A stretch of 64,000 nucleotides of DNA, taken from Exiguobacterium alkaliphilum 12/1. GTDB taxonomy: Bacteria > Bacillota > Bacilli > Exiguobacteriales > Exiguobacteriaceae. This document shows positions 1-64,000 of the stretch, piece by piece (position 1 is the first letter of the stretch; every line of letters begins with the position of its first letter). The position numbers and the translations under genes are program-made. Location of the stretch: positions 1 to 64,000 of the forward strand of contig NZ_JJMW01000071.1 in NCBI RefSeq assembly GCF_000714435.1, read 5' to 3'. Below the pieces are notes generated by a model. That model was not told the origin of the DNA, did no database searches, and saw only the letters and a list, made by a program, of their open reading frames with translations.

Positions 1-31
1 TGGGTGTTGCACTTAATTTTATAATTCATCG
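1..31. other. Foreign-looking left edge, possible insertion-sequence end
   Basis: The first 28 or so bases are AT-rich, unlike the GC-rich gene that follows, and hold an in-frame TAA at 14-16 just upstream of the CBS-domain reading frame. Homologues of that gene continue without a break into a membrane domain at this point, so the homologous sequence appears to stop near base 30. The stretch GTGTTGCACTTAATTTTA resembles terminal repeats I associate, from memory only, with IS30-type elements. It could instead be a contig-end artefact. Confidence 0.3.
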
Positions 32-727
32 ATGCAAAACATCTTCTCGTTCGACCAGCACGTCACGAAAGACGTCATGGTGCCGCGGACGAAAGTCGAG
101 GCGATCGACATCGAGGCGACGCGCGCCGAAGTGCTCGCGACGTTCGCCGACAGCCAGTACACCCGTTATCCGATCATGGAAGGCGGGGACAAGGACCATT
201 TAATCGGCTACATTAACGTCAAGGAAGTGCTCATGGGCTTGGCGATGCAACCTTCTGTCGATTTGAAGGCGTACGTGAAAGAGTTGCCTGTCGTCCACGA
301 GATGACACCGTTAGAAGATACATTGAAACAGATGCGCGAGGTGCGGACGCATATCGCTATCGTCCTCGACGAATATGGCGGCACATCGGGCCTCATCACG
401 CTCGAAGATTTGCTTGAAGAGATCGTCGGCGAGATTCGTGACGAGTTCGATGAGGACGAGGTCGACCCGATCCATACGGTCGATGCGTCGACGTACGACA
501 TCGACACACGCGTCCGCCTCGACGAGCTCGAAGGACGCTTCGGCCTCATGTTCGAGAACGCCGAGGAGATCGATACGCTTGGCGGTTGGCTCCAAGTCAA
601 CCGGGACGAGAATAGCGTCGGGACGACGTTCGAGTTCGACCGCTACATGCTCACCATCCTCGAGATGACAGAGCATCACGTCGAACGGGTCCGTCTCATC
701 GTCCATCCTGACGTCAAAGAGGCATAA
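32..727 (+). pseudogene. C-terminal part of a CNNM/CorC (hemolysin-type) CBS-domain protein, truncated
   Basis: What remains is the cytoplasmic half of a CNNM/CorC family protein, a family linked to divalent-cation (Mg/Co) transport. It has a CBS pair at about residues 10-140, with the family start motif DVMVPRT and the LDEYGGTSGLIT segment. A CorC_HlyC transporter-associated domain follows at about 150-225. Complete members have about 430 residues and begin with a four-helix DUF21 membrane domain. That domain is missing here because an in-frame TAA lies at 14-16. The ATG at 32 has no good ribosome-binding site and sits inside the homologous region, so it is probably not a natural start. Truncation by an insertion at the window edge is likely. 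Family assignment is firm; the cause of truncation is inferred. Confidence 0.7.
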
Positions 728-765
728 CAAAAGGTTCATCCGCGTGTGTTGCGGATGAACCTTTT
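728..765 (+). terminator. Intrinsic terminator, probably bidirectional
   Basis: AAAGGTTCATCCGC pairs with GCGGATGAACCTTT across a 7-nt loop, with A- and T-runs on the flanks. It ends the CBS gene and can also serve the leftward gene at 828. Confidence 0.85.
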
Positions 766-827
766 GTCGTTCCATCAATGCGGGGCGACGATGTTTCTGA
801 AGCGAGGAGGTTTAGTCTACCCGTCGG

Positions 828-1574
828 TCATTCCATCTCCATCCATTCTTTATGATTTCGTTGCAGTCGTTCAACCAAACCTTCCTGATCGATGTCTTCC
901 GCGTTGACGCGTCCGGAATAGAATGACTTGTTCCCGTCTTGAATCGAGATGAGAAGTGTCCGGAACGGCACGTCGGCCTCGTCGAGCACGCGCTTGACGT
1001 CACGCATCCGTTCACTCGCATGTTGCGCCGTTGCATCTTCGCCTTCAATCCAGATGACGAGGGAACCGTGATCGCGTCCGATTTGTTTGATGTCGTACGG
1101 GTGGTCGAGGATGAGCGTCGCCGGGTCGAGCGCCTCCTCGGCCGAACCTTCGCCTTCATAGATGGTCAACACTTCTTCATACAACTCATAGTCGAAAGGG
1201 AGCGAGCGGAGGGCTGTTTCCACGAGCGGATGATATTCTGCATGTAGCCGATTGAACGTCACCGTCCCGGACAGGACGTCATCATAGTAATCGTTGATAA
1301 TCGCGCCATCCCCGTTTACGACCACATCAAACTGTGTGTCCTCGCTCGTTTGTGATGCAAATGTGACGACGTACGCATCGCTCCCCCAAATCTGTAGCCC
1401 AGCGTGTACCGCCGATACCTCGATATGTGGATAGTACGTCGTGACGTATTGTTCCGCCGTCGCGATTGCTCGCTGTTCATCTCGCGGGTCACCGAACAAT
1501 GTGTGTGATAGGAGCGTACCGACCCCGTACAGGATGAGCCCGGCTCCGATCAGCGTCCCGAGAAAACGCCGCAT
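828..1574 (-). CDS. Hypothetical membrane-anchored protein
   Basis: No family was recognised. The start is placed at the ATG at 1574, because GAGGAA lies at a suitable distance upstream and the product then begins MRRFLGTLIGAG, a basic residue pair followed by one hydrophobic helix (about residues 4-24) that would act as signal-anchor or signal peptide. The remaining 220 or so residues are soluble, acidic and probably outside the membrane. A longer frame reaches 1706 but lacks a convincing ribosome-binding site. The gene faces away from comFA, with about 160 bp between the starts. No operon partner is evident. Confidence 0.6.
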   Translation of the reverse strand: MRRFLGTLIGAGLILYGVGTLLSHTLFGDPRDEQRAIATAEQYVTTYYPHIEVSAVHAGLQIWGSDAYVVTFASQTSEDTQFDVVVNGDGAIINDYYDDVLSGTVTFNRLHAEYHPLVETALRSLPFDYELYEEVLTIYEGEGSAEEALDPATLILDHPYDIKQIGRDHGSLVIWIEGEDATAQHASERMRDVKRVLDEADVPFRTLLISIQDGNKSFYSGRVNAEDIDQEGLVERLQRNHKEWMEME

Positions 1575-1738
1575 ACATACCACTTCCTCACTAAAAAAGT
1601 CTGTTTCTTCCATTATCGTAATCGATTGCGTATTTGAACACATCCGCTTAAAGAACGAAAGGCGTCGACTTACGGACGATAACTCGTGTGTCATGTAACC
1701 AGTCAACCTGATAGCGTCAGAGAAAAAGGACTGATTTC

Positions 1739-2890
1739 ATGGGACAACTTGTCATCCATCCAGACGGGCAACGCGCCATCCGTTTCGGCATGTGCCAACG
1801 CTGCCTGAGTACCGACGTCCGGGGTTTCACGTGTCTTCACGGGAGCTGCAGCTATTGCCGCAACTGTCTCCACCTCGGTCGGGTATGCCGCTGTGACTTC
1901 TTAAAAGAACTCGACGTCACGACGCCGGTCGAGCCGACCGAGCTCGTCATGCCGTTCGACTTGAGCGACGGCCAAGAACATGTGAGCGAACAGCTCCTGA
2001 AGTGGTGGGAGACGAAGACGTCCGGCCTCGTCCACGCCGTCTGTGGGTCCGGCAAGACGGAGATGGCGTTCCCGGTCATCGAACGCGTCGTAAACGTTGG
2101 GAAGCGTGTCCTCATCGTCTCGCCGCGTCGCGATGTCGCCATCGAATGGGCCGACCGACTCGAGCGCGCCTTCTCCGTCCCGATCACAAGGCGTTACGGC
2201 GGTGGGGAGAAAGACACGGTCGGGATGATCACCGTCGCGACGGCACCGCTCCTATTGAATTTGAAACACGTCTTCGACTACGTGCTCGTCGACGAGTCGG
2301 ACGCGTTCCCGTTCGCCTTTGACTTGTCGCTCTGGTGGACGATTCGACGCGCCGGGAAAGGCGTCTTCTTGTTCGTGACGGCGACCCCGACCGTCTGGCA
2401 GCGTCAGTTCCCGACCGTCCACTTGTCCCGGCGCTATCACGGGCATGACTTGCCCGTCCCGACGCTCGTCAGACAGACGGATGAGGCGATCATCGCGTTC
2501 TGCCAAAGAGAGACGCCGCGGCTCTTGTTCGTGCCGACGAAGGCCGACCTCGTCCGTTACGGGGCACGCTTGACCGATGCCGGCTTCACGGTCCGCATGG
2601 TCTCGGCCGACACGAACGAGCGGACGGACACGCTCGAGTGGCTCGCCTCGACGAACGGCATCGTGCTCGCGACGTCGATTTGGGAGCGGGGCATGACGGT
2701 GCGCGGGGTCGATGTCGCCGTGATCGAGAGTGAACATATGCTCTTCACCTCGCGCGGTCTCATCCAGATGGCCGGGCGGGCCGGACGAAAACCGGACGCG
2801 CCGACCGGGGACGTCGTCTTCTTCTACAACGAGCGGACGTGGCGTCAAGACCGGGCCATCGAAGCGATTGAACGGGCGAATCGCCGATGA
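1739..2890 (+). CDS. comFA: ComFA, competence DNA-uptake ATPase/helicase
   Basis: ComFA is a superfamily 2 helicase-like ATPase that helps pull single-stranded DNA through the ComEC pore at the cytoplasmic face. The N-terminus has the family zinc site, a four-cysteine cluster at about residues 20-58 (CQRC ... CSYC ... CRC). The helicase core follows, with Walker A GSGKTE near residue 100, a DEAD-type box DESD near 190, and motifs SATP-like (VTATPT) and QMAGRAGRK in the C-terminal RecA lobe. At 383 residues it is shorter than the Bacillus subtilis protein (about 460), mostly by a shorter N-terminus. AAGGA lies 8 nt before the ATG. The stop overlaps the comFC start as ATGA, as in the classical comF operon. 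Confidence 0.93.
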   Translation: MGQLVIHPDGQRAIRFGMCQRCLSTDVRGFTCLHGSCSYCRNCLHLGRVCRCDFLKELDVTTPVEPTELVMPFDLSDGQEHVSEQLLKWWETKTSGLVHAVCGSGKTEMAFPVIERVVNVGKRVLIVSPRRDVAIEWADRLERAFSVPITRRYGGGEKDTVGMITVATAPLLLNLKHVFDYVLVDESDAFPFAFDLSLWWTIRRAGKGVFLFVTATPTVWQRQFPTVHLSRRYHGHDLPVPTLVRQTDEAIIAFCQRETPRLLFVPTKADLVRYGARLTDAGFTVRMVSADTNERTDTLEWLASTNGIVLATSIWERGMTVRGVDVAVIESEHMLFTSRGLIQMAGRAGRKPDAPTGDVVFFYNERTWRQDRAIEAIERANRR

Positions 2891-3555
2891 ACTGCCTCGT
2901 CTGTCGGAAACCGCTCAATGTCAAATGGACGCCGTCGACGTTGTTCAAACGTGACTGGGTCTGTTCGGACTGCGAGACGTCACTCACCCCGCTCGTGCCG
3001 GGCTGTCCGAGATGCGGGCATCCGACCGAGGACGAGAAGACGTGCCCGGACTGCATCCGCTGGCTCGCCCTCGGTCTCGACTTGACCGTGCGCTCGCTCT
3101 ACGCCTATGACGAGGCCGGGGCGAACTGGCTCCACCGGTACAAGTTCGGCGGGGACGTGGCGCTCGTCGAACACGTGAAGCCGGTCCTCCGGGCGTGTCG
3201 TGAGAAAGGCGTGTGGTACGTACCGATTCCGCTCGGCGAGGAGCGATTAAAGCAGCGACGCTTCAATCAGGCGGAACTGCTCGCCCGTGCCATCGGACCG
3301 ATGCGGCCGCTACTTCAAAAGACAGAGGTTTTGAGTCAACGCGAACTTGGGAAAGGAGAAAGGCGGCACCGTCAAAACCCGTTCGCTATACAAACCGAAG
3401 TCCGATGTGAGAAAATTGTTCTCGTCGACGACGTCTATACGACAGGGACGACGCTCCATCAGGCGGCGCTCACGTTGAAACATGCGGGCTACCGAGAAGT
3501 TTCTGCCGTTTGCTTGTTCCGGGCGCTAAACAAATCAAAAACGCGTCCGATATAA
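2887..3555 (+). CDS. comFC: ComFC, phosphoribosyltransferase-like competence protein
   Basis: ComFC is a phosphoribosyltransferase-fold protein that partners ComFA during DNA uptake. The N-terminal 60 residues hold several CxxC pairs (CLVC, CSDC, CPRC, CPDC), forming the family zinc ribbon. The PRPP-binding motif VLVDDVYTTGTT lies at about residues 178-189. The length of 222 residues is normal. It overlaps comFA by 4 nt, so translational coupling is likely. Its last nine codons contain a full sigma-D promoter for the next operon, which repeats the arrangement known in B. subtilis. Confidence 0.93.
   Translation: MNCLVCRKPLNVKWTPSTLFKRDWVCSDCETSLTPLVPGCPRCGHPTEDEKTCPDCIRWLALGLDLTVRSLYAYDEAGANWLHRYKFGGDVALVEHVKPVLRACREKGVWYVPIPLGEERLKQRRFNQAELLARAIGPMRPLLQKTEVLSQRELGKGERRHRQNPFAIQTEVRCEKIVLVDDVYTTGTTLHQAALTLKHAGYREVSAVCLFRALNKSKTRPI
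3527..3553 (+). promoter_or_regulatory. Sigma-D promoter of the yvyF-flgM-flgN-flgK-flgL operon
   Basis: TAAA at 3527-3530 and TCCGATAT at 3546-3553 are separated by exactly 15 nt, matching the SigD consensus TAAA-N14-16-GCCGATAT. It lies inside the end of comFC. It would make flgM and the hook-associated genes depend on sigma-D even when comF is silent. Confidence 0.85.
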
Positions 3556-3574
3556 AAGGCAGAGGTGAAGGACA

Positions 3575-3958
3575 ATGGAAGCCACAACGTGTCAAAAGTG
3601 CGGACGCCTGTTCATGAAACAAGGCCGCTCGCCTTACTGCCCGTCCTGCGGGGAAGTCGACTTTCAAAACTTCTTGAAAGTGCGCGACTTCATCCGTGAA
3701 CCAGACAATAGAGAGACCACGATCGGGGCCCTCGTCGAAGCGACAGGCGTCTCCGAGCTTGATATCACGCGATATATCCATGAAGGACGCCTGATCATCA
3801 AGGACAACCCAGGTCTCGCCATCAGCTGTGTCCGGTGCGGGGAACCGACGAACGCCGGAAAAGTTTGTACGAGTTGCCAGACCGACATGCAGCAAGAACT
3901 GCACAGTTTACAACAAAGCATCACGAAACCAAGCGCTCGCGCTTATCGTTTGGACTAA
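3575..3958 (+). CDS. yvyF: YvyF, flagellar-operon zinc-ribbon protein
   Basis: The protein is a small zinc-binding protein of the TIGR03826 (YvyF) family found in flgM operons of Bacilli; B. subtilis YvyF is reported to affect flagellar gene expression. It has two cysteine knuckles, CQKC/CPSC at residues 6-27 and CVRC/CTSC at about 87-108. A helical middle (ATGVSELDITRYIHEGRL) resembles a winged-helix or MerR-like DNA-binding segment. Length (127 residues) fits the family. AGAGGTGAAGG upstream is a good ribosome-binding site. The sigma-D promoter at 3527-3553 lies just before it. Confidence 0.85.
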   Translation: MEATTCQKCGRLFMKQGRSPYCPSCGEVDFQNFLKVRDFIREPDNRETTIGALVEATGVSELDITRYIHEGRLIIKDNPGLAISCVRCGEPTNAGKVCTSCQTDMQQELHSLQQSITKPSARAYRLD

Positions 3959-3978
3959 CATCAAGAGGGGGGATACGC

Positions 3979-4230
3979 ATGCGCATCGATTCTGCCAAGT
4001 GGGTACATTTACCACACACGTACGAGAAGAAAACGCAAGCCGAGACGAAGCCCGAGCCAACACGCCAAACGGACCGACTATCGATATCGGCGGAAGCCCG
4101 CGCCCGGTTTGAAGAACCGGTGAAACATCCGGAACGCCTTGAGAAGATCAACGCCTTGAAGGCCGAGATTGACGCAGGGACGTATTCACGGGACGCGCGC
4201 GACATCGCCAAACGCTTTCTACAAGGATGA
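3979..4230 (+). CDS. flgM: FlgM, anti-sigma-D factor
   Basis: FlgM binds and inhibits sigma-D until the hook-basal body is complete. The start is the ATG at 3979, directly behind AGAGGGGGG, which gives 83 residues beginning MRIDSAKW. A longer open frame upstream has no ribosome-binding site and overlaps yvyF. The C-terminal half (RLEKINALKAEIDAGTYS...) is the conserved sigma-binding region, with the typical pattern of short helices. It sits between yvyF and flgN as in B. subtilis. A hairpin with a T-run follows it and may reduce read-through into flgN. Confidence 0.88.
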   Translation: MRIDSAKWVHLPHTYEKKTQAETKPEPTRQTDRLSISAEARARFEEPVKHPERLEKINALKAEIDAGTYSRDARDIAKRFLQG

Positions 4231-4280
4231 ATGGAAGCAAGGTCCGCTTGAGGCCTTCGCACGGATAACACGGCACGGAA

Positions 4281-4320
4281 GCTGACTAGAGGGGACCCCT
4301 TTTTAGTCGGCTCTTTTTTT
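4281..4320 (+). terminator. Hairpin terminator or attenuator between flgM and flgN
   Basis: GCTGACTA pairs with TAGTCGGC, and AGGGG with CCCCT inside it; CTCTTTTTTT follows. Since flgN starts only 18 nt further on, it probably attenuates rather than ends the operon. Confidence 0.75.
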
Positions 4321-4337
4321 GGAAAAAGGAGAGACTT

Positions 4338-4694
4338 ATGCTCGCATTACATACACGTTTGCTCGAACTCGCCTACGAGAAAGAACAGCTCTTGATCAAA
4401 GGCGACATGCCCGCCTTCACGACGCTCGTCAAGGAAGAAGCGAAACTCGTCCGGCAAATCGCACAAAAAGAAGCGGAACGACTTCAAGGTTTGCTCATTT
4501 TGGACGATGAAGAGAAAGAAGCACTCAGACCGGTCCTGTTCGAACTGAAACGGCAGAACGAATTGAACGCCGCGCTACTCGAACAGTCGCTCAACTATAT
4601 CAACTGGCACCTCGACATGCTCATGCCAGACGCAGACGATTTCACTTACGGCCAACAAGCGTTCGAGACACGCTCGTTCAGCCGCGACGTATAA
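4338..4694 (+). CDS. flgN: FlgN, chaperone for hook-associated proteins
   Basis: FlgN-family chaperones bind the C-termini of FlgK and FlgL in the cytoplasm before export. The 118-residue product is almost entirely helical and charged (HTRLLELAYEKEQLL ... EEAKLVRQIAQKEAERL), as expected for the family. The hairpin-forming pattern and position directly before flgK support the call. AAAGGAGAGA precedes the ATG. Sequence conservation in this family is low, so order carries much of the weight. Confidence 0.85.
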   Translation: MLALHTRLLELAYEKEQLLIKGDMPAFTTLVKEEAKLVRQIAQKEAERLQGLLILDDEEKEALRPVLFELKRQNELNAALLEQSLNYINWHLDMLMPDADDFTYGQQAFETRSFSRDV

Positions 4695-4706
4695 GGGGGA
4701 AGATTG

Positions 4707-6215
4707 ATGGGTTCAACATTTATGGGATTGGAGACGGCACGGCGGAGCCTCTCGACACACCAATGGGCGCTCCAGGCGACCGGCAACAACGTCGCCAACG
4801 CCTCTAACCCGGGCTATTCACGCCAACGCCTGACGATCGGCATGACCGAACAACTGAGCGTCAACTTCGGCGGCACGAAGGCCGGACAGTTCGGGACCGG
4901 TGTCCGCGGCGAGACGCTCGCTCGGATTCGCGACTTGATGATTGACCAGCAGTATCGAGATGAGACGGTAAAGAATTCGTTTTATGCGACGAAGCAAGCG
5001 GCCTTCGGACGAATGGAAGACATCATCAACGAGCCTTCTGAGAACGGGCTCGCCAAGTCGCTCGACTTGTTCTGGGCGTCGCTTCAGGACTTGTCGGTCA
5101 ACCCGGACGACACGGGCGCGCGTAGCGTCGTGCGCCAACGGGCGATGACGCTAGCCAGTACGTTCAACTATATGTCCTCCTCACTTACTAAAGTGCAGGA
5201 CGATTTAAAAGCAGAAGCGGACGTTGTCGTCAAGAAAGTGAACGATCTTTTAACAAAAATCAGTGATGTTAACCGTCAAATCGGAGATGCGGAACCGCTC
5301 GGCGTGTTACCGAACGAATTGTATGACGCACGTGACCGTTACATGGACGAACTTGCCCGATATATCGAATTCGAGCGCAAACCAATCGACTATTTGAACG
5401 GCGAGACGCGCGGGAACTCGCAACGGATGGCGGAAGGGCGTATTGATATTGTCATTAACTTGAATACGACTCCGACAAAAACACCGGTAACGTTAGTGGA
5501 TGCAGCTAATGGAAAGGTTGGCTCAATTGGGAGTTCTGGTTATAAAGATGCGGGGGCGCTTGCGGCAGACCCAATGCTTCCAATGACGTTTGACGATATG
5601 CCGAATGGAAAGTTGAAAGCACTTGTCGATATGCATGACGGGGCCTTCACGAAAATGCTGAAAGACTTAGATGAAATGGCAAGCGTATTCGCGACAGCGT
5701 TCAACAATACCCATAAGTTAAACAAAGATGCGGCAGGTGTGGAAGGGCGAGACGATTTCTTTATTGATTCTGTATCAGGTACGAATGTAGGGATAAAAGC
5801 CTCGACCATCCAAGTGAGCGATGACTTTATGAAGAACCTTGATTTGATTGCCGCGTCACAGGACGGCAACATCGGCGATGGCAGCGGGGCGCTAGCACTC
5901 GCTCGCTTGAAAGAATTCTCACTTAGTTTTGATGGCTCTGTTACGACGTCGACTTCGATTGGGAAATATTATCAAAACGTTATTGGGAACATGGCTGTCG
6001 AGGCAAGTCAAAACGGTAGTCTTGCTAAGAGTACCTTTGCCCTCATGGCGAGCTCGGATCAGCGACGCATGTCGGTGAGCGCCGTGTCGCTTGATGAGGA
6101 AATGACGATGATGATCCAGTATCAACACGCTTATAATGCGGCGGCCCGGAATATTACCGCCGTCGACGAGATGCTCGATAAAATCATTAACGGCATGGGA
6201 ATTGTAGGGAGGTAA
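4707..6215 (+). CDS. flgK: FlgK, hook-filament junction protein 1
   Basis: FlgK forms the first junction ring between hook and filament. The N-terminus carries the rod/hook family motif (ALQATGNNVANASNPGYSRQ) and the C-terminus the matching D0 helix (EEMTMMIQYQHAYNAAARN). The start is the ATG at 4707, 8 nt after GGGGGA, giving 502 residues; a TTG one codon earlier is less likely. Codons from about 5160 to 6050 are more AT-rich than the two ends. This central part encodes the variable D2/D3 surface domains, and the mosaic pattern suggests recombination or diversification there. Confidence 0.95.
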   Translation: MGSTFMGLETARRSLSTHQWALQATGNNVANASNPGYSRQRLTIGMTEQLSVNFGGTKAGQFGTGVRGETLARIRDLMIDQQYRDETVKNSFYATKQAAFGRMEDIINEPSENGLAKSLDLFWASLQDLSVNPDDTGARSVVRQRAMTLASTFNYMSSSLTKVQDDLKAEADVVVKKVNDLLTKISDVNRQIGDAEPLGVLPNELYDARDRYMDELARYIEFERKPIDYLNGETRGNSQRMAEGRIDIVINLNTTPTKTPVTLVDAANGKVGSIGSSGYKDAGALAADPMLPMTFDDMPNGKLKALVDMHDGAFTKMLKDLDEMASVFATAFNNTHKLNKDAAGVEGRDDFFIDSVSGTNVGIKASTIQVSDDFMKNLDLIAASQDGNIGDGSGALALARLKEFSLSFDGSVTTSTSIGKYYQNVIGNMAVEASQNGSLAKSTFALMASSDQRRMSVSAVSLDEEMTMMIQYQHAYNAAARNITAVDEMLDKIINGMGIVGR

Positions 6216-6221
6216 TGATTG

Positions 6222-7151
6222 ATGCGTGTCACACAGACGATGCTTACACAGACAAACTTGAAACACTTATCAAGTAGCTATAACACACTTGCCCGTGTTC
6301 AAGAACAATTGATTAGCGGAAAGCGGATTCAAAAAGCGTCGGAAGACCCGGTCGTCGCGATGCAAGGCATCCGCTACCGAACCGAGGTGCGCGAGGTCGA
6401 CCAATTCCGCCGTAACGTCAGCGAGGCGACGAGTTGGATGGACTTGACCGACTCGACGCTGAACGAAGTGACGGAAGCCGTCAAACGGATTCGCGAATTG
6501 ACGACGCAGGCGGCAAACGACACGTATGAGTCGTCACAACGTCAAATCATCAAGAGTGAAATCGACCAGCTCGTCGAGCATATCGGCTCGCTCGCGAACG
6601 CGAAATCGGGCGAGAAGTACATCTATAACGGCACGAAGACGGACCAGCCGCTCATCGACATGGCCGCGCTGAAGGCGTTCCTCGCCGACCCGGACGCGGA
6701 CGTCGATTCGATCTATACGGGCGGTGTGCCGACGGACAGCGGCAAGATTTCCTTCGAGGTGTCAAAAGGTATTACGATGCAAGTGAATATGCAACCAGAA
6801 ACGATATTTGGAAAAGAGCTGTTCGAGGGACTCCATAAATTGAGTACAATGTTAAATAAACCGGATACGGGCGGGGCCGACTTGTCGGCACAGCTCGCGA
6901 CGCTCGACACGCTCGGGCAGAACTTGATCACGGAGCGGGCCGAACTCGGCGCGCGCGCGAACCGACTCGAGCTCGTCGACAATCGCCTGCAAGACCACGA
7001 AATCATCGCGAAGACGATCATGTCGGACAACGAGGACATCGACATCGAGCGCGTCATCATGGAACTCAAGTCACATGAGACGGTGCACCGGGCCGCACTC
7101 TCGGCCGGTGCCCGCATCATCCAGCCGACGCTCCTCGACTTCCTTCGGTAA
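6222..7151 (+). CDS. flgL: FlgL, hook-filament junction protein 3
   Basis: FlgL is the second junction protein and shares the flagellin fold. Residues 1-140 are the conserved helical N-terminus (LSSSYNTLARVQEQLISGKRI-type start) and the last 90 residues are the C-terminal helix (ANRLELVDNRLQDHE...). The start ATG at 6222 follows GGGAGGTAATG, and a TTG codon at 6219 is in frame but less likely. It lies 6 nt after flgK and 6 nt before yviE, so all three are co-transcribed. The 309 residues fit the family. Confidence 0.95.
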   Translation: MRVTQTMLTQTNLKHLSSSYNTLARVQEQLISGKRIQKASEDPVVAMQGIRYRTEVREVDQFRRNVSEATSWMDLTDSTLNEVTEAVKRIRELTTQAANDTYESSQRQIIKSEIDQLVEHIGSLANAKSGEKYIYNGTKTDQPLIDMAALKAFLADPDADVDSIYTGGVPTDSGKISFEVSKGITMQVNMQPETIFGKELFEGLHKLSTMLNKPDTGGADLSAQLATLDTLGQNLITERAELGARANRLELVDNRLQDHEIIAKTIMSDNEDIDIERVIMELKSHETVHRAALSAGARIIQPTLLDFLR

Positions 7152-7157
7152 CGGCGG

Positions 7158-7733
7158 ATGAATCTCGCGAGGCTTGAGATGCGGCAGACGCATGCTGCCA
7201 TCCAGATGACGTCGAACCGGCCCGTGCTCGAGATGAGACAAGGCCGGGCCGACATGACGATGACGCAAGGGAAGGCCGAGATGACGCAGCGGACGACACC
7301 AGGGACGCTCGAGGTCGACTCGTCGGTCGCCCGGAGCGAGAGCAACTTAAAAGGCGCGCTCGAACTCGGCCGCCATTTCGGCGGGCTCGGTGAACAAGGG
7401 GCGCGCGAGGCGACGAGCATGGCCGCCCGCGAAGGCGACCAGCTCATGCGGATCGAGAACGGCAACCCGATTCCACAGATCGCCGCCAGCAAAGTGAACG
7501 ACCCGTATCCGGTCGTCGACCTCGAATTCATGCCGAAGTCGATTGACCGCGTCAAGTTGACGTACACGCCGGCGGATGTCAAAATCGAGTGGAACGTGAC
7601 ACCGGCACAGATTGATGTATCGCTCACCCCGACCGATTTCTCGTTCACGCCATGGACGACGGACATCTCGCTCCGTCAACAGGCGTCGCTCGAGATGTGG
7701 GCGGTCGGTGGGATGTATGATGAGACGCGTTGA
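7158..7733 (+). CDS. yviE: YviE-like flagellar-operon protein (DUF6470)
   Basis: The 191-residue protein matches the YviE family found between flgL and fliW in Bacilli; its function is not known. The N-terminal part is rich in short repeats of the type xLEMRQxxA/IQM (about residues 5-50). The C-terminal part contains recurring valine-rich beta-strand units (VKIEWNVTPAQIDVSLTPTD). It starts 6 nt after flgL, and fliW follows 15 nt downstream. Location in the filament-control part of the operon suggests a role in flagellin handling, but that is inference. Confidence 0.8.
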   Translation: MNLARLEMRQTHAAIQMTSNRPVLEMRQGRADMTMTQGKAEMTQRTTPGTLEVDSSVARSESNLKGALELGRHFGGLGEQGAREATSMAAREGDQLMRIENGNPIPQIAASKVNDPYPVVDLEFMPKSIDRVKLTYTPADVKIEWNVTPAQIDVSLTPTDFSFTPWTTDISLRQQASLEMWAVGGMYDETR

Positions 7734-7748
7734 AAGTGAGGAAGATCC

Positions 7749-8186
7749 ATGTTCATTGAGACAGATTATTTTGGCAAGATCGAAGTGAAAGAAGAAGAGA
7801 CGATCTCGTTCGTCAGTGAGATCCCGGGCTTCCCGGAATCGAAGACGTTCGCGCTCATCCCGTACGGCGACGACCTGCCGTTTTGGTCGCTCCAGTCGCT
7901 CGAGGACAAGGCGTGCGCCTTCGTCGTGACGAACCCGTTCTGGCATAAGCCGGATTACGCGTTCGAGTTGACGGACGGGGCGAAAGACCAGCTCGGCATC
8001 GACGAGGCGGAACACGTGTCGGTGTATGCCATCGTCACGCTCCGCGAACCGTTCGAGACGTCGACGCTCAACTTGAAGGCCCCGATCGTCATCGAGACGA
8101 ACGAGCGCCGCGGCAAACAAGTCATCCTAGACGATGCCTACCCGGCGCGCTTCCCGCTCGGCGGCCAGAAAAGCGAGGTGCGCTGA
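7749..8186 (+). CDS. fliW: FliW, flagellin-binding antagonist of CsrA
   Basis: FliW binds free flagellin in the cytoplasm and, when released, blocks CsrA, so that hag is translated only when flagellin is being exported. The 145-residue product has the family pattern [14 protein letters not shown] near the start and the beta-rich body ending in [20 protein letters not shown], which is highly conserved in FliW. A ribosome-binding site (GTGAGGAAG) precedes the ATG. Its stop overlaps the csrA start (TGATG), which couples antagonist and target. The hag leader in this window carries the expected CsrA sites. Confidence 0.95.
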
Positions 8187-8413
8187 TGCTCGTATTGAAA
8201 CGAAAACAAGGCGAGGCGATTCATATCGGCGACGACGTGACGCTGACGGTGCTCGCGATCGAGGGCGACCAAGTGAAGCTCGGGATTGACGCACCGCGCC
8301 ATATCGACATCCATCGCCATGAAGTGTACGTCCAGATGCAGGCCGAGAACGAGTCGGCCCGGGACAGCGCCAACTTGATGCGACAGATGATGCAAAACAA
8401 GTCGGAAGCGTGA
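8186..8413 (+). CDS. csrA: CsrA, carbon storage / flagellin translation regulator
   Basis: CsrA is a dimeric RNA-binding protein that recognises GGA motifs in hairpin loops and blocks Shine-Dalgarno sites. The protein starts [18 protein letters not shown], the canonical CsrA beginning, and keeps the RNA-contact residues in strand 1 (L4-R6) and the segment [18 protein letters not shown]. The length is 75 residues. In Bacilli with FliW its main target is the hag leader. It is the last gene of the flgM operon in this window. Confidence 0.97.
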
Positions 8414-8512
8414 GCTTTCGGCTTTTTTCATTGGTGTAGCTTATTAACGGATGACAGTCGCCCTGATCATGCGTTACGATGGATGGGAATTTCGGGGAAA
8501 GGGTGCGGTCGT

Positions 8513-9568
8513 TTGGGTCAAGTTGTCAATATCTTCTTTATCAATATCAGTATCATCTATCTCGTCTTGTCGCTCACGCTCTACTTGATGCGACACGTGT
8601 TGCCGGTGCAAGTGGCGTCGCCGCTCGCTGTCCGGGTATGGTTCGGGCTCGCGATGGGGCTCGCGGCCGTCTTGTTGACCGTCAATTCGTTCTCGGTCGG
8701 GGAGGCGCGCATCGACCTCCGCATCATCCCGCTCGCCTTGGCGGCGGCGTACGCCGGACCGATCGGGGTCGCAGTCACGATTGGGCTGACACTTCTTGGT
8801 CGCTTCGGGCTCGACGGCATGACCGATCAGTTCATCCGCTCGTTCGGCACACTCGGCCTGTTCTTCGTCTTATCGCTCGTCTTGAATCGATTGTCACTGC
8901 GGCGCGGTCACTTATACTCGGCCTATCTCGTGTTTGGGGCCGTGCTCGTCTTATTCCGCATCGCCGGGAATATTCCGATGCACGCGTTCACGAATGTGTT
9001 CCTGCCGTATTTCGTCATCACATTCTTCGGCGGCTGGATGTGCTACTGGGTCGCGAAGCAAATCGAGACGCATTTGCGCATGTTCCGACTCCACACGCAG
9101 CGAGCGACCGTCGACGAGTTGACGGGGCTGCCGAACCGGTATATGACGCTCGAGCGGCTGAACGACGTCGAGGCGTCCGGTCTTCCGTGGGCACTCCTCG
9201 TCATCGACGTCGACCGGTTCAAACAGTTGAACGATACATATGGCCACCGGGCCGGGGATGCGGTGTTGCGTCGAATCGGGACGACGCTCCGCGACCATTG
9301 CCCGGAAGCTGGATTCGTCGGACGATACGGTGGGGAAGAGCTCGTCATGGTGACCGAGAACGCGCATGACGCCGAACAACTCGCCGAACGGCTCGTCCGT
9401 GCGGTCCGTGAGACGACGTATACGTTCGAAGGCCAACCGATTCCGATGACGATCTCGGTCGGGGTGTCGATTGCGAACGCAGAACCGGGGACGGTCGTCT
9501 TCGAGCGAGCCGATGCCGCACTTTATCAAGCGAAGGCGGATGGTCGCGACCAAGTGAAAATCGGGTAA
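8513..9568 (+). CDS. Membrane diguanylate cyclase (5TM sensor plus GGDEF)
   Basis: The product has five or six membrane helices over residues 1-180 in the pattern of a 5TMR-LYT sensor, then a GGDEF domain. The domain shows the entry motif DELTGLPNR, the metal and substrate segment VIDVDRFKQLNDTYGHRAGD, and the active-site variant GGEEL, which normally supports c-di-GMP synthesis. The RxxD product-inhibition site expected just before GRYGGEE is absent. The preferred start is the TTG at 8513, behind GGGGAAAGGGTG; an in-frame ATG at 8483 has no ribosome-binding site. Its place directly after csrA suggests a link to motility control, but it has its own terminator. Confidence 0.88.
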   Translation: MGQVVNIFFINISIIYLVLSLTLYLMRHVLPVQVASPLAVRVWFGLAMGLAAVLLTVNSFSVGEARIDLRIIPLALAAAYAGPIGVAVTIGLTLLGRFGLDGMTDQFIRSFGTLGLFFVLSLVLNRLSLRRGHLYSAYLVFGAVLVLFRIAGNIPMHAFTNVFLPYFVITFFGGWMCYWVAKQIETHLRMFRLHTQRATVDELTGLPNRYMTLERLNDVEASGLPWALLVIDVDRFKQLNDTYGHRAGDAVLRRIGTTLRDHCPEAGFVGRYGGEELVMVTENAHDAEQLAERLVRAVRETTYTFEGQPIPMTISVGVSIANAEPGTVVFERADAALYQAKADGRDQVKIG

Positions 9569-9570
9569 AC

Positions 9571-9597
9571 AAAAAATCGGCCGTGGCCGATTTTTTT
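9571..9597 (+). terminator. Bidirectional terminator
   Basis: AAATCGGCC pairs with GGCCGATTT around a 2-nt loop, with A- and T-runs on the two sides. It serves the diguanylate cyclase and the leftward YitT gene. Confidence 0.9.
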
Positions 9598-10510
9598 AGT
9601 GGATATTTTTCTTCTTGAACTGTCCGCCCCGGACGTCGTGAATATTGCCGATGGCGAGGAATGCCTTATCGTCATAGTCGTCGAGGATGTCTTTCAGCTT
9701 CGTCTCCTCGAGTCGGCTGATGACCGTGAAGACGACTTTCTTCCCGTCGCCCGTGTACGCCCCTTCCCCGTGCAAGTACGTCACGCCGCGGCCGAGCCGG
9801 TCCATGATCGCCTGGCCGACGTCTTCAGGCGATGTCGTGATGATCCACGCCGCCTTCGATTGGTCGAGTCCCTCGAGTACGACGTCAATCGTCTTGAAGG
9901 CGATGAAATACGTGAGGAGCGAGTACATCGCCCGGTCCCAGCTGAAGACGAAACCGGCCGTCCCGAGGATGAAGATGTTGAAGAACATGACAATCTCGCC
10001 GACCGAGAACGGCAATCGGTTCGTGAAGGCGACGGCCAAAATCTCCGTCCCGTCGAGCGAACCGCCGGCGCGGATGACGAGGCCGATGCCGACGCCGAGC
10101 AAGAAGCCGCCGAAGACGGTCGACAAGAGCAGGTCGTCCGTGAACGGTTCGATGTTATGTAGCAGAATCGTGAAACCCGACATGAGGAGGATCGCCGTCA
10201 ACGTGACGACGGCGAACGTCTTCCCGATTTGACGATAGCCGAAGTAGATGAACGGCAAGTTGAAGAGGACGAGCCAGATGGCGAGTTTCGTGCCGGACAA
10301 GTACGAGACGATAATCGACACCCCGACGATGCCGCCGTCGATGATTTGGTTCGGGACGAGGAACGCCTCGAGCCCGATGGCGAAGATGAGGGCGCCAAAC
10401 AAGAGGAGGAGTCCTTTGGCGACGAGTTCCGTCCGTTTGATCGGGTTATGTTCGCGCTTCAAGCGCGTCACTTCCTCCGGTGACGGGGAAGGCATCGGTG
10501 GACGCTGCAT
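9596..10510 (-). CDS. YitT-family membrane protein (DUF161/DUF2179)
   Basis: This is a five- or six-helix membrane protein with a cytoplasmic C-terminal DUF2179 domain (GRGVTYLHGEGAYTGDGKK and VISRLEETKLKDILDDYD at about residues 220-300), the standard YitT-family layout. Substrate is unknown for the family. The start is set at the ATG at 10510, because AAAGGGG lies 9 nt upstream; an ATG two codons earlier is too close to it. A second YitT-family gene lies at 35726. The gene is monocistronic and ends in the shared terminator at 9571-9597. Confidence 0.85.
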   Translation of the reverse strand: MQRPPMPSPSPEEVTRLKREHNPIKRTELVAKGLLLLFGALIFAIGLEAFLVPNQIIDGGIVGVSIIVSYLSGTKLAIWLVLFNLPFIYFGYRQIGKTFAVVTLTAILLMSGFTILLHNIEPFTDDLLLSTVFGGFLLGVGIGLVIRAGGSLDGTEILAVAFTNRLPFSVGEIVMFFNIFILGTAGFVFSWDRAMYSLLTYFIAFKTIDVVLEGLDQSKAAWIITTSPEDVGQAIMDRLGRGVTYLHGEGAYTGDGKKVVFTVISRLEETKLKDILDDYDDKAFLAIGNIHDVRGGQFKKKNIH

Positions 10511-10630
10511 AGACATCCGCCCCTTTCCTTTTTTAAACAGTATAACAAATCTCATAGCGTTTTAAGCAGTCGAGGCAGGGAATCTGACACAACGTATGGA
10601 ACTAGTGGGGATTCAGAAAGGAGGGATGCG

Positions 10631-11581
10631 ATGCGTCCGCTCATCCTCGGCGTGTTCGCCGCACTCTTTTTCGCGAGCACGTTCGTCTTAAATGAAGCCA
10701 TGCATATCGGGGGCGGCCACTGGGCGTATAGCGCCTCGCTCCGCTTCTTGTTCATGATCCCGCTCCTCGTCCTCGTCGTCGCCATGCGCGGCGGATTGGG
10801 GCGAGTGCGAAAGGCACTCGCAGACGACCCGGTGCCGTGGCTCGTCTGGGGGACGGTCGGGTTCGGCCTGTTTTACGTCCCGATCTGTATCGCCGCTGTC
10901 GAGGCACCGCCTTGGCTCATCGCCGGCACGTGGCAAGTGACGATCCTCGCCGGGGCGCTCTTGTCGCCGCTCTTTAAACGAGCGGACGGGACACGCGAAC
11001 AGATTCCGTGGACGGCGCTCCGCTTCTCCGGAATCATTTTGTTTGGGGTCGTCCTCATGCAAGTCGAGTTTTTACAGACGTTCGAGCCGCGCTTCCTGCT
11101 GATCGGCGTCTTGCCGGTGCTCGTCGCCGCGTTCGCCTATCCGCTCGGCAACCGGAAGATGATGGCCCACACCGACCTCGACGTGTTCGAGCGCATCCTC
11201 GGCATGTGCGTCGGCTCGCTCCCGGTATGGTTGTTGTTGTTCGGTTACGGGCTGACGACCGGGACGCCATCGGGGGCGCAAGTGTCGCAGACGCTTCTCG
11301 TCGCGTTACTTTCCGGTGTCATCGCGACGGTGCTCTTCTTCAAGGCGACCGATCTCGTCAAACACGACATGGGCCGGCTCGCGACGGTCGAGGCGACACA
11401 GGCGCTCGAGGTGCTGTTCGCGCTCGTCGGCGAGATGTTGATTTTACAGGCGGGACTGCCGTCAGGGCTGTCGCTCGTGGGGATCGGGATTGTCATGATT
11501 GGGGTGACGTTGCATAGCCGAGCCTCACTCAAGGTGATGGAGAAGCCAGTTGCGATTGACCGATATGGGAAGGAGGGATGA
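10631..11581 (+). CDS. DMT-superfamily (EamA-like) efflux transporter
   Basis: The 316-residue product has ten predicted hydrophobic helices and resembles multidrug-resistance efflux transporter family members of the drug/metabolite superfamily. The N-terminus (LGVFAALFFASTFVLNEAM) matches the first EamA helix, and the C-terminal half repeats the five-helix unit. AAAGGAGG precedes the ATG. The stop overlaps the region of the next start, so it is probably co-transcribed with the small monooxygenase-like gene. Substrate cannot be told from sequence. Confidence 0.8.
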   Translation: MRPLILGVFAALFFASTFVLNEAMHIGGGHWAYSASLRFLFMIPLLVLVVAMRGGLGRVRKALADDPVPWLVWGTVGFGLFYVPICIAAVEAPPWLIAGTWQVTILAGALLSPLFKRADGTREQIPWTALRFSGIILFGVVLMQVEFLQTFEPRFLLIGVLPVLVAAFAYPLGNRKMMAHTDLDVFERILGMCVGSLPVWLLLFGYGLTTGTPSGAQVSQTLLVALLSGVIATVLFFKATDLVKHDMGRLATVEATQALEVLFALVGEMLILQAGLPSGLSLVGIGIVMIGVTLHSRASLKVMEKPVAIDRYGKEG

Positions 11582-11583
11582 AG

Positions 11584-11877
11584 ATGGCGTATGGGATAAT
11601 CGGCAAGTTGACCGCGATGCAAGGAGAGCGGGAGACGTTGCTGGCGATATTGCTTGAGGCCGCCACGTCGATGGAACAGGAAGCGGGGTGCGAGGCGTAT
11701 CGGGTGAGCGTCTCGCTCGACGACGACGCGATCGTCGTCTATGAAGTGTGGGCAAGCGAGGCCGCCCACCAACAGTCGCTCGCGCTTCCGGTGACAAGGC
11801 GATTGATCGATCAGGCGAAGCCGATCTTGGCCAGTGTCGAACAGATGGTGACGTTTGAGCCGAAAGGAACGTATTAA
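11584..11877 (+). CDS. Antibiotic biosynthesis monooxygenase (ABM)-fold protein
   Basis: The protein of about 97 residues has the dimeric ferredoxin-like ABM pattern: an opening strand (YGIIGKLTAMQGERETL), a long helix, the EAGCEAYRVSVS strand with conserved Y, and the late segment VYEVWASEAAHQQ ending in a helix. Such proteins include quinol oxygenases such as YgiN and many of unknown role. ATG 11584 is preferred because GGAGGG lies 6 nt before it; ATG 11578 is too close. Coupling to the transporter upstream is likely. Confidence 0.8.
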   Translation: MAYGIIGKLTAMQGERETLLAILLEAATSMEQEAGCEAYRVSVSLDDDAIVVYEVWASEAAHQQSLALPVTRRLIDQAKPILASVEQMVTFEPKGTY

Positions 11878-11878
11878 A

Positions 11879-11906
11879 AGACCCACGTCCGCGGACGTGG
11901 GTTTGT
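11879..11906 (+). terminator. Bidirectional terminator
   Basis: GACCCACGTCC pairs with GGACGTGGGTT across GC, with an A-run before and TTTG after. It separates two convergent genes. Confidence 0.85.
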
Positions 11907-11909
11907 CAG

Positions 11910-12407
11910 TTACGATTTTGTGAGGCTGCCTTTGACTTTGGCGTAGAAATCGTCCATCATACCCGTACGGCTGCCGAGCTGGCAGACGAGTTCGAGCGTC
12001 TCTTTATAGAACTTCTTGACGAGCCCTTTGTTTTTGATGGCTGGCATCGATGCGAGCGTCTTCTCTAAGTTCTGCAAGATCTCTTCGATTTGCGCGTCCG
12101 AGTCCGGTTTCACGATCGTCATGTTTTCCGGGATCTTGACAAGCTTGTCCTGCTCCTGGTGACGGAACGAGGCGCCGAAGCCGAGGTTCTCGATGAAGAG
12201 GTGCGGCATCGCCTTTTGGCCGAAGAACTGTTTATGCCAGTCCGTCGCTTTCATCGTGTCCATGTCCTGCTTGAACGTGGACGCCGTCGAGACGTACTGT
12301 TTGAACAAGTCGGTCATGAATTTCTCGATGACCGGGATTTGAAGGGCGAAGACGTTTTTTAAGAGCGCGTCGAGTTGCGCCCGTGATAATTGGGATTCGT
12401 TAGACAT
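11910..12407 (-). CDS. Hypothetical helical cytoplasmic protein
   Basis: The 165-residue protein was not assigned to a family. It is mostly alpha-helical, without signal peptide or membrane segment, and has amphipathic helices at residues 8-55 (LDALLKNVFALQIPVIEKFM...) that vaguely resemble phasin-like proteins; that similarity is too weak for a call. GAGGAA precedes the ATG. The upstream region carries an inverted repeat, CGATA cttt TATCG, near 12432-12445, which could be an operator. Confidence 0.6.
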   Translation of the reverse strand: MSNESQLSRAQLDALLKNVFALQIPVIEKFMTDLFKQYVSTASTFKQDMDTMKATDWHKQFFGQKAMPHLFIENLGFGASFRHQEQDKLVKIPENMTIVKPDSDAQIEEILQNLEKTLASMPAIKNKGLVKKFYKETLELVCQLGSRTGMMDDFYAKVKGSLTKS

Positions 12408-12563
12408 GTCGGTTCCTCTTTTCTATAATGCGATACTTTTATCGTATGGGATTGGGGAACGTGCGTCAACGCATCCCGAAACATTTTTTCAGAATATTTA
12501 ATGATTTGCCTGCATTTTGTGCGATAATCGTCTCATGGCAGGAATAAAGAGGAGTGGATCAAC

Positions 12564-13049
12564 ATGAACAAAACATTGAAGTGGGCCGTCGCGCTTGGCG
12601 TGACCGGGGCCCTTGTCGCAACGGTCGGTGTCGTCTCGTCCCGGGGACGGACCGATGACACGTCGCAGACGATTCGGGACCGTGCCCTCGGCTATGAGAT
12701 CATTCTCCCGTCGAAGATCGCCGAGGCGATCGAGCGCGGAGACGTCTACATCGAGAAGTCGCAAGACGTGACTGATATCGGCGACAAGGCGAGCTACGGC
12801 ACGTTCGACCTCTACTACAATCTTGAGGGCGGCGACGACCAGTTGTTGTTCCACTTGGACCTCGTCGACCGCGAGTTGTCAGAAGAGGCGTTCGCGGAGG
12901 AAGTCGGCTACGGCAACTACCTCGGTGCGAGCGACAAGACGTTCTTCTGGGTCGAACCGACCGAAGCCGTGCCGGGTGCCGAGGCGCACACGGACGAGAT
13001 CACGGAGCTCCTTGAGACGCTCCCGGAGCTCGAGTTCCGCACGTTATGA
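12564..13049 (+). CDS. Hypothetical secreted or membrane-anchored protein
   Basis: The 161-residue product begins with MNKTLKWAVALGVTGALVAT, a basic start and one hydrophobic helix (residues 7-26), without a lipobox cysteine. The mature part is acidic, with an aromatic-rich middle (YGTFDLYYNLEGGDD), and was not assigned. A good ribosome-binding site (AGAGGAG) lies before the ATG. The gene is followed by its own terminator and is probably monocistronic. Confidence 0.6.
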   Translation: MNKTLKWAVALGVTGALVATVGVVSSRGRTDDTSQTIRDRALGYEIILPSKIAEAIERGDVYIEKSQDVTDIGDKASYGTFDLYYNLEGGDDQLLFHLDLVDRELSEEAFAEEVGYGNYLGASDKTFFWVEPTEAVPGAEAHTDEITELLETLPELEFRTL

Positions 13050-13051
13050 GT

Positions 13052-13075
13052 CCGCCCGCTTCGGCGGGCTTTTTG
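13052..13075 (+). terminator. Intrinsic terminator
   Basis: CCGCCCGC TTC GGCGGGC is followed by TTTTTG; it ends the preceding gene. Confidence 0.85.
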
Positions 13076-13104
13076 TTGTGCTACAATAAAGGCGAGGTGA
13101 TGGT

Positions 13105-13932
13105 ATGAACTATACAGTAGAAGAAGTGAGACAACCAGAAGACGTGCGAGCGCTCGAAGCAGCGGTCAACACTTTTGACGGAATTGACGTCAAAGTCGGC
13201 CACGAGGCGGTCGGACAGAACGACTACGCGGTTTACGCGGACGATTTGCTCGTCGGGTATTTGATGTTGTTCCCGTATCTCGAGAACGAATATGAAGTGA
13301 ACGCGCTCGTCCATCCGGATTACCGGAAGCAAGGTGTGTTCAAGGCGCTCTTGGAGACGGCGAAGCGGGACGCGAAAGCGAACGGCTGCGAGGCATTCAC
13401 GTTCGTCATCGACCGGAAGTCGAAGTCCGGCAAGGCGGTCGTCGACCACCTTGGTGCGGCGTATCGGTTCTCCGAGTACAACCTCGTCTTGAAAAAGGCA
13501 GAGCTGTTCTTGAAGCCGAACGAGGTGTCGCTCCGCGAGGCGACGGACGCCGACCGTCCGCTCATCATCGAGACGCTATCTGAGGCGTTCGGTGACCCGA
13601 TTGATGTGACGGAAAACATTTATCGGCAAATCGACACGCCGGACCGCGTGACGTATATCGGCGAGGTCGAAGGTCGTCCGGTCGGCGTCATCCGCGCGCT
13701 CCTCTCAGGCGACGACGCGGGCAGTATCCACGCGTTCGGTGTCCGGGCGAGCGAGCAAGGCAAAGGCTACGGCTCGAAGATGTTGAAGCAGATGGTCCAG
13801 CAGCTGTTCCGCATGGGCCGGACGAAGCTCGAACTCGATGTCGAGACGGAGAATAAGGCCGCGCTCGAGATTTACAAGCGGGCCGGTTTCGCGGAGAATG
13901 GCGGATATGAGTTTTACCTATTAGAACTGTGA
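13105..13932 (+). CDS. Tandem GNAT acetyltransferase
   Basis: The 275-residue protein contains two GNAT acetyltransferase units. The first has the acetyl-CoA segment VNALVHPDYRKQGVFKALLE (about residues 60-80). The second, after residue 140, has IHAFGVRASEQGKGYGSKML, with the complete Q/RxxGxG/A loop. The second unit keeps the better cofactor site; the first lacks the final glycine pattern and may be structural. The substrate is unknown. GGCGAGGTGATGGT lies just before the ATG. The next gene starts 10 nt later. Confidence 0.85.
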   Translation: MNYTVEEVRQPEDVRALEAAVNTFDGIDVKVGHEAVGQNDYAVYADDLLVGYLMLFPYLENEYEVNALVHPDYRKQGVFKALLETAKRDAKANGCEAFTFVIDRKSKSGKAVVDHLGAAYRFSEYNLVLKKAELFLKPNEVSLREATDADRPLIIETLSEAFGDPIDVTENIYRQIDTPDRVTYIGEVEGRPVGVIRALLSGDDAGSIHAFGVRASEQGKGYGSKMLKQMVQQLFRMGRTKLELDVETENKAALEIYKRAGFAENGGYEFYLLEL

Positions 13933-13942
13933 GGTGAACATC

Positions 13943-14266
13943 ATGGTCAGAAATTTGAAATGGCTCGGGGCGGCGTTTGAGGCGTTCCTTGGAATCCCAA
14001 TCCTCGGCGGTCTGTTCATCATCAGCATGGGCTACTCGCCGCTCGGCTTCATGCTCGCGTTCCATATCGTCGTGCTCGTCTTGTCGCTCACCCGGCTGAA
14101 CCGATTGTCGTTCGGTCCGATCGTCGGCATCACGGCGTCGGTGCTCGGCTTTATCCCGATTGTCGGGATGCTGCTCCACTGGGCGGCGGCGATCGCACTC
14201 GCAATCGATGCGCTCACGACGACGCGGGAACGGTCGCGTGTGTCGACAAAAGAAGATCCATTTTGA
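13943..14266 (+). CDS. Small membrane protein of unknown function
   Basis: Translation probably starts at ATG 13943, 7 nt behind GAGGTG, giving 107 residues. There are three or four hydrophobic helices (about residues 10-30, 35-53, 60-90) and a short basic/polar tail. No family was recognised. It is closely linked to the GNAT gene and followed by a strong terminator. Confidence 0.65.
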   Translation: MVRNLKWLGAAFEAFLGIPILGGLFIISMGYSPLGFMLAFHIVVLVLSLTRLNRLSFGPIVGITASVLGFIPIVGMLLHWAAAIALAIDALTTTRERSRVSTKEDPF

Positions 14267-14271
14267 ATCGA

Positions 14272-14298
14272 CGCTCTCCATATGGAGGGCGTTTTTTC
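14272..14298 (+). terminator. Intrinsic terminator
   Basis: ACGCTCTCCAT pairs perfectly, apart from one wobble, with ATGGAGGGCGT; TTTTTTC follows. Confidence 0.9.
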
Positions 14299-14325
14299 AT
14301 TGACCAAACGTTCAACTGAAAACGC

Positions 14326-14353
14326 TATACAAAAGCTTCCAATGAGACGATAT
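14326..14353 (+). promoter_or_regulatory. Probable sigma-D promoter of the chemoreceptor gene
   Basis: GACGATAT at 14346-14353 differs by one base from the SigD -10 consensus GCCGATAT. TATA at 14326-14329, 16 nt upstream, is a 3-of-4 match to TAAA. Chemoreceptor genes are typical sigma-D targets. Confidence 0.55.
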
Positions 14354-14388
14354 AGAAGGTGATGAATTACACAGAGGAGGAACTTACA

Positions 14389-15681
14389 GTGAAGATTTTC
14401 AAAAACTTTACGACGCAGCTACTCGCGTGGATTTTGGTCACATCGATCGTGACGGGCGGTTCGGTCGGGTACATCACGCTTCTATTACTTACGGAGCTCG
14501 AGATGGAAAAAGGTCAAGTCATGCTCGTCGGGACGGCCGTGTCGCTTCTCATTTCAACTATCGGCAGTATCGTCATCTACTTGATTGCGCGCCGTCCGCT
14601 CAAAGCGATCGAGTCGGCGTCGGATAAGGCGGTCCAAGTCGGTAACGGTGACTTGACGGTCGAATTTGCGAACGAGTCGACGAACGACCGCTCGGAGATG
14701 GGGCGTCTGCTCCTGTCGATGGACAACATGGTCGGACACCTCCGAGAGCAAGGAACGAACATGCGCTATACGGCGGACCAATTGACGGGTTCGGCGCAAG
14801 AAATCGCGGCGGCCGTCCAAGAAGGGAACGTCGCCGGCGAGAACATCCGCCAAGCGATGGACGCATTGAACAAGATGCTCGAAGACAACGTCAACGCGAC
14901 GTACAGCTCGATGGACTTGCTTGGGGCTGTTGCCCGGACGATGGAAAACATTCGTAACGAGATGGGCTCGGCTTTGAATGCGGCGAGTGAGATGCAACAC
15001 GAGGCCGAGAGCGGGAAAGGCCTCGCCTCGTCGTCGGTCGATGCGATGCATGCGATTGCCGGCAAGGTCGAGCAGTCGTCGACGCTCAACAGCAAGTTGA
15101 CGGAGATGACAGGTGAGATTTCACGGATCACGGACGTCATTAGTGACATTTCAGCACAGACAAACCTGTTGGCGTTGAACGCGTCGATTGAAGCGGCACG
15201 GGCCGGCGAACACGGACGCGGTTTCGCGGTCGTCGCGGCCGAGGTCAAAAAGCTCGCTGAACAGACGGCGAACTCGACGCAAGAGATCACCGATTTGATT
15301 GTCGACGTCAAACGTCTTGTTGGTGACACGTCGTCTTCGATGGCGAACGTGAAAGCGGAAGTCGAGACAGGGGTCGGTCTTGTCGAGAAGGCGGGCGGTG
15401 CGTTCGCGACGATTCACAACTCGGCGAACGAAGTGTACAGCCACGTCCATTCGGTCGATGCGCTCTTAGATGAGTCGCGCGGTCAGATTGATTCGGTCGT
15501 CACGAACTCGGCGGGCATTGTCGGAATGGTCGAAGAGGCGTCACGTTACGCCACAGAAGTGACGTCGGCGGCGAGCCAGCAGGCAGCCAGTCTCGGGGAA
15601 GTGAACGGGGCGATGACGGAACTCGTGCGTGTCGCGGAAAGTTTACAGAATGAGACGGAGCAAGTGAAGGTGGAAGCGTAA
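14389..15681 (+). CDS. Methyl-accepting chemotaxis protein without a large ligand domain
   Basis: The start is the GTG at 14389, 7 nt after GGAGGAA, giving 430 residues. Two membrane helices (about residues 9-30 and 42-66) are joined by only a short external loop, so there is no extracytoplasmic ligand-binding domain. A HAMP segment follows at about 65-120. The long coiled-coil cytoplasmic domain contains the hairpin tip ([20 protein letters not shown] at about 255-275), which binds CheA and CheW, flanked by helices that should be methylated. It may sense membrane state or an intracellular cue. Ends at an intrinsic terminator. Confidence 0.92.
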
Positions 15682-15683
15682 AT

Positions 15684-15722
15684 TGATGGGACAATCTTTG
15701 AAAAAAGGTCGTCCCATTTTAA
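15684..15722 (+). terminator. Intrinsic terminator after the chemoreceptor gene
   Basis: ATGGGAC at 15686 onward pairs with GTCCCAT before TTTTAATT. The loop is long (about 20 nt). It marks the left limit of the AT-rich island. Confidence 0.65.
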
Positions 15723-15736
15723 TTGAGGTGATAACT

Positions 15737-16246
15737 ATGATTAACGAATCGGGATACTATTTGTTTCGGGTTGAGAAAGTGATTGAAAGCGAAAATTTGA
15801 AACAGATTGAAACCCTGTATATTATTGATTTCGTGGTAGAAAGTGATTTTGTAGACTTCCTTTCCAATCAAGAAACACTCGGTGTAAATATAGAAGAAGC
15901 AATAGAGAAGCGAGTACGTGAATTGAAATCAAGTCATATATTTCTTAGAGGAATTAGAGAAAATTTAGAGGAGGATGAAGTATTTCAATTATCCTCAAAA
16001 GTAGTGAATCTTCTTTTTGAAAACAGCTTGGATAGTAAAGCGTTTCAAGAGTTGTTAAATCAATATGACATTTTTTATAAACTGATCATTGGAGTTGTAG
16101 ATATTTATGCTAGTGGTATCGACGATAGGAGAGATTATAAAGAATTAGTACTCGAAGAAGATATTATTGGAAAACGAAAAATGACACGTAAATACTCTAA
16201 AGCATACAATTTTATATCTGATCGAAAATTATTTAGACAAGGATGA
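15737..16246 (+). CDS. Unknown protein of the AT-rich island (first gene)
   Basis: The start is ATG 15737, because GAGGTGAT lies 8 nt upstream; an in-frame extension back to 15683 crosses the terminator. The 169-residue product is acidic, helical and has no membrane segment or recognised domain. Notable stretches are IDFVVESDFVDFL, EKRVRELKSSHIF and a basic C-terminus (KRKMTRKYSKAYNF). Codon use is strikingly AT-rich compared with both neighbours, which points to horizontal acquisition. The stop lies 6 nt before the next gene, so the two form an operon. A function cannot be assigned; partner proteins of MBL-fold enzymes in small mobile systems are a reasonable comparison, nothing more. Confidence 0.6.
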   Translation: MINESGYYLFRVEKVIESENLKQIETLYIIDFVVESDFVDFLSNQETLGVNIEEAIEKRVRELKSSHIFLRGIRENLEEDEVFQLSSKVVNLLFENSLDSKAFQELLNQYDIFYKLIIGVVDIYASGIDDRRDYKELVLEEDIIGKRKMTRKYSKAYNFISDRKLFRQG

Positions 16247-16252
16247 TAACTA

Positions 16253-16417
16253 ATGTTAGAAGCGAAAATTAATTTCGTAGGAAGAGGGAATTGGAGTGAG
16301 ATTAAATTTCAGATAGATAATACTACTTACGAGATTTTATATGACATTGGATTTTCAATGAAAAATATTTGTTACACAAAAAATGGAGTCTCAACTTTGT
16401 TCACTCCTGAAATGTGA
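16253..16417 (+). pseudogene. N-terminal piece of a split metallo-beta-lactamase-fold protein
   Basis: This 54-codon frame starts 6 nt after the preceding gene, with AAGGATGATAACT before its ATG. Its product has the two opening beta strands typical of an MBL fold (KINFVGRGNWSEIKF and YEILYDIGFS). The histidine motif that should follow is found only in the next frame, one base back. The TGA stop at 16415-16417 overlaps the GTG at 16414, from which the larger frame may be re-initiated. It is best read as the missing N-terminus of the next entry. Confidence 0.6.
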
Positions 16418-17238
16418 TTGGTAATGAACCATTAGTAAATTATAAAGCGAATAAAAGCTCAGAAACTAAAAGACTTCTAATAATCAGTCACTGGGATTTA
16501 GATCATTATTCAGTCATACAGAGCTTCGCAGACGAAGAACTAGATTTATTCGATAAAGTAGTTGTACCAGAAGCACATACTTCAAAAACTTCCGTAGAAG
16601 TAATAAAATGGATGTCCAAAATATTAGGGGATAAATTATGTTGCATCAAACAGTCGCCCAGGGCTGCGGGGGGTGTGCATATCATAAAAGAACCACCTTT
16701 ATTTCCGGATTTGAGCAGTAGCAAAATCAATGTAGGCCTGTACAAAACTTCATATTCACAAAGTAGAAATAATGGAGGTCTTATCTTAATCATAAAGATA
16801 GCTAACACATTATTAATGTTTAGTGGTGATCATCATTATCTTAGTTTGAAAAGATGCTTAGAATACATAAATTTAGAGTCGATAGAAGAAATGGCTGTAG
16901 TTGTTCCTCATCACGGAGGTCTTGCTGGTTCATTGGATGATTTTCTTAATGAAATCCGATTAAATCAAATCAATACGACTTGGTATTTGTCAGCTGGGGT
17001 TGATCATGAATCGCTCTGTAAAATTTTGTATGAGGGAGAAGAGATTACCTTGAACAAATGGCATCCAAGAAAATCGGTTATGGACTCTATTAGGCTTCCT
17101 GTTTTGAAAACTCTTGATGTAAAAAGTAATACATATTTGAGCGAAGAAGGAAGACATTTAAAAATAAGAGTGAATCAAGATGGTGAAATAAAAAATTCTA
17201 AATTGTCATTAAACATATTAGAAAATACTCCGATATAG
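16414..17238 (+). CDS. Metallo-beta-lactamase-fold protein, main part (AT-rich island, second gene)
   Basis: The frame opens at a GTG overlapping the stop of the N-terminal piece. It contains the MBL metal motif SHWDLDHY (residues about 26-33; first His replaced by a SHxDxDH-like form), FSGDHHY near residue 137 and VPHHGG near 162. This is the pattern of ComEC/Rec2-like MBL hydrolases. The protein probably binds two metal ions and hydrolyses a phosphoester or a similar bond; the substrate is unknown. It is about 275 residues here and about 328 if joined to the upstream piece by a -1 shift. Base use is as AT-rich as the first island gene. The last nine codons contain the hag sigma-D promoter. 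Confidence 0.65.
   Translation: MIGNEPLVNYKANKSSETKRLLIISHWDLDHYSVIQSFADEELDLFDKVVVPEAHTSKTSVEVIKWMSKILGDKLCCIKQSPRAAGGVHIIKEPPLFPDLSSSKINVGLYKTSYSQSRNNGGLILIIKIANTLLMFSGDHHYLSLKRCLEYINLESIEEMAVVVPHHGGLAGSLDDFLNEIRLNQINTTWYLSAGVDHESLCKILYEGEEITLNKWHPRKSVMDSIRLPVLKTLDVKSNTYLSEEGRHLKIRVNQDGEIKNSKLSLNILENTPI
17210..17236 (+). promoter_or_regulatory. Sigma-D promoter of hag
   Basis: TAAA at 17210-17213 and TCCGATAT at 17229-17236 are 15 nt apart, a near-perfect SigD promoter, identical in form to the one inside comFC. The -10 element overlaps the stop codon of the MBL gene. Transcription would start near 17243, leaving a leader of about 115 nt. Confidence 0.88.
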
Positions 17239-17267
17239 AGTATGGAAACGATAAAACGTTCCAACTA

Positions 17268-17352
17268 ATACAAGGTGAGGGGCCGGCCTAAACCTTGTAT
17301 GCTCGGACAAATGGATTTGGAAGAGCGGAAAAAACTCAAACCTATGGAGGGA
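17268..17352 (+). promoter_or_regulatory. hag leader: stem-loop and CsrA-type GGA motifs
   Basis: ATACAAGGT at 17268-17276 pairs with ACCTTGTAT at 17292-17300 around a GGGGCCGGCC-containing loop. GGA trinucleotides follow at 17305, 17313, 17319, 17327, 17346 and 17350. The last two lie in the Shine-Dalgarno GGAGGG, 8 nt before the start codon. This is the layout expected of a leader that CsrA represses and FliW frees. The GGA positions are seen; binding is inferred from fliW and csrA in this window. Confidence 0.65.
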
Positions 17353-17359
17353 AATTACA

Positions 17360-18766
17360 ATGATTATTAACCACAACTTAAACGCGATGAATGCACACCG
17401 TAACATGTCGTTCAACACGACAAACACGGGTAAAGCGATGGAGAAGTTGTCTTCGGGTCTTCGTATCAACCGTGCTGGCGACGATGCTGCTGGTCTCGCA
17501 ATCTCTGAAAAAATGCGTGGACAAATTCGTGGTCTTGATCAAGCTTCCCGTAACGCTCAAGACGGTATCTCTCTCATCCAAACGGCTGAAGGCGCTTTAA
17601 ACGAAACGCACTCAATCCTTCAACGTATGCGTGAACTATCAGTGCAATCATCAAACGGATCTAACACAGATGCAGATCGAAACGAGATTCAGAAAGAAGT
17701 TTCTCAGTTAACGCAAGAAATTGATAGAATTCGAGATACAACAGAGTTCAATACAAAAAAACTTTTAAATGGAGATATGGCTGTTAAAGCTACGTCATCT
17801 ACTACTGGAATTCAAGGTGTAGAGTTGAAAAATGATAATGTCGTTGCTGGAAGTTACTCGATTACAGCTGCGGCAGCAGGCGATGTAACTCTTGGTGCAA
17901 CTGTAACTTCATCAACAATTTCTGGATTCAATGCGGATGCTGATATTGTTTTTGCAGCCGATGCAGATCTTGAAAACCTTGAACTAGGTGAGTATAAGTT
18001 AATCTCTTCAGATGCTGGTGCGGGAAACTTTAAATTGGAACTTCAAGATGCGAACGGTAAAGTGGTTGCTTCAAATGCTTCAGTTGCAGCAAATGCTGCA
18101 GCGACACTCTCTGGTGCGGGTGGAGTAACTTTCAAAGTTGCAGCTAACGCCGTAGCATCAACTGGTGAAGCAAACTTTAAGTTAGAAGCCACAACAGCAG
18201 CAGCTTTGACATTAACTGATGCTTCTGGAACTGTTGCGACCCTTGCTTCGGGATCGGTTTCAAAAAATGGAGTTTTTGAGGTTGGTAACTTCAAAATTGA
18301 ACTTAACTCAGAAGCATTTGCATCGAAAGCTGCTCTAGCATCTACAGCGTTGTTTGCTGGTACTGTTACTAATAAAGCAGAAACTTTCCAAATTGGAGCA
18401 AACGAAGGCCAAGTAACAAAACTTGGAATCAGTGATATGAGTGCCTCTAGTTTAGGAATTAATGCTCTTGATTTAACGTCAGCATCTTCTGCTCAAGTAG
18501 CAATCTCAAAAATCAATACTGCAATTGAAAAAGTGTCTGGGGAGCGTTCGAAATTAGGTGCAAACCAAAACCGTCTCGAGCACACAATCAACAACTTGAA
18601 CGTTGGAGCTGAAAACCTTCAAGCTGCAGAATCACGTGTACGTGACGTAGACATGGCTAAAGAGATGATGAACTTCACGAAGAACAACATCCTCAACCAA
18701 GCTGCGCAAGCAATGATGGCTCAATCTCAATCACAACCCCAAGCAGTTCTACAACTTCTTCGGTAA
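17360..18766 (+). CDS. hag: Hag, major flagellin (reading frame of the unspliced mRNA; exon 1 is 17360-18721)
   Basis: Flagellin is the exported filament subunit. Residues 1-135 are the conserved D0/D1 helices ([18 protein letters not shown], then [17 protein letters not shown]). Residues 370-454 are the matching C-terminal helices. The middle (about 140-365) is long, rich in alanine, serine and threonine, AT-richer in codons and unlike the 304-residue B. subtilis protein. Exon 1 ends after codon 454 (GCT at 18719-18721). Read straight through, 14 further codons inside a group I intron give [14 protein letters not shown] and a stop at 18764. After splicing, codon 455 onward comes from 19118-19162 and gives [14 protein letters not shown]. 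Both products have 468 residues. FliS and FliW are expected binding partners. Confidence 0.95.
18722..18766 (+). other. Intron-encoded alternative flagellin C-terminus (in the P1 loop)
   Basis: The first 45 nt of the intron continue the hag frame without a break for 14 codons and stop with TAA. The peptide matches the exon 2 peptide at 11 of 14 positions and has the same length; the differences are S/A, Q/N and S/Q at residues 456-458. Of the 11 shared residues, 8 use a different codon. The sequence therefore preserves the protein, not the DNA. Apart from the CAATC at its 5' end, which extends P1, it lies in the P1 loop and is not needed for the ribozyme core. Confidence 0.85.
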
Positions 18767-19117
18767 TGATTGACGGGCGTCTTATCTGGTAACGGATAGG
18801 AGTATAACTGGGTGAATTGCTGGGACTCCTTAGAGCCCTCCTTACGACAACGTGACTGGAAACGGTGAGCGTGAACGTTTTGAAAAAAGGAAGGGATTGG
18901 ACAATCAGCAGCCAAGCATCTGTCAGGAAACTGTGATGAAGGTTCAACGACTAGGATGAACGACCTACCGACATAATGTCCATGGTTATGAGATCCGTAC
19001 CTCGACAACGGCGAGGGAAGTGCCCAGCCCCTATTTTACAATAATAATGATTTTTATATTGATATTGTAAAAGGGTGAAGATATAGTCTAGACCATATTG
19101 AAAAATATGGGCATCTG
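18722..19117 (+). ncRNA. Group I self-splicing intron in hag (396 nt)
   Basis: The core helices can be read directly. P1 is GATGGCT (18715-18721, exon) with GGGCGTC (18775-18781), a U-G pair at the splice site and one G-G mismatch, extended by CAATC/GATTG. P2 is TTATC/GATAG (18782-18799). P3 is ATAACT (18804)/GGTTAT (18984). P4 is TTGCTG (18817)/CAGCAG (18906). P6 spans 18917-18938, P7 is GACTA (18949)/TAGTC (19084), P8 is CCTCG (19000)/CGAGG (19012) and P9 is CCATAT (19093)/ATATGG (19105). The intron ends in the required G at 19117. Sequence between P7 and P3' suggests P7.1/P7.2, as in subgroup IA. No endonuclease gene lies inside. An AT-rich hairpin, TTTTACAATA/TATTGTAAAA, lies near 19033-19072. 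Group I introns are known in flagellin genes of thermophilic Bacillus and Geobacillus. Confidence 0.92.
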
Positions 19118-19162
19118 CAAGCAAATCAGCAGCCACAAGCTGTGCTTCAATTGCTCCGTTAA
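19118..19162 (+). CDS. hag: hag exon 2
   Basis: The 14 codons [14 protein letters not shown] plus TAA form the canonical Bacillus-type flagellin C-terminus, which FliS and the filament core need. It joins exon 1 between codons (phase 0), giving ...[17 protein letters not shown]. It has no start codon or ribosome-binding site of its own, so it can be translated only after splicing. CAA at its start can pair with TTG at 18770-18772 as P10. Confidence 0.88.
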   Translation, partial: QANQQPQAVLQLLR

Positions 19163-19193
19163 TATAGCAATTGATTATTTAAAAGTTATACTA

Positions 19194-19225
19194 AAAACCG
19201 TGAAGCTTATGCTTCACGGTTTTTG
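19194..19225. terminator. Bidirectional terminator between hag and the endonuclease gene
   Basis: AAACCGTGAAGC pairs with GCTTCACGGTTT across TTAT, with A- and T-runs on the flanks. It overlaps the last codons of the leftward endonuclease gene. Confidence 0.88.
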
Positions 19226-20042
19226 ACGTCTTGCCATTTATAAACGACCGACCAATACGTACGGTTCAACCGTCGGGCAATCTCTTTATCCGTCACGCGC
19301 TGCTGTTTCCATTTGATGAGTAAAGCGATATCCTCGTCACTATACGGCCTAGCGGGGACGGAGACGCGAATCGTGTAGTCCGGGTGTGATTGCTTATACA
19401 GCTCGATTTCGTTCTTCAGACGTGTTTCCCATGACAGTTTATAAGTGAATTCTCGTAGTTCGGCGATATATGGCTCGAGTAAATCCAAAATGTCGAACGT
19501 GTCAGTCACTTTCGTCATTTTTAAATAACAGCCTGTACCGCTCGGCGTGCCCGTTGTTCGCACATTGATGTCATAACGTGCTTTCATCCAGATGGCTAAC
19601 TGTTTCAACTGTTGTCTCGAGAAGGCTTGTAAGTAGAAAGCGATATGCGGGGTAAATTGAATCTCTTTCTTGTTGTGATTGAATCGTTTACTGAGGAGGA
19701 GTGAGCCATCGTCCAAATAGAGTGTGAGCAGACATGAAGGATGATGAATGTCTTCAAGCAACTCGAACGGAATGTGTTTCTTATTGTCCGGATAAAAATG
19801 AGGGAAGAGTTTCGTCATCAACGGAATGGAGCGCGACACAAGATTGTTTCCTCGTAAATACAATATGTCAGAGAGCTTTTTTGCTTCCATTGGCGATAAC
19901 TTAACTGGCCCATCCCAAAATGCTCCCGGTAACTGTTGTTTACACGTCGATCATATGGATAGCACTTCGTGATTTCACCATCCCCTAAAATACTAGCGAC
20001 TAAAATGGCTACCTGTTCCTCGGATAGTCCTTCCCAGTCCAT
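19207..20042 (-). pseudogene. LAGLIDADG homing endonuclease, frameshifted
   Basis: Two overlapping leftward frames together encode one LAGLIDADG protein. The 5' frame (from ATG 20042, behind AAGGGGAGAAG) has the first motif, LVASILGDGEI. The 3' frame (to 19207) has the second, LLTLYLDDGSLL, and ends in a helix-turn-helix tail (YSDEDIALLIKW ... DKEIARRLNRTYWSVV). They are joined by a -1 shift at a run of six A (19877-19882, T on the plus strand). Seven A would restore a continuous protein of about 278 residues. Such enzymes cut an intronless target and promote intron copying. It lies outside the hag intron, on the opposite strand, 45 nt after exon 2. Its base use is less GC-rich than that of the neighbours. 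Confidence 0.82.
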
Positions 20043-20181
20043 CTCACTTCTCCCCTTTACGTAGTAATCTCCTTACAGAAATCATTCCCGATTTATCGGA
20101 ATGACCTGATTCAATAATTCGTCAGCCCATCTCAAGTTTTTGATTGACACGTCGATACATAGGAAGAGAGAAGGTGTTTAT

Positions 20182-20409
20182 ATGGGCAAGGATTTGATAG
20201 AAGAGCTGGAGGTCGTCTACACCGAACAAAAGCGATTAGACGAACTAGAAGACTTATTGCGGACGATGCGGTCCATCGCGATTGAAGCGGCGACTTGCGG
20301 AGATAAAAGACGAGTGCAGTTACAGGAACAATTTCATGATTTACAAGCCCGGGTCACCTATTTAAAAGCAAAGAAACGAGAACCATTTCGTCAAAGCACT
20401 ACAAATTGA
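20182..20409 (+). CDS. Small coiled-coil protein of unknown function
   Basis: Translation most likely starts at ATG 20182, behind GAGAAGGTG, giving 75 residues. The product is charged and helical throughout (LIEELEVVYTEQKRLDELED), typical of a short coiled coil. Its place just before flaG-fliD suggests a flagellar chaperone or regulator of the FlgN/FliT size class, but there is no clear family match. Confidence 0.55.
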   Translation: MGKDLIEELEVVYTEQKRLDELEDLLRTMRSIAIEAATCGDKRRVQLQEQFHDLQARVTYLKAKKREPFRQSTTN

Positions 20410-20427
20410 CCTGATTTCTACCGATAT
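20402..20427 (+). promoter_or_regulatory. Probable sigma-D promoter of flaG-fliD-fliS-fliT
   Basis: ACCGATAT at 20420-20427 matches the SigD -10 at 7 of 8 positions. CAAA at 20402-20405 lies 14 nt upstream and matches 3 of 4 -35 bases. It stands 36 nt before flaG. Confidence 0.65.
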
Positions 20428-20463
20428 AGTCCATGAGAACAATGATTAGAGGAGTAGACGCAA

Positions 20464-20820
20464 ATGAACCCGACCATTTCTGAAGTCCGGCTTCACCTAC
20501 CTTCTTCCGTCTTGCCGTATGAACAAACGAAAAACGTGTTCGTCGAAGCGAATCAAGCGAAACTCGCCGACGAAGGCATCGTCATTCTGCCGACGCCTCA
20601 ACACGTCACAAAGTTAGAGGCGGCTGTCGAGAAGGCGAACTTGGTACTCGAGCAACAACGTACCGGCTTGAAGTTCATGAAACATGAAAAACTGAACGAC
20701 TATTATATTCAAATCGTGGATACGAACAATGAAGTCATCCGCGAAATCCCAAGCAAGAAGTCACTCGACTTTTTCGCCGCGTTCATGGAGTTCAACCGAT
20801 TGTTCGATGAACGCGTGTAA
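20464..20820 (+). CDS. flaG: FlaG-family flagellar protein (YvyC-like)
   Basis: The 118-residue protein has the FlaG C-terminal domain: LKFMKHEKLNDYYIQIVDTN followed by EVIREIPSKKSLDFFAAFMEF, with the conserved VVDxxTxEVIRQIPxE-like core. FlaG proteins are thought to influence filament length, and B. subtilis yvyC holds the same place before fliD. AGAGGAGTAGACGCAA precedes the ATG. The next gene starts 12 nt after the stop. Confidence 0.9.
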   Translation: MNPTISEVRLHLPSSVLPYEQTKNVFVEANQAKLADEGIVILPTPQHVTKLEAAVEKANLVLEQQRTGLKFMKHEKLNDYYIQIVDTNNEVIREIPSKKSLDFFAAFMEFNRLFDERV

Positions 20821-20832
20821 AGGAGGCCAACC

Positions 20833-22539
20833 ATGACATCACCAATCCGATTCGGCGGACTCGCCAGTGGGATCGATACCGATACAATTATTAAACAATT
20901 GATGCAAGTCGAGCGTGTCCCGGTCGACAAGCTTGAGCAAAAGAAGCAAGTGACTGAATGGAAACGTGACGCATACCGTGAAATTAACCGCTCGCTCATG
21001 TCGCTCCGTAACAGTGCCGTCGATTTGATGTTCAGCCGGAACTTCTATGCGAAGACGGCGAGTTCCTCCGACGCTTCAAAAATCAGTGTCACGGCCGGGC
21101 CGTCTAGCGGGAACAGTGCGCTTCGAATTGACTCGGTGACGCAACTCGCGACATCGGCGACGACAATCTTAAGTGCGACCGATCAGAATGGTGCAAAATT
21201 AACAGGCGCAACGAAACTTTCGGATATGAATGGTTTTGTGGCTGGTCAAAAGCGAGTCATTCAAGAGACGGCCGGAACGGAGATGACGTTGCCGAAAGAT
21301 TTAGACTTCACGAATGTCACACTGAAAAACGCTGCCGGACAAACGCTTAATCCAACCGATTTTAGTTATGACGCGTCGACGGGAAAACTTACTGCAACAA
21401 ATACGACTGCTTACCCTGACGGTGTCATCCCTCAAGGTGTGTCGGCGGAGTTCATTTCCGGCACCGGCTTTGAGATTCAATATAAGTCATCCACTACTGG
21501 CACATACAAGAAAATTGAGCTCGGTGCAAATGCGACTGTGCAAGAATTCGTATCGAAATTAAATGAAAAAGAAACGGGCTTATCCGCCTTCTTCGAGTCA
21601 TCGACGGGGAAAATCTCACTGTCGACAAAAGATACGGGCGCAACCGCGACGCTCGACTTTGATTTAGGATTCAAATCAGCCTTCGCGATAGGTGAGACGA
21701 ACCCTGTCGGTCAAAACGCTCAATTCAAAGTGAACGGGATTGATGTAGAACGCGCGACAAATACTGTCACGATTGACAACATGACGCTCACGTTGAAGTC
21801 GAGGTTCCCGACACCCGATAATCCTACAGCCGGACCTGTCACCCTCTCGGCCGCGACCGACACCCAAAAAATCTTCGACAACATTAAAGGTTTCGTCGAT
21901 AAATACAATGAGACGATCGACCTGATGAACAAGAAAGTGCGAGAAGAACGTTTCCGTTCATTCGCACCGCTCACGAAAGCCCAACGTGACGAACTGTCAG
22001 AAGATGAGATCAAGAAGTGGGAAGAAAAAGCGATGAGCGGGATGCTCAAAGGCGACACGATTTTACGTAGCGCCATGGACTCGCTCCGTGGCAAATGGTC
22101 GGGCACGTCTTCGGCGACGAACGACGCTGAGATGCGCCAACTGTTCCAAATCGGCCTCTCGACCGGCGCCGACTTCACGAACGGTGGTAAGATTGAGCTA
22201 AATGAAGAAAAGCTCAAAGCCGCCATCGAGAAAGACCCGGAGCAAGTGTATCAACTGTTCACGAACGCGGAGAGCGGACTGCTCCCGCAAATCCGTGACG
22301 CAGCGGCCGCATCGCGGTCGAACATCACCCGGATCGCCGGGGCGGACGGGGCCGGTGCCCCGACGTACTCGATGGGCCGTGAGATGACACAAATCGATAC
22401 CCGCATCCAACGATTGAACGCACTGCTCGTCGATAAAGAGAACGCCTACTACCGTCGCTTCGCGGCGATGGAGACGGCGATGAACCAGGCGAACTCGCAA
22501 GCCGCCTCACTGCAACAGTTTTTAGGCGGAGGCATGTAA
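20833..22539 (+). CDS. fliD: FliD, filament cap (HAP2)
   Basis: FliD forms the cap under which flagellin subunits fold at the tip. The N-terminus (RFGGLASGIDTDTIIKQLMQVERVP) and the C-terminal domain (ending RFAAMETAMNQANSQAASLQQFL) are the two conserved FliD domains, about residues 5-105 and 290-560. The protein has 568 residues, longer than the 498 or so of B. subtilis. Codons in the middle third, about 21170-21750, are AT-richer than the ends, in line with a surface-exposed variable domain. GGAGG lies 7 nt before the ATG. Confidence 0.95.
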   Translation: MTSPIRFGGLASGIDTDTIIKQLMQVERVPVDKLEQKKQVTEWKRDAYREINRSLMSLRNSAVDLMFSRNFYAKTASSSDASKISVTAGPSSGNSALRIDSVTQLATSATTILSATDQNGAKLTGATKLSDMNGFVAGQKRVIQETAGTEMTLPKDLDFTNVTLKNAAGQTLNPTDFSYDASTGKLTATNTTAYPDGVIPQGVSAEFISGTGFEIQYKSSTTGTYKKIELGANATVQEFVSKLNEKETGLSAFFESSTGKISLSTKDTGATATLDFDLGFKSAFAIGETNPVGQNAQFKVNGIDVERATNTVTIDNMTLTLKSRFPTPDNPTAGPVTLSAATDTQKIFDNIKGFVDKYNETIDLMNKKVREERFRSFAPLTKAQRDELSEDEIKKWEEKAMSGMLKGDTILRSAMDSLRGKWSGTSSATNDAEMRQLFQIGLSTGADFTNGGKIELNEEKLKAAIEKDPEQVYQLFTNAESGLLPQIRDAAAASRSNITRIAGADGAGAPTYSMGREMTQIDTRIQRLNALLVDKENAYYRRFAAMETAMNQANSQAASLQQFLGGGM

Positions 22540-22554
22540 GAGGAGGAAATGAAC

Positions 22555-22929
22555 ATGGTAGCCAACCCATATGCAGCTTATCAAAACAACGCGGTCACGA
22601 CCGCGAACCCGCAAGAACTGACGCTCATGTTGTATGACGGGGCGCTCAAGTTCACGCGCCTCGCCAAACTCGCCATCGAGCAAGGGAACCCGGACCTAAA
22701 GAACACGAACATCCAAAAAGCACAAGCCATCTTTCAGGAGATGCGCCTGACGCTCAATAAAGACATCGCCATCTCGGCGAATCTCGACTCGCTCTACGAG
22801 TACATCTGGCGCCGCCTGTTGGACGCGAACGTGAAGAACGACACGACGATTCTGGATGAAGTGCTCGATTTCACGACCGAACTCCGCGACACGTGGAAAG
22901 AAGCGATGAAACTCGCGAAGCAAGCATGA
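22555..22929 (+). CDS. fliS: FliS, flagellin export chaperone
   Basis: FliS binds the C-terminal helix of flagellin and prevents early polymerisation; it also works with FliW. The start is ATG 22555, 8 nt after AGGAGG; another ATG at 22549 is too close. The product has 124 residues with the family opening (NPYAAYQNNAVTTANPQELTLMLYDGALKF). The rest is a helical bundle. The stop overlaps fliT. A second FliS-like gene lies at 27561-27941 beside the second flagellin. Confidence 0.95.
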   Translation: MVANPYAAYQNNAVTTANPQELTLMLYDGALKFTRLAKLAIEQGNPDLKNTNIQKAQAIFQEMRLTLNKDIAISANLDSLYEYIWRRLLDANVKNDTTILDEVLDFTTELRDTWKEAMKLAKQA

Positions 22930-23279
22930 GACCGATCGACGAGATTATCTTAAAGACGCAACGGCTGAAGGACCTACTCGCGCAAGTACCGGAAGAGCCG
23001 ACGTACGACACGTGGATGGACCAAATCCATGAACTGTTGGACGACCGTGAGCAACTGCTCGCCGCGCACGGACCGGACCTCGAGGCGGCCGACCAGACCG
23101 TCATCCGTCAACTCGTCGACGACAGTCAAAAGATCGCTCGCTTGATCGAGGCCGAGCATCAACGGCTCGGCATGACGCTCGGGACGGCCCGGCAAGAACG
23201 GAAAGCCGTCAAGACGTACGTCGACCCGTACGAGGACTTCGATTCAAACTTCTCAGGACTATTCGACCAACAGACATAA
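22926..23279 (+). CDS. fliT: FliT-like flagellar chaperone
   Basis: The ATG at 22926 overlaps the fliS stop (ATGA). The 117-residue product is helical and charged, with LLDDREQLLAAHGPDL, which resembles FliT-type and YvyG-like export chaperones for the cap protein FliD. In Bacilli, fliT follows fliS in the same way. Sequence similarity within FliT is low, so the call rests largely on gene order and size. A strong hairpin ends the operon. Confidence 0.8.
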   Translation: MRPIDEIILKTQRLKDLLAQVPEEPTYDTWMDQIHELLDDREQLLAAHGPDLEAADQTVIRQLVDDSQKIARLIEAEHQRLGMTLGTARQERKAVKTYVDPYEDFDSNFSGLFDQQT

Positions 23280-23310
23280 AACAGCTCGAAGGCGCGCCTT
23301 CGAGCTGTTC
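23280..23310. terminator. Hairpin terminator between convergent genes
   Basis: CAGCTCGAAGGC pairs with GCCTTCGAGCTG across GC. It lies between fliT and the leftward DUF3021 gene. The T-run on the plus side is weak. Confidence 0.7.
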
Positions 23311-23315
23311 GTCGT

Positions 23316-23693
23316 TCACGGGGTCTTCGGTTGGCGTCGGGCTCTAGAAACGAGGTGCGTCACGCCAAACAAGATCAGCCCGCTCACGTTAAAGTTCACG
23401 TATAAGCGACCGAAGTCTTGAACAGAGTTGACGGGGACGAGCCCCGACAGAAAGACGAGCGGTAAAATCGTCACATGCATGACGGCCCAGTGGATGAAAA
23501 TCTGTTTCGGGAACGACCATCTTCTCACTTCGTAGATGACGCTCGTGACGCCGAGGAAGAAGCCGATGCCGCCGTACGTCAAAGTGAGGCGGACACTTTC
23601 CATGTCACCGGTTAATACGTTGTATAGGGCGAGCACGCCTGACGTTGCCAACAGCAGAATCCCGCGCTTTAATCCTTTCTTCACTAAATCCAT
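23316..23693 (-). CDS. DUF3021-family membrane protein
   Basis: Four hydrophobic helices and the pattern GIGFFLGVTSVIYEVRRWS resemble the DUF3021 family, which often accompanies LytTR regulators; no such regulator is seen here. ATG 23693 is preferred because GGAAGG lies about 9 nt upstream; the open frame extends to 23777. The product has about 125 residues. Role unknown. Confidence 0.65.
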   Translation of the reverse strand: MDLVKKGLKRGILLLATSGVLALYNVLTGDMESVRLTLTYGGIGFFLGVTSVIYEVRRWSFPKQIFIHWAVMHVTILPLVFLSGLVPVNSVQDFGRLYVNFNVSGLILFGVTHLVSRARRQPKTP

Positions 23694-23855
23694 CGAACCC
23701 ATCCTTCCGCTTATGTAGTGGTCTATTCTACGCAAACGACCGCTCAGAAGTTTCATCGATTTTCGAGACAGGTGCAAACACGTCTGTTATCGGGTAAAAT
23801 CGGGTAAATACCACTATACCCGTTGCTTCTTTTCTGGAATGAGGAGGGAAACGAG

Positions 23856-24041
23856 ATGAGTGAGAAAAAAGTGAAACCCGAGTCAGCCAAGAAACGTCGT
23901 TACTTCGTCTACGGTCCAGAAGGAGCGTACGATGAATACGTGGAACGTGACCCGAAGCTCGAGGCGTATATCGAGGACGACGCCCCGCTCGAGGACGGGC
24001 CCGACCCGTATGAGGAAGAGGATTTGAAATCAAGAGGATAA
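23856..24041 (+). CDS. Small acidic protein
   Basis: The 61-residue protein starts at ATG 23856, with GAGGAGGGAAACGAG before it. The N-terminus is basic (KKVKPESAKKRRYFVYG) and the C-terminus very acidic (EDDAPLEDGPDPYEEEDL). No family was recognised. A good ribosome-binding site and a terminator downstream support a real gene. Confidence 0.6.
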   Translation: MSEKKVKPESAKKRRYFVYGPEGAYDEYVERDPKLEAYIEDDAPLEDGPDPYEEEDLKSRG

Positions 24042-24050
24042 TGTAGCCGA

Positions 24051-24085
24051 AGTCAAGGTCAGATTCATGACCTTGACTTTTATTT
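24051..24085 (+). terminator. Intrinsic terminator
   Basis: AAGTCAAGGTCA pairs with TGACCTTGACTT across a 6-nt loop, followed by TTATTTG. Confidence 0.85.
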
Positions 24086-24188
24086 GTTCAGGGGACGCAC
24101 CTTGAACTTTTTCTTACACCGGTCAGGCTAGACAATCCCGTATGCTCATCTTATCAACCACTACCAACACGAAAAGGAGAGATTTTTG

Positions 24189-24815
24189 ATGAAGATGAAA
24201 CGATACGGATTGGTGCTCGCGTTGCCTTTGGCACTACTTGTCGGATGCGGAGAAGCCGACGAACTGAAGACGACGGCGACCGATACGGAGGAAGTCGTGG
24301 CAGCTGAAACGGAACAACAGACGGCTGAACCAAAAGAAGAGGCGGACGTGCAAGAGAGCGAGCTCGGCTCAAACCAGATCTACATGAAGAATAAGGCGCT
24401 CGACGTCAACGAGACGATCGGTTCGATTCAGTTCGCCATCGATAAAGTCCAGACGTCACGACTCACGGTCGCAGAGGCGTACCGTGAACTATTCGATGGG
24501 AAAGAGGCGGTGACGGTCGTCGCGATGAACGTCATCGTCGAGAACACGATTGACGACACGGTCAGCTTCCACCCGAACCAGGCGACGCTCGTGACGAACA
24601 CGGGCGAACAGGTGACGGCCGACCTCTGGCACTCCGACGACGTCGGTGGCGAGTTCCTCGGGAAAGTGAAGAAGGAAGGGAATGTGCTGTTCTTCGTCGA
24701 GGCGATGCCCGAGGAGTTGACGGAAGTCCGCTTCATCGTCGACGGGCCGTTCGACGCGAACTATGAGCAAATCGCTGAAGACCGCTACGAATATAAAATC
24801 GACGTCACAAAATAA
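24189..24815 (+). CDS. DUF4352-type lipoprotein
   Basis: The product begins MKMKRYGLVLALPLALLVGC, a lipoprotein signal peptide with lipobox LVGC, so it should be anchored on the outer face of the membrane. After an acidic linker (about residues 22-60), a beta-sandwich follows (VTVVAMNVIVENTIDDTVSF, FHPNQATLVTNTGEQV), typical of DUF4352 domains. ATG 24189 follows AAAGGAGAG; a TTG one codon earlier is less likely. It is monocistronic. Function unknown. Confidence 0.75.
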   Translation: MKMKRYGLVLALPLALLVGCGEADELKTTATDTEEVVAAETEQQTAEPKEEADVQESELGSNQIYMKNKALDVNETIGSIQFAIDKVQTSRLTVAEAYRELFDGKEAVTVVAMNVIVENTIDDTVSFHPNQATLVTNTGEQVTADLWHSDDVGGEFLGKVKKEGNVLFFVEAMPEELTEVRFIVDGPFDANYEQIAEDRYEYKIDVTK

Positions 24816-24849
24816 AGAGAGTGCATCCGCTTGGATGCCTCTCTTTATC
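24812..24849. terminator. Bidirectional terminator
   Basis: AAAGAGAGTGCATCC pairs, with one mismatch, with GGATGCCTCTCTTT. It serves the lipoprotein gene and the leftward DinB-like gene. Confidence 0.85.
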
Positions 24850-25342
24850 GTTGATGCGGCAACGGGATCGTCAACACGTTCCAGTTATCCCCGGCGAATA
24901 CTTTCGCGAGAAAGACGATTTGCCCAACGTGATAACTATAGTGCGACACTTGTTTCTCGATCGCCCAGATGACGCTCTTCTCCTCACCACGAATGAAGAC
25001 CGTCTTACCAAGGTCTTCTGGCGTGAGGCTCACTAATACATCGTCCAACAGCTGCCAGCGCGCGTCCCACGTCGCCATGAGTTCTTCACGAGACAACTGC
25101 TGGTCCTCAAACTCGGCGTCGCGGTTGCGGTCCGGTTTCTCGCCGTCCGTCGTCAAGAAGTCGGTCCATCTGGATTTCATATTATTCGAGATGTGCTGCA
25201 CGATGACGGCGAGCGAGAGGGTGTCTTTTGCAAGCACACGATGCAGGTCCTCGTCGTTCACTTGATTCAAGGCGTCCTCGGCGAGTTGCTTTTGTTCCTG
25301 AAAAATCGAACGTACCGTTTCAATATAGCGGGCTTCAAACAT
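24845..25342 (-). CDS. DinB/DUF1572-family protein
   Basis: Translation starts at ATG 25342, with AAAGGAGGT upstream, giving 165 residues. The four-helix DinB fold is shown by three histidines that would bind a metal: one in VIVQHISNNMKSRW and two in VSHYSYHVGQIVFL. DUF1572 members resemble bacillithiol-S-transferases, but activity varies widely. A longer frame reaches 25447 without a ribosome-binding site. Confidence 0.8.
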   Translation of the reverse strand: MFEARYIETVRSIFQEQKQLAEDALNQVNDEDLHRVLAKDTLSLAVIVQHISNNMKSRWTDFLTTDGEKPDRNRDAEFEDQQLSREELMATWDARWQLLDDVLVSLTPEDLGKTVFIRGEEKSVIWAIEKQVSHYSYHVGQIVFLAKVFAGDNWNVLTIPLPHQR

Positions 25343-25416
25343 GAAATGACCTCCTTTGGATTCATACCCTAATCTCAATCGCATAAAAAATAATAGTAAA
25401 ATAGTAAATTCCAACT

Positions 25417-25581
25417 TATAATAGAAATGAACCGTGCAAGACGCCACCGCGCGATCGGTTCTTGGATGCCTCGTTTAGGTTTTGACGTGAGTCATGTCGC
25501 GTCTATCTCCTTTCGGTTTAGGGGTTCACCCGTAAAGAGAACCGACCGCGTTTGTCTGTGAGTGGATGAGCGCGGTTTTTT
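25417..25581 (+). ncRNA. Candidate structured small RNA
   Basis: This 270-bp gap between genes has a -10-like TATAAT at 25417-25422 and then about 155 nt of potential structure. CGGTTCT (25456-25462) pairs with AGAACCG (25538-25544). An intrinsic-terminator-like hairpin, ACCGCG (25545)/CGCGGT (25571), is followed by TTTTTT. No plausible coding frame with a ribosome-binding site was seen, and no known RNA family was recognised. No good -35 is present. Confidence 0.4.
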
Positions 25582-25590
25582 GTATGCGAA

Positions 25591-25615
25591 AAGGGAGAGC
25601 TGCGGCTCTCCCTTT
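25591..25615 (-). terminator. Terminator of the leftward second-flagellin operon
   Basis: AAAGGGAGAGC pairs with GCTCTCCCTTT across 4 nt. It lies directly after the DUF2225 gene on the minus strand. Confidence 0.85.
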
Positions 25616-26279
25616 AGGCGTGTTCCAATCGAAAATCTTCCCAATGGTCCCGGGCTTGGTTCCGAATCCGCTCCGACACTTCTTTGCTGCCGAGAAGGAT
25701 CCCATACCAACGACGCGCTTCTTCATAAAATCCGAGCGCGGCCGAAAGGTCCGCAATCCGCAGCATGAGCTGGTCGTACGGGAGGCCGGTCCGGACTTGA
25801 TCGGTGTAGGTTTCTTGTACTTCGTTATATTTGTCGAGCGTCCGCTTCATCCATTCACGTTCCGCCTTCGCGTTCCCCGTCAACCGATACATCCAGACGA
25901 GGCGCATGCCGAGCATGGCGACGACGGATGGTTTCTGCCCGCTCAATTGGGCCGTCATGACGGCGAACTTGTACAGCGTGATGACTTGCTCCGGCGTCCG
26001 GTCACCGGCCAAGACGTCGGCGTTCACGCGCGGGAAGTACTCGGTCTCGAGCGCCTCGCGGTTGTTCTTCCGCACCTTATCAAACGAATCATGGAAGACG
26101 AGGTGGCAGTGGCCGCAGACGGCCGGTTCATACAAGTACGGGTTCTCGCCGTCATACGTCGTATAGCCGTCCTTCGCGACTTCTTGCGGGCGGATGTGGC
26201 GCGACAAGATGCGCGGCGTCGTGCTCTCTTTCAAACAGTACGGGCACTTCACTTTCTTTGAAAACAGATGTTCAGCCAT
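25614..26279 (-). CDS. DUF2225-family protein
   Basis: The 221-residue protein starts with a zinc-binding CPYC pair (residues 10-13) and has a second pair, CGHCH, near residue 56. A TPR-like helical region follows (VITLYKFAVMTAQLSGQKPS, LSAALGFYEEARRWYGILL). This is the DUF2225 family, whose role is unknown. It is the last gene of the leftward operon, 8 nt after yaaR. Confidence 0.8.
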   Translation of the reverse strand: MAEHLFSKKVKCPYCLKESTTPRILSRHIRPQEVAKDGYTTYDGENPYLYEPAVCGHCHLVFHDSFDKVRKNNREALETEYFPRVNADVLAGDRTPEQVITLYKFAVMTAQLSGQKPSVVAMLGMRLVWMYRLTGNAKAEREWMKRTLDKYNEVQETYTDQVRTGLPYDQLMLRIADLSAALGFYEEARRWYGILLGSKEVSERIRNQARDHWEDFRLEHA

Positions 26280-26287
26280 AGGTCACC

Positions 26288-26731
26288 TCACACGTACACG
26301 TTGACGAGCAACCCGCGAATCTCACCGACCTGGTCAAGCAGCGACAGGCGGGACGCCTCGCCCGAGATGACCTGGTCCGTCAACGCGAGCAGCTTCTGGT
26401 CGACCTGTTCGACGATCTTATAAATCTTGGCCCGGCCGCGGCGGTTGAAGCCGCGCTTGTCCTCGAGACGGAGTGCCGCGTCAACGGCGTCTTTCATAAA
26501 GTCTTTAATCAGTTGTTTATATTCAGCGAGTGACTCGACCGTCTGACTCTCGGCGAGGAGCTCGCCTTGTTCGTGGATGGCCGCGATTTGGCGTTGGAAG
26601 CGCTCGTGCTCGCGGTCCTCTCGTTTCTGTCCGATGACGTTCGAGAATGAGACACCGGGCTCGACGTCCGGTTTCTTCGCCTTGCCGGCGCCGAGGAGCG
26701 ACTGCGTCTCCATGATGCGACGAATGTCCAT
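26288..26731 (-). CDS. yaaR: YaaR-like protein (DUF327)
   Basis: The 147-residue helical protein matches DUF327/YaaR, with SFSNVIGQKREDREHERFQRQ-type and IKDFMKDAVDAALRLEDKRG-type segments, each conserved in the family, and the C-terminal IYKIVEQVDQKL. YaaR has no settled function. It normally sits elsewhere in B. subtilis; here it follows the second flagellin gene by 21 nt. AAGGAAGGACGGAT lies upstream of the ATG. Confidence 0.8.
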   Translation of the reverse strand: MDIRRIMETQSLLGAGKAKKPDVEPGVSFSNVIGQKREDREHERFQRQIAAIHEQGELLAESQTVESLAEYKQLIKDFMKDAVDAALRLEDKRGFNRRGRAKIYKIVEQVDQKLLALTDQVISGEASRLSLLDQVGEIRGLLVNVYV

Positions 26732-26752
26732 AGGGATCCGTCCTTCCTTAAG

Positions 26753-27577
26753 TTAGTTCAATAATTGTAACACGCCTTGCGGCAGGGCGTTCGACTGGGC
26801 GATCATCGCCATGCCGGACTGGTTCAAGATATTGAGGCGGGCGAAGTCCATCATCTCGCGGGCCATGTCGGCGTCACGGATGCGTGACTCGGACGCCGTC
26901 AAGTTCTCCGAACCGATCGTGACGACGCTGACGTTCGCCTCGAGCCGGTTCTGGATGGCGCCGAGCTTCGAGCGCTCGAGCGAGACGGCGTTGATGGCGG
27001 CGTCGAACTTGGCGATGGCGTCCCCGGCGTCGGATGCCGTCAACACGCTGAGTCCGTCGATGCCGAGCGCGCTCGCACGCATGTCGGCGACGTTCAAGAT
27101 GACGGCTTCACCGCTCCCGGCCCCGACTTGGAAGAACAGCTCCTTCGCGCCTTGCGTGTACTCGCCGTTCATGATCTTCTTCGAGTTGAACTCGGTCGTC
27201 TCAGCGATGCGCGTCACTTCAGCGGTGAGGGCGGTGATCTCTTCTTGAATCGCTTTCGCGTCGTCGCCGCTGAGCGTCCCGTTCGACGCCTGTACCGACA
27301 ACTCGCGCATCCGTTGGAGGAGGGCGTGCGTCTCGTTCATGCCGCCTTCGAGCGTCTGCGTGAGCGAGATGCCGTCGAGCGTGTTGCGCTCGGCCATCGA
27401 CAGTGAGTCGAGGCGCATCCGCATCTTCTCTGAGATGGCGAGACCGGCCGCGTCATCAGCCGCTTTATTGATGCGGACACCGCTTGAGAGGCGGTCCATC
27501 GTCTTCTTCATCGTCGCCTGGTTCATCGAGAGCGACGTGTATGCTTTTAAGGCTTGTACGTTATTGGTAATTTTCAT
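26753..27577 (-). CDS. Second flagellin, short form
   Basis: The 274-residue flagellin has both conserved ends (MKITNNVQALKAYTSLSMNQ and the C-terminus SNALPQGVLQLLN) and the usual motif [20 protein letters not shown], but almost no variable middle. The codon use is GC-rich like the chromosome average, unlike hag. It has no intron. The start overlaps the end of the second fliS by 17 nt, and its Shine-Dalgarno GGAGGG lies inside that gene. It may form a minor part of the filament or replace Hag under other conditions; this is inference. Confidence 0.9.
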   Translation of the reverse strand: MKITNNVQALKAYTSLSMNQATMKKTMDRLSSGVRINKAADDAAGLAISEKMRMRLDSLSMAERNTLDGISLTQTLEGGMNETHALLQRMRELSVQASNGTLSGDDAKAIQEEITALTAEVTRIAETTEFNSKKIMNGEYTQGAKELFFQVGAGSGEAVILNVADMRASALGIDGLSVLTASDAGDAIAKFDAAINAVSLERSKLGAIQNRLEANVSVVTIGSENLTASESRIRDADMAREMMDFARLNILNQSGMAMIAQSNALPQGVLQLLN

Positions 27578-27941
27578 AGCGGTTCCCTCCTAGCGGTTGC
27601 GGGGTGAGTCGAGCCCGTTCCATTGCTTCGCCCCAAGTGTGGTCAAGGTCTTTTGCGAGATTGTGCAACTCCTCAATTTTTGACAGGTCTTGTTCAATCA
27701 ATGCCTCGAGGCTCGATTTCGCCATATACAAGTAAATCTCATCGAGCTGGGCCGAGATGATGCCGCCGTTGTCGTGCAAACCTTGGTGCAGTTTCGCGAG
27801 TAGTTCGCGCGCCTGCCGGAGGTGACGGTTTCGTTCAGCGATCGTCGTTGTCAATGCGTGTTCATAATGATAAGCGAGGGCGTGAAGCATCGCTTGCGTC
27901 AGCTCTTCGGCGCTCATCTCGTATAGTTGATTCTGGTTCAT
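27561..27941 (-). CDS. Second FliS-like flagellin chaperone
   Basis: The 126-residue helical product has the FliS four-helix pattern (MSAEELTQAMLHALAYHYEH, then ISAQLDEIYLYMAKSSLEALI) and directly precedes the second flagellin. It overlaps the flagellin start, so the pair is translationally coupled. A cognate-chaperone role is likely. Similarity to classical FliS is modest. Confidence 0.75.
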   Translation of the reverse strand: MNQNQLYEMSAEELTQAMLHALAYHYEHALTTTIAERNRHLRQARELLAKLHQGLHDNGGIISAQLDEIYLYMAKSSLEALIEQDLSKIEELHNLAKDLDHTWGEAMERARLTPQPLGGNRYENYQ

Positions 27942-28228
27942 CCTTGTTCTCCTTTAAGTGAGTCGAGTTCTTCAATCAACAACAATACTTCGGCCATGAC
28001 GTCATACAGCTCGGGCGGGATGGCGTCGCCGAGGTCGAGATCGAGCAGGTGGCCAAGGAGCGAGTGGTCATGCTCGATGGCGACGCCGCGCGCTCTCGCC
28101 TCATCTAAAATCTTGTCGGCGACGGCGCCCGTCCCGCGGGCGACGATGACCGGGGCCCGGTCCGTCGACTCGTCGTAGCGGACGACGGCGGCCGTCTTTC
28201 GTTTCGTCAAATCCATGCGTTGATACAT
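27938..28228 (-). CDS. Stand-alone FlhB C-terminal domain (YlqH-like)
   Basis: The 96-residue protein resembles the FlhB cytoplasmic part after the NPTH cleavage site: TAAVVRYDESTDRAPVIVARG, then KILDEARARGVAIEHDHSL and DLDLGDAIPPELYDVMAEVL. It lacks the membrane domain and NPTH itself. FlhB proper switches the flagellar export apparatus from hook to filament substrates; the free domain in B. subtilis is YlqH. It overlaps the second fliS by 4 nt. AGGAGG precedes the ATG at 28228. Confidence 0.88.
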   Translation of the reverse strand: MYQRMDLTKRKTAAVVRYDESTDRAPVIVARGTGAVADKILDEARARGVAIEHDHSLLGHLLDLDLGDAIPPELYDVMAEVLLLIEELDSLKGEQG

Positions 28229-28237
28229 GTCGGCCTC

Positions 28238-29917
28238 CTAAATCTTGAAGTCGTAGCCGCTCGTCGGTGTTGTCACCGGCTCGGCTTCGACTTTCTCGGT
28301 CTTCGTCAACGGTCTAAACTGCGTCGTGACGCTCTTATAGCCGATCGCCTCCAAAGTCGTCTCGATCTTTCCGAGGAGCGGACGGGCGAGCGTCTCGACG
28401 CGCTTGTCATCGTGCTCGAGCGTCAGGCGCAGATTCCGGTCGATCGCCTCGAGCTTGACGGCGATCTCGCCGAGCCGCGGCGTCTCGAGCCGGATGTAGA
28501 GGACGCTGTTCTCCCAGTCGACGACGTCACCGGCTTCCCGGTTCTGGATATGGACGTGGATGCCTGTGTCGATCTCTTGCACTTTTGCCGGCAAGGCGAG
28601 CAAGAGCTGATGCAACTGGCCACCGTCGAGCCGGTTGAGCGTCTGTTGGACTTGGAAGAACGAGGCGAGGCGTGCGGCCTCCGGGTTCGCCGCATCCGCC
28701 TTGACGGACAGGCCCGACGCCTGGACGCGCTGTGCCGTCTCTTGGATGACGCGGCCCGACAGCTGTTGGTCGAGCTTGAACGGCGGGACTTTCGCGATCT
28801 CACCGGCACGGGTCGCACCATGCGGGATATATTCGAGCCGGACGTGGTTCGGCACGTACCGGAAGTCGTTCAACGCAGCGCGCACTTCTTTGATGAGGGC
28901 GGCGCTCTCGGCCGGCTTCGTCGAAAGCAGTCCGAGCGCGACATCGAGTTTCGCCGTCATCGAGACGAGCGCTTTCTCTTGCGTCGCGTCCGTATGTAAC
29001 AAGGCGTCGGTCTTCTGGATGAGCTGCGTCAACCGGGTCGATACCGTCTCGAGGGCGGGGCGGGCCGTGTGCGGACTCGTCTCGACGAGCGCGGCGACTT
29101 GGCCGAGCTGTTTCGTCACGGTCGCCTGTTCGTTCCGGAACGTGTTCGTCACCGTCGCGAGATGGTTCGTCACTTCCTTGACGACGACTTGCCGTCCGGA
29201 CGGGAGCGTCACCGTATCAAATTGTGGGCGGTTCACTGGAACGTGAAGCTGCTCGACCGATTTTTGCGGGACCGGGACGTCGCGGATGATGCGGTCGACC
29301 GTCTCGGGCGTCGGCGTCATGCGTTCGCTCACGGGGCGGGACAAGTTGACGAGCTCGACGAAGCGTTCCTTCTGCGGGTACGGCGCGTCAGGGGCGGGCG
29401 GCTTGATTCGCTCTCTCGCCTCAGAGAGCGTCGACGCGGCGATCGCGTTCTGGACGTCGCGGGGGACGTCCGGGGTGTCGACCGTCTTCAATAGAAGGAT
29501 CGCGTCGCGCAGGTCGCCTTTCATCGCCGTCTCGAGCAAGCGGACCGTGTCGGCGCTCATCGGCAGGCGCCCCGTCTGGAGCAGGCGGCTGACGGCGCTC
29601 CTCACTTCGGGCGGGAGCGCGGCGAGGAGCGTCTGAATCTTTGATTCGAGCTTCGCCGGCTGACTGGCCGGTTCCGCTTCTTCTTTTGCCGGGAAGACCG
29701 TCGCGAGGAGCGTGCCGTCTTGGTCGGCGAGCGTCACGTGGAACGGGTTCGTCTTCGGCATGCCGTCCTTGAACGTGAGCTCGACTTCTTCGCCGTTGAT
29801 TTTGACGATGGCCGTATCGGGGCCGGTCTGTTTGACGAGCTCGGCCTTATAGACCCGGTTCGTCTGGATGCCGGCGCTCGCTTGCACGAGGGCGAGCGGT
29901 TGGGCTTGGATTTGCAT
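28238..29917 (-). CDS. YlqG-like / FliK-like large protein
   Basis: The 559-residue protein starts at ATG 29917, behind GAGGTGAC; the open frame extends 6 codons further. The N-terminal 60 residues form a small beta domain (VYKAELVKQTGPDTAIVKIN). A long, polar, low-conservation linker follows. The C-terminal 150 residues (LNRLDGGQLHQLLLALPAKVQ ... VLYIRLETPRLGEIAVKLEA) look like a hook-length-control FliK_C domain. B. subtilis YlqG-YlqH form the same pair. Pairing with an FlhB C-terminal domain fits a role in export specificity. A -10-like GTCGATAT lies at 29937-29944 (minus strand), without a good -35. Confidence 0.75.
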   Translation of the reverse strand: MQIQAQPLALVQASAGIQTNRVYKAELVKQTGPDTAIVKINGEEVELTFKDGMPKTNPFHVTLADQDGTLLATVFPAKEEAEPASQPAKLESKIQTLLAALPPEVRSAVSRLLQTGRLPMSADTVRLLETAMKGDLRDAILLLKTVDTPDVPRDVQNAIAASTLSEARERIKPPAPDAPYPQKERFVELVNLSRPVSERMTPTPETVDRIIRDVPVPQKSVEQLHVPVNRPQFDTVTLPSGRQVVVKEVTNHLATVTNTFRNEQATVTKQLGQVAALVETSPHTARPALETVSTRLTQLIQKTDALLHTDATQEKALVSMTAKLDVALGLLSTKPAESAALIKEVRAALNDFRYVPNHVRLEYIPHGATRAGEIAKVPPFKLDQQLSGRVIQETAQRVQASGLSVKADAANPEAARLASFFQVQQTLNRLDGGQLHQLLLALPAKVQEIDTGIHVHIQNREAGDVVDWENSVLYIRLETPRLGEIAVKLEAIDRNLRLTLEHDDKRVETLARPLLGKIETTLEAIGYKSVTTQFRPLTKTEKVEAEPVTTPTSGYDFKI

Positions 29918-30009
29918 AGTTGTCACCTCGACCAATATATCGACCTCTTTTTAAAAAAGTGAAGCAAATTAGATAAGAAAAAACCTCCCGTCACATGACG
30001 GAAGGCAGG

Positions 30010-30504
30010 TCAAGATTCGAGCACAGGGCTCATGTTCAGTTGTTGGAACCGGGCGACGAGTTCTCCCGTCGCTTTGATTTGATTCTTCAAGACGTACGCG
30101 GTCGCGTTCGTCTGAATCCGGCGGCCGTCGGTCGTGACGATGATGCCGTTCGGGTTCCCTTCGACCGTGGCGATTTCACGGACGTGGGACCAGGCGTACC
30201 ATTCGCAGTCCTCGCGCTTCGGCGATTTCGTCGGGAAGAAGACGAGACCGCTCGTCGGTTCGATGACGACGGGCACTTTCCCTTTGACGCCGGCGACGCG
30301 CTTGGCGATGAAGATCCGTTCCTCGATCGAGCTGTTATACTGGCGGCAAGAGAGCTGCAGCAACTGATACGGCCTGAGCGGGGTCGAGATGTCCGTGCCA
30401 TCCTCGAGAATGATTTGCGACTGCTTCATCATGTCGAAGCAAGGCAAAATCGCCACGGTTCGTTTCGTGATGCGATATTTTTCGTCGGAATAGTAGGGGC
30501 GCAT
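30010..30504 (-). CDS. comK: ComK, competence transcription factor
   Basis: ComK activates late competence genes such as comF, which is in this window. The product has the family core: an N-terminal ITKRTVAILPCF, a central YQLLQLSCRQYNSSIEERI and the signature VFFPTKSPKREDCEWYAWSH. With the start at ATG 30504 it has 164 residues, shorter than the 192 of B. subtilis, mainly at the C-terminus. Alternative starts at 30513 to 30525 are in frame; AGGAGG at about 30517-30522 best serves ATG 30504. No clear pair of AAAA-N5-TTTT boxes was seen upstream. Confidence 0.88.
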   Translation of the reverse strand: MRPYYSDEKYRITKRTVAILPCFDMMKQSQIILEDGTDISTPLRPYQLLQLSCRQYNSSIEERIFIAKRVAGVKGKVPVVIEPTSGLVFFPTKSPKREDCEWYAWSHVREIATVEGNPNGIIVTTDGRRIQTNATAYVLKNQIKATGELVARFQQLNMSPVLES

Positions 30505-30775
30505 ACGCTGCACCATCCTCCTCATATTGGATTTTCAGGATCGGCTAAATGTTAGCGGCACAAACCTAAATCATCTCTTCCATGATATATCACAAAAAAT
30601 GTAAACTCAATATGACAATATGAAAAGTAGGGAAATATAATTCCAATGTAAGCCAAAAAGTAAATCGTTTGCAAAATATTGAGAAAGTGTTTGTCACGCC
30701 ATCCATAAGGTGGTAAGATTACCGGTAGAGGGAAAGCCTCTGTATTCTTCAATGGTGAAAGGAATGGATTTACAC

Positions 30776-30973
30776 ATGGTAGGTAAAGTAAAATGGTTTA
30801 ACTCAGAAAAAGGTTTTGGATTCATCGAAGTAGAAGGCGGCAAAGACGTGTTCGTACACTTCTCAGCAATCCAAACTGACGGCTACAAATCACTTGACGA
30901 AGGTCAAGAGGTAGAGTTTGAAATCGTTGATGGCGAGCGTGGCCCACAAGCGGCTAACGTTGTAAAATTATAA
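30776..30973 (+). CDS. Cold-shock protein (CspB/CspA family)
   Basis: The 65-residue protein has the complete cold-shock domain with both RNA-binding motifs (KGFGFIE and VFVHFSAI). It acts as an RNA chaperone. ATG 30776 is set by alignment to the family; AAAGGA lies 12 nt upstream. The longer open frame from 30710 is a leader without homology. The untranslated leader is AT-rich, which is common for cold-shock mRNAs. A terminator follows. Confidence 0.95.
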
Positions 30974-30980
30974 TTTCAAA

Positions 30981-31014
30981 CTGAGCCGGCTCTCGCGTAG
31001 AGCCGGCTTTTTTG
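30981..31014 (+). terminator. Intrinsic terminator
   Basis: GAGCCGGCTCT pairs with AGAGCCGGCTT across CGCGT, followed by TTTTTG. Confidence 0.92.
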
Positions 31015-31049
31015 TTTTTCTCACATAACGTCTGACTCGTCAATTTCGC

Positions 31050-31074
31050 GTTTAAAAATCTGTGGAACGGGTAC
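31050..31074 (+). promoter_or_regulatory. Probable sigma-B promoter of hpf
   Basis: GTTTAA at 31050-31055 and GGGTAC at 31069-31074 are 13 nt apart, one base off the SigB consensus GTTTAA-N12-15-GGGTAT. A second promoter-like site lies downstream, with GGGTAT/TATACT at 31172-31180. B. subtilis hpf (yvyD) is known to be under sigma-B and sigma-H. The rest of the 311-bp gap 30974-31285 holds nothing else I can name. Confidence 0.65.
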
Positions 31075-31285
31075 AAACCTTTATACCAACCGATTCAGCG
31101 ACGAGACGGATCATTTGGAACAAAATTGTCATTATTTTCTGATGATAACGTTTTCAATGCAAACGAATTCGGGGTATACTAAATATGAGCCACCTGGTTC
31201 CACTTTCTTTTCAGAAATGAAGCAGGAGATTCCGTCACATGCGACGAATCATTGGGTCAAGCGGTTATTTTAAGGAGGAGTTCAG

Positions 31286-31846
31286 ATGATTTATAACATT
31301 CGCGGCGAAAACATTGAAGTCACACCAGCCATCCAAGACTATGTCGAGAAGAAGCTGGAGAAGTTGACTCGGTATTTCACAACTCCTACGGATGCACAGA
31401 CGGCTTACGTCAACTTGAAAGTGTACAATGAAAAGCAAAAAGTAGAAGTCACGATTCCGATGCCGAACTTGTTGCTTCGTGCTGAAGAGACGAACCTCGA
31501 TATGTACGCGGCGATCGACCTTGTCGTCGACAAGTTGGAGCGTCAAATCCGTAAACACAAAACGAAACTCAACCGTAAAGGACGCGCCAAAGAAGGCGGG
31601 ATCGGCGAGTACTTCAAAGCGCTCGAAGGCCCGGAAGACGTGGCAGTGTATGACGATGAAGAGTCAGAGCTCGAACTCGTGCGGACGAAGCGTTTCACGC
31701 TCAAGCCGATGGACACAGAAGAAGCGATCCTCCAGATGGATATGCTCGGCCACAGTTTCTTCGTCTTCTCAGACGCCGAGACGGGCAACACGAACGTCGT
31801 CTACCGTCGGAAAGACGGCAAATACGGCTTGATTGAACCAGAATAA
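31286..31846 (+). CDS. hpf: Ribosome hibernation-promoting factor, long form
   Basis: The 186-residue protein binds idle 70S ribosomes and dimerises them to 100S. The N-terminal S30AE domain (residues 1-100, IRGENIEVTPAIQDYVEKKL) sits in the decoding centre. The C-terminal domain (130-186, VRTKRFTLKPMDTEEAILQM) makes the dimer contact that defines the long form. AAGGAGGAG precedes the ATG. It is followed by a terminator and secA, the same order as in B. subtilis. Confidence 0.96.
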   Translation: MIYNIRGENIEVTPAIQDYVEKKLEKLTRYFTTPTDAQTAYVNLKVYNEKQKVEVTIPMPNLLLRAEETNLDMYAAIDLVVDKLERQIRKHKTKLNRKGRAKEGGIGEYFKALEGPEDVAVYDDEESELELVRTKRFTLKPMDTEEAILQMDMLGHSFFVFSDAETGNTNVVYRRKDGKYGLIEPE

Positions 31847-31864
31847 TCTTAACTCGACTATCAC

Positions 31865-31897
31865 ACGGCCTCCCTCGACGGGGGGCCGTTTCGTTTT
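31865..31897 (+). terminator. Intrinsic terminator after hpf
   Basis: ACGGCCTCCC pairs with GGGGGGCCGT around TCGAC; TTCGTTTT follows. Confidence 0.8.
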
Positions 31898-31986
31898 GCC
31901 TTTCCTTGAAAGCGCGGGTCACTTCGGTTAAACTGTACATTAGGGAAAAAACATGCATTTTATAGGAATGCTGAGGAGATATGAGT

Positions 31987-34509
31987 ATGGCGAACTTTTT
32001 GAAAGATTTATTTGCTCCACAGAAACGGATATTGAAAAAAGCAGAGAAAGCGGCCGACCTCGTCGAGTCGTTTGCTGAACCGATCAAAGCGTTGTCTGAC
32101 GAACAGTTGCAGGCGAAGTCTGAAGAGTTCCGCGGTCGTCTCGCGAAGGGCGAGACGCTCGACGACATCCTCCCGGAAGCGTTCGCGGTCTGCCGCGAGG
32201 CGTCGGAGCGCGTGCTCGGCATGCGTCACTACCGCGTCCAGCTTATCGGGGGATACGTGCTCCATAACGGCGACATCTCCGAGATGAAGACCGGGGAAGG
32301 GAAGACGCTCGTCGCGACGCTCCCAGTTTACTTGAACGCGCTCACGGGCCGCGGCGTCCACGTCGTCACGGTCAACGAATATTTGGCCCGTCGTGACAAA
32401 GAGTTGATGGAACCGCTCTACTTCGCGCTCGGCCTCTCGGTCGGCTTGAACGTCTCGAACATGGGACGCGAAGAGAAGCAGGCGGCATACAACTGCGACA
32501 TCACGTACTCGACGAACAACGAGCTCGGGTTCGACTATTTGCGCGACAACATGGTCCTCTACAAGGAAGACCGCGTCCAGCGCGAACTTTACTTCACGAT
32601 CGTCGATGAAGTCGACTCGATTCTCGTCGATGAGGCGCGTACTCCGCTCATCATCTCGGGATCGGCCCAGAAGTCGACCGAGCTCTACACGCGCGCCGAT
32701 GCGTTCGTCCGCACACTGAAAGTCGAGGACGACTACACGGTCGACGTGAAGACAAAATCGGTCCTCCTCACGGACAAAGGGGTCGACCTCGCCGAGAAGT
32801 TCTTCGGCATCGACAACTTGTTCGCGATTGACCACGTTTCGGTCAACCACCACGTCGGCCTCGCCCTCCGTGCGAACGCGGTCATGCACCACGACGTCGA
32901 CTATATGATCCGTGACGGCCAAGTCATGATCATCGACCAGTTCACGGGCCGCGTCATGGACGGACGCCGTTACTCTGAAGGGTTGCACCAGGCAATCGAG
33001 GCGAAAGAAGGCGTCGAGATTCAACGCGAATCGATGACGCTCGCGACGATCACGTACCAGAACTACTTCCGCATGTATGAGAAGCTCGCCGGGATGACCG
33101 GTACGGCGAAGACGGAGGAAGAAGAGTTCCGGAACATCTACAACATGCAGGTCGTGACGATCCCGACGAACAAACCGATTCTCCGTCAGGATAGCTCCGA
33201 CCTCATCTTCAAGTCGATGGAAGGCAAGTTCAAGGCGGTCGTCGAAGAAATCACGGCAGCGCACGCGACAGGCCAACCGGTGCTCGTCGGGACGGTCGCG
33301 GTCGAGACGTCTGAATACTTGAGCAAGCTCCTCTCGAAGAAGAAGATCAAGCATGAAGTGTTGAACGCGAAGAACCACGCCCGCGAGGCCGAAATCATCG
33401 AGAACGCCGGTCAAAAAGGCGCGGTCACGATCGCGACGAACATGGCCGGACGCGGAACCGACATCAAGCTCGGAGAAGGCGTCATCGATCTCGGTGGTTT
33501 GTATATCATCGGGACGGAACGTCACGAGTCACGCCGGATCGACAACCAGCTCCGTGGTCGTGCCGGTCGTCAAGGGGACCCGGGTAAATCCCAGTTCTAC
33601 TTGTCGCTCGAAGACGAACTGATGCGCCGTTTCGGTACCGACAGCCTCCAGAGCATGATGGAGCGTCTCGGGATGGACGACACGCAACCGATCGAGAGCC
33701 GCATGGTCTCGAAAGCCGTCGAGTCGGCCCAAAAACGAGTCGAAGGGAACAACTACGACGCGCGGAAACAGCTCCTCGGTTACGATAACGTCATGGCCGA
33801 CCAACGGAAGGTCATGTATAAGGACCGGGCCAGCATCCTCGAGAACGAGTCGGTGTCTGACATCGTCCGTTCGATGATGCAAGACACGGTCGAGGCCGGC
33901 GTGGCGCAGTATACGCCGCTCGAGCTCGTGCCGGAAGAATGGAACATCGACGAGCTCGCGCACTGGGCGAACCAGACGCTCGCGCTCGAGAATTCGGTCG
34001 AAGGGAAAGACTTCTTCGGCAAGGAACGCGAAGAGATCACCGAACTTCTTCTCGAGCGCACGAACGCGCAGTACGAGGCGAAACGTCAACTCGCGCCGCC
34101 AGAGCGGTTCAACGAGTTCGAGAAGATCATCGTCCTCCGTGCCGTCGACTCGCACTGGATGTCGCACATCGACCATATGGACCAGCTCCGCCAAGGGATT
34201 CACTTGCGCGCTTACGGTCAGAACGACCCGCTCCGCGAGTATCAGGCGGAAGGGATCAACATGTTCGACGCGATGAACGCGGCCATCTCGGAAGAAGTGA
34301 CCGGATTCGTCCTTCGCGCCGAGGTCGGCGACAACCTCCGTCGTGAGAAAGTCGTCGAAGAAGAAGTGGCCGTCTCTGGCAAGGACGACGCCCCGGTGAA
34401 GAAGAAGCCGGTCCGTCGCACCGAAGACCAACGTCTTGGCCGCAACGACCCGTGCTGGTGCGGATCGGGCAAGAAGTTCAAGAACTGCCACGGTAAACAA
34501 CAAGCTTGA
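31987..34509 (+). CDS. secA: SecA, protein translocase ATPase
   Basis: SecA drives preproteins through SecYEG. Walker A (MKTGEGKTL) lies near residue 100 and the DEAD-like box ([15 protein letters not shown]) near 208. The preprotein cross-linking domain, second ATP-binding lobe ([24 protein letters not shown]) and helical scaffold follow in order. The C-terminus keeps the zinc finger [13 protein letters not shown]. The length of about 840 residues matches B. subtilis. ATG 31987 is preferred over ATG 31981 because AGGAG then has a normal 8-nt spacing. Confidence 0.98.
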
Positions 34510-34515
34510 TTTTTT

Positions 34516-34541
34516 AAGAGGCGAGCCTGCTCGCCTCTTTC
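34516..34541 (+). terminator. Hairpin between secA and prfB
   Basis: AGAGGCGAGC pairs with GCTCGCCTCT across CT, followed by TTCC; partial termination is likely. Confidence 0.75.
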
Positions 34542-34563
34542 CTACGGAAAGGTGATACACACT

Positions 34564-35664
34564 ATGGAAATTTCAGATATTCGGAACGAACTCGAGGCGA
34601 TGGCCAAACGCCTCGACAACTATAAGGCTTCCCTCAACTTGACGGAGAAGCAGGCACGTATCGCCGAGCTCGAGAACGAGATGACGTACCCGGACTTCTG
34701 GGACAGCCAAGAGAAGGCGCAAAAAGTCATCGACGAATCGAACGGCTTGAAAGCGATGGTCGACAAATATCAGGCGCTCGCCGACGGACATGAGGACGGC
34801 GAAGTGACGCTCGAACTCATCAAGGAAGAGCCGGACGCCGAGATGCAGCAAGAGCTCGCCGAGATGGTGACGGAGCTGAAAGGTCAATTCGACGAGTTTG
34901 AGCTCGAGATCCTCTTGAACGGGCCGTATGACGCGAACAACGCCATCCTCGAGCTTCACCCGGGAGCCGGCGGGACCGAGTCGCAAGACTGGGCATCGAT
35001 GCTCCTTCGCATGTATCAGCGCTTCGCCGACAAGCAGGGTTGGAAAGTCGAGACGGTCGACTACCTTCCGGGCGAGGAGGCCGGCGTCAAGTCGGTCACG
35101 CTCCGCATCGTCGGGCACAACGCCTACGGGTACTTGAAAGCGGAGAAAGGGATTCACCGTTTGGTGCGCATCTCGCCGTTCGACTCGTCAGGCCGCCGTC
35201 ACACGTCATTCGTCTCATGTGACATCATGCCGGAGTTCGATGACGACATCGAAGTCGACGTGAAGACCGAAGACCTCCGCATCGACACGTACCGCGCGTC
35301 AGGCGCCGGCGGTCAGCACATCAACACGACCGACTCGGCCGTCCGGATCACGCACGTGCCGACGGGTGTCGTCGTCTCGTGTCAGACCGAGCGCTCACAG
35401 ATCAAGAACCGTGAGTCGGCGATGAAGATGCTTAAGGCGAAACTTTATCAACGCGAGCTCGACGAGCAGCAACGTAAGCTCGACGAGATTCGCGGCGAGA
35501 AGACGGACATCGGCTGGGGTAGCCAAATCCGTTCGTACGTCTTCCACCCGTACGCGATGGTCAAAGACCACCGGACGAGCTATGAAGTCGGGAACACGGG
35601 CGGCGTCATGGATGGGGACATCATGGGCTTCATCGACGCGTACCTCCGCAAGACAAATATGTGA
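34564..35664 (+). CDS. prfB: Peptide chain release factor 2, without programmed frameshift
   Basis: RF2 terminates at UGA and UAA. The codon-recognition tripeptide SPF (in RISPFDSSG) and the catalytic GGQ ([13 protein letters not shown]) are present. In most bacteria prfB has an in-frame UGA near codon 25 that needs a +1 shift. Here the frame is uninterrupted through that point; the region reads GCTTCCCTCAACTTGACGG and encodes ASLNLTE. ATG 34564 follows AAAGGTGAT by about 8 nt and gives 366 residues, the full length. It follows secA as in B. subtilis. Confidence 0.96.
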
Positions 35665-35669
35665 TGCAT

Positions 35670-35699
35670 GTGGCTCAAAGACCGATGTCTTTGGGCCAC
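35670..35699 (+). terminator. Hairpin terminator after prfB
   Basis: GTGGCTCAAAGAC pairs with GTCTTTGGGCCAC across CGAT, a 13-bp stem with one wobble; the T-rich tail is poor. Confidence 0.6.
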
Positions 35700-35725
35700 G
35701 TTGTATGTAGAGGAGAAAACCTTTA

Positions 35726-36583
35726 ATGAAGCAAATCGTCAAAGACTATATGTATTTACTGACCGGGTCCGTCTTCGTCGCCTCGGCGTTCAGCTTGTTT
35801 CTACTCCCGAACAACCTCGCCTCGGGCGGCGTCAGCGGGATCTCGATCATCACGTACGAGCTGTTCGGCATCTCGCCGGGGGCGTTCCAGCTCGTGGCGA
35901 ACGTGCTCCTCCTCGTCATCGGCTGGATGATCCTCGGGCTCGGCTTCGGCGTCAAGTCGCTCGTCGGCTCGATCTTCTTGCCGGGCGTGATCTTGTTCTA
36001 TGAGTTGATTGACGCCGGTGCCGCAGTGAACGATACGTTGCTCGCGGCCGTGTTCGGCGGGGCGGGCGTCGGGATTGGCCTCGGCCTCATCTTCCGGGGG
36101 CGCGCCTCGACGGGCGGGATGGACTTGATCGCGCAGATCCTACATAAGTTCACGCACATCCCGCTCTATCTGTGTATCGCCATCCTCGACGGGGCGGTCG
36201 TCCTCGTCGCGGCGGTGACGTTCTCGTTCACGACGGGACTGTATGCGCTCATCGCGCTTTTCATCACGATCAAGATGATCGACTTCGTCCAGCTCGGCTT
36301 CACGCAAGACAAGATGGCGTACGTCATCTCGGAGAAGCGTGACGTCATCACGCGGGCCGTCTTCGACGAGCTCGACCGCGGGGCGACTGAGATTCAGGCG
36401 ATTGGGGCCTACTCGCGACTCGACCGACCGATGCTCCTCGTCGTCGTCCGGCAGAATGAGGTGAGCCGGTTGAAGGAGATTATCCGTCGCATCGATCCCG
36501 ACGCGTTCCTCGTCTTCAGCGAGGCGCACGAGGTAATGGGGCAAGGGTTCACGTCGGACAAACGCTACATCAACGTGCCGTAA
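35726..36583 (+). CDS. YitT-family membrane protein (DUF161/DUF2179)
   Basis: The 285-residue protein has five or six membrane helices (residues 10-190) with the family pattern NNLASGGVSGISIITYELFG, and the DUF2179 domain at the C-terminus (FDELDRGATEIQAIGAYSRL). It is a paralogue of the gene at 9596. AGAGGAG precedes the ATG. The substrate is unknown. It is a single gene following prfB. Confidence 0.88.
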   Translation: MKQIVKDYMYLLTGSVFVASAFSLFLLPNNLASGGVSGISIITYELFGISPGAFQLVANVLLLVIGWMILGLGFGVKSLVGSIFLPGVILFYELIDAGAAVNDTLLAAVFGGAGVGIGLGLIFRGRASTGGMDLIAQILHKFTHIPLYLCIAILDGAVVLVAAVTFSFTTGLYALIALFITIKMIDFVQLGFTQDKMAYVISEKRDVITRAVFDELDRGATEIQAIGAYSRLDRPMLLVVVRQNEVSRLKEIIRRIDPDAFLVFSEAHEVMGQGFTSDKRYINVP

Positions 36584-36690
36584 GATGTGTAATCTTTGTG
36601 TACTTTTCATGAGATTAGGTTAGAAAGCGCTTCAGAACGGCTATAATGGTAATTGTAGGTTATTTCTACAACTTAGGAGGGGAACCCTAT

Positions 36691-37023
36691 ATGAAGAAGT
36701 GGATGATGGCCATCGGCCTCGGCGCCATGCTCACGCTCGGTGCGTGCGGTGGCGGCGACGAGGAAGACACGTCAGGCAACGATTCGGGGACGACGACAGG
36801 CTCGATTGACGCGGAAGCGGTATACGCGCAAAACTGTGCGGCTTGTCACGGCGCGAACTTAGAAGGGATGAGCGGTCCGGCTTTGACAGACGTCGGGGCA
36901 CGCTTGTCGGCTGAAGACATCGAAGGAATCATTCGAAACGGTCAAGGAAATATGCCTGCGAACGTTATCCAAGATGACGACGAGATCGCAGCCGTTGCGG
37001 CTTGGCTCGCTGAGAAGAAATAA
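36691..37023 (+). CDS. cccB: Cytochrome c551-type lipoprotein (CccB-like)
   Basis: The 110-residue protein begins with a lipoprotein signal (MKKWMMAIGLGAMLTLGACG, lipobox LGAC) and a glycine/aspartate-rich linker. The mature domain has one heme-c site, CAACH (about residues 47-51), and the distal methionine in QGNMPAN. This small membrane-tethered cytochrome carries electrons on the outer face. The start is ATG 36691, behind AGGAGGGG; a longer frame to 36646 is not coding. In B. subtilis cccB follows prfB in the same way. Confidence 0.92.
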   Translation: MKKWMMAIGLGAMLTLGACGGGDEEDTSGNDSGTTTGSIDAEAVYAQNCAACHGANLEGMSGPALTDVGARLSAEDIEGIIRNGQGNMPANVIQDDDEIAAVAAWLAEKK

Positions 37024-37028
37024 TACGG

Positions 37029-37056
37029 AGACCACGGGGCGACCCGTGGTTTTTTG
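37029..37056 (+). terminator. Intrinsic terminator
   Basis: ACCACGGG pairs with CCCGTGGT around GCGA, followed by TTTTTTG. Confidence 0.9.
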
Positions 37057-37113
37057 TTTCGTCGCGATGAAATGTTGGTAAAAAAGAATAACAACTTCAA
37101 GGGGTGGGGTACA

Positions 37114-38721
37114 TTGAAAACGAAATTGATTGATTGGCCCACGTTCATCGGCGCGTTCTGCCTATTGCTCGCGGTGACGCTGCCGCTCGTCTTGTTCCCG
37201 GAGACGGGCAGGACATGGGTCGGGGTAGCGAACACGTTCATGACCCAAAACTTCGGGATGCTGTACTTGGCGATGGGACTCGGCGCGTTCGGGTTTTTGA
37301 TTTTTGTCGCCTTCAGCAAGAACGGCCACGTCAAGCTCGGGCGCGAAGACGAGGAGCCGGAGTTCAGCACGTTCTCGTGGGCGGCGATGCTGTTCGCGGC
37401 CGGGATCGGCTCGAGTATCCTCTACTGGTCGGTCATCGAGTGGGTGTACTACTATCAAGGGCCTCCGTTCGGCGTCGAACCGGAATCGACCGAGGCCATT
37501 CAGTGGGCGACGGCGTACGGGATGTTCCACTGGGGTCCGATCGCCTGGGCGATCTATACGCTCCCGGCGCTCCCGATTGCATACTTCTTTTACGTCCGGC
37601 GCAAGTCCGTACTCAAAGTGAGCGAGGCGGTCCGGCCTGTCATCGGCAAATGGGCGGACGGTCCGGTCGGGAAGCTGATTGACATCTTGTTCATCTTCGG
37701 CCTGCTCGGCGGGGCGGGGACGACGCTCGCCCTTGGCACGCCGATGATCGCCGAAGGAGTGAACGAAATCACCGGCATCCCGGTGACGCTCGGCATGCAG
37801 GCGGTCATCATGCTCGTCTGCACGGTCATCTTCGCCGTCAGCTCGTACGTCGGGTTAAAGCGCGGCATCAAAGTGCTCAGTGACTTGAACATTTGGCTGT
37901 CGCTCTCGATTCTCGCCTTCGTCCTCATCCTCGGGCCGACGCGCTTCATCCTCGAGACGACGTTCAACGCCGTCGGCATCCTGCTCGACAACTTCTTCAA
38001 GATGGCGACGTGGATGGAACCGTTCGGGAACCTCGGCGGATTCACCGAGACCGGCTTCCCGGAAGCATGGACCGTGTTCTACTGGGCGTGGTGGCTCGTC
38101 TATGCGCCGTTCGTCGGACTGTTCGTCGCCCGCATCTCACGCGGTCGGACGATTCGCGGGATGATCATCGGGACGATGGTATATGGGACGTTCGGTTGTA
38201 TCCTCTTCTTCGGAATTCTTGGGAATTTCGGGCTTTATCTCCACTTGAGCGGCGCGTTCGATGTCATCGGTTATATGGATACGTACGGACCGGCTGCGAC
38301 GATTATCGCCATCATCGGGCAGCTGCCGTTCGGCAAGGTCGTCGTCGCCGTGTTCACGTTCCTCGCCATCATCTTCCTCGCGACGACGTTTGATTCATCC
38401 TCATATATTTTGGCATCGGTGACACAAAAGTATGTCGAAGGGGAGCCGGCGGCTTGGAATCGTTTGTTCTGGGCGTTCGCGCTCTGTATCATGCCGCTTA
38501 CCCTCATGTTCCTCGGGGGACTCGACACGCTCCAAACGGCGAGCATCGTCGGCGGGTTCCCGCTCATCTTCATCATGCTACTGCTCGCCTGGTCGTTCAT
38601 GCGTGTGTCGAGTAAGGACATCCGCGCCTCGGACGAGTACGAATCGCCGACAATCCACATCAAGTACCGAAAGAAAAAGCGGTCGCCGTTCGATGCGTTG
38701 AAAGACCAACCCCCTGAGTAA
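37114..38721 (+). CDS. BCCT-family betaine/carnitine/choline transporter
   Basis: This 12-helix sodium- or proton-coupled transporter takes up compatible solutes such as glycine betaine. The BCCT signature WTVFYWAWWLVYAPFVGLF lies near residue 325, and the glycine-rich substrate segment GIGSSILYWSVIEWVYYY near 95. A TTG at 37114, behind AAGGGGTGGGG, is the preferred start, giving 535 residues; an in-frame ATG at 37072 has no good ribosome-binding site. OpuD of B. subtilis is the closest named relative, but I cannot tell the substrate. It is a single gene between two terminators. Confidence 0.9.
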   Translation: MKTKLIDWPTFIGAFCLLLAVTLPLVLFPETGRTWVGVANTFMTQNFGMLYLAMGLGAFGFLIFVAFSKNGHVKLGREDEEPEFSTFSWAAMLFAAGIGSSILYWSVIEWVYYYQGPPFGVEPESTEAIQWATAYGMFHWGPIAWAIYTLPALPIAYFFYVRRKSVLKVSEAVRPVIGKWADGPVGKLIDILFIFGLLGGAGTTLALGTPMIAEGVNEITGIPVTLGMQAVIMLVCTVIFAVSSYVGLKRGIKVLSDLNIWLSLSILAFVLILGPTRFILETTFNAVGILLDNFFKMATWMEPFGNLGGFTETGFPEAWTVFYWAWWLVYAPFVGLFVARISRGRTIRGMIIGTMVYGTFGCILFFGILGNFGLYLHLSGAFDVIGYMDTYGPAATIIAIIGQLPFGKVVVAVFTFLAIIFLATTFDSSSYILASVTQKYVEGEPAAWNRLFWAFALCIMPLTLMFLGGLDTLQTASIVGGFPLIFIMLLLAWSFMRVSSKDIRASDEYESPTIHIKYRKKKRSPFDALKDQPPE

Positions 38722-38727
38722 AATCGG

Positions 38728-38758
38728 AAGGCGTCCTCATTACAGGACGCCTTTTTTG
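38728..38758 (+). terminator. Intrinsic terminator
   Basis: AAGGCGTCCT pairs with AGGACGCCTT across CATTAC, followed by TTTT. Confidence 0.92.
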
Positions 38759-38875
38759 AACCGCGATTTCAGTAAATATGACGAATGCGTGAAGTAAGCA
38801 TTCGATGTGACAATTTCCCACCGTGCGCCCTCCAACTGAAACACTCCTGTAATGGTGTTTTAAAAAACCGATTGA

Positions 38876-38985
38876 TATAATGGTAGCGCTCCTTGTCCTG
38901 TCTTCGGTCTAATTGACTAGGGCGTGGGTACGAGCAACGTGCCTTGACAGCACGTTCTGTTTCCTGTAGAACAGAGGCTAGACGA
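38876..38985 (+). ncRNA. Candidate structured leader RNA upstream of ftsEX
   Basis: The 340-bp gap before ftsE contains a -10-like TATAAT at 38876-38881 followed by a compact folded region. AACGTGC (38936)/GCACGTT (38950) and TCTGTT (38956)/AACAGA (38970) form two hairpins. Both are enclosed by GTCTA (38907-38911)/TAGAC (38979-38983). About 80 nt of AT-rich sequence follow up to the ftsE start. No known riboswitch family was recognised and no terminator is present in the leader. It may be a cis-regulatory element or a separate small RNA. Confidence 0.45.
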
Positions 38986-39062
38986 AAAATATACAGTTAC
39001 TAAAACAATGAAACTTCGTCATAGATGCATGAAAAATATTTAAAAAGGGTAGGGAATACGTT

Positions 39063-39749
39063 ATGATTTCGATGCAAAAAGTCAGTAAAGTATATCCGAA
39101 CGGCGTCGTCGCCGTCGATGATCTCGACATAGAAATCCAAGACGGCGAGTTCCTCTACGTCGTCGGACCATCCGGCGCCGGGAAATCGACGTTTATGAAA
39201 ATGATTTATCGGGAGGAGAAGCCGTCGAGCGGTCAATTGTTGATTGACGGCATCGATGTCGGCAAGCTGAAGAATCGCCACGTGCCGAAACTTCGCCGCC
39301 AACTCGGCGTCATCTTCCAAGATTTTAAGTTGTTGCCGTCGCTCACCGTGTACGAGAACGTCGCCTTCGCCCTCGAGGTCGTCCAAGCCGACACGAATAC
39401 GATGCGCAAGCAAGTGATGGACGTGTTGAACCTCGTCGGGCTCAAAAACAAGGCCCGCAACTATCCGGACGAACTGTCGGGTGGGGAACAGCAGCGCGTC
39501 TCGATCGCCCGCGCGATCGTCAACAAGCCGAAGCTCATCATCGCCGATGAGCCGACCGGGAACTTAGACCCGGACACGGCGTGGGGCATCATGGAAGTAT
39601 TTGAAGAGATTCACCGCCGCGGTGCGACGATCGTCATGGCGACACACAACCGTGACATCGTCGATAAGATTCGCCATCGCGTCATCGCGATTGAGAACGG
39701 GAAAGTCGTCCGCGATGAAGAGAAAGGAGCGTATGGCTATGATATTTAA
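39063..39749 (+). CDS. ftsE: FtsE, ATPase of the FtsEX complex
   Basis: FtsE is the cytoplasmic ABC ATPase that, with FtsX, relays signals to a cell-wall hydrolase. It has Walker A GPSGAGKST (about residues 36-44), signature LSGGEQQR and Walker B LIIADEPTGNLD. The size (228 residues) is standard. AGGGTAGGG lies 8 nt before the ATG. The ftsX start overlaps its last codons. Confidence 0.96.
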   Translation: MISMQKVSKVYPNGVVAVDDLDIEIQDGEFLYVVGPSGAGKSTFMKMIYREEKPSSGQLLIDGIDVGKLKNRHVPKLRRQLGVIFQDFKLLPSLTVYENVAFALEVVQADTNTMRKQVMDVLNLVGLKNKARNYPDELSGGEQQRVSIARAIVNKPKLIIADEPTGNLDPDTAWGIMEVFEEIHRRGATIVMATHNRDIVDKIRHRVIAIENGKVVRDEEKGAYGYDI

Positions 39750-40641
39750 AAGTGGACTCCGCCACTTACGGGAAGGGTTCAAAGGAACACTTCGCAACGG
39801 GTGGATGACGTTTGCGGCCATCAGTGCCGTCACCATCACATTGTTACTCGTCGGGATTTTCGCGCTCGTCATGTTCAACGTCAATGAGATCTCACAAAAC
39901 GTCGAGAACGACGTCGAGATTCAAGTGTTCGTCACACGGACCGCCGAAGAGGCGGACGTCGAACAGCTCGGACAAAACATCGAACAGATTCCTGGTGTCG
40001 CCGAAGTCACGTTCAGCTCGAAAGACGATGAGCTCGAGAACTTCCGCAACCAGTTAGGGGAAGACGCGAACGCATACGGTGCGGTCGAGAAGGACAACCC
40101 GCTCCACGACCGTTACATCGTCAAGGCGTCAGACCCGCTCGAGACCGAACAAGTCGCCGAGGTGGTGCAGTCGCTTGAGAACGTCGATAGAGTCACATAC
40201 GGACAGGACTATATCGACAAGATGTTCGCGTTCTTCAACGGGATTCGCATCGGCGGACTCGTATTGATCGTCGGGCTCACGCTCATGGCGATGTTCCTCA
40301 TCTCGAACACGATCAAGATGACGATTTTCTCGCGTCGCCGCGAGATTGAGATCATGCGTCTCGTCGGGGCGAAAAACAGCTTCATCCGCTGGCCGTTCTT
40401 CATCGAAGGACTCCTCCTCGGTGTGCTCGGCGCGCTCATCCCGATCGCCGTCGTCTACTTCGGCTACGATGTCGCATATAGTGCTTTACAACCATCGCTA
40501 GATCAATTGAATGGTGATATATTTAAGTTGATTGATCCATCGACGCTCACGACGCAAGTGTCACTCGTCTTGTTGGCACTCGGGGCGTTCATCGGGATCT
40601 GGGGATCGACGACATCGCTCGGTCGATTCTTGAAAGTCTAA
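39739..40641 (+). CDS. ftsX: FtsX, membrane subunit of FtsEX
   Basis: FtsX has four membrane helices, one near residue 25-45 and three after residue 170, with a large external loop between the first two that contacts the hydrolase partner. The loop contains ENDVEIQVFVTRTAEEADVE. The start is ATG 39739, 9 nt after AGGAG and 11 nt inside ftsE, giving 300 residues. The frame is open much further upstream, but only inside ftsE. The next gene encodes its likely target. Confidence 0.94.
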   Translation: MIFKSGLRHLREGFKGTLRNGWMTFAAISAVTITLLLVGIFALVMFNVNEISQNVENDVEIQVFVTRTAEEADVEQLGQNIEQIPGVAEVTFSSKDDELENFRNQLGEDANAYGAVEKDNPLHDRYIVKASDPLETEQVAEVVQSLENVDRVTYGQDYIDKMFAFFNGIRIGGLVLIVGLTLMAMFLISNTIKMTIFSRRREIEIMRLVGAKNSFIRWPFFIEGLLLGVLGALIPIAVVYFGYDVAYSALQPSLDQLNGDIFKLIDPSTLTTQVSLVLLALGAFIGIWGSTTSLGRFLKV

Positions 40642-40664
40642 CTTAGATAAGGGGGAGTTGGCGG

Positions 40665-42047
40665 ATGAAACGTTCGCTTGCGCTTGGGTTATGTATGACG
40701 TTACTTGCCGCGCCGGTCATGGCGACGGAGAAAGAGACGTTACGGGAACGACAAGATCGTCTATCCAAACAGCTAGAGGCATCCAAGAAAGCGCAAGCCG
40801 AGACGGACGCCGAGCTTGACATCACCGAGGCGGAGCGTGACGCGGTCTTGACCGAGGTGAAGGCCGTCAACGAACGGCTCGATAGCCTCAGTGAACAGAT
40901 TGCCGTCCAGCAGGCTGAAGCCGACGCGGCCCGCACCGAGCTCGAGACGACACGCCGCCAACTCGCTGCCCAAGAGCAGTACCTCCAAGGCCAGAAGGCG
41001 CTCCTCAGTGAGCGTCTTCGTGTGCTTCAAGTAAACGAGGACCGGTCCTATCTCCAAGTCATCTTCGAATCCCGCACGTTCGGGGATTTCGTCACGCGTC
41101 TCATGACGGCGCAGTCGATCGCGGAGCAGGACCGGGACCTCATACATAGCTTCATGGAAGAAGTCGAGCGGCTCGAGTCGCTCGAGACGACGCAACGGAC
41201 CCAGCTGTCGTTCGTCAAACAAAAAGAGCGTGAACTCGTCATCACGAAGCAGGCGCTCGACCGTGCAGCCGAGGAGAAGCAGTCGCTCCTTTCCGAACTA
41301 AACGAACAAGTCGAGCTACTCGAGCTCGAACAGATGACGCGCGAGGAAGAACAGGCGCTCATGGACGAACAGCGCCGCATCATCGCCGGTCAGCTCGAGG
41401 CGATTGCAACCGCCGAACGCGAGGCGGCCGAAGCGGAAGCGAGACGACAAGCGGAAGCGAAAGCAGCAGCCGAGGCACAGGCGAAGGCGGACGCCCAAGC
41501 GAAGGCAGATGCAGAGGCGCGAGCACGCCAAGAAGCCGAGGCGAAAGCGAAGACGGAGTCGTCGCCGGGCACAGCACGTGTCGCGCCACCGGTTCCGCCA
41601 GTCGAAGCGGCTGAGAACGTGACGCAACCTGTGTCGACGTTCGTCCGTCCCGTCTCCGGGTACGTCTCGAGCCGGTTCGGCCCGAGGGCGAACCCGCTCA
41701 CCGGGGCGCCGGAGTCGCATCGCGGCATCGACATCGTCAACGCGACCGGCACGCCCATCGTGGCGGCGGCACCCGGCATCGTCATCAAGGCGGCGCCGGC
41801 GACGGGCTACGGCAACGTCGTCTTTGTCTCGCACGTGTTAGGCGGCCAAGTGTGGACGACGGTGTACGGCCATCTCGACTCAATCACGGTCACACCGGGC
41901 CAGACGATCGCGGCCGGCCAGACGGTCGGAACGCTCGGCAACACGGGCTGGTCGACGGGGCCGCACTTACATTTCGAACTTCACCGTGGCGAATGGGCCC
42001 CGGGGCAACCGAACGCGGTCGACCCAGGTCCTTATATCGGCTATTGA
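40665..42047 (+). CDS. EnvC-like murein hydrolase (coiled coil plus M23 peptidase)
   Basis: The 460-residue secreted protein starts with a signal peptide (residues 1-20, ending near VMATE). A long coiled coil follows (about 22-250), then an alanine/lysine/glutamate-rich low-complexity linker (260-305). The C-terminal M23/LytM domain has the zinc motif HRGID near residue 355 and GPHLHFE near 437, so it should be active as a glycyl-glycine-type or DD-endopeptidase on peptidoglycan. The coiled coil plus its place right behind ftsEX mark it as the hydrolase activated by FtsEX, as EnvC, PcsB or CwlO are elsewhere. Confidence 0.88.
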   Translation: MKRSLALGLCMTLLAAPVMATEKETLRERQDRLSKQLEASKKAQAETDAELDITEAERDAVLTEVKAVNERLDSLSEQIAVQQAEADAARTELETTRRQLAAQEQYLQGQKALLSERLRVLQVNEDRSYLQVIFESRTFGDFVTRLMTAQSIAEQDRDLIHSFMEEVERLESLETTQRTQLSFVKQKERELVITKQALDRAAEEKQSLLSELNEQVELLELEQMTREEEQALMDEQRRIIAGQLEAIATAEREAAEAEARRQAEAKAAAEAQAKADAQAKADAEARARQEAEAKAKTESSPGTARVAPPVPPVEAAENVTQPVSTFVRPVSGYVSSRFGPRANPLTGAPESHRGIDIVNATGTPIVAAAPGIVIKAAPATGYGNVVFVSHVLGGQVWTTVYGHLDSITVTPGQTIAAGQTVGTLGNTGWSTGPHLHFELHRGEWAPGQPNAVDPGPYIGY

Positions 42048-42144
42048 CGGAGAGACGCGTCCCAAATGTGTGGAACGCGTCTTTTCTTCTAAACTTTTTG
42101 CTATACTGAATGAAAGACTGATCAAGAGAAATGAGGGACTACCC

Positions 42145-43557
42145 GTGAAAAATTCAACCGCTGGACTACTCGCCGGCGCCACGTTCGTCGCTGGGGCCGG
42201 TGCAGGGCTCGCGACGATGGCGTTTACCGATACGACTGCTCTTCCGACCGCCATCCAACCGCGGAGCGAGGGCTGGGACAAAGTCGAACAAGTGCGCAAG
42301 CTCATCGAGGCCCACTCACTTAAAGATATATCAGACGAAGCGCTCCTCATCGGGGCGCTCGACGGGATGACCGCCGCCCTCGACGACCCGTATTCGGACT
42401 TCCTCGACGCGGAAGAGACGTCGCAATTCACCGATTCGATTGAGTCGAGTTTTGAAGGAATCGGCGCGACTTTGGAGAAGAAAGGAGAAGACATCTTAAT
42501 CGTCGCTCCAATCAAAGGCGCTCCGGCCGAAGCGGCCGGACTCCGTCCAGGGGATGTCATCACGGCCGTCGACGGCGAGTCGATTGAAGGGATGGCCGTC
42601 GAAGAGGCGGTGCGTCTCATCCGCGGAGAGAAAGGGACCGTCGTCACGTTGACGATTCGCCGCGGCGGGCAAGAGGCCGACTATGAGATCACGCGGGACA
42701 CGATTCCAATCGAGACGGTGACGTCAGAGGTGAAGGAAGAAGCGGGCAAGAAGATCGGCTATCTGCAAGTGACCCAGTTCTCCGAACCGACCGACGACGA
42801 ATTTTTGGAACAGCTCGAGGAACTCGAGAGTCAAGACATTGATAGCCTCATCATCGACGTGCGCGGAAACCCGGGTGGCCTGTTGCCGTCCGTCATCACG
42901 ATGGTCGAAGGGTTCGTCCCGACGGACACGCCTGTCGTCCAAATCGAGGACGCCAACGGGGAGCGTGAGTCGCAGAGCGGCCGCGCCCGTGAGGCGAAGC
43001 CGTACGGCCTTTTCGTCTTGACGGACGAAGGCTCGGCCTCGGCGTCGGAGATTCTTGCCGGTGCGCTCAAAGAAGGGGCCGGGGCGACCGTGATCGGCAA
43101 CAAGACGTTCGGCAAGGGCGTCGTCCAGACGGCGTTCGATTTGGCGGACGGCAGCAACTTGAAGCTGACGACGAGCAAATGGCTCACGCCGGACGGCAAC
43201 TGGATCAACGAGAAAGGCATCGAACCGGACATCGAAGTCAATCAACCGGACTATTTCAGCGTCAACCGCATCCTCGCCGAGGCGGACACGCTCGAAGTCG
43301 GCGACTACGGCGATTCGGTCTCGAACTTGCATACCGTCTTAGAAGGCCTCGGCTACGAGCCGGGCGGACAGGCGGGCTATTACGGCGATACGATGGCGCG
43401 GGCCGTCTCCGCTTTCCAAGAAGACAACAACTTGACGGCGGACGGAATCGTCAACGAGGAGACGGCATCGGCGCTCGAATCACGTCTACTTGAAGTCATT
43501 CAAGACGAGGCGAACGACGCCCAGTTGAACCGTGCGCTCGAAGAAGCCGCAAAATAA
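42145..43557 (+). CDS. ctpB: CtpB-type S41 carboxy-terminal processing protease
   Basis: The start is GTG 42145, 7 nt after GAGGG, giving 470 residues with an N-terminal membrane anchor (GLLAGATFVAGAGAGLATM). A PDZ domain (about 90-170, GLRPGDVITAVDGESIEG) precedes the S41 core. The core contains the catalytic serine in EGSASASEILAG and lysine in GKGVVQT. The C-terminal 70 residues are a peptidoglycan-binding domain (LHTVLEGLGYEPGG ... AVSAFQEDNNL). B. subtilis CtpB processes SpoIVFA; in a non-sporing host another target is likely. ctpB-minJ order is conserved. Confidence 0.93.
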   Translation: MKNSTAGLLAGATFVAGAGAGLATMAFTDTTALPTAIQPRSEGWDKVEQVRKLIEAHSLKDISDEALLIGALDGMTAALDDPYSDFLDAEETSQFTDSIESSFEGIGATLEKKGEDILIVAPIKGAPAEAAGLRPGDVITAVDGESIEGMAVEEAVRLIRGEKGTVVTLTIRRGGQEADYEITRDTIPIETVTSEVKEEAGKKIGYLQVTQFSEPTDDEFLEQLEELESQDIDSLIIDVRGNPGGLLPSVITMVEGFVPTDTPVVQIEDANGERESQSGRAREAKPYGLFVLTDEGSASASEILAGALKEGAGATVIGNKTFGKGVVQTAFDLADGSNLKLTTSKWLTPDGNWINEKGIEPDIEVNQPDYFSVNRILAEADTLEVGDYGDSVSNLHTVLEGLGYEPGGQAGYYGDTMARAVSAFQEDNNLTADGIVNEETASALESRLLEVIQDEANDAQLNRALEEAAK

Positions 43558-43582
43558 GGATTAGGGAAAGGATTGGACACGT

Positions 43583-44734
43583 GTGGACGTTCTACGAATG
43601 AGTGTACTCGCTTTATTGACTTTGATTGGTAGTCCGCTGCTCTGGGTGACGCTCGTCGCCCTCGCTTACATATCCATGACACGCATCAAACGGGAACGGG
43701 CGATGTTCCGCTCACGCCGGCGCCCGCCAAAATCGGACTGGATTCATTTCGTCTGGCCAAGCCTTCTGCTCGGCGTGCTCGCCTCGGTCGCGACCGTCTG
43801 GCTCGAGACGACGGTCAACGTCGAATGGCTCGTCACGTTCACCGTCCTGTACGCCCTCGTCGTCTTGACGATGCATCCGCGCTTCGTCAGCCCGGCGTTC
43901 CCGCTCCTCGTCATGCTCGCGGCCGTGTCGCTTCGTGACGTCATCTCGTTCGGACCGCTCGACGAGACGGTCGCTCAGCTCGCCGAGGTCGGTTGGCCGG
44001 TGTATGCGCTCGTCTTCGGCGTCGTCACGCTCGCCGAGGCGGTCTTGCTACGGTGGAACGGGAACGTCGAGACGTCGCCGACGCTCATCTTGTCGAAACG
44101 TGGTCAATTCATCGGCGGTCACGTCGTCAAACGACTCTGGTTCTTCCCACTCGTCGTCTTCTTGCCGCCGTCGTTCGGGTTCGACGGGATGGTCCCAGTC
44201 ATCCTACCGATTCCAATCGGGGTGAGCCTCTTGTCGACCGGGGCGTTGCCACGGACGCTCCTCGGAAAGTTGAGCACGTATCGCGGCATCCTTGCCGTCA
44301 TCGCGCTCGGTCTGTTCGGAGCGTCTTACGCACTTGACGTGCCGTACGCCGGTTACGTCTTGATCGCGCTCTATGTATTGTATGAGCTCGCGTTACAGCT
44401 CATCAAACGTGAGAACCGGGCGACGACGCCGGTGTTCATCAACGGCAACCGTGGGGCGGTCATCGTCGACACGCTCCCGGGTTCGCCAGGGGAAGCGATG
44501 CAACTCATCCCGGGCGAGTCGATTTATAAAGTGAACGGGACGGTCATCACGGGCGGGAGCAGCTTCTATGAGGCGCTCCAGCTTCATAAACCGTACATCA
44601 AGCTCGAGGTACTCAACTTGAACGGGGATATCCGGTTCGTCCAGCGGGCGATGTATGAAACCGACCCGCATGAGCTCGGCATCTTGTTCGTCGGGGAGCC
44701 GATGAGCCCGCGGCTACGTCTGCGCAAGTTATGA
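43583..44734 (+). CDS. minJ: MinJ-like division-site membrane protein with PDZ domain
   Basis: The 383-residue protein has seven or eight membrane helices (about residues 5-270) and a C-terminal PDZ domain (VIVDTLPGSPGEAMQLIPGES, about 290-370). MinJ bridges DivIVA and MinD at the septum and poles. Identity rests on topology and on its place between ctpB and the uvrBA region, as in B. subtilis. The GTG at 43583 has AAAGGA about 10 nt upstream; an ATG five codons later is possible. It ends in a strong bidirectional terminator. Confidence 0.85.
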   Translation: MDVLRMSVLALLTLIGSPLLWVTLVALAYISMTRIKRERAMFRSRRRPPKSDWIHFVWPSLLLGVLASVATVWLETTVNVEWLVTFTVLYALVVLTMHPRFVSPAFPLLVMLAAVSLRDVISFGPLDETVAQLAEVGWPVYALVFGVVTLAEAVLLRWNGNVETSPTLILSKRGQFIGGHVVKRLWFFPLVVFLPPSFGFDGMVPVILPIPIGVSLLSTGALPRTLLGKLSTYRGILAVIALGLFGASYALDVPYAGYVLIALYVLYELALQLIKRENRATTPVFINGNRGAVIVDTLPGSPGEAMQLIPGESIYKVNGTVITGGSSFYEALQLHKPYIKLEVLNLNGDIRFVQRAMYETDPHELGILFVGEPMSPRLRLRKL

Positions 44735-44744
44735 ATGCTCGAAA

Positions 44745-44773
44745 AAAGGGAGCCTCCGCGGAGGCTCCCTTTC
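44745..44773. terminator. Bidirectional terminator between minJ and glpK
   Basis: GGGAGCCTCC pairs with GGAGGCTCCC across GC, with an A-run before and TTTC after. Confidence 0.92.
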
Positions 44774-44779
44774 GTGTGC

Positions 44780-46318
<1,539 letters not shown>

Positions 46319-46327
46319 TTAGAAAGA

Positions 46328-47035
46328 TTATGGGACGAGAATGCCATAGACGAGGGCGGCGATGACCGCCCCGATGATTGGTCCGACGACCGGAATCCAT
46401 GAATAGCCCCAGTCCGACGTCCCTTTGCCTTTGATTGGAAGAATCGCATGCGCAATCCGCGGCCCGAGGTCACGTGCCGGGTTGATGGCATATCCCGTTG
46501 TACCACCAAGTGAGAGACCGATCGAGACAACGAGGAAACCGACGATGAGCGGATTCAAGCCGTCCGTGAACGTGTTGGCCCCGAATGACAAAATTCCGAA
46601 GACGAGAACGAACGTACCAATGATTTCCCCGATCAAGTTGAACGGCGTGCTACGAATCCCTGGTGCGGTCGAGAAGGTGGCCAGTTTGGCACCCGGATCG
46701 TCGGTCACATCATAGTGCGGTTTGTAGTGCACGAACACGAGGACGGCCCCGATGAACGCCCCGATAAACTGTGCCAAGATGTAGGCTGGCACATCAGCCC
46801 AAGGGAATGAGCCTGCTGTCGCTAGCCCGACCGTGACGGCAGGGTTCAAGTGCGCCCCTCCGTAGATTCCGGCTGCGTATACCCCGATCATAACGGCGAA
46901 GCCCCAACCGAACGTGATGACGACCCAACCTGCGTTCTCCGCTTTCGAATGACGGAGGACGACGCCGGCGACGACACCGTTACCGAGCAAGATGAGTAGC
47001 ATTGTACCAATAATTTCGCTGACGAATGCTGACAT
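46328..47035 (-). CDS. glpF: Glycerol uptake facilitator
   Basis: GlpF is an aquaglyceroporin. The 235-residue product has six helices and two half-helices; the pore motifs are HLNPAVT (near residue 62) and [10 protein letters not shown] (near 188), the latter with the aspartate typical of glycerol channels. AGAGGGGAG lies upstream of the ATG. It is the first gene of glpFK. Its promoter has a cre-like site and only a short leader, too short for a GlpP-type terminator/antiterminator. Confidence 0.96.
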
Positions 47036-47078
47036 GTGATACTCCCCTCTCCCATATTGAATTTTGACTTACCACTTC

Positions 47079-47107
47079 ATTATATCCCCCAATTGAAAGC
47101 GCTTCAA
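47079..47107 (-). promoter_or_regulatory. glpF promoter with a cre-like operator on the -35
   Basis: Read leftward, TTGAAG (47107-47102) and TATAAT (47084-47079) are separated by 17 nt, a good sigma-A promoter. TTGAAAGCGCTTCAA at 47093-47107 is a near-palindrome that matches the CcpA cre core but is one base short of the 14-nt consensus. Overlap with the -35 predicts repression by CcpA with HPr(Ser-P); hprK lies in this window. Confidence 0.7.
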
Positions 47108-47123
47108 AACAAAGATATTCAAA

Positions 47124-47152
47124 AAAACCACTTTTTTATTTTCAAAGTGGCT
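47124..47152 (-). terminator. Terminator of the TauE/SafE gene
   Basis: GCCACTTT pairs with AAAGTGGT across an AT loop and is followed, leftward, by TTTTTTG. Confidence 0.8.
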
Positions 47153-47153
47153 T

Positions 47154-47990
47154 TCACTTGGTAAAACGCCCGATGAAATCGGCGGTGATACCGACGATAA
47201 AAACGAAAAGGACGCCTAGACTCATATACGTGAACGGCATCCAAAGTTGCGTCATCAAGTCGAGTGTGATCGAGACGATGACCACGCCATACAACAAGGC
47301 GAGGCGGCGTGAAATCTCTTTCTCACGATAACGGCTCGTCACCGTCGCGCCGAGCGGGGCCCCGATGAACGCGCCGAGGATGAGCGCGGCCGGGACAAGG
47401 AAGTCGAGCGTGAGCGACGGCAAATAGCTGACGAGTCCTCCGAACGCGATGAACAAGACGGCGGCGAGGCTCGTCCCGACAGCCCGGTGCGTCGAGTAGC
47501 CGAGCCAGCTGACGAGGAGCGGGACGATGATGAAGCCGCCGCCGATGCCGAGGAGCGCAGACAACAGCCCGGCGATCGCCCCGATGACACCCGCGGCGAC
47601 GGTCGTGTTTTCTTTCGGTCGGCGTTTCGATGTTTTCTTTAAGAGCGTAACGGCAAAATAAGATAGGATAGCGAGATAGAACACGTTCAGCAGCCAATCA
47701 CTCGTACCGGAGAAGGCGAGGACGAGCCGGCTCGACAGTTGGGCCGTCACGGCACCAGTCAGTCCGATGAGGAGCCCGGTCGTCCAGGAGACGTTGCCGA
47801 GCGACGTATGCCGCTTCGCACCGGCGAGGCTCGTGCCGACGACGAAGAGCAGAGACGTCGCGACCGCCTCGGCCGCCGTATAACCGCTGAACAACAGCAC
47901 CGGGACGATGATGACCCCGCCGCCGATGCCGAAGAACCCGGACAAGGCGCCGACGACGGCGCCGAGCGGGATGAAGAGGAGAGACCACAT
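47154..47990 (-). CDS. TauE/SafE-family permease
   Basis: This membrane protein has about eight helices in two similar halves. Each half holds the family motif: GFFGIGGGVIIVPVLL in the first and ALLGIGGGFIIVPLLV in the second. Members export sulfite, sulfoacetate or related anions; the substrate is unknown here. ATG 47990 starts at the first helix and gives 278 residues; the frame extends 10 codons further with an equally poor ribosome-binding site. It is transcribed towards glpF and ends in its own terminator. Confidence 0.85.
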   Translation of the reverse strand: MWSLLFIPLGAVVGALSGFFGIGGGVIIVPVLLFSGYTAAEAVATSLLFVVGTSLAGAKRHTSLGNVSWTTGLLIGLTGAVTAQLSSRLVLAFSGTSDWLLNVFYLAILSYFAVTLLKKTSKRRPKENTTVAAGVIGAIAGLLSALLGIGGGFIIVPLLVSWLGYSTHRAVGTSLAAVLFIAFGGLVSYLPSLTLDFLVPAALILGAFIGAPLGATVTSRYREKEISRRLALLYGVVIVSITLDLMTQLWMPFTYMSLGVLFVFIVGITADFIGRFTK

Positions 47991-48122
47991 GTCGACCAAC
48001 TCGTTTCTACATAGATTCATCCTTTATCATAACGGAATGGGCGACATGTCAGAAGCGAATATTTGTTCGTGTATGTGCTATAATCAAATCAATTATGTAG
48101 GAACAGAAAGTGAGGAATCATC

Positions 48123-50093
48123 ATGGAATCGATCCCGTTCGCATTACAATCGGAATATACGCCGGGAGGTGACCAACCGGAAGCGATTCGACAGCTCGTC
48201 GAAGGCGTCAACCGTGGCGACCGCTACCAGACGTTGCTCGGGGCGACCGGCACCGGCAAGACGTTCACCGTCTCGAACGTCATCCAAGAAGTGAAGAAGC
48301 CGACGCTCGTCTTAGCCCACAACAAGACGCTCGCCGGCCAGCTCTACTCGGAGTTCAAAGAGTTCTTCCCGAACAACGCCGTCGAATACTTCGTCAGTTA
48401 TTACGACTATTACCAGCCGGAAGCGTACGTTCCGTCGACGGACACGTTCATCGAGAAAGACGCGTCGATTAACGATGAGATCGATAAATTGCGTCACTCG
48501 GCCACGTCCGCCTTGTTCGAGCGGGACGACGTCATCATCGTCGCCTCGGTGTCGTGCATCTATGGTCTCGGTAACCCGGAAGAGTACCGCAGTCTCGTCC
48601 TCAGTCTCCGTGTCGGAAAAGAGATGGGACGCGATGAGATGCTTCGGAAGTTGATTGACATCCAATATGAACGGAACGATATCGATTTCCAGCGCGGACG
48701 GTTCCGTGTCCGCGGCGACGTCGTCGAGATTTTCCCAGCGTCGCGTGACGAGCATTGTATGCGCGTCGAGTTTTTCGGTGACGAGATTGACCGGATTCGC
48801 GAGATGGACCCGCTCACGGGCGAGATTATCGCCGACCGTGAGCACGTCGCCATCTTCCCGGCGTCCCACTTCGTCACGCGTGACGAGAAATTGCAAAAAG
48901 CAATCGTCAACATCGAAGCCGAGCTCGAAGAACAGCTCGAGAAGTTCCGCGAGGAAGGAAAACTGCTCGAGGCGCAACGGCTCGAACAACGGACGAACTA
49001 CGACCTCGAGATGATGCGCGAGATGGGTTACTGTTCCGGGATCGAGAACTATTCCCGGCATTTGAACCTGATGCCCGAGGGCGCGACACCGTACACGCTC
49101 ATCGACTACTTCCCGAAAGACTTTCTGCTCGTCGCCGACGAGTCGCACGTGACGCTCCCGCAAGTGCGCGGGATGTACAACGGCGACCAGGCGCGGAAAC
49201 AAGTGCTCGTCGACCACGGCTTCCGTTTGCCGTCGGCGAAAGACAACCGTCCGCTCAAGTTCGAGGAGTTCGAGAAGAAGTTGAGCCAGGCGATCTTCAT
49301 TTCGGCGACGCCGGGTCCGTATGAGCTCGAACATACGCCGCACATGGTCGAACAGATTATCCGTCCGACGGGCCTCATCGACCCGACGATTGAGATTCAT
49401 CCGATCAAAGGGCAAATTGACTACTTGATGGATCAAATCCGCGAGCGCATCAAACGGGACGAACGTGTCCTCGTGACGACGCTCACAAAAAAGATGGCCG
49501 AGGACTTATCTGACTATCTTCGTGAGGCCGGCATCAAGGTCAACTACATGCACTCGGAGATCAAGACGCTCGAACGGATCGAAATCATCCGCGACCTCCG
49601 TCTCGGCAAGTATGACGTGCTCGTCGGAATCAACTTGCTCCGGGAAGGGCTCGACATCCCGGAAGTGAGTCTCGTCACGATCCTTGACGCCGATAAGGAA
49701 GGGTTCCTCCGTTCGGACCGGTCACTCATCCAGACGATTGGCCGGGCGGCCCGAAACGCGAACGGACATGTCATCTTGTTCGCCGATAAGATGACCGATT
49801 CGATGCAACGCGCTATCGATGAGACCGACCGACGGCGGACGATCCAATTGGCTTATAATGAAGAACACGGCATCACCCCGAAGACGATTCGAAAAGAAGT
49901 ACGCGGTGTCATCCGGGCGACGGTCGATGCCGAGGAGGAAGTGCTCGAGTCGCTCAGCTCGATGAAGCCGGCCGAGCGCGAGGCGGCAATCGCCAAACTA
50001 GAAGAAGAAATGAAACAAGCGGCCCGCGACCTCCAGTTCGAGCGGGCGGCCGAATTGCGTGACTTAATCTTGGAGTTGAAGGTAGGGAGTTAA
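48123..50093 (+). CDS. uvrB: UvrB, excision nuclease subunit B
   Basis: UvrB verifies DNA damage and recruits UvrC. Walker A is [10 protein letters not shown] (near residue 40). The beta-hairpin that inserts into DNA follows ([20 protein letters not shown], about 92-112), then helicase motifs V and VI ([24 protein letters not shown]). The C-terminal UVR motif ([20 protein letters not shown]) binds UvrC. The length of 656 residues is standard. GTGAGGAATC precedes the ATG. uvrA follows at once. Confidence 0.98.
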
Positions 50094-52967
50094 ATGGCTG
50101 AGAAGAAAAATGCGATCGTCATCAAAGGGGCGCGCGTCAACAACTTGAAAAACATTGATATCGAGATTCCTCGGGACCAACTCGTCGTCTTGACGGGTCT
50201 GTCCGGTTCCGGGAAGTCTTCGCTTGCCTTCGATACGATTTACGCGGAAGGGCAGCGCCGCTACGTCGAGAGCTTGTCCGCGTATGCAAGGCAGTTCCTT
50301 GGGCAGATGGACAAACCGGACGTCGACACGATCGAGGGTCTCAGTCCGGCCATCTCGATTGACCAGAAGACGACGAGCCGGAACCCGCGCTCGACCGTCG
50401 GGACGGTGACGGAGATTTACGACTACTTACGGCTCTTGTTCGCCCGGATCGGGAAACCGGTCTGTCCGAACCACGGCATCGAGATCTCGAGCCAGACGAT
50501 CTCGCAGATGGTCGACCAAGTGATGGAGCTACCGGAGAAGACGCGCCTGCAAATTCTCGCCCCGATCGTCTCCGGACGAAAAGGGACGCATGTGAAAGTG
50601 TTCGACTCGCTCAAGAAAGAAGGGTTCGTCCGTGTCCGCGTCAACGGGGAAACGATCGAACTGACGGACGAGATCGAGCTCGACAAGAACAAGAAACATT
50701 CGATTGAAGTCGTCGTCGACCGTCTCGTCGTCCGACCTGACGTCGAAGGACGGCTCGCCGATTCGCTCGAGACGGCGCTCCGCCTCGCGGACGGCCGGGC
50801 CATCATCGACAAGATGGACGGGACGGAGCTCCTCTTCAGCGAGCATCATGCCTGTCCGATTTGCGGCTTCTCGATCGGGGAACTCGAACCGCGCATGTTC
50901 TCGTTCAACTCACCGTTCGGCGCATGCCCGACGTGTGACGGACTCGGGACGAAACTCGACGTCGACCCGGAACTCGTCATCCCCGACGCGACGAAGACGT
51001 TGAAAGAAGGCGCGGTCGCCGCGTGGCAGCCGACGAGTTCGCAATATTACCCACAACTGCTCGCGGCGATGTGCAACCATTTCGAAATCGACATGGACGT
51101 CCCGTTCGAGCGGTTGTCGAAACGCGACCAGGACCTCGTTTTGAATGGGACGGACGAAGAGTCGTTCCTGTTCCGCTACGAGAACGATTTCGGCCAAGTC
51201 CGGACGAACACGATTTTCTTCGAAGGGGTGCTCCGAAACATCGAGCGCCGCTACAAAGAGACGACGTCCGACTATATCCGCGAACAGATGGAGATGTATA
51301 TGGCGACGCACGCCTGTCCGACGTGTAGCGGTTACCGGTTGAAAGAAGAGACGCTCGCCGTGAAAATCACGGGCCACCATATCGGGCAAGTGACCGAGCT
51401 GTCGGTCGTCAACGCGATCAACTTGTTCGACGCCATCACGAACGAGTTGAGTGAGAAAGACATCGCCATCGCCCGCCTCATCTTGCAAGAGATTTGTGAG
51501 CGGCTCAGCTTCTTGAACAACGTCGGACTCGACTATTTGACGCTGTCACGGGCAGCCGGGACGCTCTCAGGCGGCGAGGCGCAACGGATTCGACTCGCCA
51601 CGCAAATCGGGTCGCGCCTCACAGGCGTCTTGTACGTCTTGGACGAGCCGTCCATCGGGCTACACCAGCGTGACAACGACCGCTTGATCGCGACGCTCAA
51701 ACAGATGCGCGATATCGGCAACACGCTCATCGTCGTCGAACACGACGAAGACACGATGATGGAAGCCGACTATTTGATCGACATCGGGCCTGGGGCCGGA
51801 GAACATGGCGGGGAAGTCATCGCCGCCGGGACGCCGAAGCAGCTCATGAAAAATAAGAAATCGCTCACCGGTCAATACTTAGCGGGCAAAAAGTTCATCC
51901 CGCTGCCGACCGAACGAAAAGTACCGGACGAGCGCTTCCTCAAGATTTTGAAGGCGGAAGAGAACAACTTGAAAGGGGTCGATGTGTCGATCCCGCTCGG
52001 CATGTTTATCGCCGTCACCGGGGTATCCGGGTCCGGGAAGTCGACGCTCATCAACGAGATTCTGTACAAGTCGCTCGCCCATCACATCAACCGGGCCAAA
52101 GCGAAGCCAGGGAAACACAAGAAGATTGAAGGGCTCGACCAGATTGACAAAGTCATCGACATCGACCAGTCCCCGATCGGACGGACACCGCGGTCGAACC
52201 CGGCGACGTACACGGGCGTGTTCGATGATATCCGCGACGTGTTCGCCTCGACGAACGAAGCGAAGATGCGCGGCTATAAGAAAGGCCGCTTCAGTTTCAA
52301 CGTCAAAGGTGGGCGCTGTGAGGCGTGCCGCGGCGACGGGATTATCAAAATCGAGATGCACTTCCTTCCGGACGTGTACGTGCCGTGTGAGGTGTGTCAC
52401 GGGAAACGCTATAACCGTGAGACGCTCGAAGTGAAGTATAAAGGGAAGACGATCGCCGACGTCCTCGACATGACGATTGAGGAAGGGCTCGACTTCTTTG
52501 ACAAAATTCCGAAAATTAAGCGCAAGATTCAGACGATCTTTGACGTCGGTCTCGGCTACATGAAGCTCGGCCAGCCGGCGACAGAACTGTCGGGCGGGGA
52601 GGCGCAGCGCGTCAAGCTCGCCTCGGAGCTCCATAAACGCTCGACCGGGAAGACGATTTACATCTTGGATGAACCGACGACGGGACTCCATGTCGACGAT
52701 ATCGCCCGGCTGTTGAAAGTCCTGCAGCGCCTCGTCGAGAACGGGGACACGGTGCTCGTCATCGAGCACAACCTCGACGTCATCAAGTCGGCCGACTACT
52801 TGATCGACCTCGGTCCGGAAGGCGGTGACGGCGGCGGGACGATCGTCGCGACGGGGACACCAGAAGAGGTCGCCGAAGTGGCGGCATCGTATACCGGAAA
52901 GTATTTGAAGCCGGTATTAGTACGGGATGCGGCCCGGGCGAAACCGAAAGCAGGAAAACGGAAGTAA
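50094..52967 (+). CDS. uvrA: UvrA, excision nuclease subunit A
   Basis: UvrA scans DNA for lesions as a dimer. Two ABC units are present, with Walker A motifs [14 protein letters not shown] (near residue 31) and [13 protein letters not shown] (near 643), and signatures LSGGEAQR in each. Zinc fingers are seen as CPIC/CPTC (near 255-285) and CEAC/CEVC (near 743-765). The 957 residues are full length. The ATG follows the uvrB stop directly, and the GGTAGGGAG in the uvrB tail serves as ribosome-binding site. Confidence 0.98.
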
Positions 52968-53026
52968 GGTATAGAAATGATGAGAAACGGGAACATGATT
53001 GACGTGTATCCAATTCGAAGGGGGAA

Positions 53027-54202
53027 ATGAACGTGAAACAAGAAATGCGTGAACTGATTCTCCAGCAAGTGAAAGACGGCAAGTTGACGATCGAGGAAGG
53101 CATGACCCAACTCGAACGGCTCGAACGGTTAGAGCCCGAGCGTGTCCAAGCGCTTGAGGCGCAACAAGAGACAGAGAAGGTCGACGCCTACTCGGTCGAG
53201 TCGCTGACGACGAAATTGACGTCGGCGGTCGAAGGGCTCGTCACGAAACTGCGGGACAGCGATTTCTCGTTCAGCTCGAACTTCGGGCCGGAAGTGACGT
53301 ACTCGAAGTCGTTCCCGTTCACCGGGACTGACATCGCGCTCGACTTGTTCAACGCCTCGGCGACGATCGTCTCGTCGGACAACGACGAATGTGAACTCAT
53401 CGTCACCGGCCGTCCGCTCCGCCAGCAAGATGCGGACAAGGCGCTCGAACAGCTGCAATCGGCCGTGAAACACTCGGTCATCGGGGACCGTCTCGTCGTC
53501 TCGCTCCGTGACAAACTCGTCCGGGCGCACGTCGAGCTATACGTCCCGCATCATCATTTCGACCACCTGCACGTCCAGACGCTCAACGGGGAAGTCCGTG
53601 CCGACGGGCTCGATGTCGAGAGTGTGCGCGTCCAGACGGCGAACGGTCGCGTCGTGCTCCATGAGGTCCATGCCTCGGAACTCCTCCTCAACACAGGGAA
53701 CGGCACGGTCGAGGTCGACGGTGTCGAGACCGAGCTCGTCCACGCCCGGACCGGCAACGGTGCGGTCATCGTGAGCGGGAAGTATGACAAAGCCTCGCTC
53801 AAGACCGGCAACGGCAACATCCGGGCCGAACTGGCGACGGCACGTCCGGCCAAGTTCGAACTCGCCTCGCTCGCGGGGAACATCCGTCTCGTCTTGCCGC
53901 ACGGCGCCGAGGTCGAAGGGGAGCTCGAGACGAACTTCGGAGGACTCCACTGCAACTTGGACGAACTCGAGATCGTCCGCGACCGGAAAGACGTCGCCCA
54001 GCGACGCCTCGAATTCATCTCGGGCCGTGGCCAGACGCCGCGCATCGAGGTCGAGGCCGGAACGCGTACCGGAACGATCGACCTCGAGCACGGCTCGCAG
54101 CATACGCCGTCGACGTTCCTCGAAGAAGACAAGCATGAACCGGTGGACCCGGTCGACCCGGTCAATCCGGGTGACTTGAACAATCCGTTCCATCAGAAGT
54201 GA
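53027..54202 (+). CDS. DUF4097 beta-helix protein (YvlB-like)
   Basis: The N-terminal 60 residues form a short helical, SHOCT-like segment (LILQQVKDGKLTIEEGMTQL). The rest (about 100-340) is a DUF4097 beta-roll with repeated turns of the type LNGEVRADGLDVESVRVQT, NGRVVLHEV and GNGNIRAELA. The C-terminus has a proline/aspartate repeat, PVDPVDPVNPGD. B. subtilis yvlB lies after uvrA in the same way, and related proteins (LiaX-like) act in envelope stress. A GTG at 53033 has better spacing to AGGGGG than the ATG at 53027. No membrane segment was seen. Confidence 0.82.
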   Translation: MNVKQEMRELILQQVKDGKLTIEEGMTQLERLERLEPERVQALEAQQETEKVDAYSVESLTTKLTSAVEGLVTKLRDSDFSFSSNFGPEVTYSKSFPFTGTDIALDLFNASATIVSSDNDECELIVTGRPLRQQDADKALEQLQSAVKHSVIGDRLVVSLRDKLVRAHVELYVPHHHFDHLHVQTLNGEVRADGLDVESVRVQTANGRVVLHEVHASELLLNTGNGTVEVDGVETELVHARTGNGAVIVSGKYDKASLKTGNGNIRAELATARPAKFELASLAGNIRLVLPHGAEVEGELETNFGGLHCNLDELEIVRDRKDVAQRRLEFISGRGQTPRIEVEAGTRTGTIDLEHGSQHTPSTFLEEDKHEPVDPVDPVNPGDLNNPFHQK

Positions 54203-54207
54203 TACAC

Positions 54208-54236
54208 GACCCGGAGGCGATGCCCCGGGTTCTTTT
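54208..54236 (+). terminator. Intrinsic terminator
   Basis: GACCCGG pairs with CCGGGTT around a 9-nt loop; CTTTT follows. Confidence 0.75.
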
Positions 54237-54252
54237 ATAGAGGGGGGATGAG

Positions 54253-54612
54253 ATGCGACGATTTGTTTCAGTGTCCGGATGGATGATGATCGCGGTGCTG
54301 TTGCTCGTCGGATGTGACGAGGAGCAGCGCGTCGTCAACGGAAATGAGCCGGCTGACGACGAAGCCATCGCCGTCGCTTGGGCGTATGTAACCGCTCGAA
54401 ACTGGGAAGAACCTGCAATCAATGCGGGAGGAAGTGCTGAGGTACAGCGTGTCACGGTCGATCACGGCTATGAACTGTTAGATGATACGTATTTTGGGAG
54501 CGAGGTGCTCGCAGTGTCGTTCGCGTCTGAACCGGACAGTGTCGTTGGTGTCCCGACAATTTTAGTCGAGCCGGAGTCGGACACCGTGGTCGGCTATATG
54601 CCGGGTGAATGA
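54253..54612 (+). CDS. Small lipoprotein of unknown function
   Basis: The 119-residue product has a lipoprotein signal peptide with lipobox LVGC (cysteine near residue 20). The mature part is acidic, with a helix (DEAIAVAWAYVTARNWEEP) that resembles a PepSY-like or NTF2-like start, and beta strands after it. No family is assigned. AGAGGGGGGATGAG lies before the ATG. Confidence 0.65.
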   Translation: MRRFVSVSGWMMIAVLLLVGCDEEQRVVNGNEPADDEAIAVAWAYVTARNWEEPAINAGGSAEVQRVTVDHGYELLDDTYFGSEVLAVSFASEPDSVVGVPTILVEPESDTVVGYMPGE

Positions 54613-54774
54613 CAGAATCATCGAAAACCTCGAGTCCAAGTCGGACATCATCAGGATTGCCCTTTCCATTGAGTCGGTTACGTCCTGTTTAGTCCGTAAC
54701 GGGAAAGACGTACAGCGCCGCCCGAAAGCCCGCCCCTCAGGAAAGCGGCGTGCGGCCAGGGTGGCTAAAGGACG

Positions 54775-54825
54775 ATCAAACAAAGGAGCATCATCCCGAG
54801 TGGGACGACGCTCCTTTGTTTGACG
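54775..54825. repeat. Long inverted repeat, terminator-like
   Basis: CAAACAAAGGAGC pairs perfectly with GCTCCTTTGTTTG, and TCCC/GGGA inside it extends the stem. It lies just after the leftward membrane gene at 54840 and about 160 nt after the small lipoprotein gene, so it may terminate either. The bases 54613-54774 hold no supported gene. Confidence 0.6.
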
Positions 54826-54839
54826 TTTGTGCCGTCTGG

Positions 54840-55196
54840 TCACAGGTTCATCTCATACTCCATCTGTTCCCAGTCCATCATCGGTGCGTCGTATAACGTG
54901 AACGAGCCGATAATCAACAAGATGAACAGAATCGGTCCGGCGATAAGCAGAATAATCCCGAGGTTGCGCATCTTTTTCGACCGGTTCCAGTAGAAGATGA
55001 TGGCGACGATCATCGAGATGAGCGAGCCGGATAAGAAGAAGCCGACGATGTTCAAGATGAATAATAACAGGACCGTTTCGTTTTTCGTCGCAGCGTACTC
55101 ACGCCACATGTCGACAAGCGACTTGATGAGATAGACGAGTGCCGCAATCGCGACGATGAAGATAAAGATGACGGCAATCAAAAATAGTGAGTTCAT
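54840..55196 (-). CDS. Small membrane protein of unknown function
   Basis: ATG 55196 is preferred because GGAGGAGG lies 8 nt upstream, giving 118 residues; a GTG at 55205 is closer to it. Three hydrophobic helices (about residues 3-25, 42-65, 78-100) are separated by charged loops, with a short acidic tail (DWEQMEYEMNL). No family was recognised. It is divergent from hprK, with about 150 bp between starts. Confidence 0.65.
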   Translation of the reverse strand: MNSLFLIAVIFIFIVAIAALVYLIKSLVDMWREYAATKNETVLLLFILNIVGFFLSGSLISMIVAIIFYWNRSKKMRNLGIILLIAGPILFILLIIGSFTLYDAPMMDWEQMEYEMNL

Positions 55197-55345
55197 GAAT
55201 TTCACCTCCTCCTAGTGGTCTATACCCTATTTACGATGCCGAGACGAATTTGTTTCATTTTTTCTGACACGCCACGACTCACTTTCGCTGACGCCAATCG
55301 TAGAGAGTTATGATACAATAATGAGCGTGAAAGGGGCAGATACTC

Positions 55346-56284
55346 ATGCAAAATATCGTACGTACGGCTCAACTCGTTGAACGCTTCAAGTTGAAAGTCG
55401 TTGCAGGTGAAGAAGGACTCCACCGTCCTGTCGTCACACCTGACCTCAGTCGTCCGGGGCTCGTCCTCGCCGGCTACTATACGCACTATGCGAAGAACCG
55501 CCTGCAAGTGCTCGGGAAGACGGAGCTCACGTTCTACGCGAGCCTGTCCGAGGAGAGTCGCCGCGAACGCGCGAAGATTCTTTGCACCGAGCTGACACCG
55601 GGCATTCTCATCACGCGCGGCTTCGATATCCCAAAAGAGATTCAAGAACAGGCCGAGGCGGCGAACGTGCCGCTCATGCAGACGAACGCGGTGACGACGT
55701 CCATCGAGTCACAAATCACGAACTTCCTCGAGATGGAGCTCGCACCGATGACGGCGATGCATGGCGTGCTCGTCGACATTTACGGCGTCGGTGTCTTGAT
55801 TAAAGGCCAGAGCGGTGTCGGGAAATCCGAGACGGCGCTCGAGCTCGTCAAGCGCGGCCATCGTCTCGTCGCCGATGACTCGGTCGAGATTCGCCAGACG
55901 GGCGACCAACTGCTCGTCGGGTCGGCACCGAAACTCATCCGGCACTTGCTCGAGATTCGCGGAATCGGCATCATCGATGTCATGACGCTCTTCGGAGCCG
56001 GGGCCGTTCGCTCGCACAAGAAGATAAGTCTCATCGTCAACCTCGAGAACTGGGATGCGGGGAAAGTATATGACCGTGTCGGGCTCGACCATAACACGAT
56101 GAAGATTATCGACAGCGAAGTACCGCTCCTCACGATCCCGGTCCGTCCGGGACGTAACTTGGCCGTCATCGTCGAAGTCGCGGCGATGAACTATCGCCTG
56201 CAAAACATGGGCATCAATACCGCGGAAGAGTTCGCCGAACGTCTCGCGAACGCGATCCACGATAACGAAGGGGAGATGGAATGA
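55346..56284 (+). CDS. hprK: HPr kinase/phosphorylase
   Basis: HprK phosphorylates Ser46 of HPr and reverses the reaction, setting carbon catabolite repression through CcpA. The N-terminal domain (1-130) precedes the catalytic domain with Walker [14 protein letters not shown] (about 152-164) and the family signature [19 protein letters not shown] (about 203-221). The length is 312 residues. AAAGGGGC precedes the ATG. It overlaps lgt by 4 nt in the conserved hprK-lgt-ppaX operon. Confidence 0.97.
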
Positions 56285-57102
56285 TGGTGGAGCCGACGTT
56301 TGATCGTGTAGCGTTTGAAATCGGGTCGCTCCCGATTTACTGGTACGGGATGATTATCGCCTTCGGGGCGATGCTCGGACTTGTACTCGCCTTGTTCGAA
56401 GCGAAACGGATCAACTATGATTCGGAACGACTCGTCGACGTCGTCATCTGGTCGATCCCAATCAGTATCGTCTTCGCCCGTGTGTATTACGTGGTCTTCC
56501 AGTGGGACTACTATAGCCAAAACCTCGGGCAAATCATCGACATCCGGCAAGGCGGGATCGCCATCCACGGGGCGATTTTTGGGGCGCTCCTCGTCGTCGT
56601 GATTTACAGCATGCGCAAGTCGATGTCGTTCTGGAAAGTGACCGACATCCTCGCGCCGTCGCTCCTGCTCGGACAAGCGGTTGGGCGTTGGGGCAACTTC
56701 ATGAACCAAGAAGCGCACGGCGATGAGACGACGCGTAGCTTCCTCGAAGGAACGCTCCGTCTCCCGGACTGGATCGTCAACCAGATGTTCATCGACGGCG
56801 TGTATTACTTGCCGACGTTCTTGTTCGAGAGCGTTTGGAACATCCTCGGTGTCATTCTGCTCGTCGTCTGGCGCGTGGTCGGCAATCCGCCGCGTGGCTA
56901 CATCTTCTTGTCGTACTTCGTCTGGTACTCGGTCGGCCGCTTCTATATCGAAGGGCTCCGGACGGACAGCCTCATGGCAGGCGACTTGCGGACGGCTCAA
57001 ATCGTCTCGATTTTGATGATCGTCTTCGGTATCGTCATGATGGTCGTGCGCCGCAAAGCGAAACGGTATGATGACCCTTCAGAGAAAGGACTGTTTGATT
57101 GA
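56281..57102 (+). CDS. lgt: Prolipoprotein diacylglyceryl transferase
   Basis: Lgt transfers diacylglycerol to the lipobox cysteine of prolipoproteins, several of which are encoded in this window. The 273-residue product has seven helices. Conserved segments are [13 protein letters not shown] (near 85-97), with the catalytic histidine, and [20 protein letters not shown] (near 130-150). ATG 56281 overlaps the hprK stop; a second ATG follows directly. ppaX overlaps its stop. Confidence 0.96.
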
Positions 57103-57752
57103 TGGATACGTTACTGTTTGATTTGGACGGGACGTTGCTCGACACGAACCCGCTCATCCTCGCGAGCTTCCGGCACACGCTCGGCTACTACTTCCCGGAC
57201 GAGACGTATCGGGATGAAGACTTGTACCCGTTCATCGGCCCGACGCTCGAGAAGTCGTTCCGTGAGCTGAACGAGCCGGAATGGAAAGAGATGCAGGCGT
57301 TTTACCGGAGCTTCAACATCGCGATGCACGATGCCCTCGTCGCCGAGTACCCGGGCGTCATCGAAGGACTCTATCGCCTGCACGCGAAGGGCTATAAGAT
57401 GGGTGTCGTCACGTCGAAAGGACGTCCGGTCGTCGAGCAAGGCTTGCGCCTGTTCAACATCGACCATTTGTTCGACGTCGTCATCACGGCCGACGACGTC
57501 GAAAACGAGAAGCCGCACCCTGAACCGGTCGAACGTGCCCTCCGCGCGCTCGAATCCGCGCCGGAACGCGCCGTCATGGTCGGGGACAACGACACGGACA
57601 TCTTCAGCGGCAAGAACGCCGGGACGAAGACGGTCGCCGTCGGCTGGGCGCTGAAGGGCCGCGCCTTCCTCGAGTCGCTCGAGCCGGATGTCATCATCGA
57701 GTCGATGGAGCATTTCGAGGCGTGGCTCGACGAGGTCACGGTCCATGCGTAA
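57102..57752 (+). CDS. ppaX: PpaX, HAD-family pyrophosphatase
   Basis: PpaX hydrolyses the pyrophosphate that HprK releases when it dephosphorylates HPr, which explains its place in this operon. The product (216 residues) opens with the HAD motif I (LLFDLDGTLLDTN), carries the cap domain, motif II/III (VVTSKGRPVVEQ) and motif IV (MVGDNDTDIFSGKNAG). The ATG at 57102 overlaps the lgt stop as TGATG; the frame extends one TTG codon upstream. Confidence 0.94.
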   Translation: MDTLLFDLDGTLLDTNPLILASFRHTLGYYFPDETYRDEDLYPFIGPTLEKSFRELNEPEWKEMQAFYRSFNIAMHDALVAEYPGVIEGLYRLHAKGYKMGVVTSKGRPVVEQGLRLFNIDHLFDVVITADDVENEKPHPEPVERALRALESAPERAVMVGDNDTDIFSGKNAGTKTVAVGWALKGRAFLESLEPDVIIESMEHFEAWLDEVTVHA

Positions 57753-58227
57753 GACGGAACGGTTCCGTCTCGCCGGGCCGAACCCGCTCTGGCAGATGTA
57801 TCGGACGATTCGGTTCGTCCGCGTGTTCAAGAACACGGCCGTCGTCATGGTCGGCCGCTTCTTCCCGTCGGTGAAGGCGAAGCGTTGGTTATATCGAACG
57901 TTTCTCGGCATGCGGATCGGGGAGTATAGCGCCCTCGCCCTCATGGTGACGCCGGACGTCATGTTCCCGGAGCGGATCTCGATTGGACGGAACACCGTCA
58001 TCGGATTCAACACGACGATTCTCTGTCACGAGTACCTCGTCGATGAGTATCGAATCGGCGACGTCTCGATTGGGGACGAGGTGTTGATTGGGGCGAACGT
58101 GACCATCCTTCCAGGTGTCACGATCGGCGACCGGGCCGTCGTCGGTGCCGGTGCCGTCGTCCATCGGGACGTCTTGCCGGGCGAGCGCGTCATCGGGGCG
58201 AAGCTCCAAACGGTCGACACGAAATAG
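57745..58227 (+). CDS. yvoF: Left-handed beta-helix acetyltransferase (YvoF-like)
   Basis: Translation starts at ATG 57745, 8 nt inside ppaX, giving 160 residues. The C-terminal half consists of hexapeptide repeats (ISIGRNTVIGFNTTIL, IGDEVLIGANVTILPGVTIG, AVVGAGAVV) of trimeric O-acetyltransferases. The acceptor is not known. B. subtilis yvoF follows ppaX in the same way. A terminator follows. Confidence 0.9.
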   Translation: MRKTERFRLAGPNPLWQMYRTIRFVRVFKNTAVVMVGRFFPSVKAKRWLYRTFLGMRIGEYSALALMVTPDVMFPERISIGRNTVIGFNTTILCHEYLVDEYRIGDVSIGDEVLIGANVTILPGVTIGDRAVVGAGAVVHRDVLPGERVIGAKLQTVDTK

Positions 58228-58290
58228 ACACAATTTAGCACGAAATCAATTTCTTACGGTGACGAACGTCACGACTTGAAAATACTTGAG

Positions 58291-58327
58291 CGGTATCACT
58301 TTTTCACGAAGCGATACCGTTTTTTTG
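58291..58327 (+). terminator. Intrinsic terminator of the hprK operon
   Basis: CGGTATC at 58291 pairs with GATACCG at 58313, followed by a T7 run. Upstream, GTGACGAACGTCAC at 58259-58272 is a perfect short palindrome of unknown meaning. The rest of the gap 58328-58523 is AT-rich and probably holds the promoter of the next gene. Confidence 0.82.
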
Positions 58328-58523
58328 TGTCTTCAAGCGACTCGGGGCGGCTAACAAGTTTTTGCCGAAAAGCAATTATGAGACCCTATAAAATATATTC
58401 ATTATAGAAGGAATATAGTCCCGATTTTTTTTAAATTTTACAGTTGCCCTCGCCGTTTGAGTGCGGTATTCTTAACCCTGCAACTAAAAAACGATTTAGC
58501 ATTTGATGTGGGGGATTTAGAAT

Positions 58524-59996
58524 ATGGAAGCGAACTATGAAGCTCTAATGACGCTACCCGAACCAGAATCTCCGCTCGCTGCGGAGCTCCACTACTATAG
58601 AGGTCGTCGCGCGTTACGAGAAGGTCGCCTAGATGAAGCGACTTTTTTCATGGCTGAAGCTACGGCTGCCGCCACGCATCGTGTCGATTACCATAAACAG
58701 TACGCTGAACTGTTATTTGAAGTAGGAGAGGTCTACCACGCCAACGACGTGTGGAAACGGGTGCTACAACTCGATGATACGGCGACAGAGGCCCTTTACC
58801 ACCTCGCGAGCAACTGTGCCTACATCTCACAATATGAAGAAGCGGCCACGTACGCGAGCCGCTACCTCGAACAAGAGGCGAACGGTCCTTACGCGGAATC
58901 GGTCCAGTCGCTCCTCGAACTGATTGAGCTCGAGCAAGAGCTTGAAGACGAAGAGGAAGACGAGTTGATCACGTGGCATACGGAGGCACAGCGTCAAATC
59001 GACAAAGGCCGCTTGTTTGCCGCTAAGTCGACGCTCGAGCGGTTGATTGACCGCTATCCGACGTTCTGGCCGGGCTATAACAATTTGGCGGTCGTCCATT
59101 TCTATCTTGGGAACGACGAGACGGCGTTCGAGACGCTCGGGTACGTGCTCGATGAGAATCCGGGCAACTTGCATGCGATTTTGAACACGATCTTGTTGCT
59201 CCATGAAGCCGGACAGTCCGAGGCGGCGCTCCAACTATCAGCCCCGCTGACGCGCGTCCGTCCGCTTCAATTCGAAGTGCGCTATAAACTCGCGACGACG
59301 CTCGCGCTCGTCGGGCATTACGATCACGCCTACGAAGAACTCCGGCTCTTGAAAGAGCGGGGCTTCCGTGGGGATTCACTGTTTGGGCATTGGCTCAGCG
59401 TCTCCGCCTACAAGACCGGACGTCTTGAAGAGGCGGCGACCTATTTGAACGGTGAGCAAGCGAAGCAAATCGAGGACAAACAGTCGTTCGATATTCGCGA
59501 CAACCTCGAGTTCCGCTCGGCGCTCGTCCAAGGCTTGCGTCAAGAAGACGATTTGGCGCGGATCGAGATTATCCGCATCATCGCCAAACTTGAAGACGAC
59601 GAGGCGTTTGAGGCGCTCGCGCTGACGAGCACGGTCACCGATGACGAGACGGTCATCGCTTTCGCGAAGAAGTGCCAAGCCGTCATCTGTGCCGTCCCGT
59701 TTAAAGGTGACGCACGTATCGAGCGTGCATACGAAGCGCTCGTCTTGGCTGAACGGCACGTCTCGGAAGCCGAGCAGATGAGCCTCGAAGGCGACTTCTA
59801 CGAACGATTCGCGCGCCTGTTGCTCGGACAGCACACGTTTGACGACGTCACGGCATCGGCCGCTGCGCTCGTCTGGATGTTTTATGCGAAACGGGACGCG
59901 CTCGTCCTCGCGGACTGTGCCGACGTGTTCGGGGTCGACGTCTCGACGCTCACGGACACGATCCGTTCGTTCAAAGCGACACTCGAACGAGCATAA
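58524..59996 (+). CDS. TPR-repeat protein (YvcD-like)
   Basis: The 490-residue protein is built of tetratricopeptide repeats over most of its length (YHKQYAELLFEVGEVYHAND, GYNNLAVVHFYLGNDETAFE, YKLATTLALVGHYDHAYEEL). It has no signal peptide or membrane segment, so it should be a cytoplasmic scaffold. The very acidic stretch LEDEEEDEL lies near residue 147. B. subtilis has a TPR protein, YvcD, next to trxB in the same order. Function unknown. GGGGGA lies about 11 nt before the ATG. Confidence 0.85.
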   Translation: MEANYEALMTLPEPESPLAAELHYYRGRRALREGRLDEATFFMAEATAAATHRVDYHKQYAELLFEVGEVYHANDVWKRVLQLDDTATEALYHLASNCAYISQYEEAATYASRYLEQEANGPYAESVQSLLELIELEQELEDEEEDELITWHTEAQRQIDKGRLFAAKSTLERLIDRYPTFWPGYNNLAVVHFYLGNDETAFETLGYVLDENPGNLHAILNTILLLHEAGQSEAALQLSAPLTRVRPLQFEVRYKLATTLALVGHYDHAYEELRLLKERGFRGDSLFGHWLSVSAYKTGRLEEAATYLNGEQAKQIEDKQSFDIRDNLEFRSALVQGLRQEDDLARIEIIRIIAKLEDDEAFEALALTSTVTDDETVIAFAKKCQAVICAVPFKGDARIERAYEALVLAERHVSEAEQMSLEGDFYERFARLLLGQHTFDDVTASAAALVWMFYAKRDALVLADCADVFGVDVSTLTDTIRSFKATLERA

Positions 59997-60031
59997 AGAT
60001 AGACGATACCTCCCGAGGTTTCATATACTGA

Positions 60032-61018
<987 letters not shown>

Positions 61019-61025
61019 TTCAACG

Positions 61026-61066
61026 GAGAAGGCATTGCGGGCGACCGCAATCCCTTCTCTTTTTTT
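61026..61066 (+). terminator. Intrinsic terminator after trxB
   Basis: GAGAAGGCATTGCGG pairs, with one mismatch, with CCGCAATCCCTTCTC across GCGA; a run of T follows. Confidence 0.92.
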
Positions 61067-61137
61067 CGAGCGTTCGCTATACTAAAGAGTGAAGAGCGCT
61101 ACACACACGGCTCGGTTGTCAAAATTAAGGGGGCGTC

Positions 61138-62016
61138 ATGGAGATGGAAGACTTTAAAGGATTAGAAGAATTGATCATCATCAGCGGGATGAGCGGGGCC
61201 GGGAAATCGGTCGCGATGAATAGTTTCGAGGACCTCGGCTATTTTTGCGTCGATAACTTGCCGCCGGTCTTGTTGCCGCAACTGATCGATGTCATCAGCT
61301 CGGTCCGTCCGAAAATCGCCGTCGCCATCGACACGCGGACGCGCGACTTCATCGATAGCCTGTTCATCGTCATCGATGACTTAGAAAAGAAGAACGTCCA
61401 TCCGCACTTACTTTATCTTGAGACACGGGACGACGTGCTCGTCCGCCGCTATAAAGAGACGCGCCGGTCACATCCGCTCGCACCGGAAGACGCGCCGCTC
61501 GTCGGCATCAAGATGGAACGCGAGCTGCTCGAAGGGTTCCGCGACCGGGCGCATACGCTCTATGACACGAGCGATTTGAAGCCACAGATGCTCAAGGACC
61601 GGATCTTGCTCCAGTTCAACGAGGAGCGCATCCCGTTCACGGTCAACTTCATGTCGTTCGGGTTCAAGCACGGTGTGCCGCTCGACATCGACCTGTTGTT
61701 CGACGTCCGCTTCATCACGAACCCGTTCTACATCCCGGAGCTCCGTCCGCTCACGGGCCAGACGAGCGAGGTGCAAGACTACGTCATGTCGCACCCCGAG
61801 GCGCGGGCGTTCTATAAGAAGCTGATTGACATGCTCGAATTCCTGTTGCCGCAGTACAAGCGGGAAGGAAAGACGCAAGTCGTCGTCGCGTTCGGCTGTA
61901 CGGGCGGGAAGCACCGCTCGATCACGTTCGCTGAAAAAGTATCGGAACATTTCGCGGAGCGCTATAACGTCAAGACCGTCCATCGCGACTTGGCGCACGC
62001 GACGAAGGAGAAATGA
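61138..62016 (+). CDS. rapZ: RapZ/YvcJ nucleotide-binding protein
   Basis: The 292-residue protein has the RapZ-family Walker A ([20 protein letters not shown], residues 15-34) and the C-terminal domain ([20 protein letters not shown]). In B. subtilis YvcJ hydrolyses GTP and affects competence; in E. coli RapZ controls glucosamine-6-phosphate synthesis. GGGGGCGTC precedes ATG 61138, and a second ATG lies two codons on. It starts the conserved rapZ-yvcK-whiA operon. Confidence 0.95.
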
Positions 62017-62017
62017 G

Positions 62018-63013
62018 ATGAGACGCGATCGGAAAGTTGTCGCCATCGGCGGCGGTACCGGACTATCGACGCTCGTCCGCGGGTTGAAGCATTATCCGCT
62101 CGACATCACGGCCATCGTCACGGTCGGGGATGACGGGGGCAGCTCAGGACGGCTCCGCGACGAGTTCCATATGTTGCCTCCGGGCGACATTCGAAACGTC
62201 ATTCTCGCCTTGTCGGAAGTCGAGCCGCTCATGGACAAGATTTTACAGTATCGGTTTGACAGCGGGTATGGCCTTGAAGGGCACTCGCTTGGAAACCTGA
62301 TGCTGACAGCGGCGACGCATATTTGTGAAGGCTCGTTCGTCAAGGCGGTCGACGTCTTGTCGCAACTGTTGAACGCACAAGGTCGCGTGCTCCCGGTCAC
62401 GGAGACGCTCATGACGCTCGCGGCCGAGTTCGAGGACGGGACGATCGTCAAAGGCGAGTCGAAGATCCCGCTCGTCGAGAAACCGATCAAGCGGCTGTTC
62501 TTGCTCGAGGACGGCATCAAGCCGGCACCAGGGGTCGTCGAGGCGATCCATGAGGCGGACGTCATCGTGCTCGGGCCGGGCAGTCTCTATACGAGCATCA
62601 TCCCGAACTTGTTGATTCAAGAAGTGCGCGACGCCATCGTCGAGGCAGGCGTCCCGGTCGTCTACATTTGTAACGTCATGACGCAACCGGGCGAGACGAA
62701 AGGGTATGACGCGATGAAGCACTTAAAGGCAATCGAGGTGTATCTCGGCAAATCGTCGATTGATACGATCGTCGTCAATAACGAGCCGATTGAAGAGACG
62801 TACCTCGAGCGTTATCTCGAGGACGGCTCCGAGGAGGTCCGCTTCGACCGCAAGAAGCTCCGGAACTACGGGACGAACGTGCTCGCCGGGGACATCGTCG
62901 ACTATAACCGTGACTACATCCGTCACGACTCGGACGCGATTGCCGGGCTCGTCATGCAGCGCGTCCTCCGTATCAAGAAACCACGCTCGTTCCAAGAGCT
63001 TGAACTGAAATAG
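62018..63013 (+). CDS. yvcK: YvcK/GlmR/MgfK, gluconeogenesis-related factor
   Basis: The protein of about 331 residues belongs to the CofD/UPF0052 family; it opens with VVAIGGGTGLSTLVRGLKHY and has VGDDGGSSGRLRDEF and GHSLGNLMLTA. YvcK is needed for growth on gluconeogenic carbon and for normal cell-wall precursor supply, and it binds UDP-sugars. ATG 62018 lies just after the rapZ stop at 62014-62016, with AAGGAG upstream. It precedes whiA as in B. subtilis. Confidence 0.95.
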   Translation: MRRDRKVVAIGGGTGLSTLVRGLKHYPLDITAIVTVGDDGGSSGRLRDEFHMLPPGDIRNVILALSEVEPLMDKILQYRFDSGYGLEGHSLGNLMLTAATHICEGSFVKAVDVLSQLLNAQGRVLPVTETLMTLAAEFEDGTIVKGESKIPLVEKPIKRLFLLEDGIKPAPGVVEAIHEADVIVLGPGSLYTSIIPNLLIQEVRDAIVEAGVPVVYICNVMTQPGETKGYDAMKHLKAIEVYLGKSSIDTIVVNNEPIEETYLERYLEDGSEEVRFDRKKLRNYGTNVLAGDIVDYNRDYIRHDSDAIAGLVMQRVLRIKKPRSFQELELK

Positions 63014-63043
63014 AACGATTGATCAAGAAAGGAGGGGAATGAG

Positions 63044-63997
63044 ATGAGCTTTGCTTCAGACGTCAAAAAAGAATTGACCCAACTGACCGTCACCGATGCC
63101 GAGGCGAAAGCGGAACTGTCCGCCCTCGTCCGGATGAACGGTGTCATCTCGCTCGCCCTCGGGCGCGGGATGACGCTCGACGTCTCGACGGAGAACGCGG
63201 CCATCGCCCGACGGATTTATTCCCTGATGAAACGACTGTACGACCACCACCTCGATTTGTTCGTCCGTAAGAAAATGCGGCTGAAGAAGAACAACGTCTA
63301 CATCGTCCGCGTCTCCCAGCACGCCGAGACGATGTTGAAGGACCTCGAGATTCTCGGTGAGCATTACGAGATGATTCGGACACTCAACTCGGACATGACA
63401 CGTGACGAGAATTTGGCCCGTGCCTACTTGCGCGGCGCCTTCCTCGCCGGTGGCTCAATCAACCATCCGAAGACGTCGTCGTATCACCTCGAGGTATACA
63501 GCTTGTACGAGAACCATAACCAGGCGCTCCGAGACCTCGCCAACCGGTTCGGCTTGAACGCGAAGACGCTCGAGCGGAAAAAAGGGCATATCCTCTACAT
63601 CAAGGAGAGCGAGAAAATCTCTGACTTCTTGAAGCTCGTCGGGGCGACGCGCGGGATGCTCGATTTCGAGGACGCCCGTATCATCAAGGACATGCGCAAC
63701 TCGGTCAACCGGCTCGTCAACTGTGAGACGGCCAACTTGAACAAGACGGTCGGGGCGGCGCTCCGCCAAGTCGAGAACATTAAGTATCTCGAGCGGACGG
63801 TCGGCCTCGAGGTGTTGCCGACGAAGCTCCGCGAGATCGCCGAACTTCGGGTCACGCATCAGGACGTCTCGCTCCAAGAGCTTGGCGAGATGCTCGAGAC
63901 AGGACCAATCTCGAAGTCCGGCATCAACCACCGACTCCGGAAGATTGACCAGATTGCCGAGAAAGTCCGAAAGGGCGAAGAAATCGGCTCCTCGTGA
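63044..63997 (+). CDS. whiA: WhiA, DNA-binding regulator
   Basis: The 317-residue protein joins an N-terminal domain with a degenerate LAGLIDADG homing-endonuclease fold ([20 protein letters not shown] near 126-145) to a C-terminal helix-turn-helix ([20 protein letters not shown]). WhiA affects division and chromosome segregation in B. subtilis and has no nuclease activity. AAAGGAGGGG lies before the ATG. The gene is complete; crh would be expected beyond the window's end. Confidence 0.96.
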
Positions 63998-64000
63998 GAC

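Follow-up and report, generated by a model that had tools for sequence, protein, structure and literature searches.

ComEC-like enzymes of the MBL fold have recently been described as DNA-cleaving effectors that are released by a partner protease (2025; PMC12799240, in the sections consulted), and the gated nuclease-protease pairs treated there include HamM, the Avs1a nuclease, the Lamassu hydrolase and CanC. The locus described here resembles these pairs in encoding a ComEC-like MBL enzyme in a small operon, and the enzyme gives weak PADLOC matches to two defence MBLs, LmuA (3e-6) and RTasMBL (1e-5 to 3e-5). It differs from them in that neither a trypsin-like nor a caspase gene is adjacent and in that the partner is a protein of 90-170 aa or a fused domain, with its fold unassigned. 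Because no protease partner is adjacent, the pair lies outside the published gated systems. The MBL domain of ComEC/Rec2, which functions in natural transformation, has the same fold and the same HxDxDH and GD/HHG motifs, and its structures were the only PDB relatives found, accounting for all six of the matches listed in each of two profile searches (E values of 6.5e-9 and 8.2e-8). In contrast to ComEC/Rec2, the family is without the membrane competence part, is fused to or paired with an unrelated N-terminal domain, and stands apart in a ten-row tree, in which eight family loci are separated from two ComEC-type rows with a support of 100/99 and many end branches are long. Secreted ComEC-like proteins from Bacillales, of about 280 aa or more, share the ComEC-type MBL fold as well; they differ in carrying a signal peptide (judged by reading), in having HPDADH rather than SHWDLDH, and in being common and chromosomal, and the one tested (L019) fell outside the family in the tree. 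In our search of the literature on flagellin and defence hotspots and on MBL/ComEC proteins in defence, only PMC12799240 was directly relevant, and the consulted sections of a paper on Exiguobacterium genomes (PMC13233415) do not mention the gene pair.

The window, by which we mean the whole stretch of 64,000 nucleotides of Exiguobacterium alkaliphilum 12/1 that was analysed, contains this pair on an AT-rich island between the mcp stop at 15681 and the hag start at 17360. The features are as follows.

14359-15681, + strand: mcp, the flanking chemoreceptor gene, found as a neighbour of hag, 87-98% identical, in 16 of 18 genus relatives
15684-15722, + strand: terminator-like hairpin of the upstream mcp, the left island edge (fold of -17.2 kcal/mol, z of -3.9)
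15737-16246, + strand: gene 1, 169 aa, an intact open frame of no recognised family, standing where five of the eight family loci have an N-terminal domain fused to the MBL
16253-16417, + strand: first part of gene 2 (MBL), the upstream piece of a frameshifted gene, 54 codons followed by TGA (stop at 16415-16417)
16414-17238, + strand: remainder of gene 2, in a different frame, a ComEC-type MBL with SHWDLDH, SGDHHY and PHHGG and with ComEC profile matches
17210-17236, + strand: hag promoter-like element TAAA-N16-CCGATAT, the right island edge, common to empty-site relatives
17360-18766, + strand: hag, the flanking flagellin gene, with Pfam flagellin N and C domains

The GC content of the island is 0.322, against a mean of 0.553 (sd 0.054) over the window (z of -4.3; 1.5-kb segments, n = 625), and the segment with the lowest value starts at 15701, on the island itself. 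The initial annotation was correct in calling the island more AT-rich than all of its neighbours, but hag is AT-rich too (0.425). The annotation had also placed the island between the mcp terminator and the hag promoter. The hairpin is indeed present on the left, where none of 200 shuffled sequences folded equally well and where empty-site relatives have an mcp terminator-like sequence at the same place. On the right lies the promoter-like element, which we take to be that of hag by its likeness to the SigD consensus; it overlaps the end of gene 2, falling within the last codons.

Gene 1 was checked as an open frame for a 169-residue protein, with a 6-nt gap to the next ATG, as first annotated. 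None of Pfam, PADLOC, NCBIfam, PHROGs and PDB yielded a significant match to it, the best row being phrog_4616 with an E value of 0.0085, and assignment to a known family was dropped. Nor was a protease match obtained in Pfam, PADLOC and further profile scans, and a search of the 37 other genomes of the order gave no significant match, only two chance-level rows at an E value of 0.2. By position, the gene occupies the slot of the N-terminal domain seen in three related loci described below (L014, L135 and L231). The best hhalign comparison with N-terminal domains gave an E value of 0.015 and a score matched by 2 of 80 shuffles, and the other profiles did no better than shuffles; gene 1 was thus not accepted as a homologue of the fused domains, the slot fitting and the similarity not being significant.

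Gene 2 is frameshifted in the window copy, a fact overlooked when 16253-17238 was annotated as one MBL gene. The interval spans 986 nt and does contain all three motifs, but it is not a single open frame: a stop follows codon 54, and it is the frame of 16414-17238, not that from 16253, that encodes the catalytic motifs. An intact gene 2, encoding 328 aa, is present on another contig of the same assembly, C25 (85,324 bases), which is identical to the contig of the window, C70 (85,323 bases), except for one base in a short A run within gene 2; relative to C25, the enzyme gene in C70 is broken by a one-base frameshift. Because the frame is intact on the sister contig, a programmed frameshift was set aside as an explanation. 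The change is plausibly a real variant in the culture, and it may alternatively be an assembly error. Duplicate contigs were sought by comparing the starts of the other 69 contigs, up to 1500 bases of each, and the small contigs over their full length. Ten further equal-length pairs were compared, of which nine were identical (one compared over 20,000 of its 20,237 bases) and one had a single substitution in a guaA-like gene; contigs C12 and C40 have their first 1500 bases in common and differ in length. Taken with C25/C70, the ten comparisons give about 155 kb of duplicated sequence with two differences, one of them the gene 2 frameshift. As a separate observation on the assembly (G000), it contains at least eleven contig pairs, C25/C70 among them, that are identical or nearly so, and these may account for part of its contamination estimate of 7.58%.

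A peptide-pattern scan of the genome collection with the intact gene 2 protein found four relatives, and profile searches added others. The family as treated here consists of the window pair and the following loci; it is a small set, drawn from searches that covered part of each group.

L014, Bacillaceae: one fused protein, N-terminal part plus MBL (pattern scan)
L015, Paludibacteraceae: one fused protein, N-terminal part plus MBL (pattern scan)
L016, Lachnospiraceae: one fused protein with a NUDIX domain at its start, then N-terminal part plus MBL (pattern scan)
L017, Haloplasma: one fused protein, N-terminal part plus MBL (pattern scan)
L054, genome G027 of the sister genus: 600-aa fused protein (profile search)
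L135, genome G800: two genes, 91 aa and then the MBL, with a 25-nt gap (profile search)
L231, genome G1076: two genes, 119 aa and then 275 aa, almost overlapping (profile search)

Thus, in five of the eight loci a single polypeptide comprises both the N-terminal part and the enzyme, which the initial annotation had missed, and in the remaining three (window, L135 and L231) the two are encoded by a tight two-gene pair. The N-terminal parts of L014 and L135 are homologous (none of 300 shuffles scored as well), and that of L231 aligns with both by eye; among more distant members, most pairs of N-terminal parts are not significantly alike. The metal-site residues of HxDxDH, GD and HHG are invariant in all seven aligned sequences (L135 left out). 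The gated nucleases are marked by two insertions that gate the active site and by conserved cleavage residues; the window enzyme has an insertion around residues 44-70 and an extended C-terminal part, neither of which the other seven family members have. The two AlphaFold models obtained were poor, with mean pLDDT values of 41.9 and 37.4.

Presence of the family is sporadic. Gene 2 is found in none of the 18 other genomes of the genus, and a distant relative in the sister genus was found only in G027, among the weaker MBL rows inspected. At an E value of 1e-20, 1 of 398 genomes of the class scored, the window's own, a threshold that misses the G027 member; in another order, 2 of 397 genomes had a member after exclusion of eight weaker matches that proved to be ComEC or secreted ComEC-like proteins. 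Profile A2 at an E value of 1e-20 was itself discarded as a family criterion for want of specificity, because a ComEC protein (L039) scored 5.9e-23 and the real G027 member only 2.1e-18. A pattern scan of the 398 genomes returned mostly unrelated proteins or ComEC, and among the 13 of its loci that were inspected, 8 had an open frame, including the family members L047 and L053. A phage or plasmid origin was rejected, no homologue being found in the plasmid, phage or viral collections (the phage collection being searched with the MBL only). The initial suggestion, an MBL operon that was acquired together with a lineage-specific partner and that may serve in defence, holds: none of the 18 other genomes of the genus has the pair, the family is rare, and three of the seven other loci adjoin recognised defence genes. 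Single homologues scattered through core genomes of normal composition, or a housekeeping role of the pair, would have spoken against it, and neither came to light.

The likeness to ComEC-type enzymes that was first drawn from motifs is borne out by the profile searches. Against Pfam, the 328-aa protein gave no match above the cut-off, whether to a competence family or to any other, and gene 2 is, as judged from its sequence, a soluble ComEC-type MBL enzyme. Kinship with ComEC/Rec2 suggests that it is most likely a metal-dependent DNase. Separately, the protein P0003 and the L231 MBL each weakly match phrog_7043, a phage tail protein family of 1077 positions, which suggests a ComEC-like domain in that tail protein.

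The reading that we favour, with a probability of about one half, is that the island arose by horizontal acquisition of an accessory module of two genes at the mcp-hag junction, comprising a DNase effector and a regulatory or sensor partner and probably directed against phage. Gene 1 would most likely hold the enzyme inactive or sense the trigger; on detection of infection by the partner, the nuclease would be released and would degrade DNA, so that the cell is killed or arrested. No protease gene was found among the scanned neighbours of L015, L016, L054, L231 and L135, and the neighbours in the window are mcp, gene 1 and hag. Since no protease was found, control of the enzyme would run through the N-terminal part, whether fused or separate.

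The genomic context bears on the anti-phage role, the most likely one for the pair. Among the neighbours that we selected for scanning, recognised defence genes lie beside three of the seven other loci. In L054, Thoeris genes in the order ThsB/ThsA/ThsB stand directly upstream of the MBL gene, in an AT-rich insert after tmRNA (L054:3925-9175), and the 600-aa MBL protein there could be an add-on to Thoeris; in L015, putAbiC is directly upstream; and in L231, Cas12b lies about 2.5 kb downstream. The neighbours examined at L014, L016, L017 and L135 included no recognised defence gene. By reading of the sequence, L017 lies among recombinase-like genes and L014 adjoins an IS110-like gene. Between the MBL pair and the Cas12b locus, L231 also encodes a 203-aa protein (L231:6246-6857) that matches the phage family phrog_33519 (5.4e-23); its identification as a ToxN/AbiQ toxin was dropped, there being no Pfam or PADLOC match.

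Rather unlikely, in our estimate, is a toxin-antitoxin-like or otherwise selfish pair, in which gene 1 would neutralise an MBL enzyme that acts as a toxic nuclease, and which would persist by addiction and not by defence. The tight gene order with the small gene first in the window, L135 and L231 is as expected of such a pair. So is the finding that, of these three pairs, two are each disabled by one change, the window frameshift and, in L135, a stop at the active-site motif SHWxxDH, a pattern that would also fit a costly effector, the sample being tiny. However, both parts are one polypeptide in five of the eight loci, an arrangement unsuited to an unstable antitoxin, and the plasmid collection yielded no homologue.

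The same two lesions could be taken to mean that the island is foreign DNA in decay, which serves no function now and survives by chance where insertions are tolerated. We regard this as unlikely, because the assembly also contains an intact copy and because the MBL genes of L231, L014, L015, L016, L017 and L054 retain open frames with conserved metal-site motifs.

Overlooked in the initial annotation was the recurrence of the family beside hag. Four of the eight loci lie directly beside this gene and in its direction, the window pair and L014 upstream and L135 and L231 downstream; the other four (L015, L016, L017 and L054) are not beside hag in the stretches examined. On the tree, the four hag-adjacent loci require one change, a value as low in 7 of 500 shuffles, with a branch support of 40/8, and L014, L135 and L231 form a branch with a support of 93/95; a possible single origin of the four would be compatible with this tree. 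Group I introns occur at three of the four adjacent hag genes, in the window, in L135 (one) and in L231 (two), and the L014 hag locus gave no intron match.

hag itself occurs in each of the 37 other genomes of the order, which comprises 38 genomes in two genera. In the genus, hag was located in 18 other genomes and the surrounding 9-12 kb was examined: mcp adjoins it in 16, with a short gap (115-243 nt) in 10 and more than 1 kb of other cargo in 6. By reading of the proteins, this cargo consists of three SH3-domain glucosaminidase-like proteins, one coiled-coil protein, one EcsC-like protein and one remnant. In the sister genus, all 19 genomes have a short gap. With unrelated cargo in 6 of 16 relatives, the mcp-hag junction tolerates insertions in this genus and is not reserved for defence; that none of this cargo is defence-like is a point against the defence reading, and the tie of the family to flagellin may be an insertion hotspot only.

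An enzyme that acts on flagellin expression, mRNA or introns, its place beside hag being functional, would account for the four adjacent loci in hag's direction, the hag promoter within the coding end of gene 2 and the three introns, but it is quite improbable given the four loci elsewhere, the ubiquity of hag without a close relative of gene 1 in the order or of gene 2 in the genus, the position of the distant G027 relative away from its hag, the missing intron match in L014 and the unrelated cargo at the hag flank. Equally doubtful is a narrower form of the defence reading, in which this MBL sub-lineage would be a flagellin-locus defence module, retained next to hag in at least four distantly related genomes through a link between the flagellum and the expression or triggering of the module; it might, for example, answer phages that enter by the flagellum, the partner acting as sensor and the MBL as a DNA-destroying effector with no protease step. 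If, as the favoured reading has it, the family consists of DNase effectors whose partner is either built in or paired, this would amount to protease-free control of a ComEC-type nuclease alongside the gated nuclease-protease systems of 2025. The recurrence beside hag also offers a way to test whether anti-phage genes gather at flagellin loci for a functional reason or only because insertions are tolerated there.

Further features of the window deserve mention. A complete group I intron lies at the 3' end of hag (18751-19110; Rfam RF00028, 85.9 bits); such introns in flagellin genes of thermophilic Bacillus have already been published (PMC3984707, in the sections consulted). After the intron, on the minus strand, is a LAGLIDADG homing-endonuclease-like gene (19207-20042) with an upstream piece in another frame, and relatives of it come after hag in many genomes of the order. 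Finally, a match to the cspA thermoregulator RNA lies at 30626-31013, with 79 bits against an Rfam gathering score of 78.

Follow-up and report, generated by a model that had tools for sequence, protein, structure and literature searches.

Collaborative or trans homing has been described in phages (PMC3984707, PMC2988022, PMC10448857), where the known cases include the psbA intron of a cyanophage with its free-standing enzyme, T3-like phages, and T4 mobE with the nrdB intron. Group I introns have also been described in flagellin genes of thermophilic Bacillus and Geobacillus (Hayakawa and Ishizuka 2009, 2012, as cited in PMC3984707 and PMC4853749); flagellin introns, including those of Geobacillus relatives, are reported to be self-splicing (cited in PMC3984707), and temperature dependence of their splicing has been published (cited in PMC3984707 and PMC4853749). 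In most group I introns, an in-frame stop codon follows directly after the 5' junction (PMC3073962). Here we analyze a flagellin (hag) locus within a 64,000-nucleotide stretch of Exiguobacterium alkaliphilum 12/1 (contig NZ_JJMW01000071.1, positions 1 to 64,000; henceforth the window), which is likely, judging from comparison with related genomes, to be a mobile locus of two parts, an intron at insertion site B and a free-standing endonuclease, in which the enzyme has probably been lost recently (Table 1).

Table 1. Features of the hag locus, numbered by position in the window.
Feature	Position	Strand	Basis
hag exon 1 (flagellin)	17360..18721	+	Pfam Flagellin_N and Flagellin_C on read-through ORF 17360-18766
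Group I intron, site B (AMMA|QANQQ)	18722..19117	+	Rfam Intron_gpI, 85.9 bits; splicing predicted
Spare flagellin tail, 14 residues and stop	18722..18766	+	P1 loop, in frame with exon 1; translation
Internal guide GGGC	18775..18778	+	Pairs with GCU at the end of exon 1 and with the intron's first base; RNA fold, covariation
hag exon 2, canonical 14-residue tail and stop	19118..19162	+	Pooled pS 0.69, pN 0.06 over relatives
Inverted repeat between hag and enzyme gene	19193..19224	unstranded	Opposite-strand self-match, 94% of 32 nt
Broken LAGLIDADG endonuclease gene, subfamily B	19207..20042	-	ORFs, Pfam LAGLIDADG_2, intact orthologues
One-base loss, run of six A on gene strand	19877..19882	-	Alignment with sisters
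flaG and fliD, downstream flank	20464..22539	+	Position, homologues in relatives

By its sequence, the element interrupting hag is a real group I intron, with a conserved core, a U-G pair in P1 (U18721-G18776 at the 5' splice site of the predicted RNA fold) and a terminal G (G19117). An earlier note on this DNA, made from the letters alone, had placed the splice junctions at 18721/18722 and 19117/19118, and both positions agree with the P1 pairing and with its covariation across relatives (GCT with GGGC, TCT with GGGA). The alternative of placing the 5' splice site after the spare tail, so that the tail belonged to exon 1, was rejected on two grounds, the coding selection on exon 2 and the covariation of P1 at 18721. 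The same note was also right that the intron lacks an endonuclease gene (no ORF of that size lies within the Rfam-supported intron) and that one is situated past exon 2 on the opposite strand, where it occupies the minus strand 44 nt after the stop codon ending at 19162. Collaborative homing is characterized by this arrangement, in which the intron itself lacks an endonuclease gene and a free-standing one lies close by. The inverted repeat overlaps the 3' end of the enzyme gene and partly fills the 44-nt spacer, and is probably a terminator serving both hag and the enzyme gene. Between the enzyme gene and flaG there is a small ORF of 89 aa (20140-20409), with relatives in genomes G014, G011, G013 and G002 (52-67%, but 40% in G002). 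Elsewhere in the window, positions 30626-31013 match the Rfam cspA thermoregulator just over the cut-off (79 vs 78 bits).

A feature that is absent from the earlier note occupies the first 45 nt of the intron, which encode a second flagellin C-terminus and stop codon of the same length as the tail encoded by exon 2. Such a 14-codon spare tail with its stop is present in 51 of 53 distinct site-B introns. Pooled over these 51 distinct relatives, its pS of 0.71 and pN of 0.15 indicate purifying selection, and the pS of 0.81 between the spare tail and its own exon 2 shows that synonymous changes have arisen in each copy independently. Variability within the spare tail is mostly confined to third codon positions (1.35 bits vs 0.58 and 0.25), which argues against its being a mere RNA element. 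Both tails thus look translated, which would mean that spliced and unspliced messages are both required; and because the spare tail is so widespread and under purifying selection, full-length flagellin is probably made from unspliced hag mRNA as well. We lean, with some reserve, towards viewing the site-B intron as one that carries its own replacement tail, such that splicing would pick between two complete flagellins, ribosomes entering the P1 loop would favor the unspliced form, and intron and site-matched endonuclease together would make a near-harmless homing pair on the chromosome. The two site-B introns without a spare tail (loci L172 and L223) have the short readings QFEQVA and QLLVA instead, and their enzymes share one small clade with the enzyme of L292. 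Read-through into site-A introns of different genera (L146, L161, L165, L177) stops after similar short peptides (YALAA, YAEAA, YVLAAA).

Relatives of the enzyme were sought in 399 Bacilli genomes (the class sample), with strong matches defined by E below 1e-60 and introns screened with Rfam, and in an added sample of 171 genomes of one family. Strong matches occurred in 27 of the 399 genomes and lay, in all 27, just beyond hag in convergent orientation. Introns interrupt hag at two sites, that of the window (B) and another, site A (DVD|MAKEMM), about 25 codons upstream. A second, distant enzyme subfamily (A) was found through the site-A loci and then searched for in both samples; subfamilies A and B form separate clades. 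The earlier note had suggested looking for co-occurrence of intron and endonuclease in relatives, and this is pronounced: enzyme B is present in 21 of the 41 genomes with a site-B intron vs 6 of the 358 without (p about 1e-18, genomes treated as unrelated). No trace of enzyme B accompanies about 16 of the 41 site-B introns in the class sample, as would be expected from decay after fixation, although a loose link between intron and enzyme would account for it too. Conversely, five Exiguobacterium genomes (G002, G005, G009, G010, G018) have, next to an intronless hag, a B enzyme that has diverged (about 40% identity), and further enzyme loci without a hag intron, some of them remnants only, occur in G360, G410, G433 and G316; these genomes may have lost the intron, or the enzyme may home without it. 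A gene found in relatives without the intron and far from hag was to have counted against collaborative homing, and the first half of this holds, in that enzymes do adjoin intronless hag, but among strong matches none lies far from hag. A divergent enzyme relative in G202, with no flagellin close to it, was left out, and in G120 another contig carries a fragment of an A enzyme at its end. Tandem hag copies are present at the locus in G005, G015, G001, G003, G509 and G323 (L023, L046, L252, L055, L282 and L201, respectively), with each of the two copies in G509 carrying a site-A intron.

The two enzyme subfamilies are partitioned according to intron site. Where a locus had one intron and a separate enzyme gene, remnants being counted, the enzyme was B at site B in 19 genomes (7 genera) and A at site A in 6 genomes (3 genera), and no pairing was crossed (Fisher test, 5.6e-6 by genome, treating genomes as unrelated, and 0.008 by genus). 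The family sample provides the cleaner test, because the pattern was first noticed in the class sample; on its own it yielded three B-B and three A-A single-intron loci and none that were crossed. Loci with introns at both sites have either enzyme alone, the two together, or a single protein in which A and B are fused. Eight fused A-B ORFs of about 590-690 codons lie beside hag (L146:2698-4608, L151:2246-4204, L174, L199, L225, L286, L287 and L285), and both catalytic acids of the A half have been lost from seven of the eight proteins, the exception being that of G400, which has a site-A intron only.

Within the genus, intron plus enzyme requires 5 changes on the UvrA tree for the 6 genomes that possess it (shuffled mean 4.2), and is by this measure scattered over the species tree. 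As evident from a comparison of G011 and G014, the segment bounded by the starts of the intron and of the enzyme gene exceeds 92% identity over most of its length (85-88% in the lowest 75-nt windows), whereas the flanks, consisting of the variable upstream portion of hag and much of the downstream spacer, are 60-70% identical; enzyme pS between these genomes is 0.16, vs 0.35 for UvrA. Such a shared tract is seen in this one species pair; in most other pairs enzyme pS is close to saturation, as if their histories were older and separate, and divergence is too great for joint movement of intron and enzyme to be read from them.

The larger piece of the window gene matches Pfam LAGLIDADG_2 (PF03161) at 35.9 bits (cut-off 25), and the gene contains the LAGLIDADG motifs SILGDGE and LYLDDGS. 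An AlphaFold2 model of an intact sister protein (pLDDT 90.9) has I-SceI and I-WcaI as its best Foldseek matches (E 1.9e-9 and 2.8e-8), there is a profile match to I-SceI (E about 1e-7), and both catalytic acids are conserved in the intact sister enzymes. Profile, motifs and modeled fold thus identify the enzyme as a putative I-SceI-like homing endonuclease of the LAGLIDADG_2 family, for which cleavage is predicted. Like I-SceI and I-WcaI, it would be a two-motif monomer, but it shares only ~20% identity with them, is free-standing, and has an additional C-terminal helical domain, probably a helix-turn-helix. The phage and plasmid collections searched for this enzyme contained no match, and viral contigs held only relatives at 24-35% identity, such that a phage or plasmid origin was rejected.

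In the window, the gene is represented by two ORFs on the minus strand, one of 74 aa (20042-19818) and one of 227 aa (19890-19207). Both the 54 codons ahead of the break and the remainder align collinearly with intact 278-residue proteins from sister genomes, by which the ORFs are two parts of one 278-codon gene, divided by a single-base shift at the A-run as the earlier note had read it. In place of the window's AAAAAA, the closest intact copies show AACAAAA, and the run therefore arose by loss of one base and is no conserved slippery site. Of the three explanations that had been offered for the break, rescue by slippage is disfavored by sisters that lack the A-run, sequencing error is possible, and decay is the most likely. 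Intact homologues adjoin the same intron in four congeners (G006, G011, G013, G014), and G001 has the intron with an enzyme remnant. Exiguobacterium sp. TNDT2 and E. qingdaonense are among the sisters whose enzyme is naturally intact. Comparison with congeners reveals strong purifying selection on the enzyme (dN 0.06 and dS 0.66 between the larger window piece and G014); given this selection and the four intact congeners, the break must be either recent or a sequencing error, and a recent inactivation appears most likely.

That the break is an error of sequencing or assembly, and the gene intact in this strain, is possible but doubtful. The gene pieces still show a dN/dS of ~0.1, and discrepancies in base count do exist in this assembly, as the A-run at 16413 differs between duplicate contigs: the window is without one A that contig C25 has, which breaks the window ORF at 16414-17238, whereas in C25 this ORF is unbroken and extends further (329 residues from stop to stop; we read its HWDLDH motif as that of a metallo-beta-lactamase-like gene). 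However, both contigs give the same bases at 19877-19882, the sister-like sequence there has no long homopolymer, and, of 53 genes compared with G006, the endonuclease alone shows a clear frameshift inside the gene, apart from one close to a C-terminus (a possible second frameshift at ~9187 in 8483-9568). The identical break in C25 is no independent evidence, since the base at 16413 is all that separates C25 from the window over 64 kb. Unless the break is a sequencing error, the frameshifted copy provides no active endonuclease, and the pair in the window is inactive.

Collaborative homing, as the earlier note had proposed for this locus, is supported by comparison among genomes (site matching, confinement to hag, phylogenetic scatter, the shared tract, and purifying selection), with cleavage at the intron site being predicted, indirectly, from the match of enzyme subfamily to intron site. 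The free-standing LAGLIDADG endonuclease would cut intronless hag at site B, donor-templated repair would copy the intron, exon 2 and the endonuclease gene together in a joint conversion, and the inserted intron, by splitting site B, would render the allele resistant. After establishment of the intron, the window copy would recently have lost its enzyme through deletion of a single base, and the intron would have been retained because it splices and, we infer, because the in-frame second tail in its P1 loop lets the unspliced message give a complete flagellin.

Other roles for the enzyme can be weighed against the same evidence. Some LAGLIDADG proteins are maturases, and the bI3 maturase is among the weaker fold matches; were this enzyme to aid splicing of the flagellin intron, the matching of enzyme and intron site could reflect RNA binding. 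We regard this as quite improbable, because genus g2 has enzyme-free introns: seven of its genomes keep the site-B intron (77-84 bits) with no enzyme in the genome, and g2 introns with an enzyme score alike (75-83 bits). The reported self-splicing of flagellin introns (cited in PMC3984707), the conservation of both catalytic acids, and the occurrence of the enzyme beside intronless hag also argue against a maturase. This last observation, made in the five Exiguobacterium genomes, G360 and G410, would suit an enzyme that homes alone by cutting near the end of hag, with the intron as a passenger or chance neighbor, but such intronless homing is unlikely in that the subfamily matches the intron site in every single-intron locus and intron and enzyme lie in one shared tract. 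It is highly improbable that the enzyme has been retained as a driver of antigenic variation, through recombination between tandem flagellin genes, as tandem hag genes, present in several enzyme-bearing genomes such as G005 and G509, are all that speaks for it, and many enzyme-bearing loci have a single hag copy in the stretch examined.

We found no published description in the openly accessible literature searched of a flagellin-associated endonuclease, of the flagellin pair, or of site-matched enzymes, nor of a spare tail within an intron, although the two original flagellin-intron papers lie outside that scope and priority for the tail is uncertain. The spare tail changes how flagellin introns are to be read, in that an unspliced message is probably no dead product; it is relevant to the regulation of motility by temperature that has been proposed (cited in PMC4853749) and to the tolerance of bacterial protein-coding genes for introns. 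Whereas the stop codon of typical group I introns is at the junction (PMC3073962), that of most site-B flagellin introns closes a replacement tail. The Geobacillus and Parageobacillus flagellin introns found here occupy the same site B and carry the spare tail; the passages citing the published Bacillus and Geobacillus introns mention neither a neighboring enzyme nor such a tail.

The collaborative homing cases that we found described are those of phages, and the flagellin loci add a family of related, probable cases from bacterial chromosomes. Their two sites, two matching enzyme lineages, fused enzymes and many stages of decay open the homing model to testing both comparatively and at the bench. 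Phage systems and the flagellin pair have in common an endonuclease-free group I intron and a free-standing, site-matched endonuclease beside the interrupted gene. Unlike the phage cases, the proposed flagellin homing pair resides on a bacterial chromosome, in a flagellin gene and with a LAGLIDADG enzyme, and comprises two intron sites, two matching enzyme lineages, and enzymes fused into one protein.
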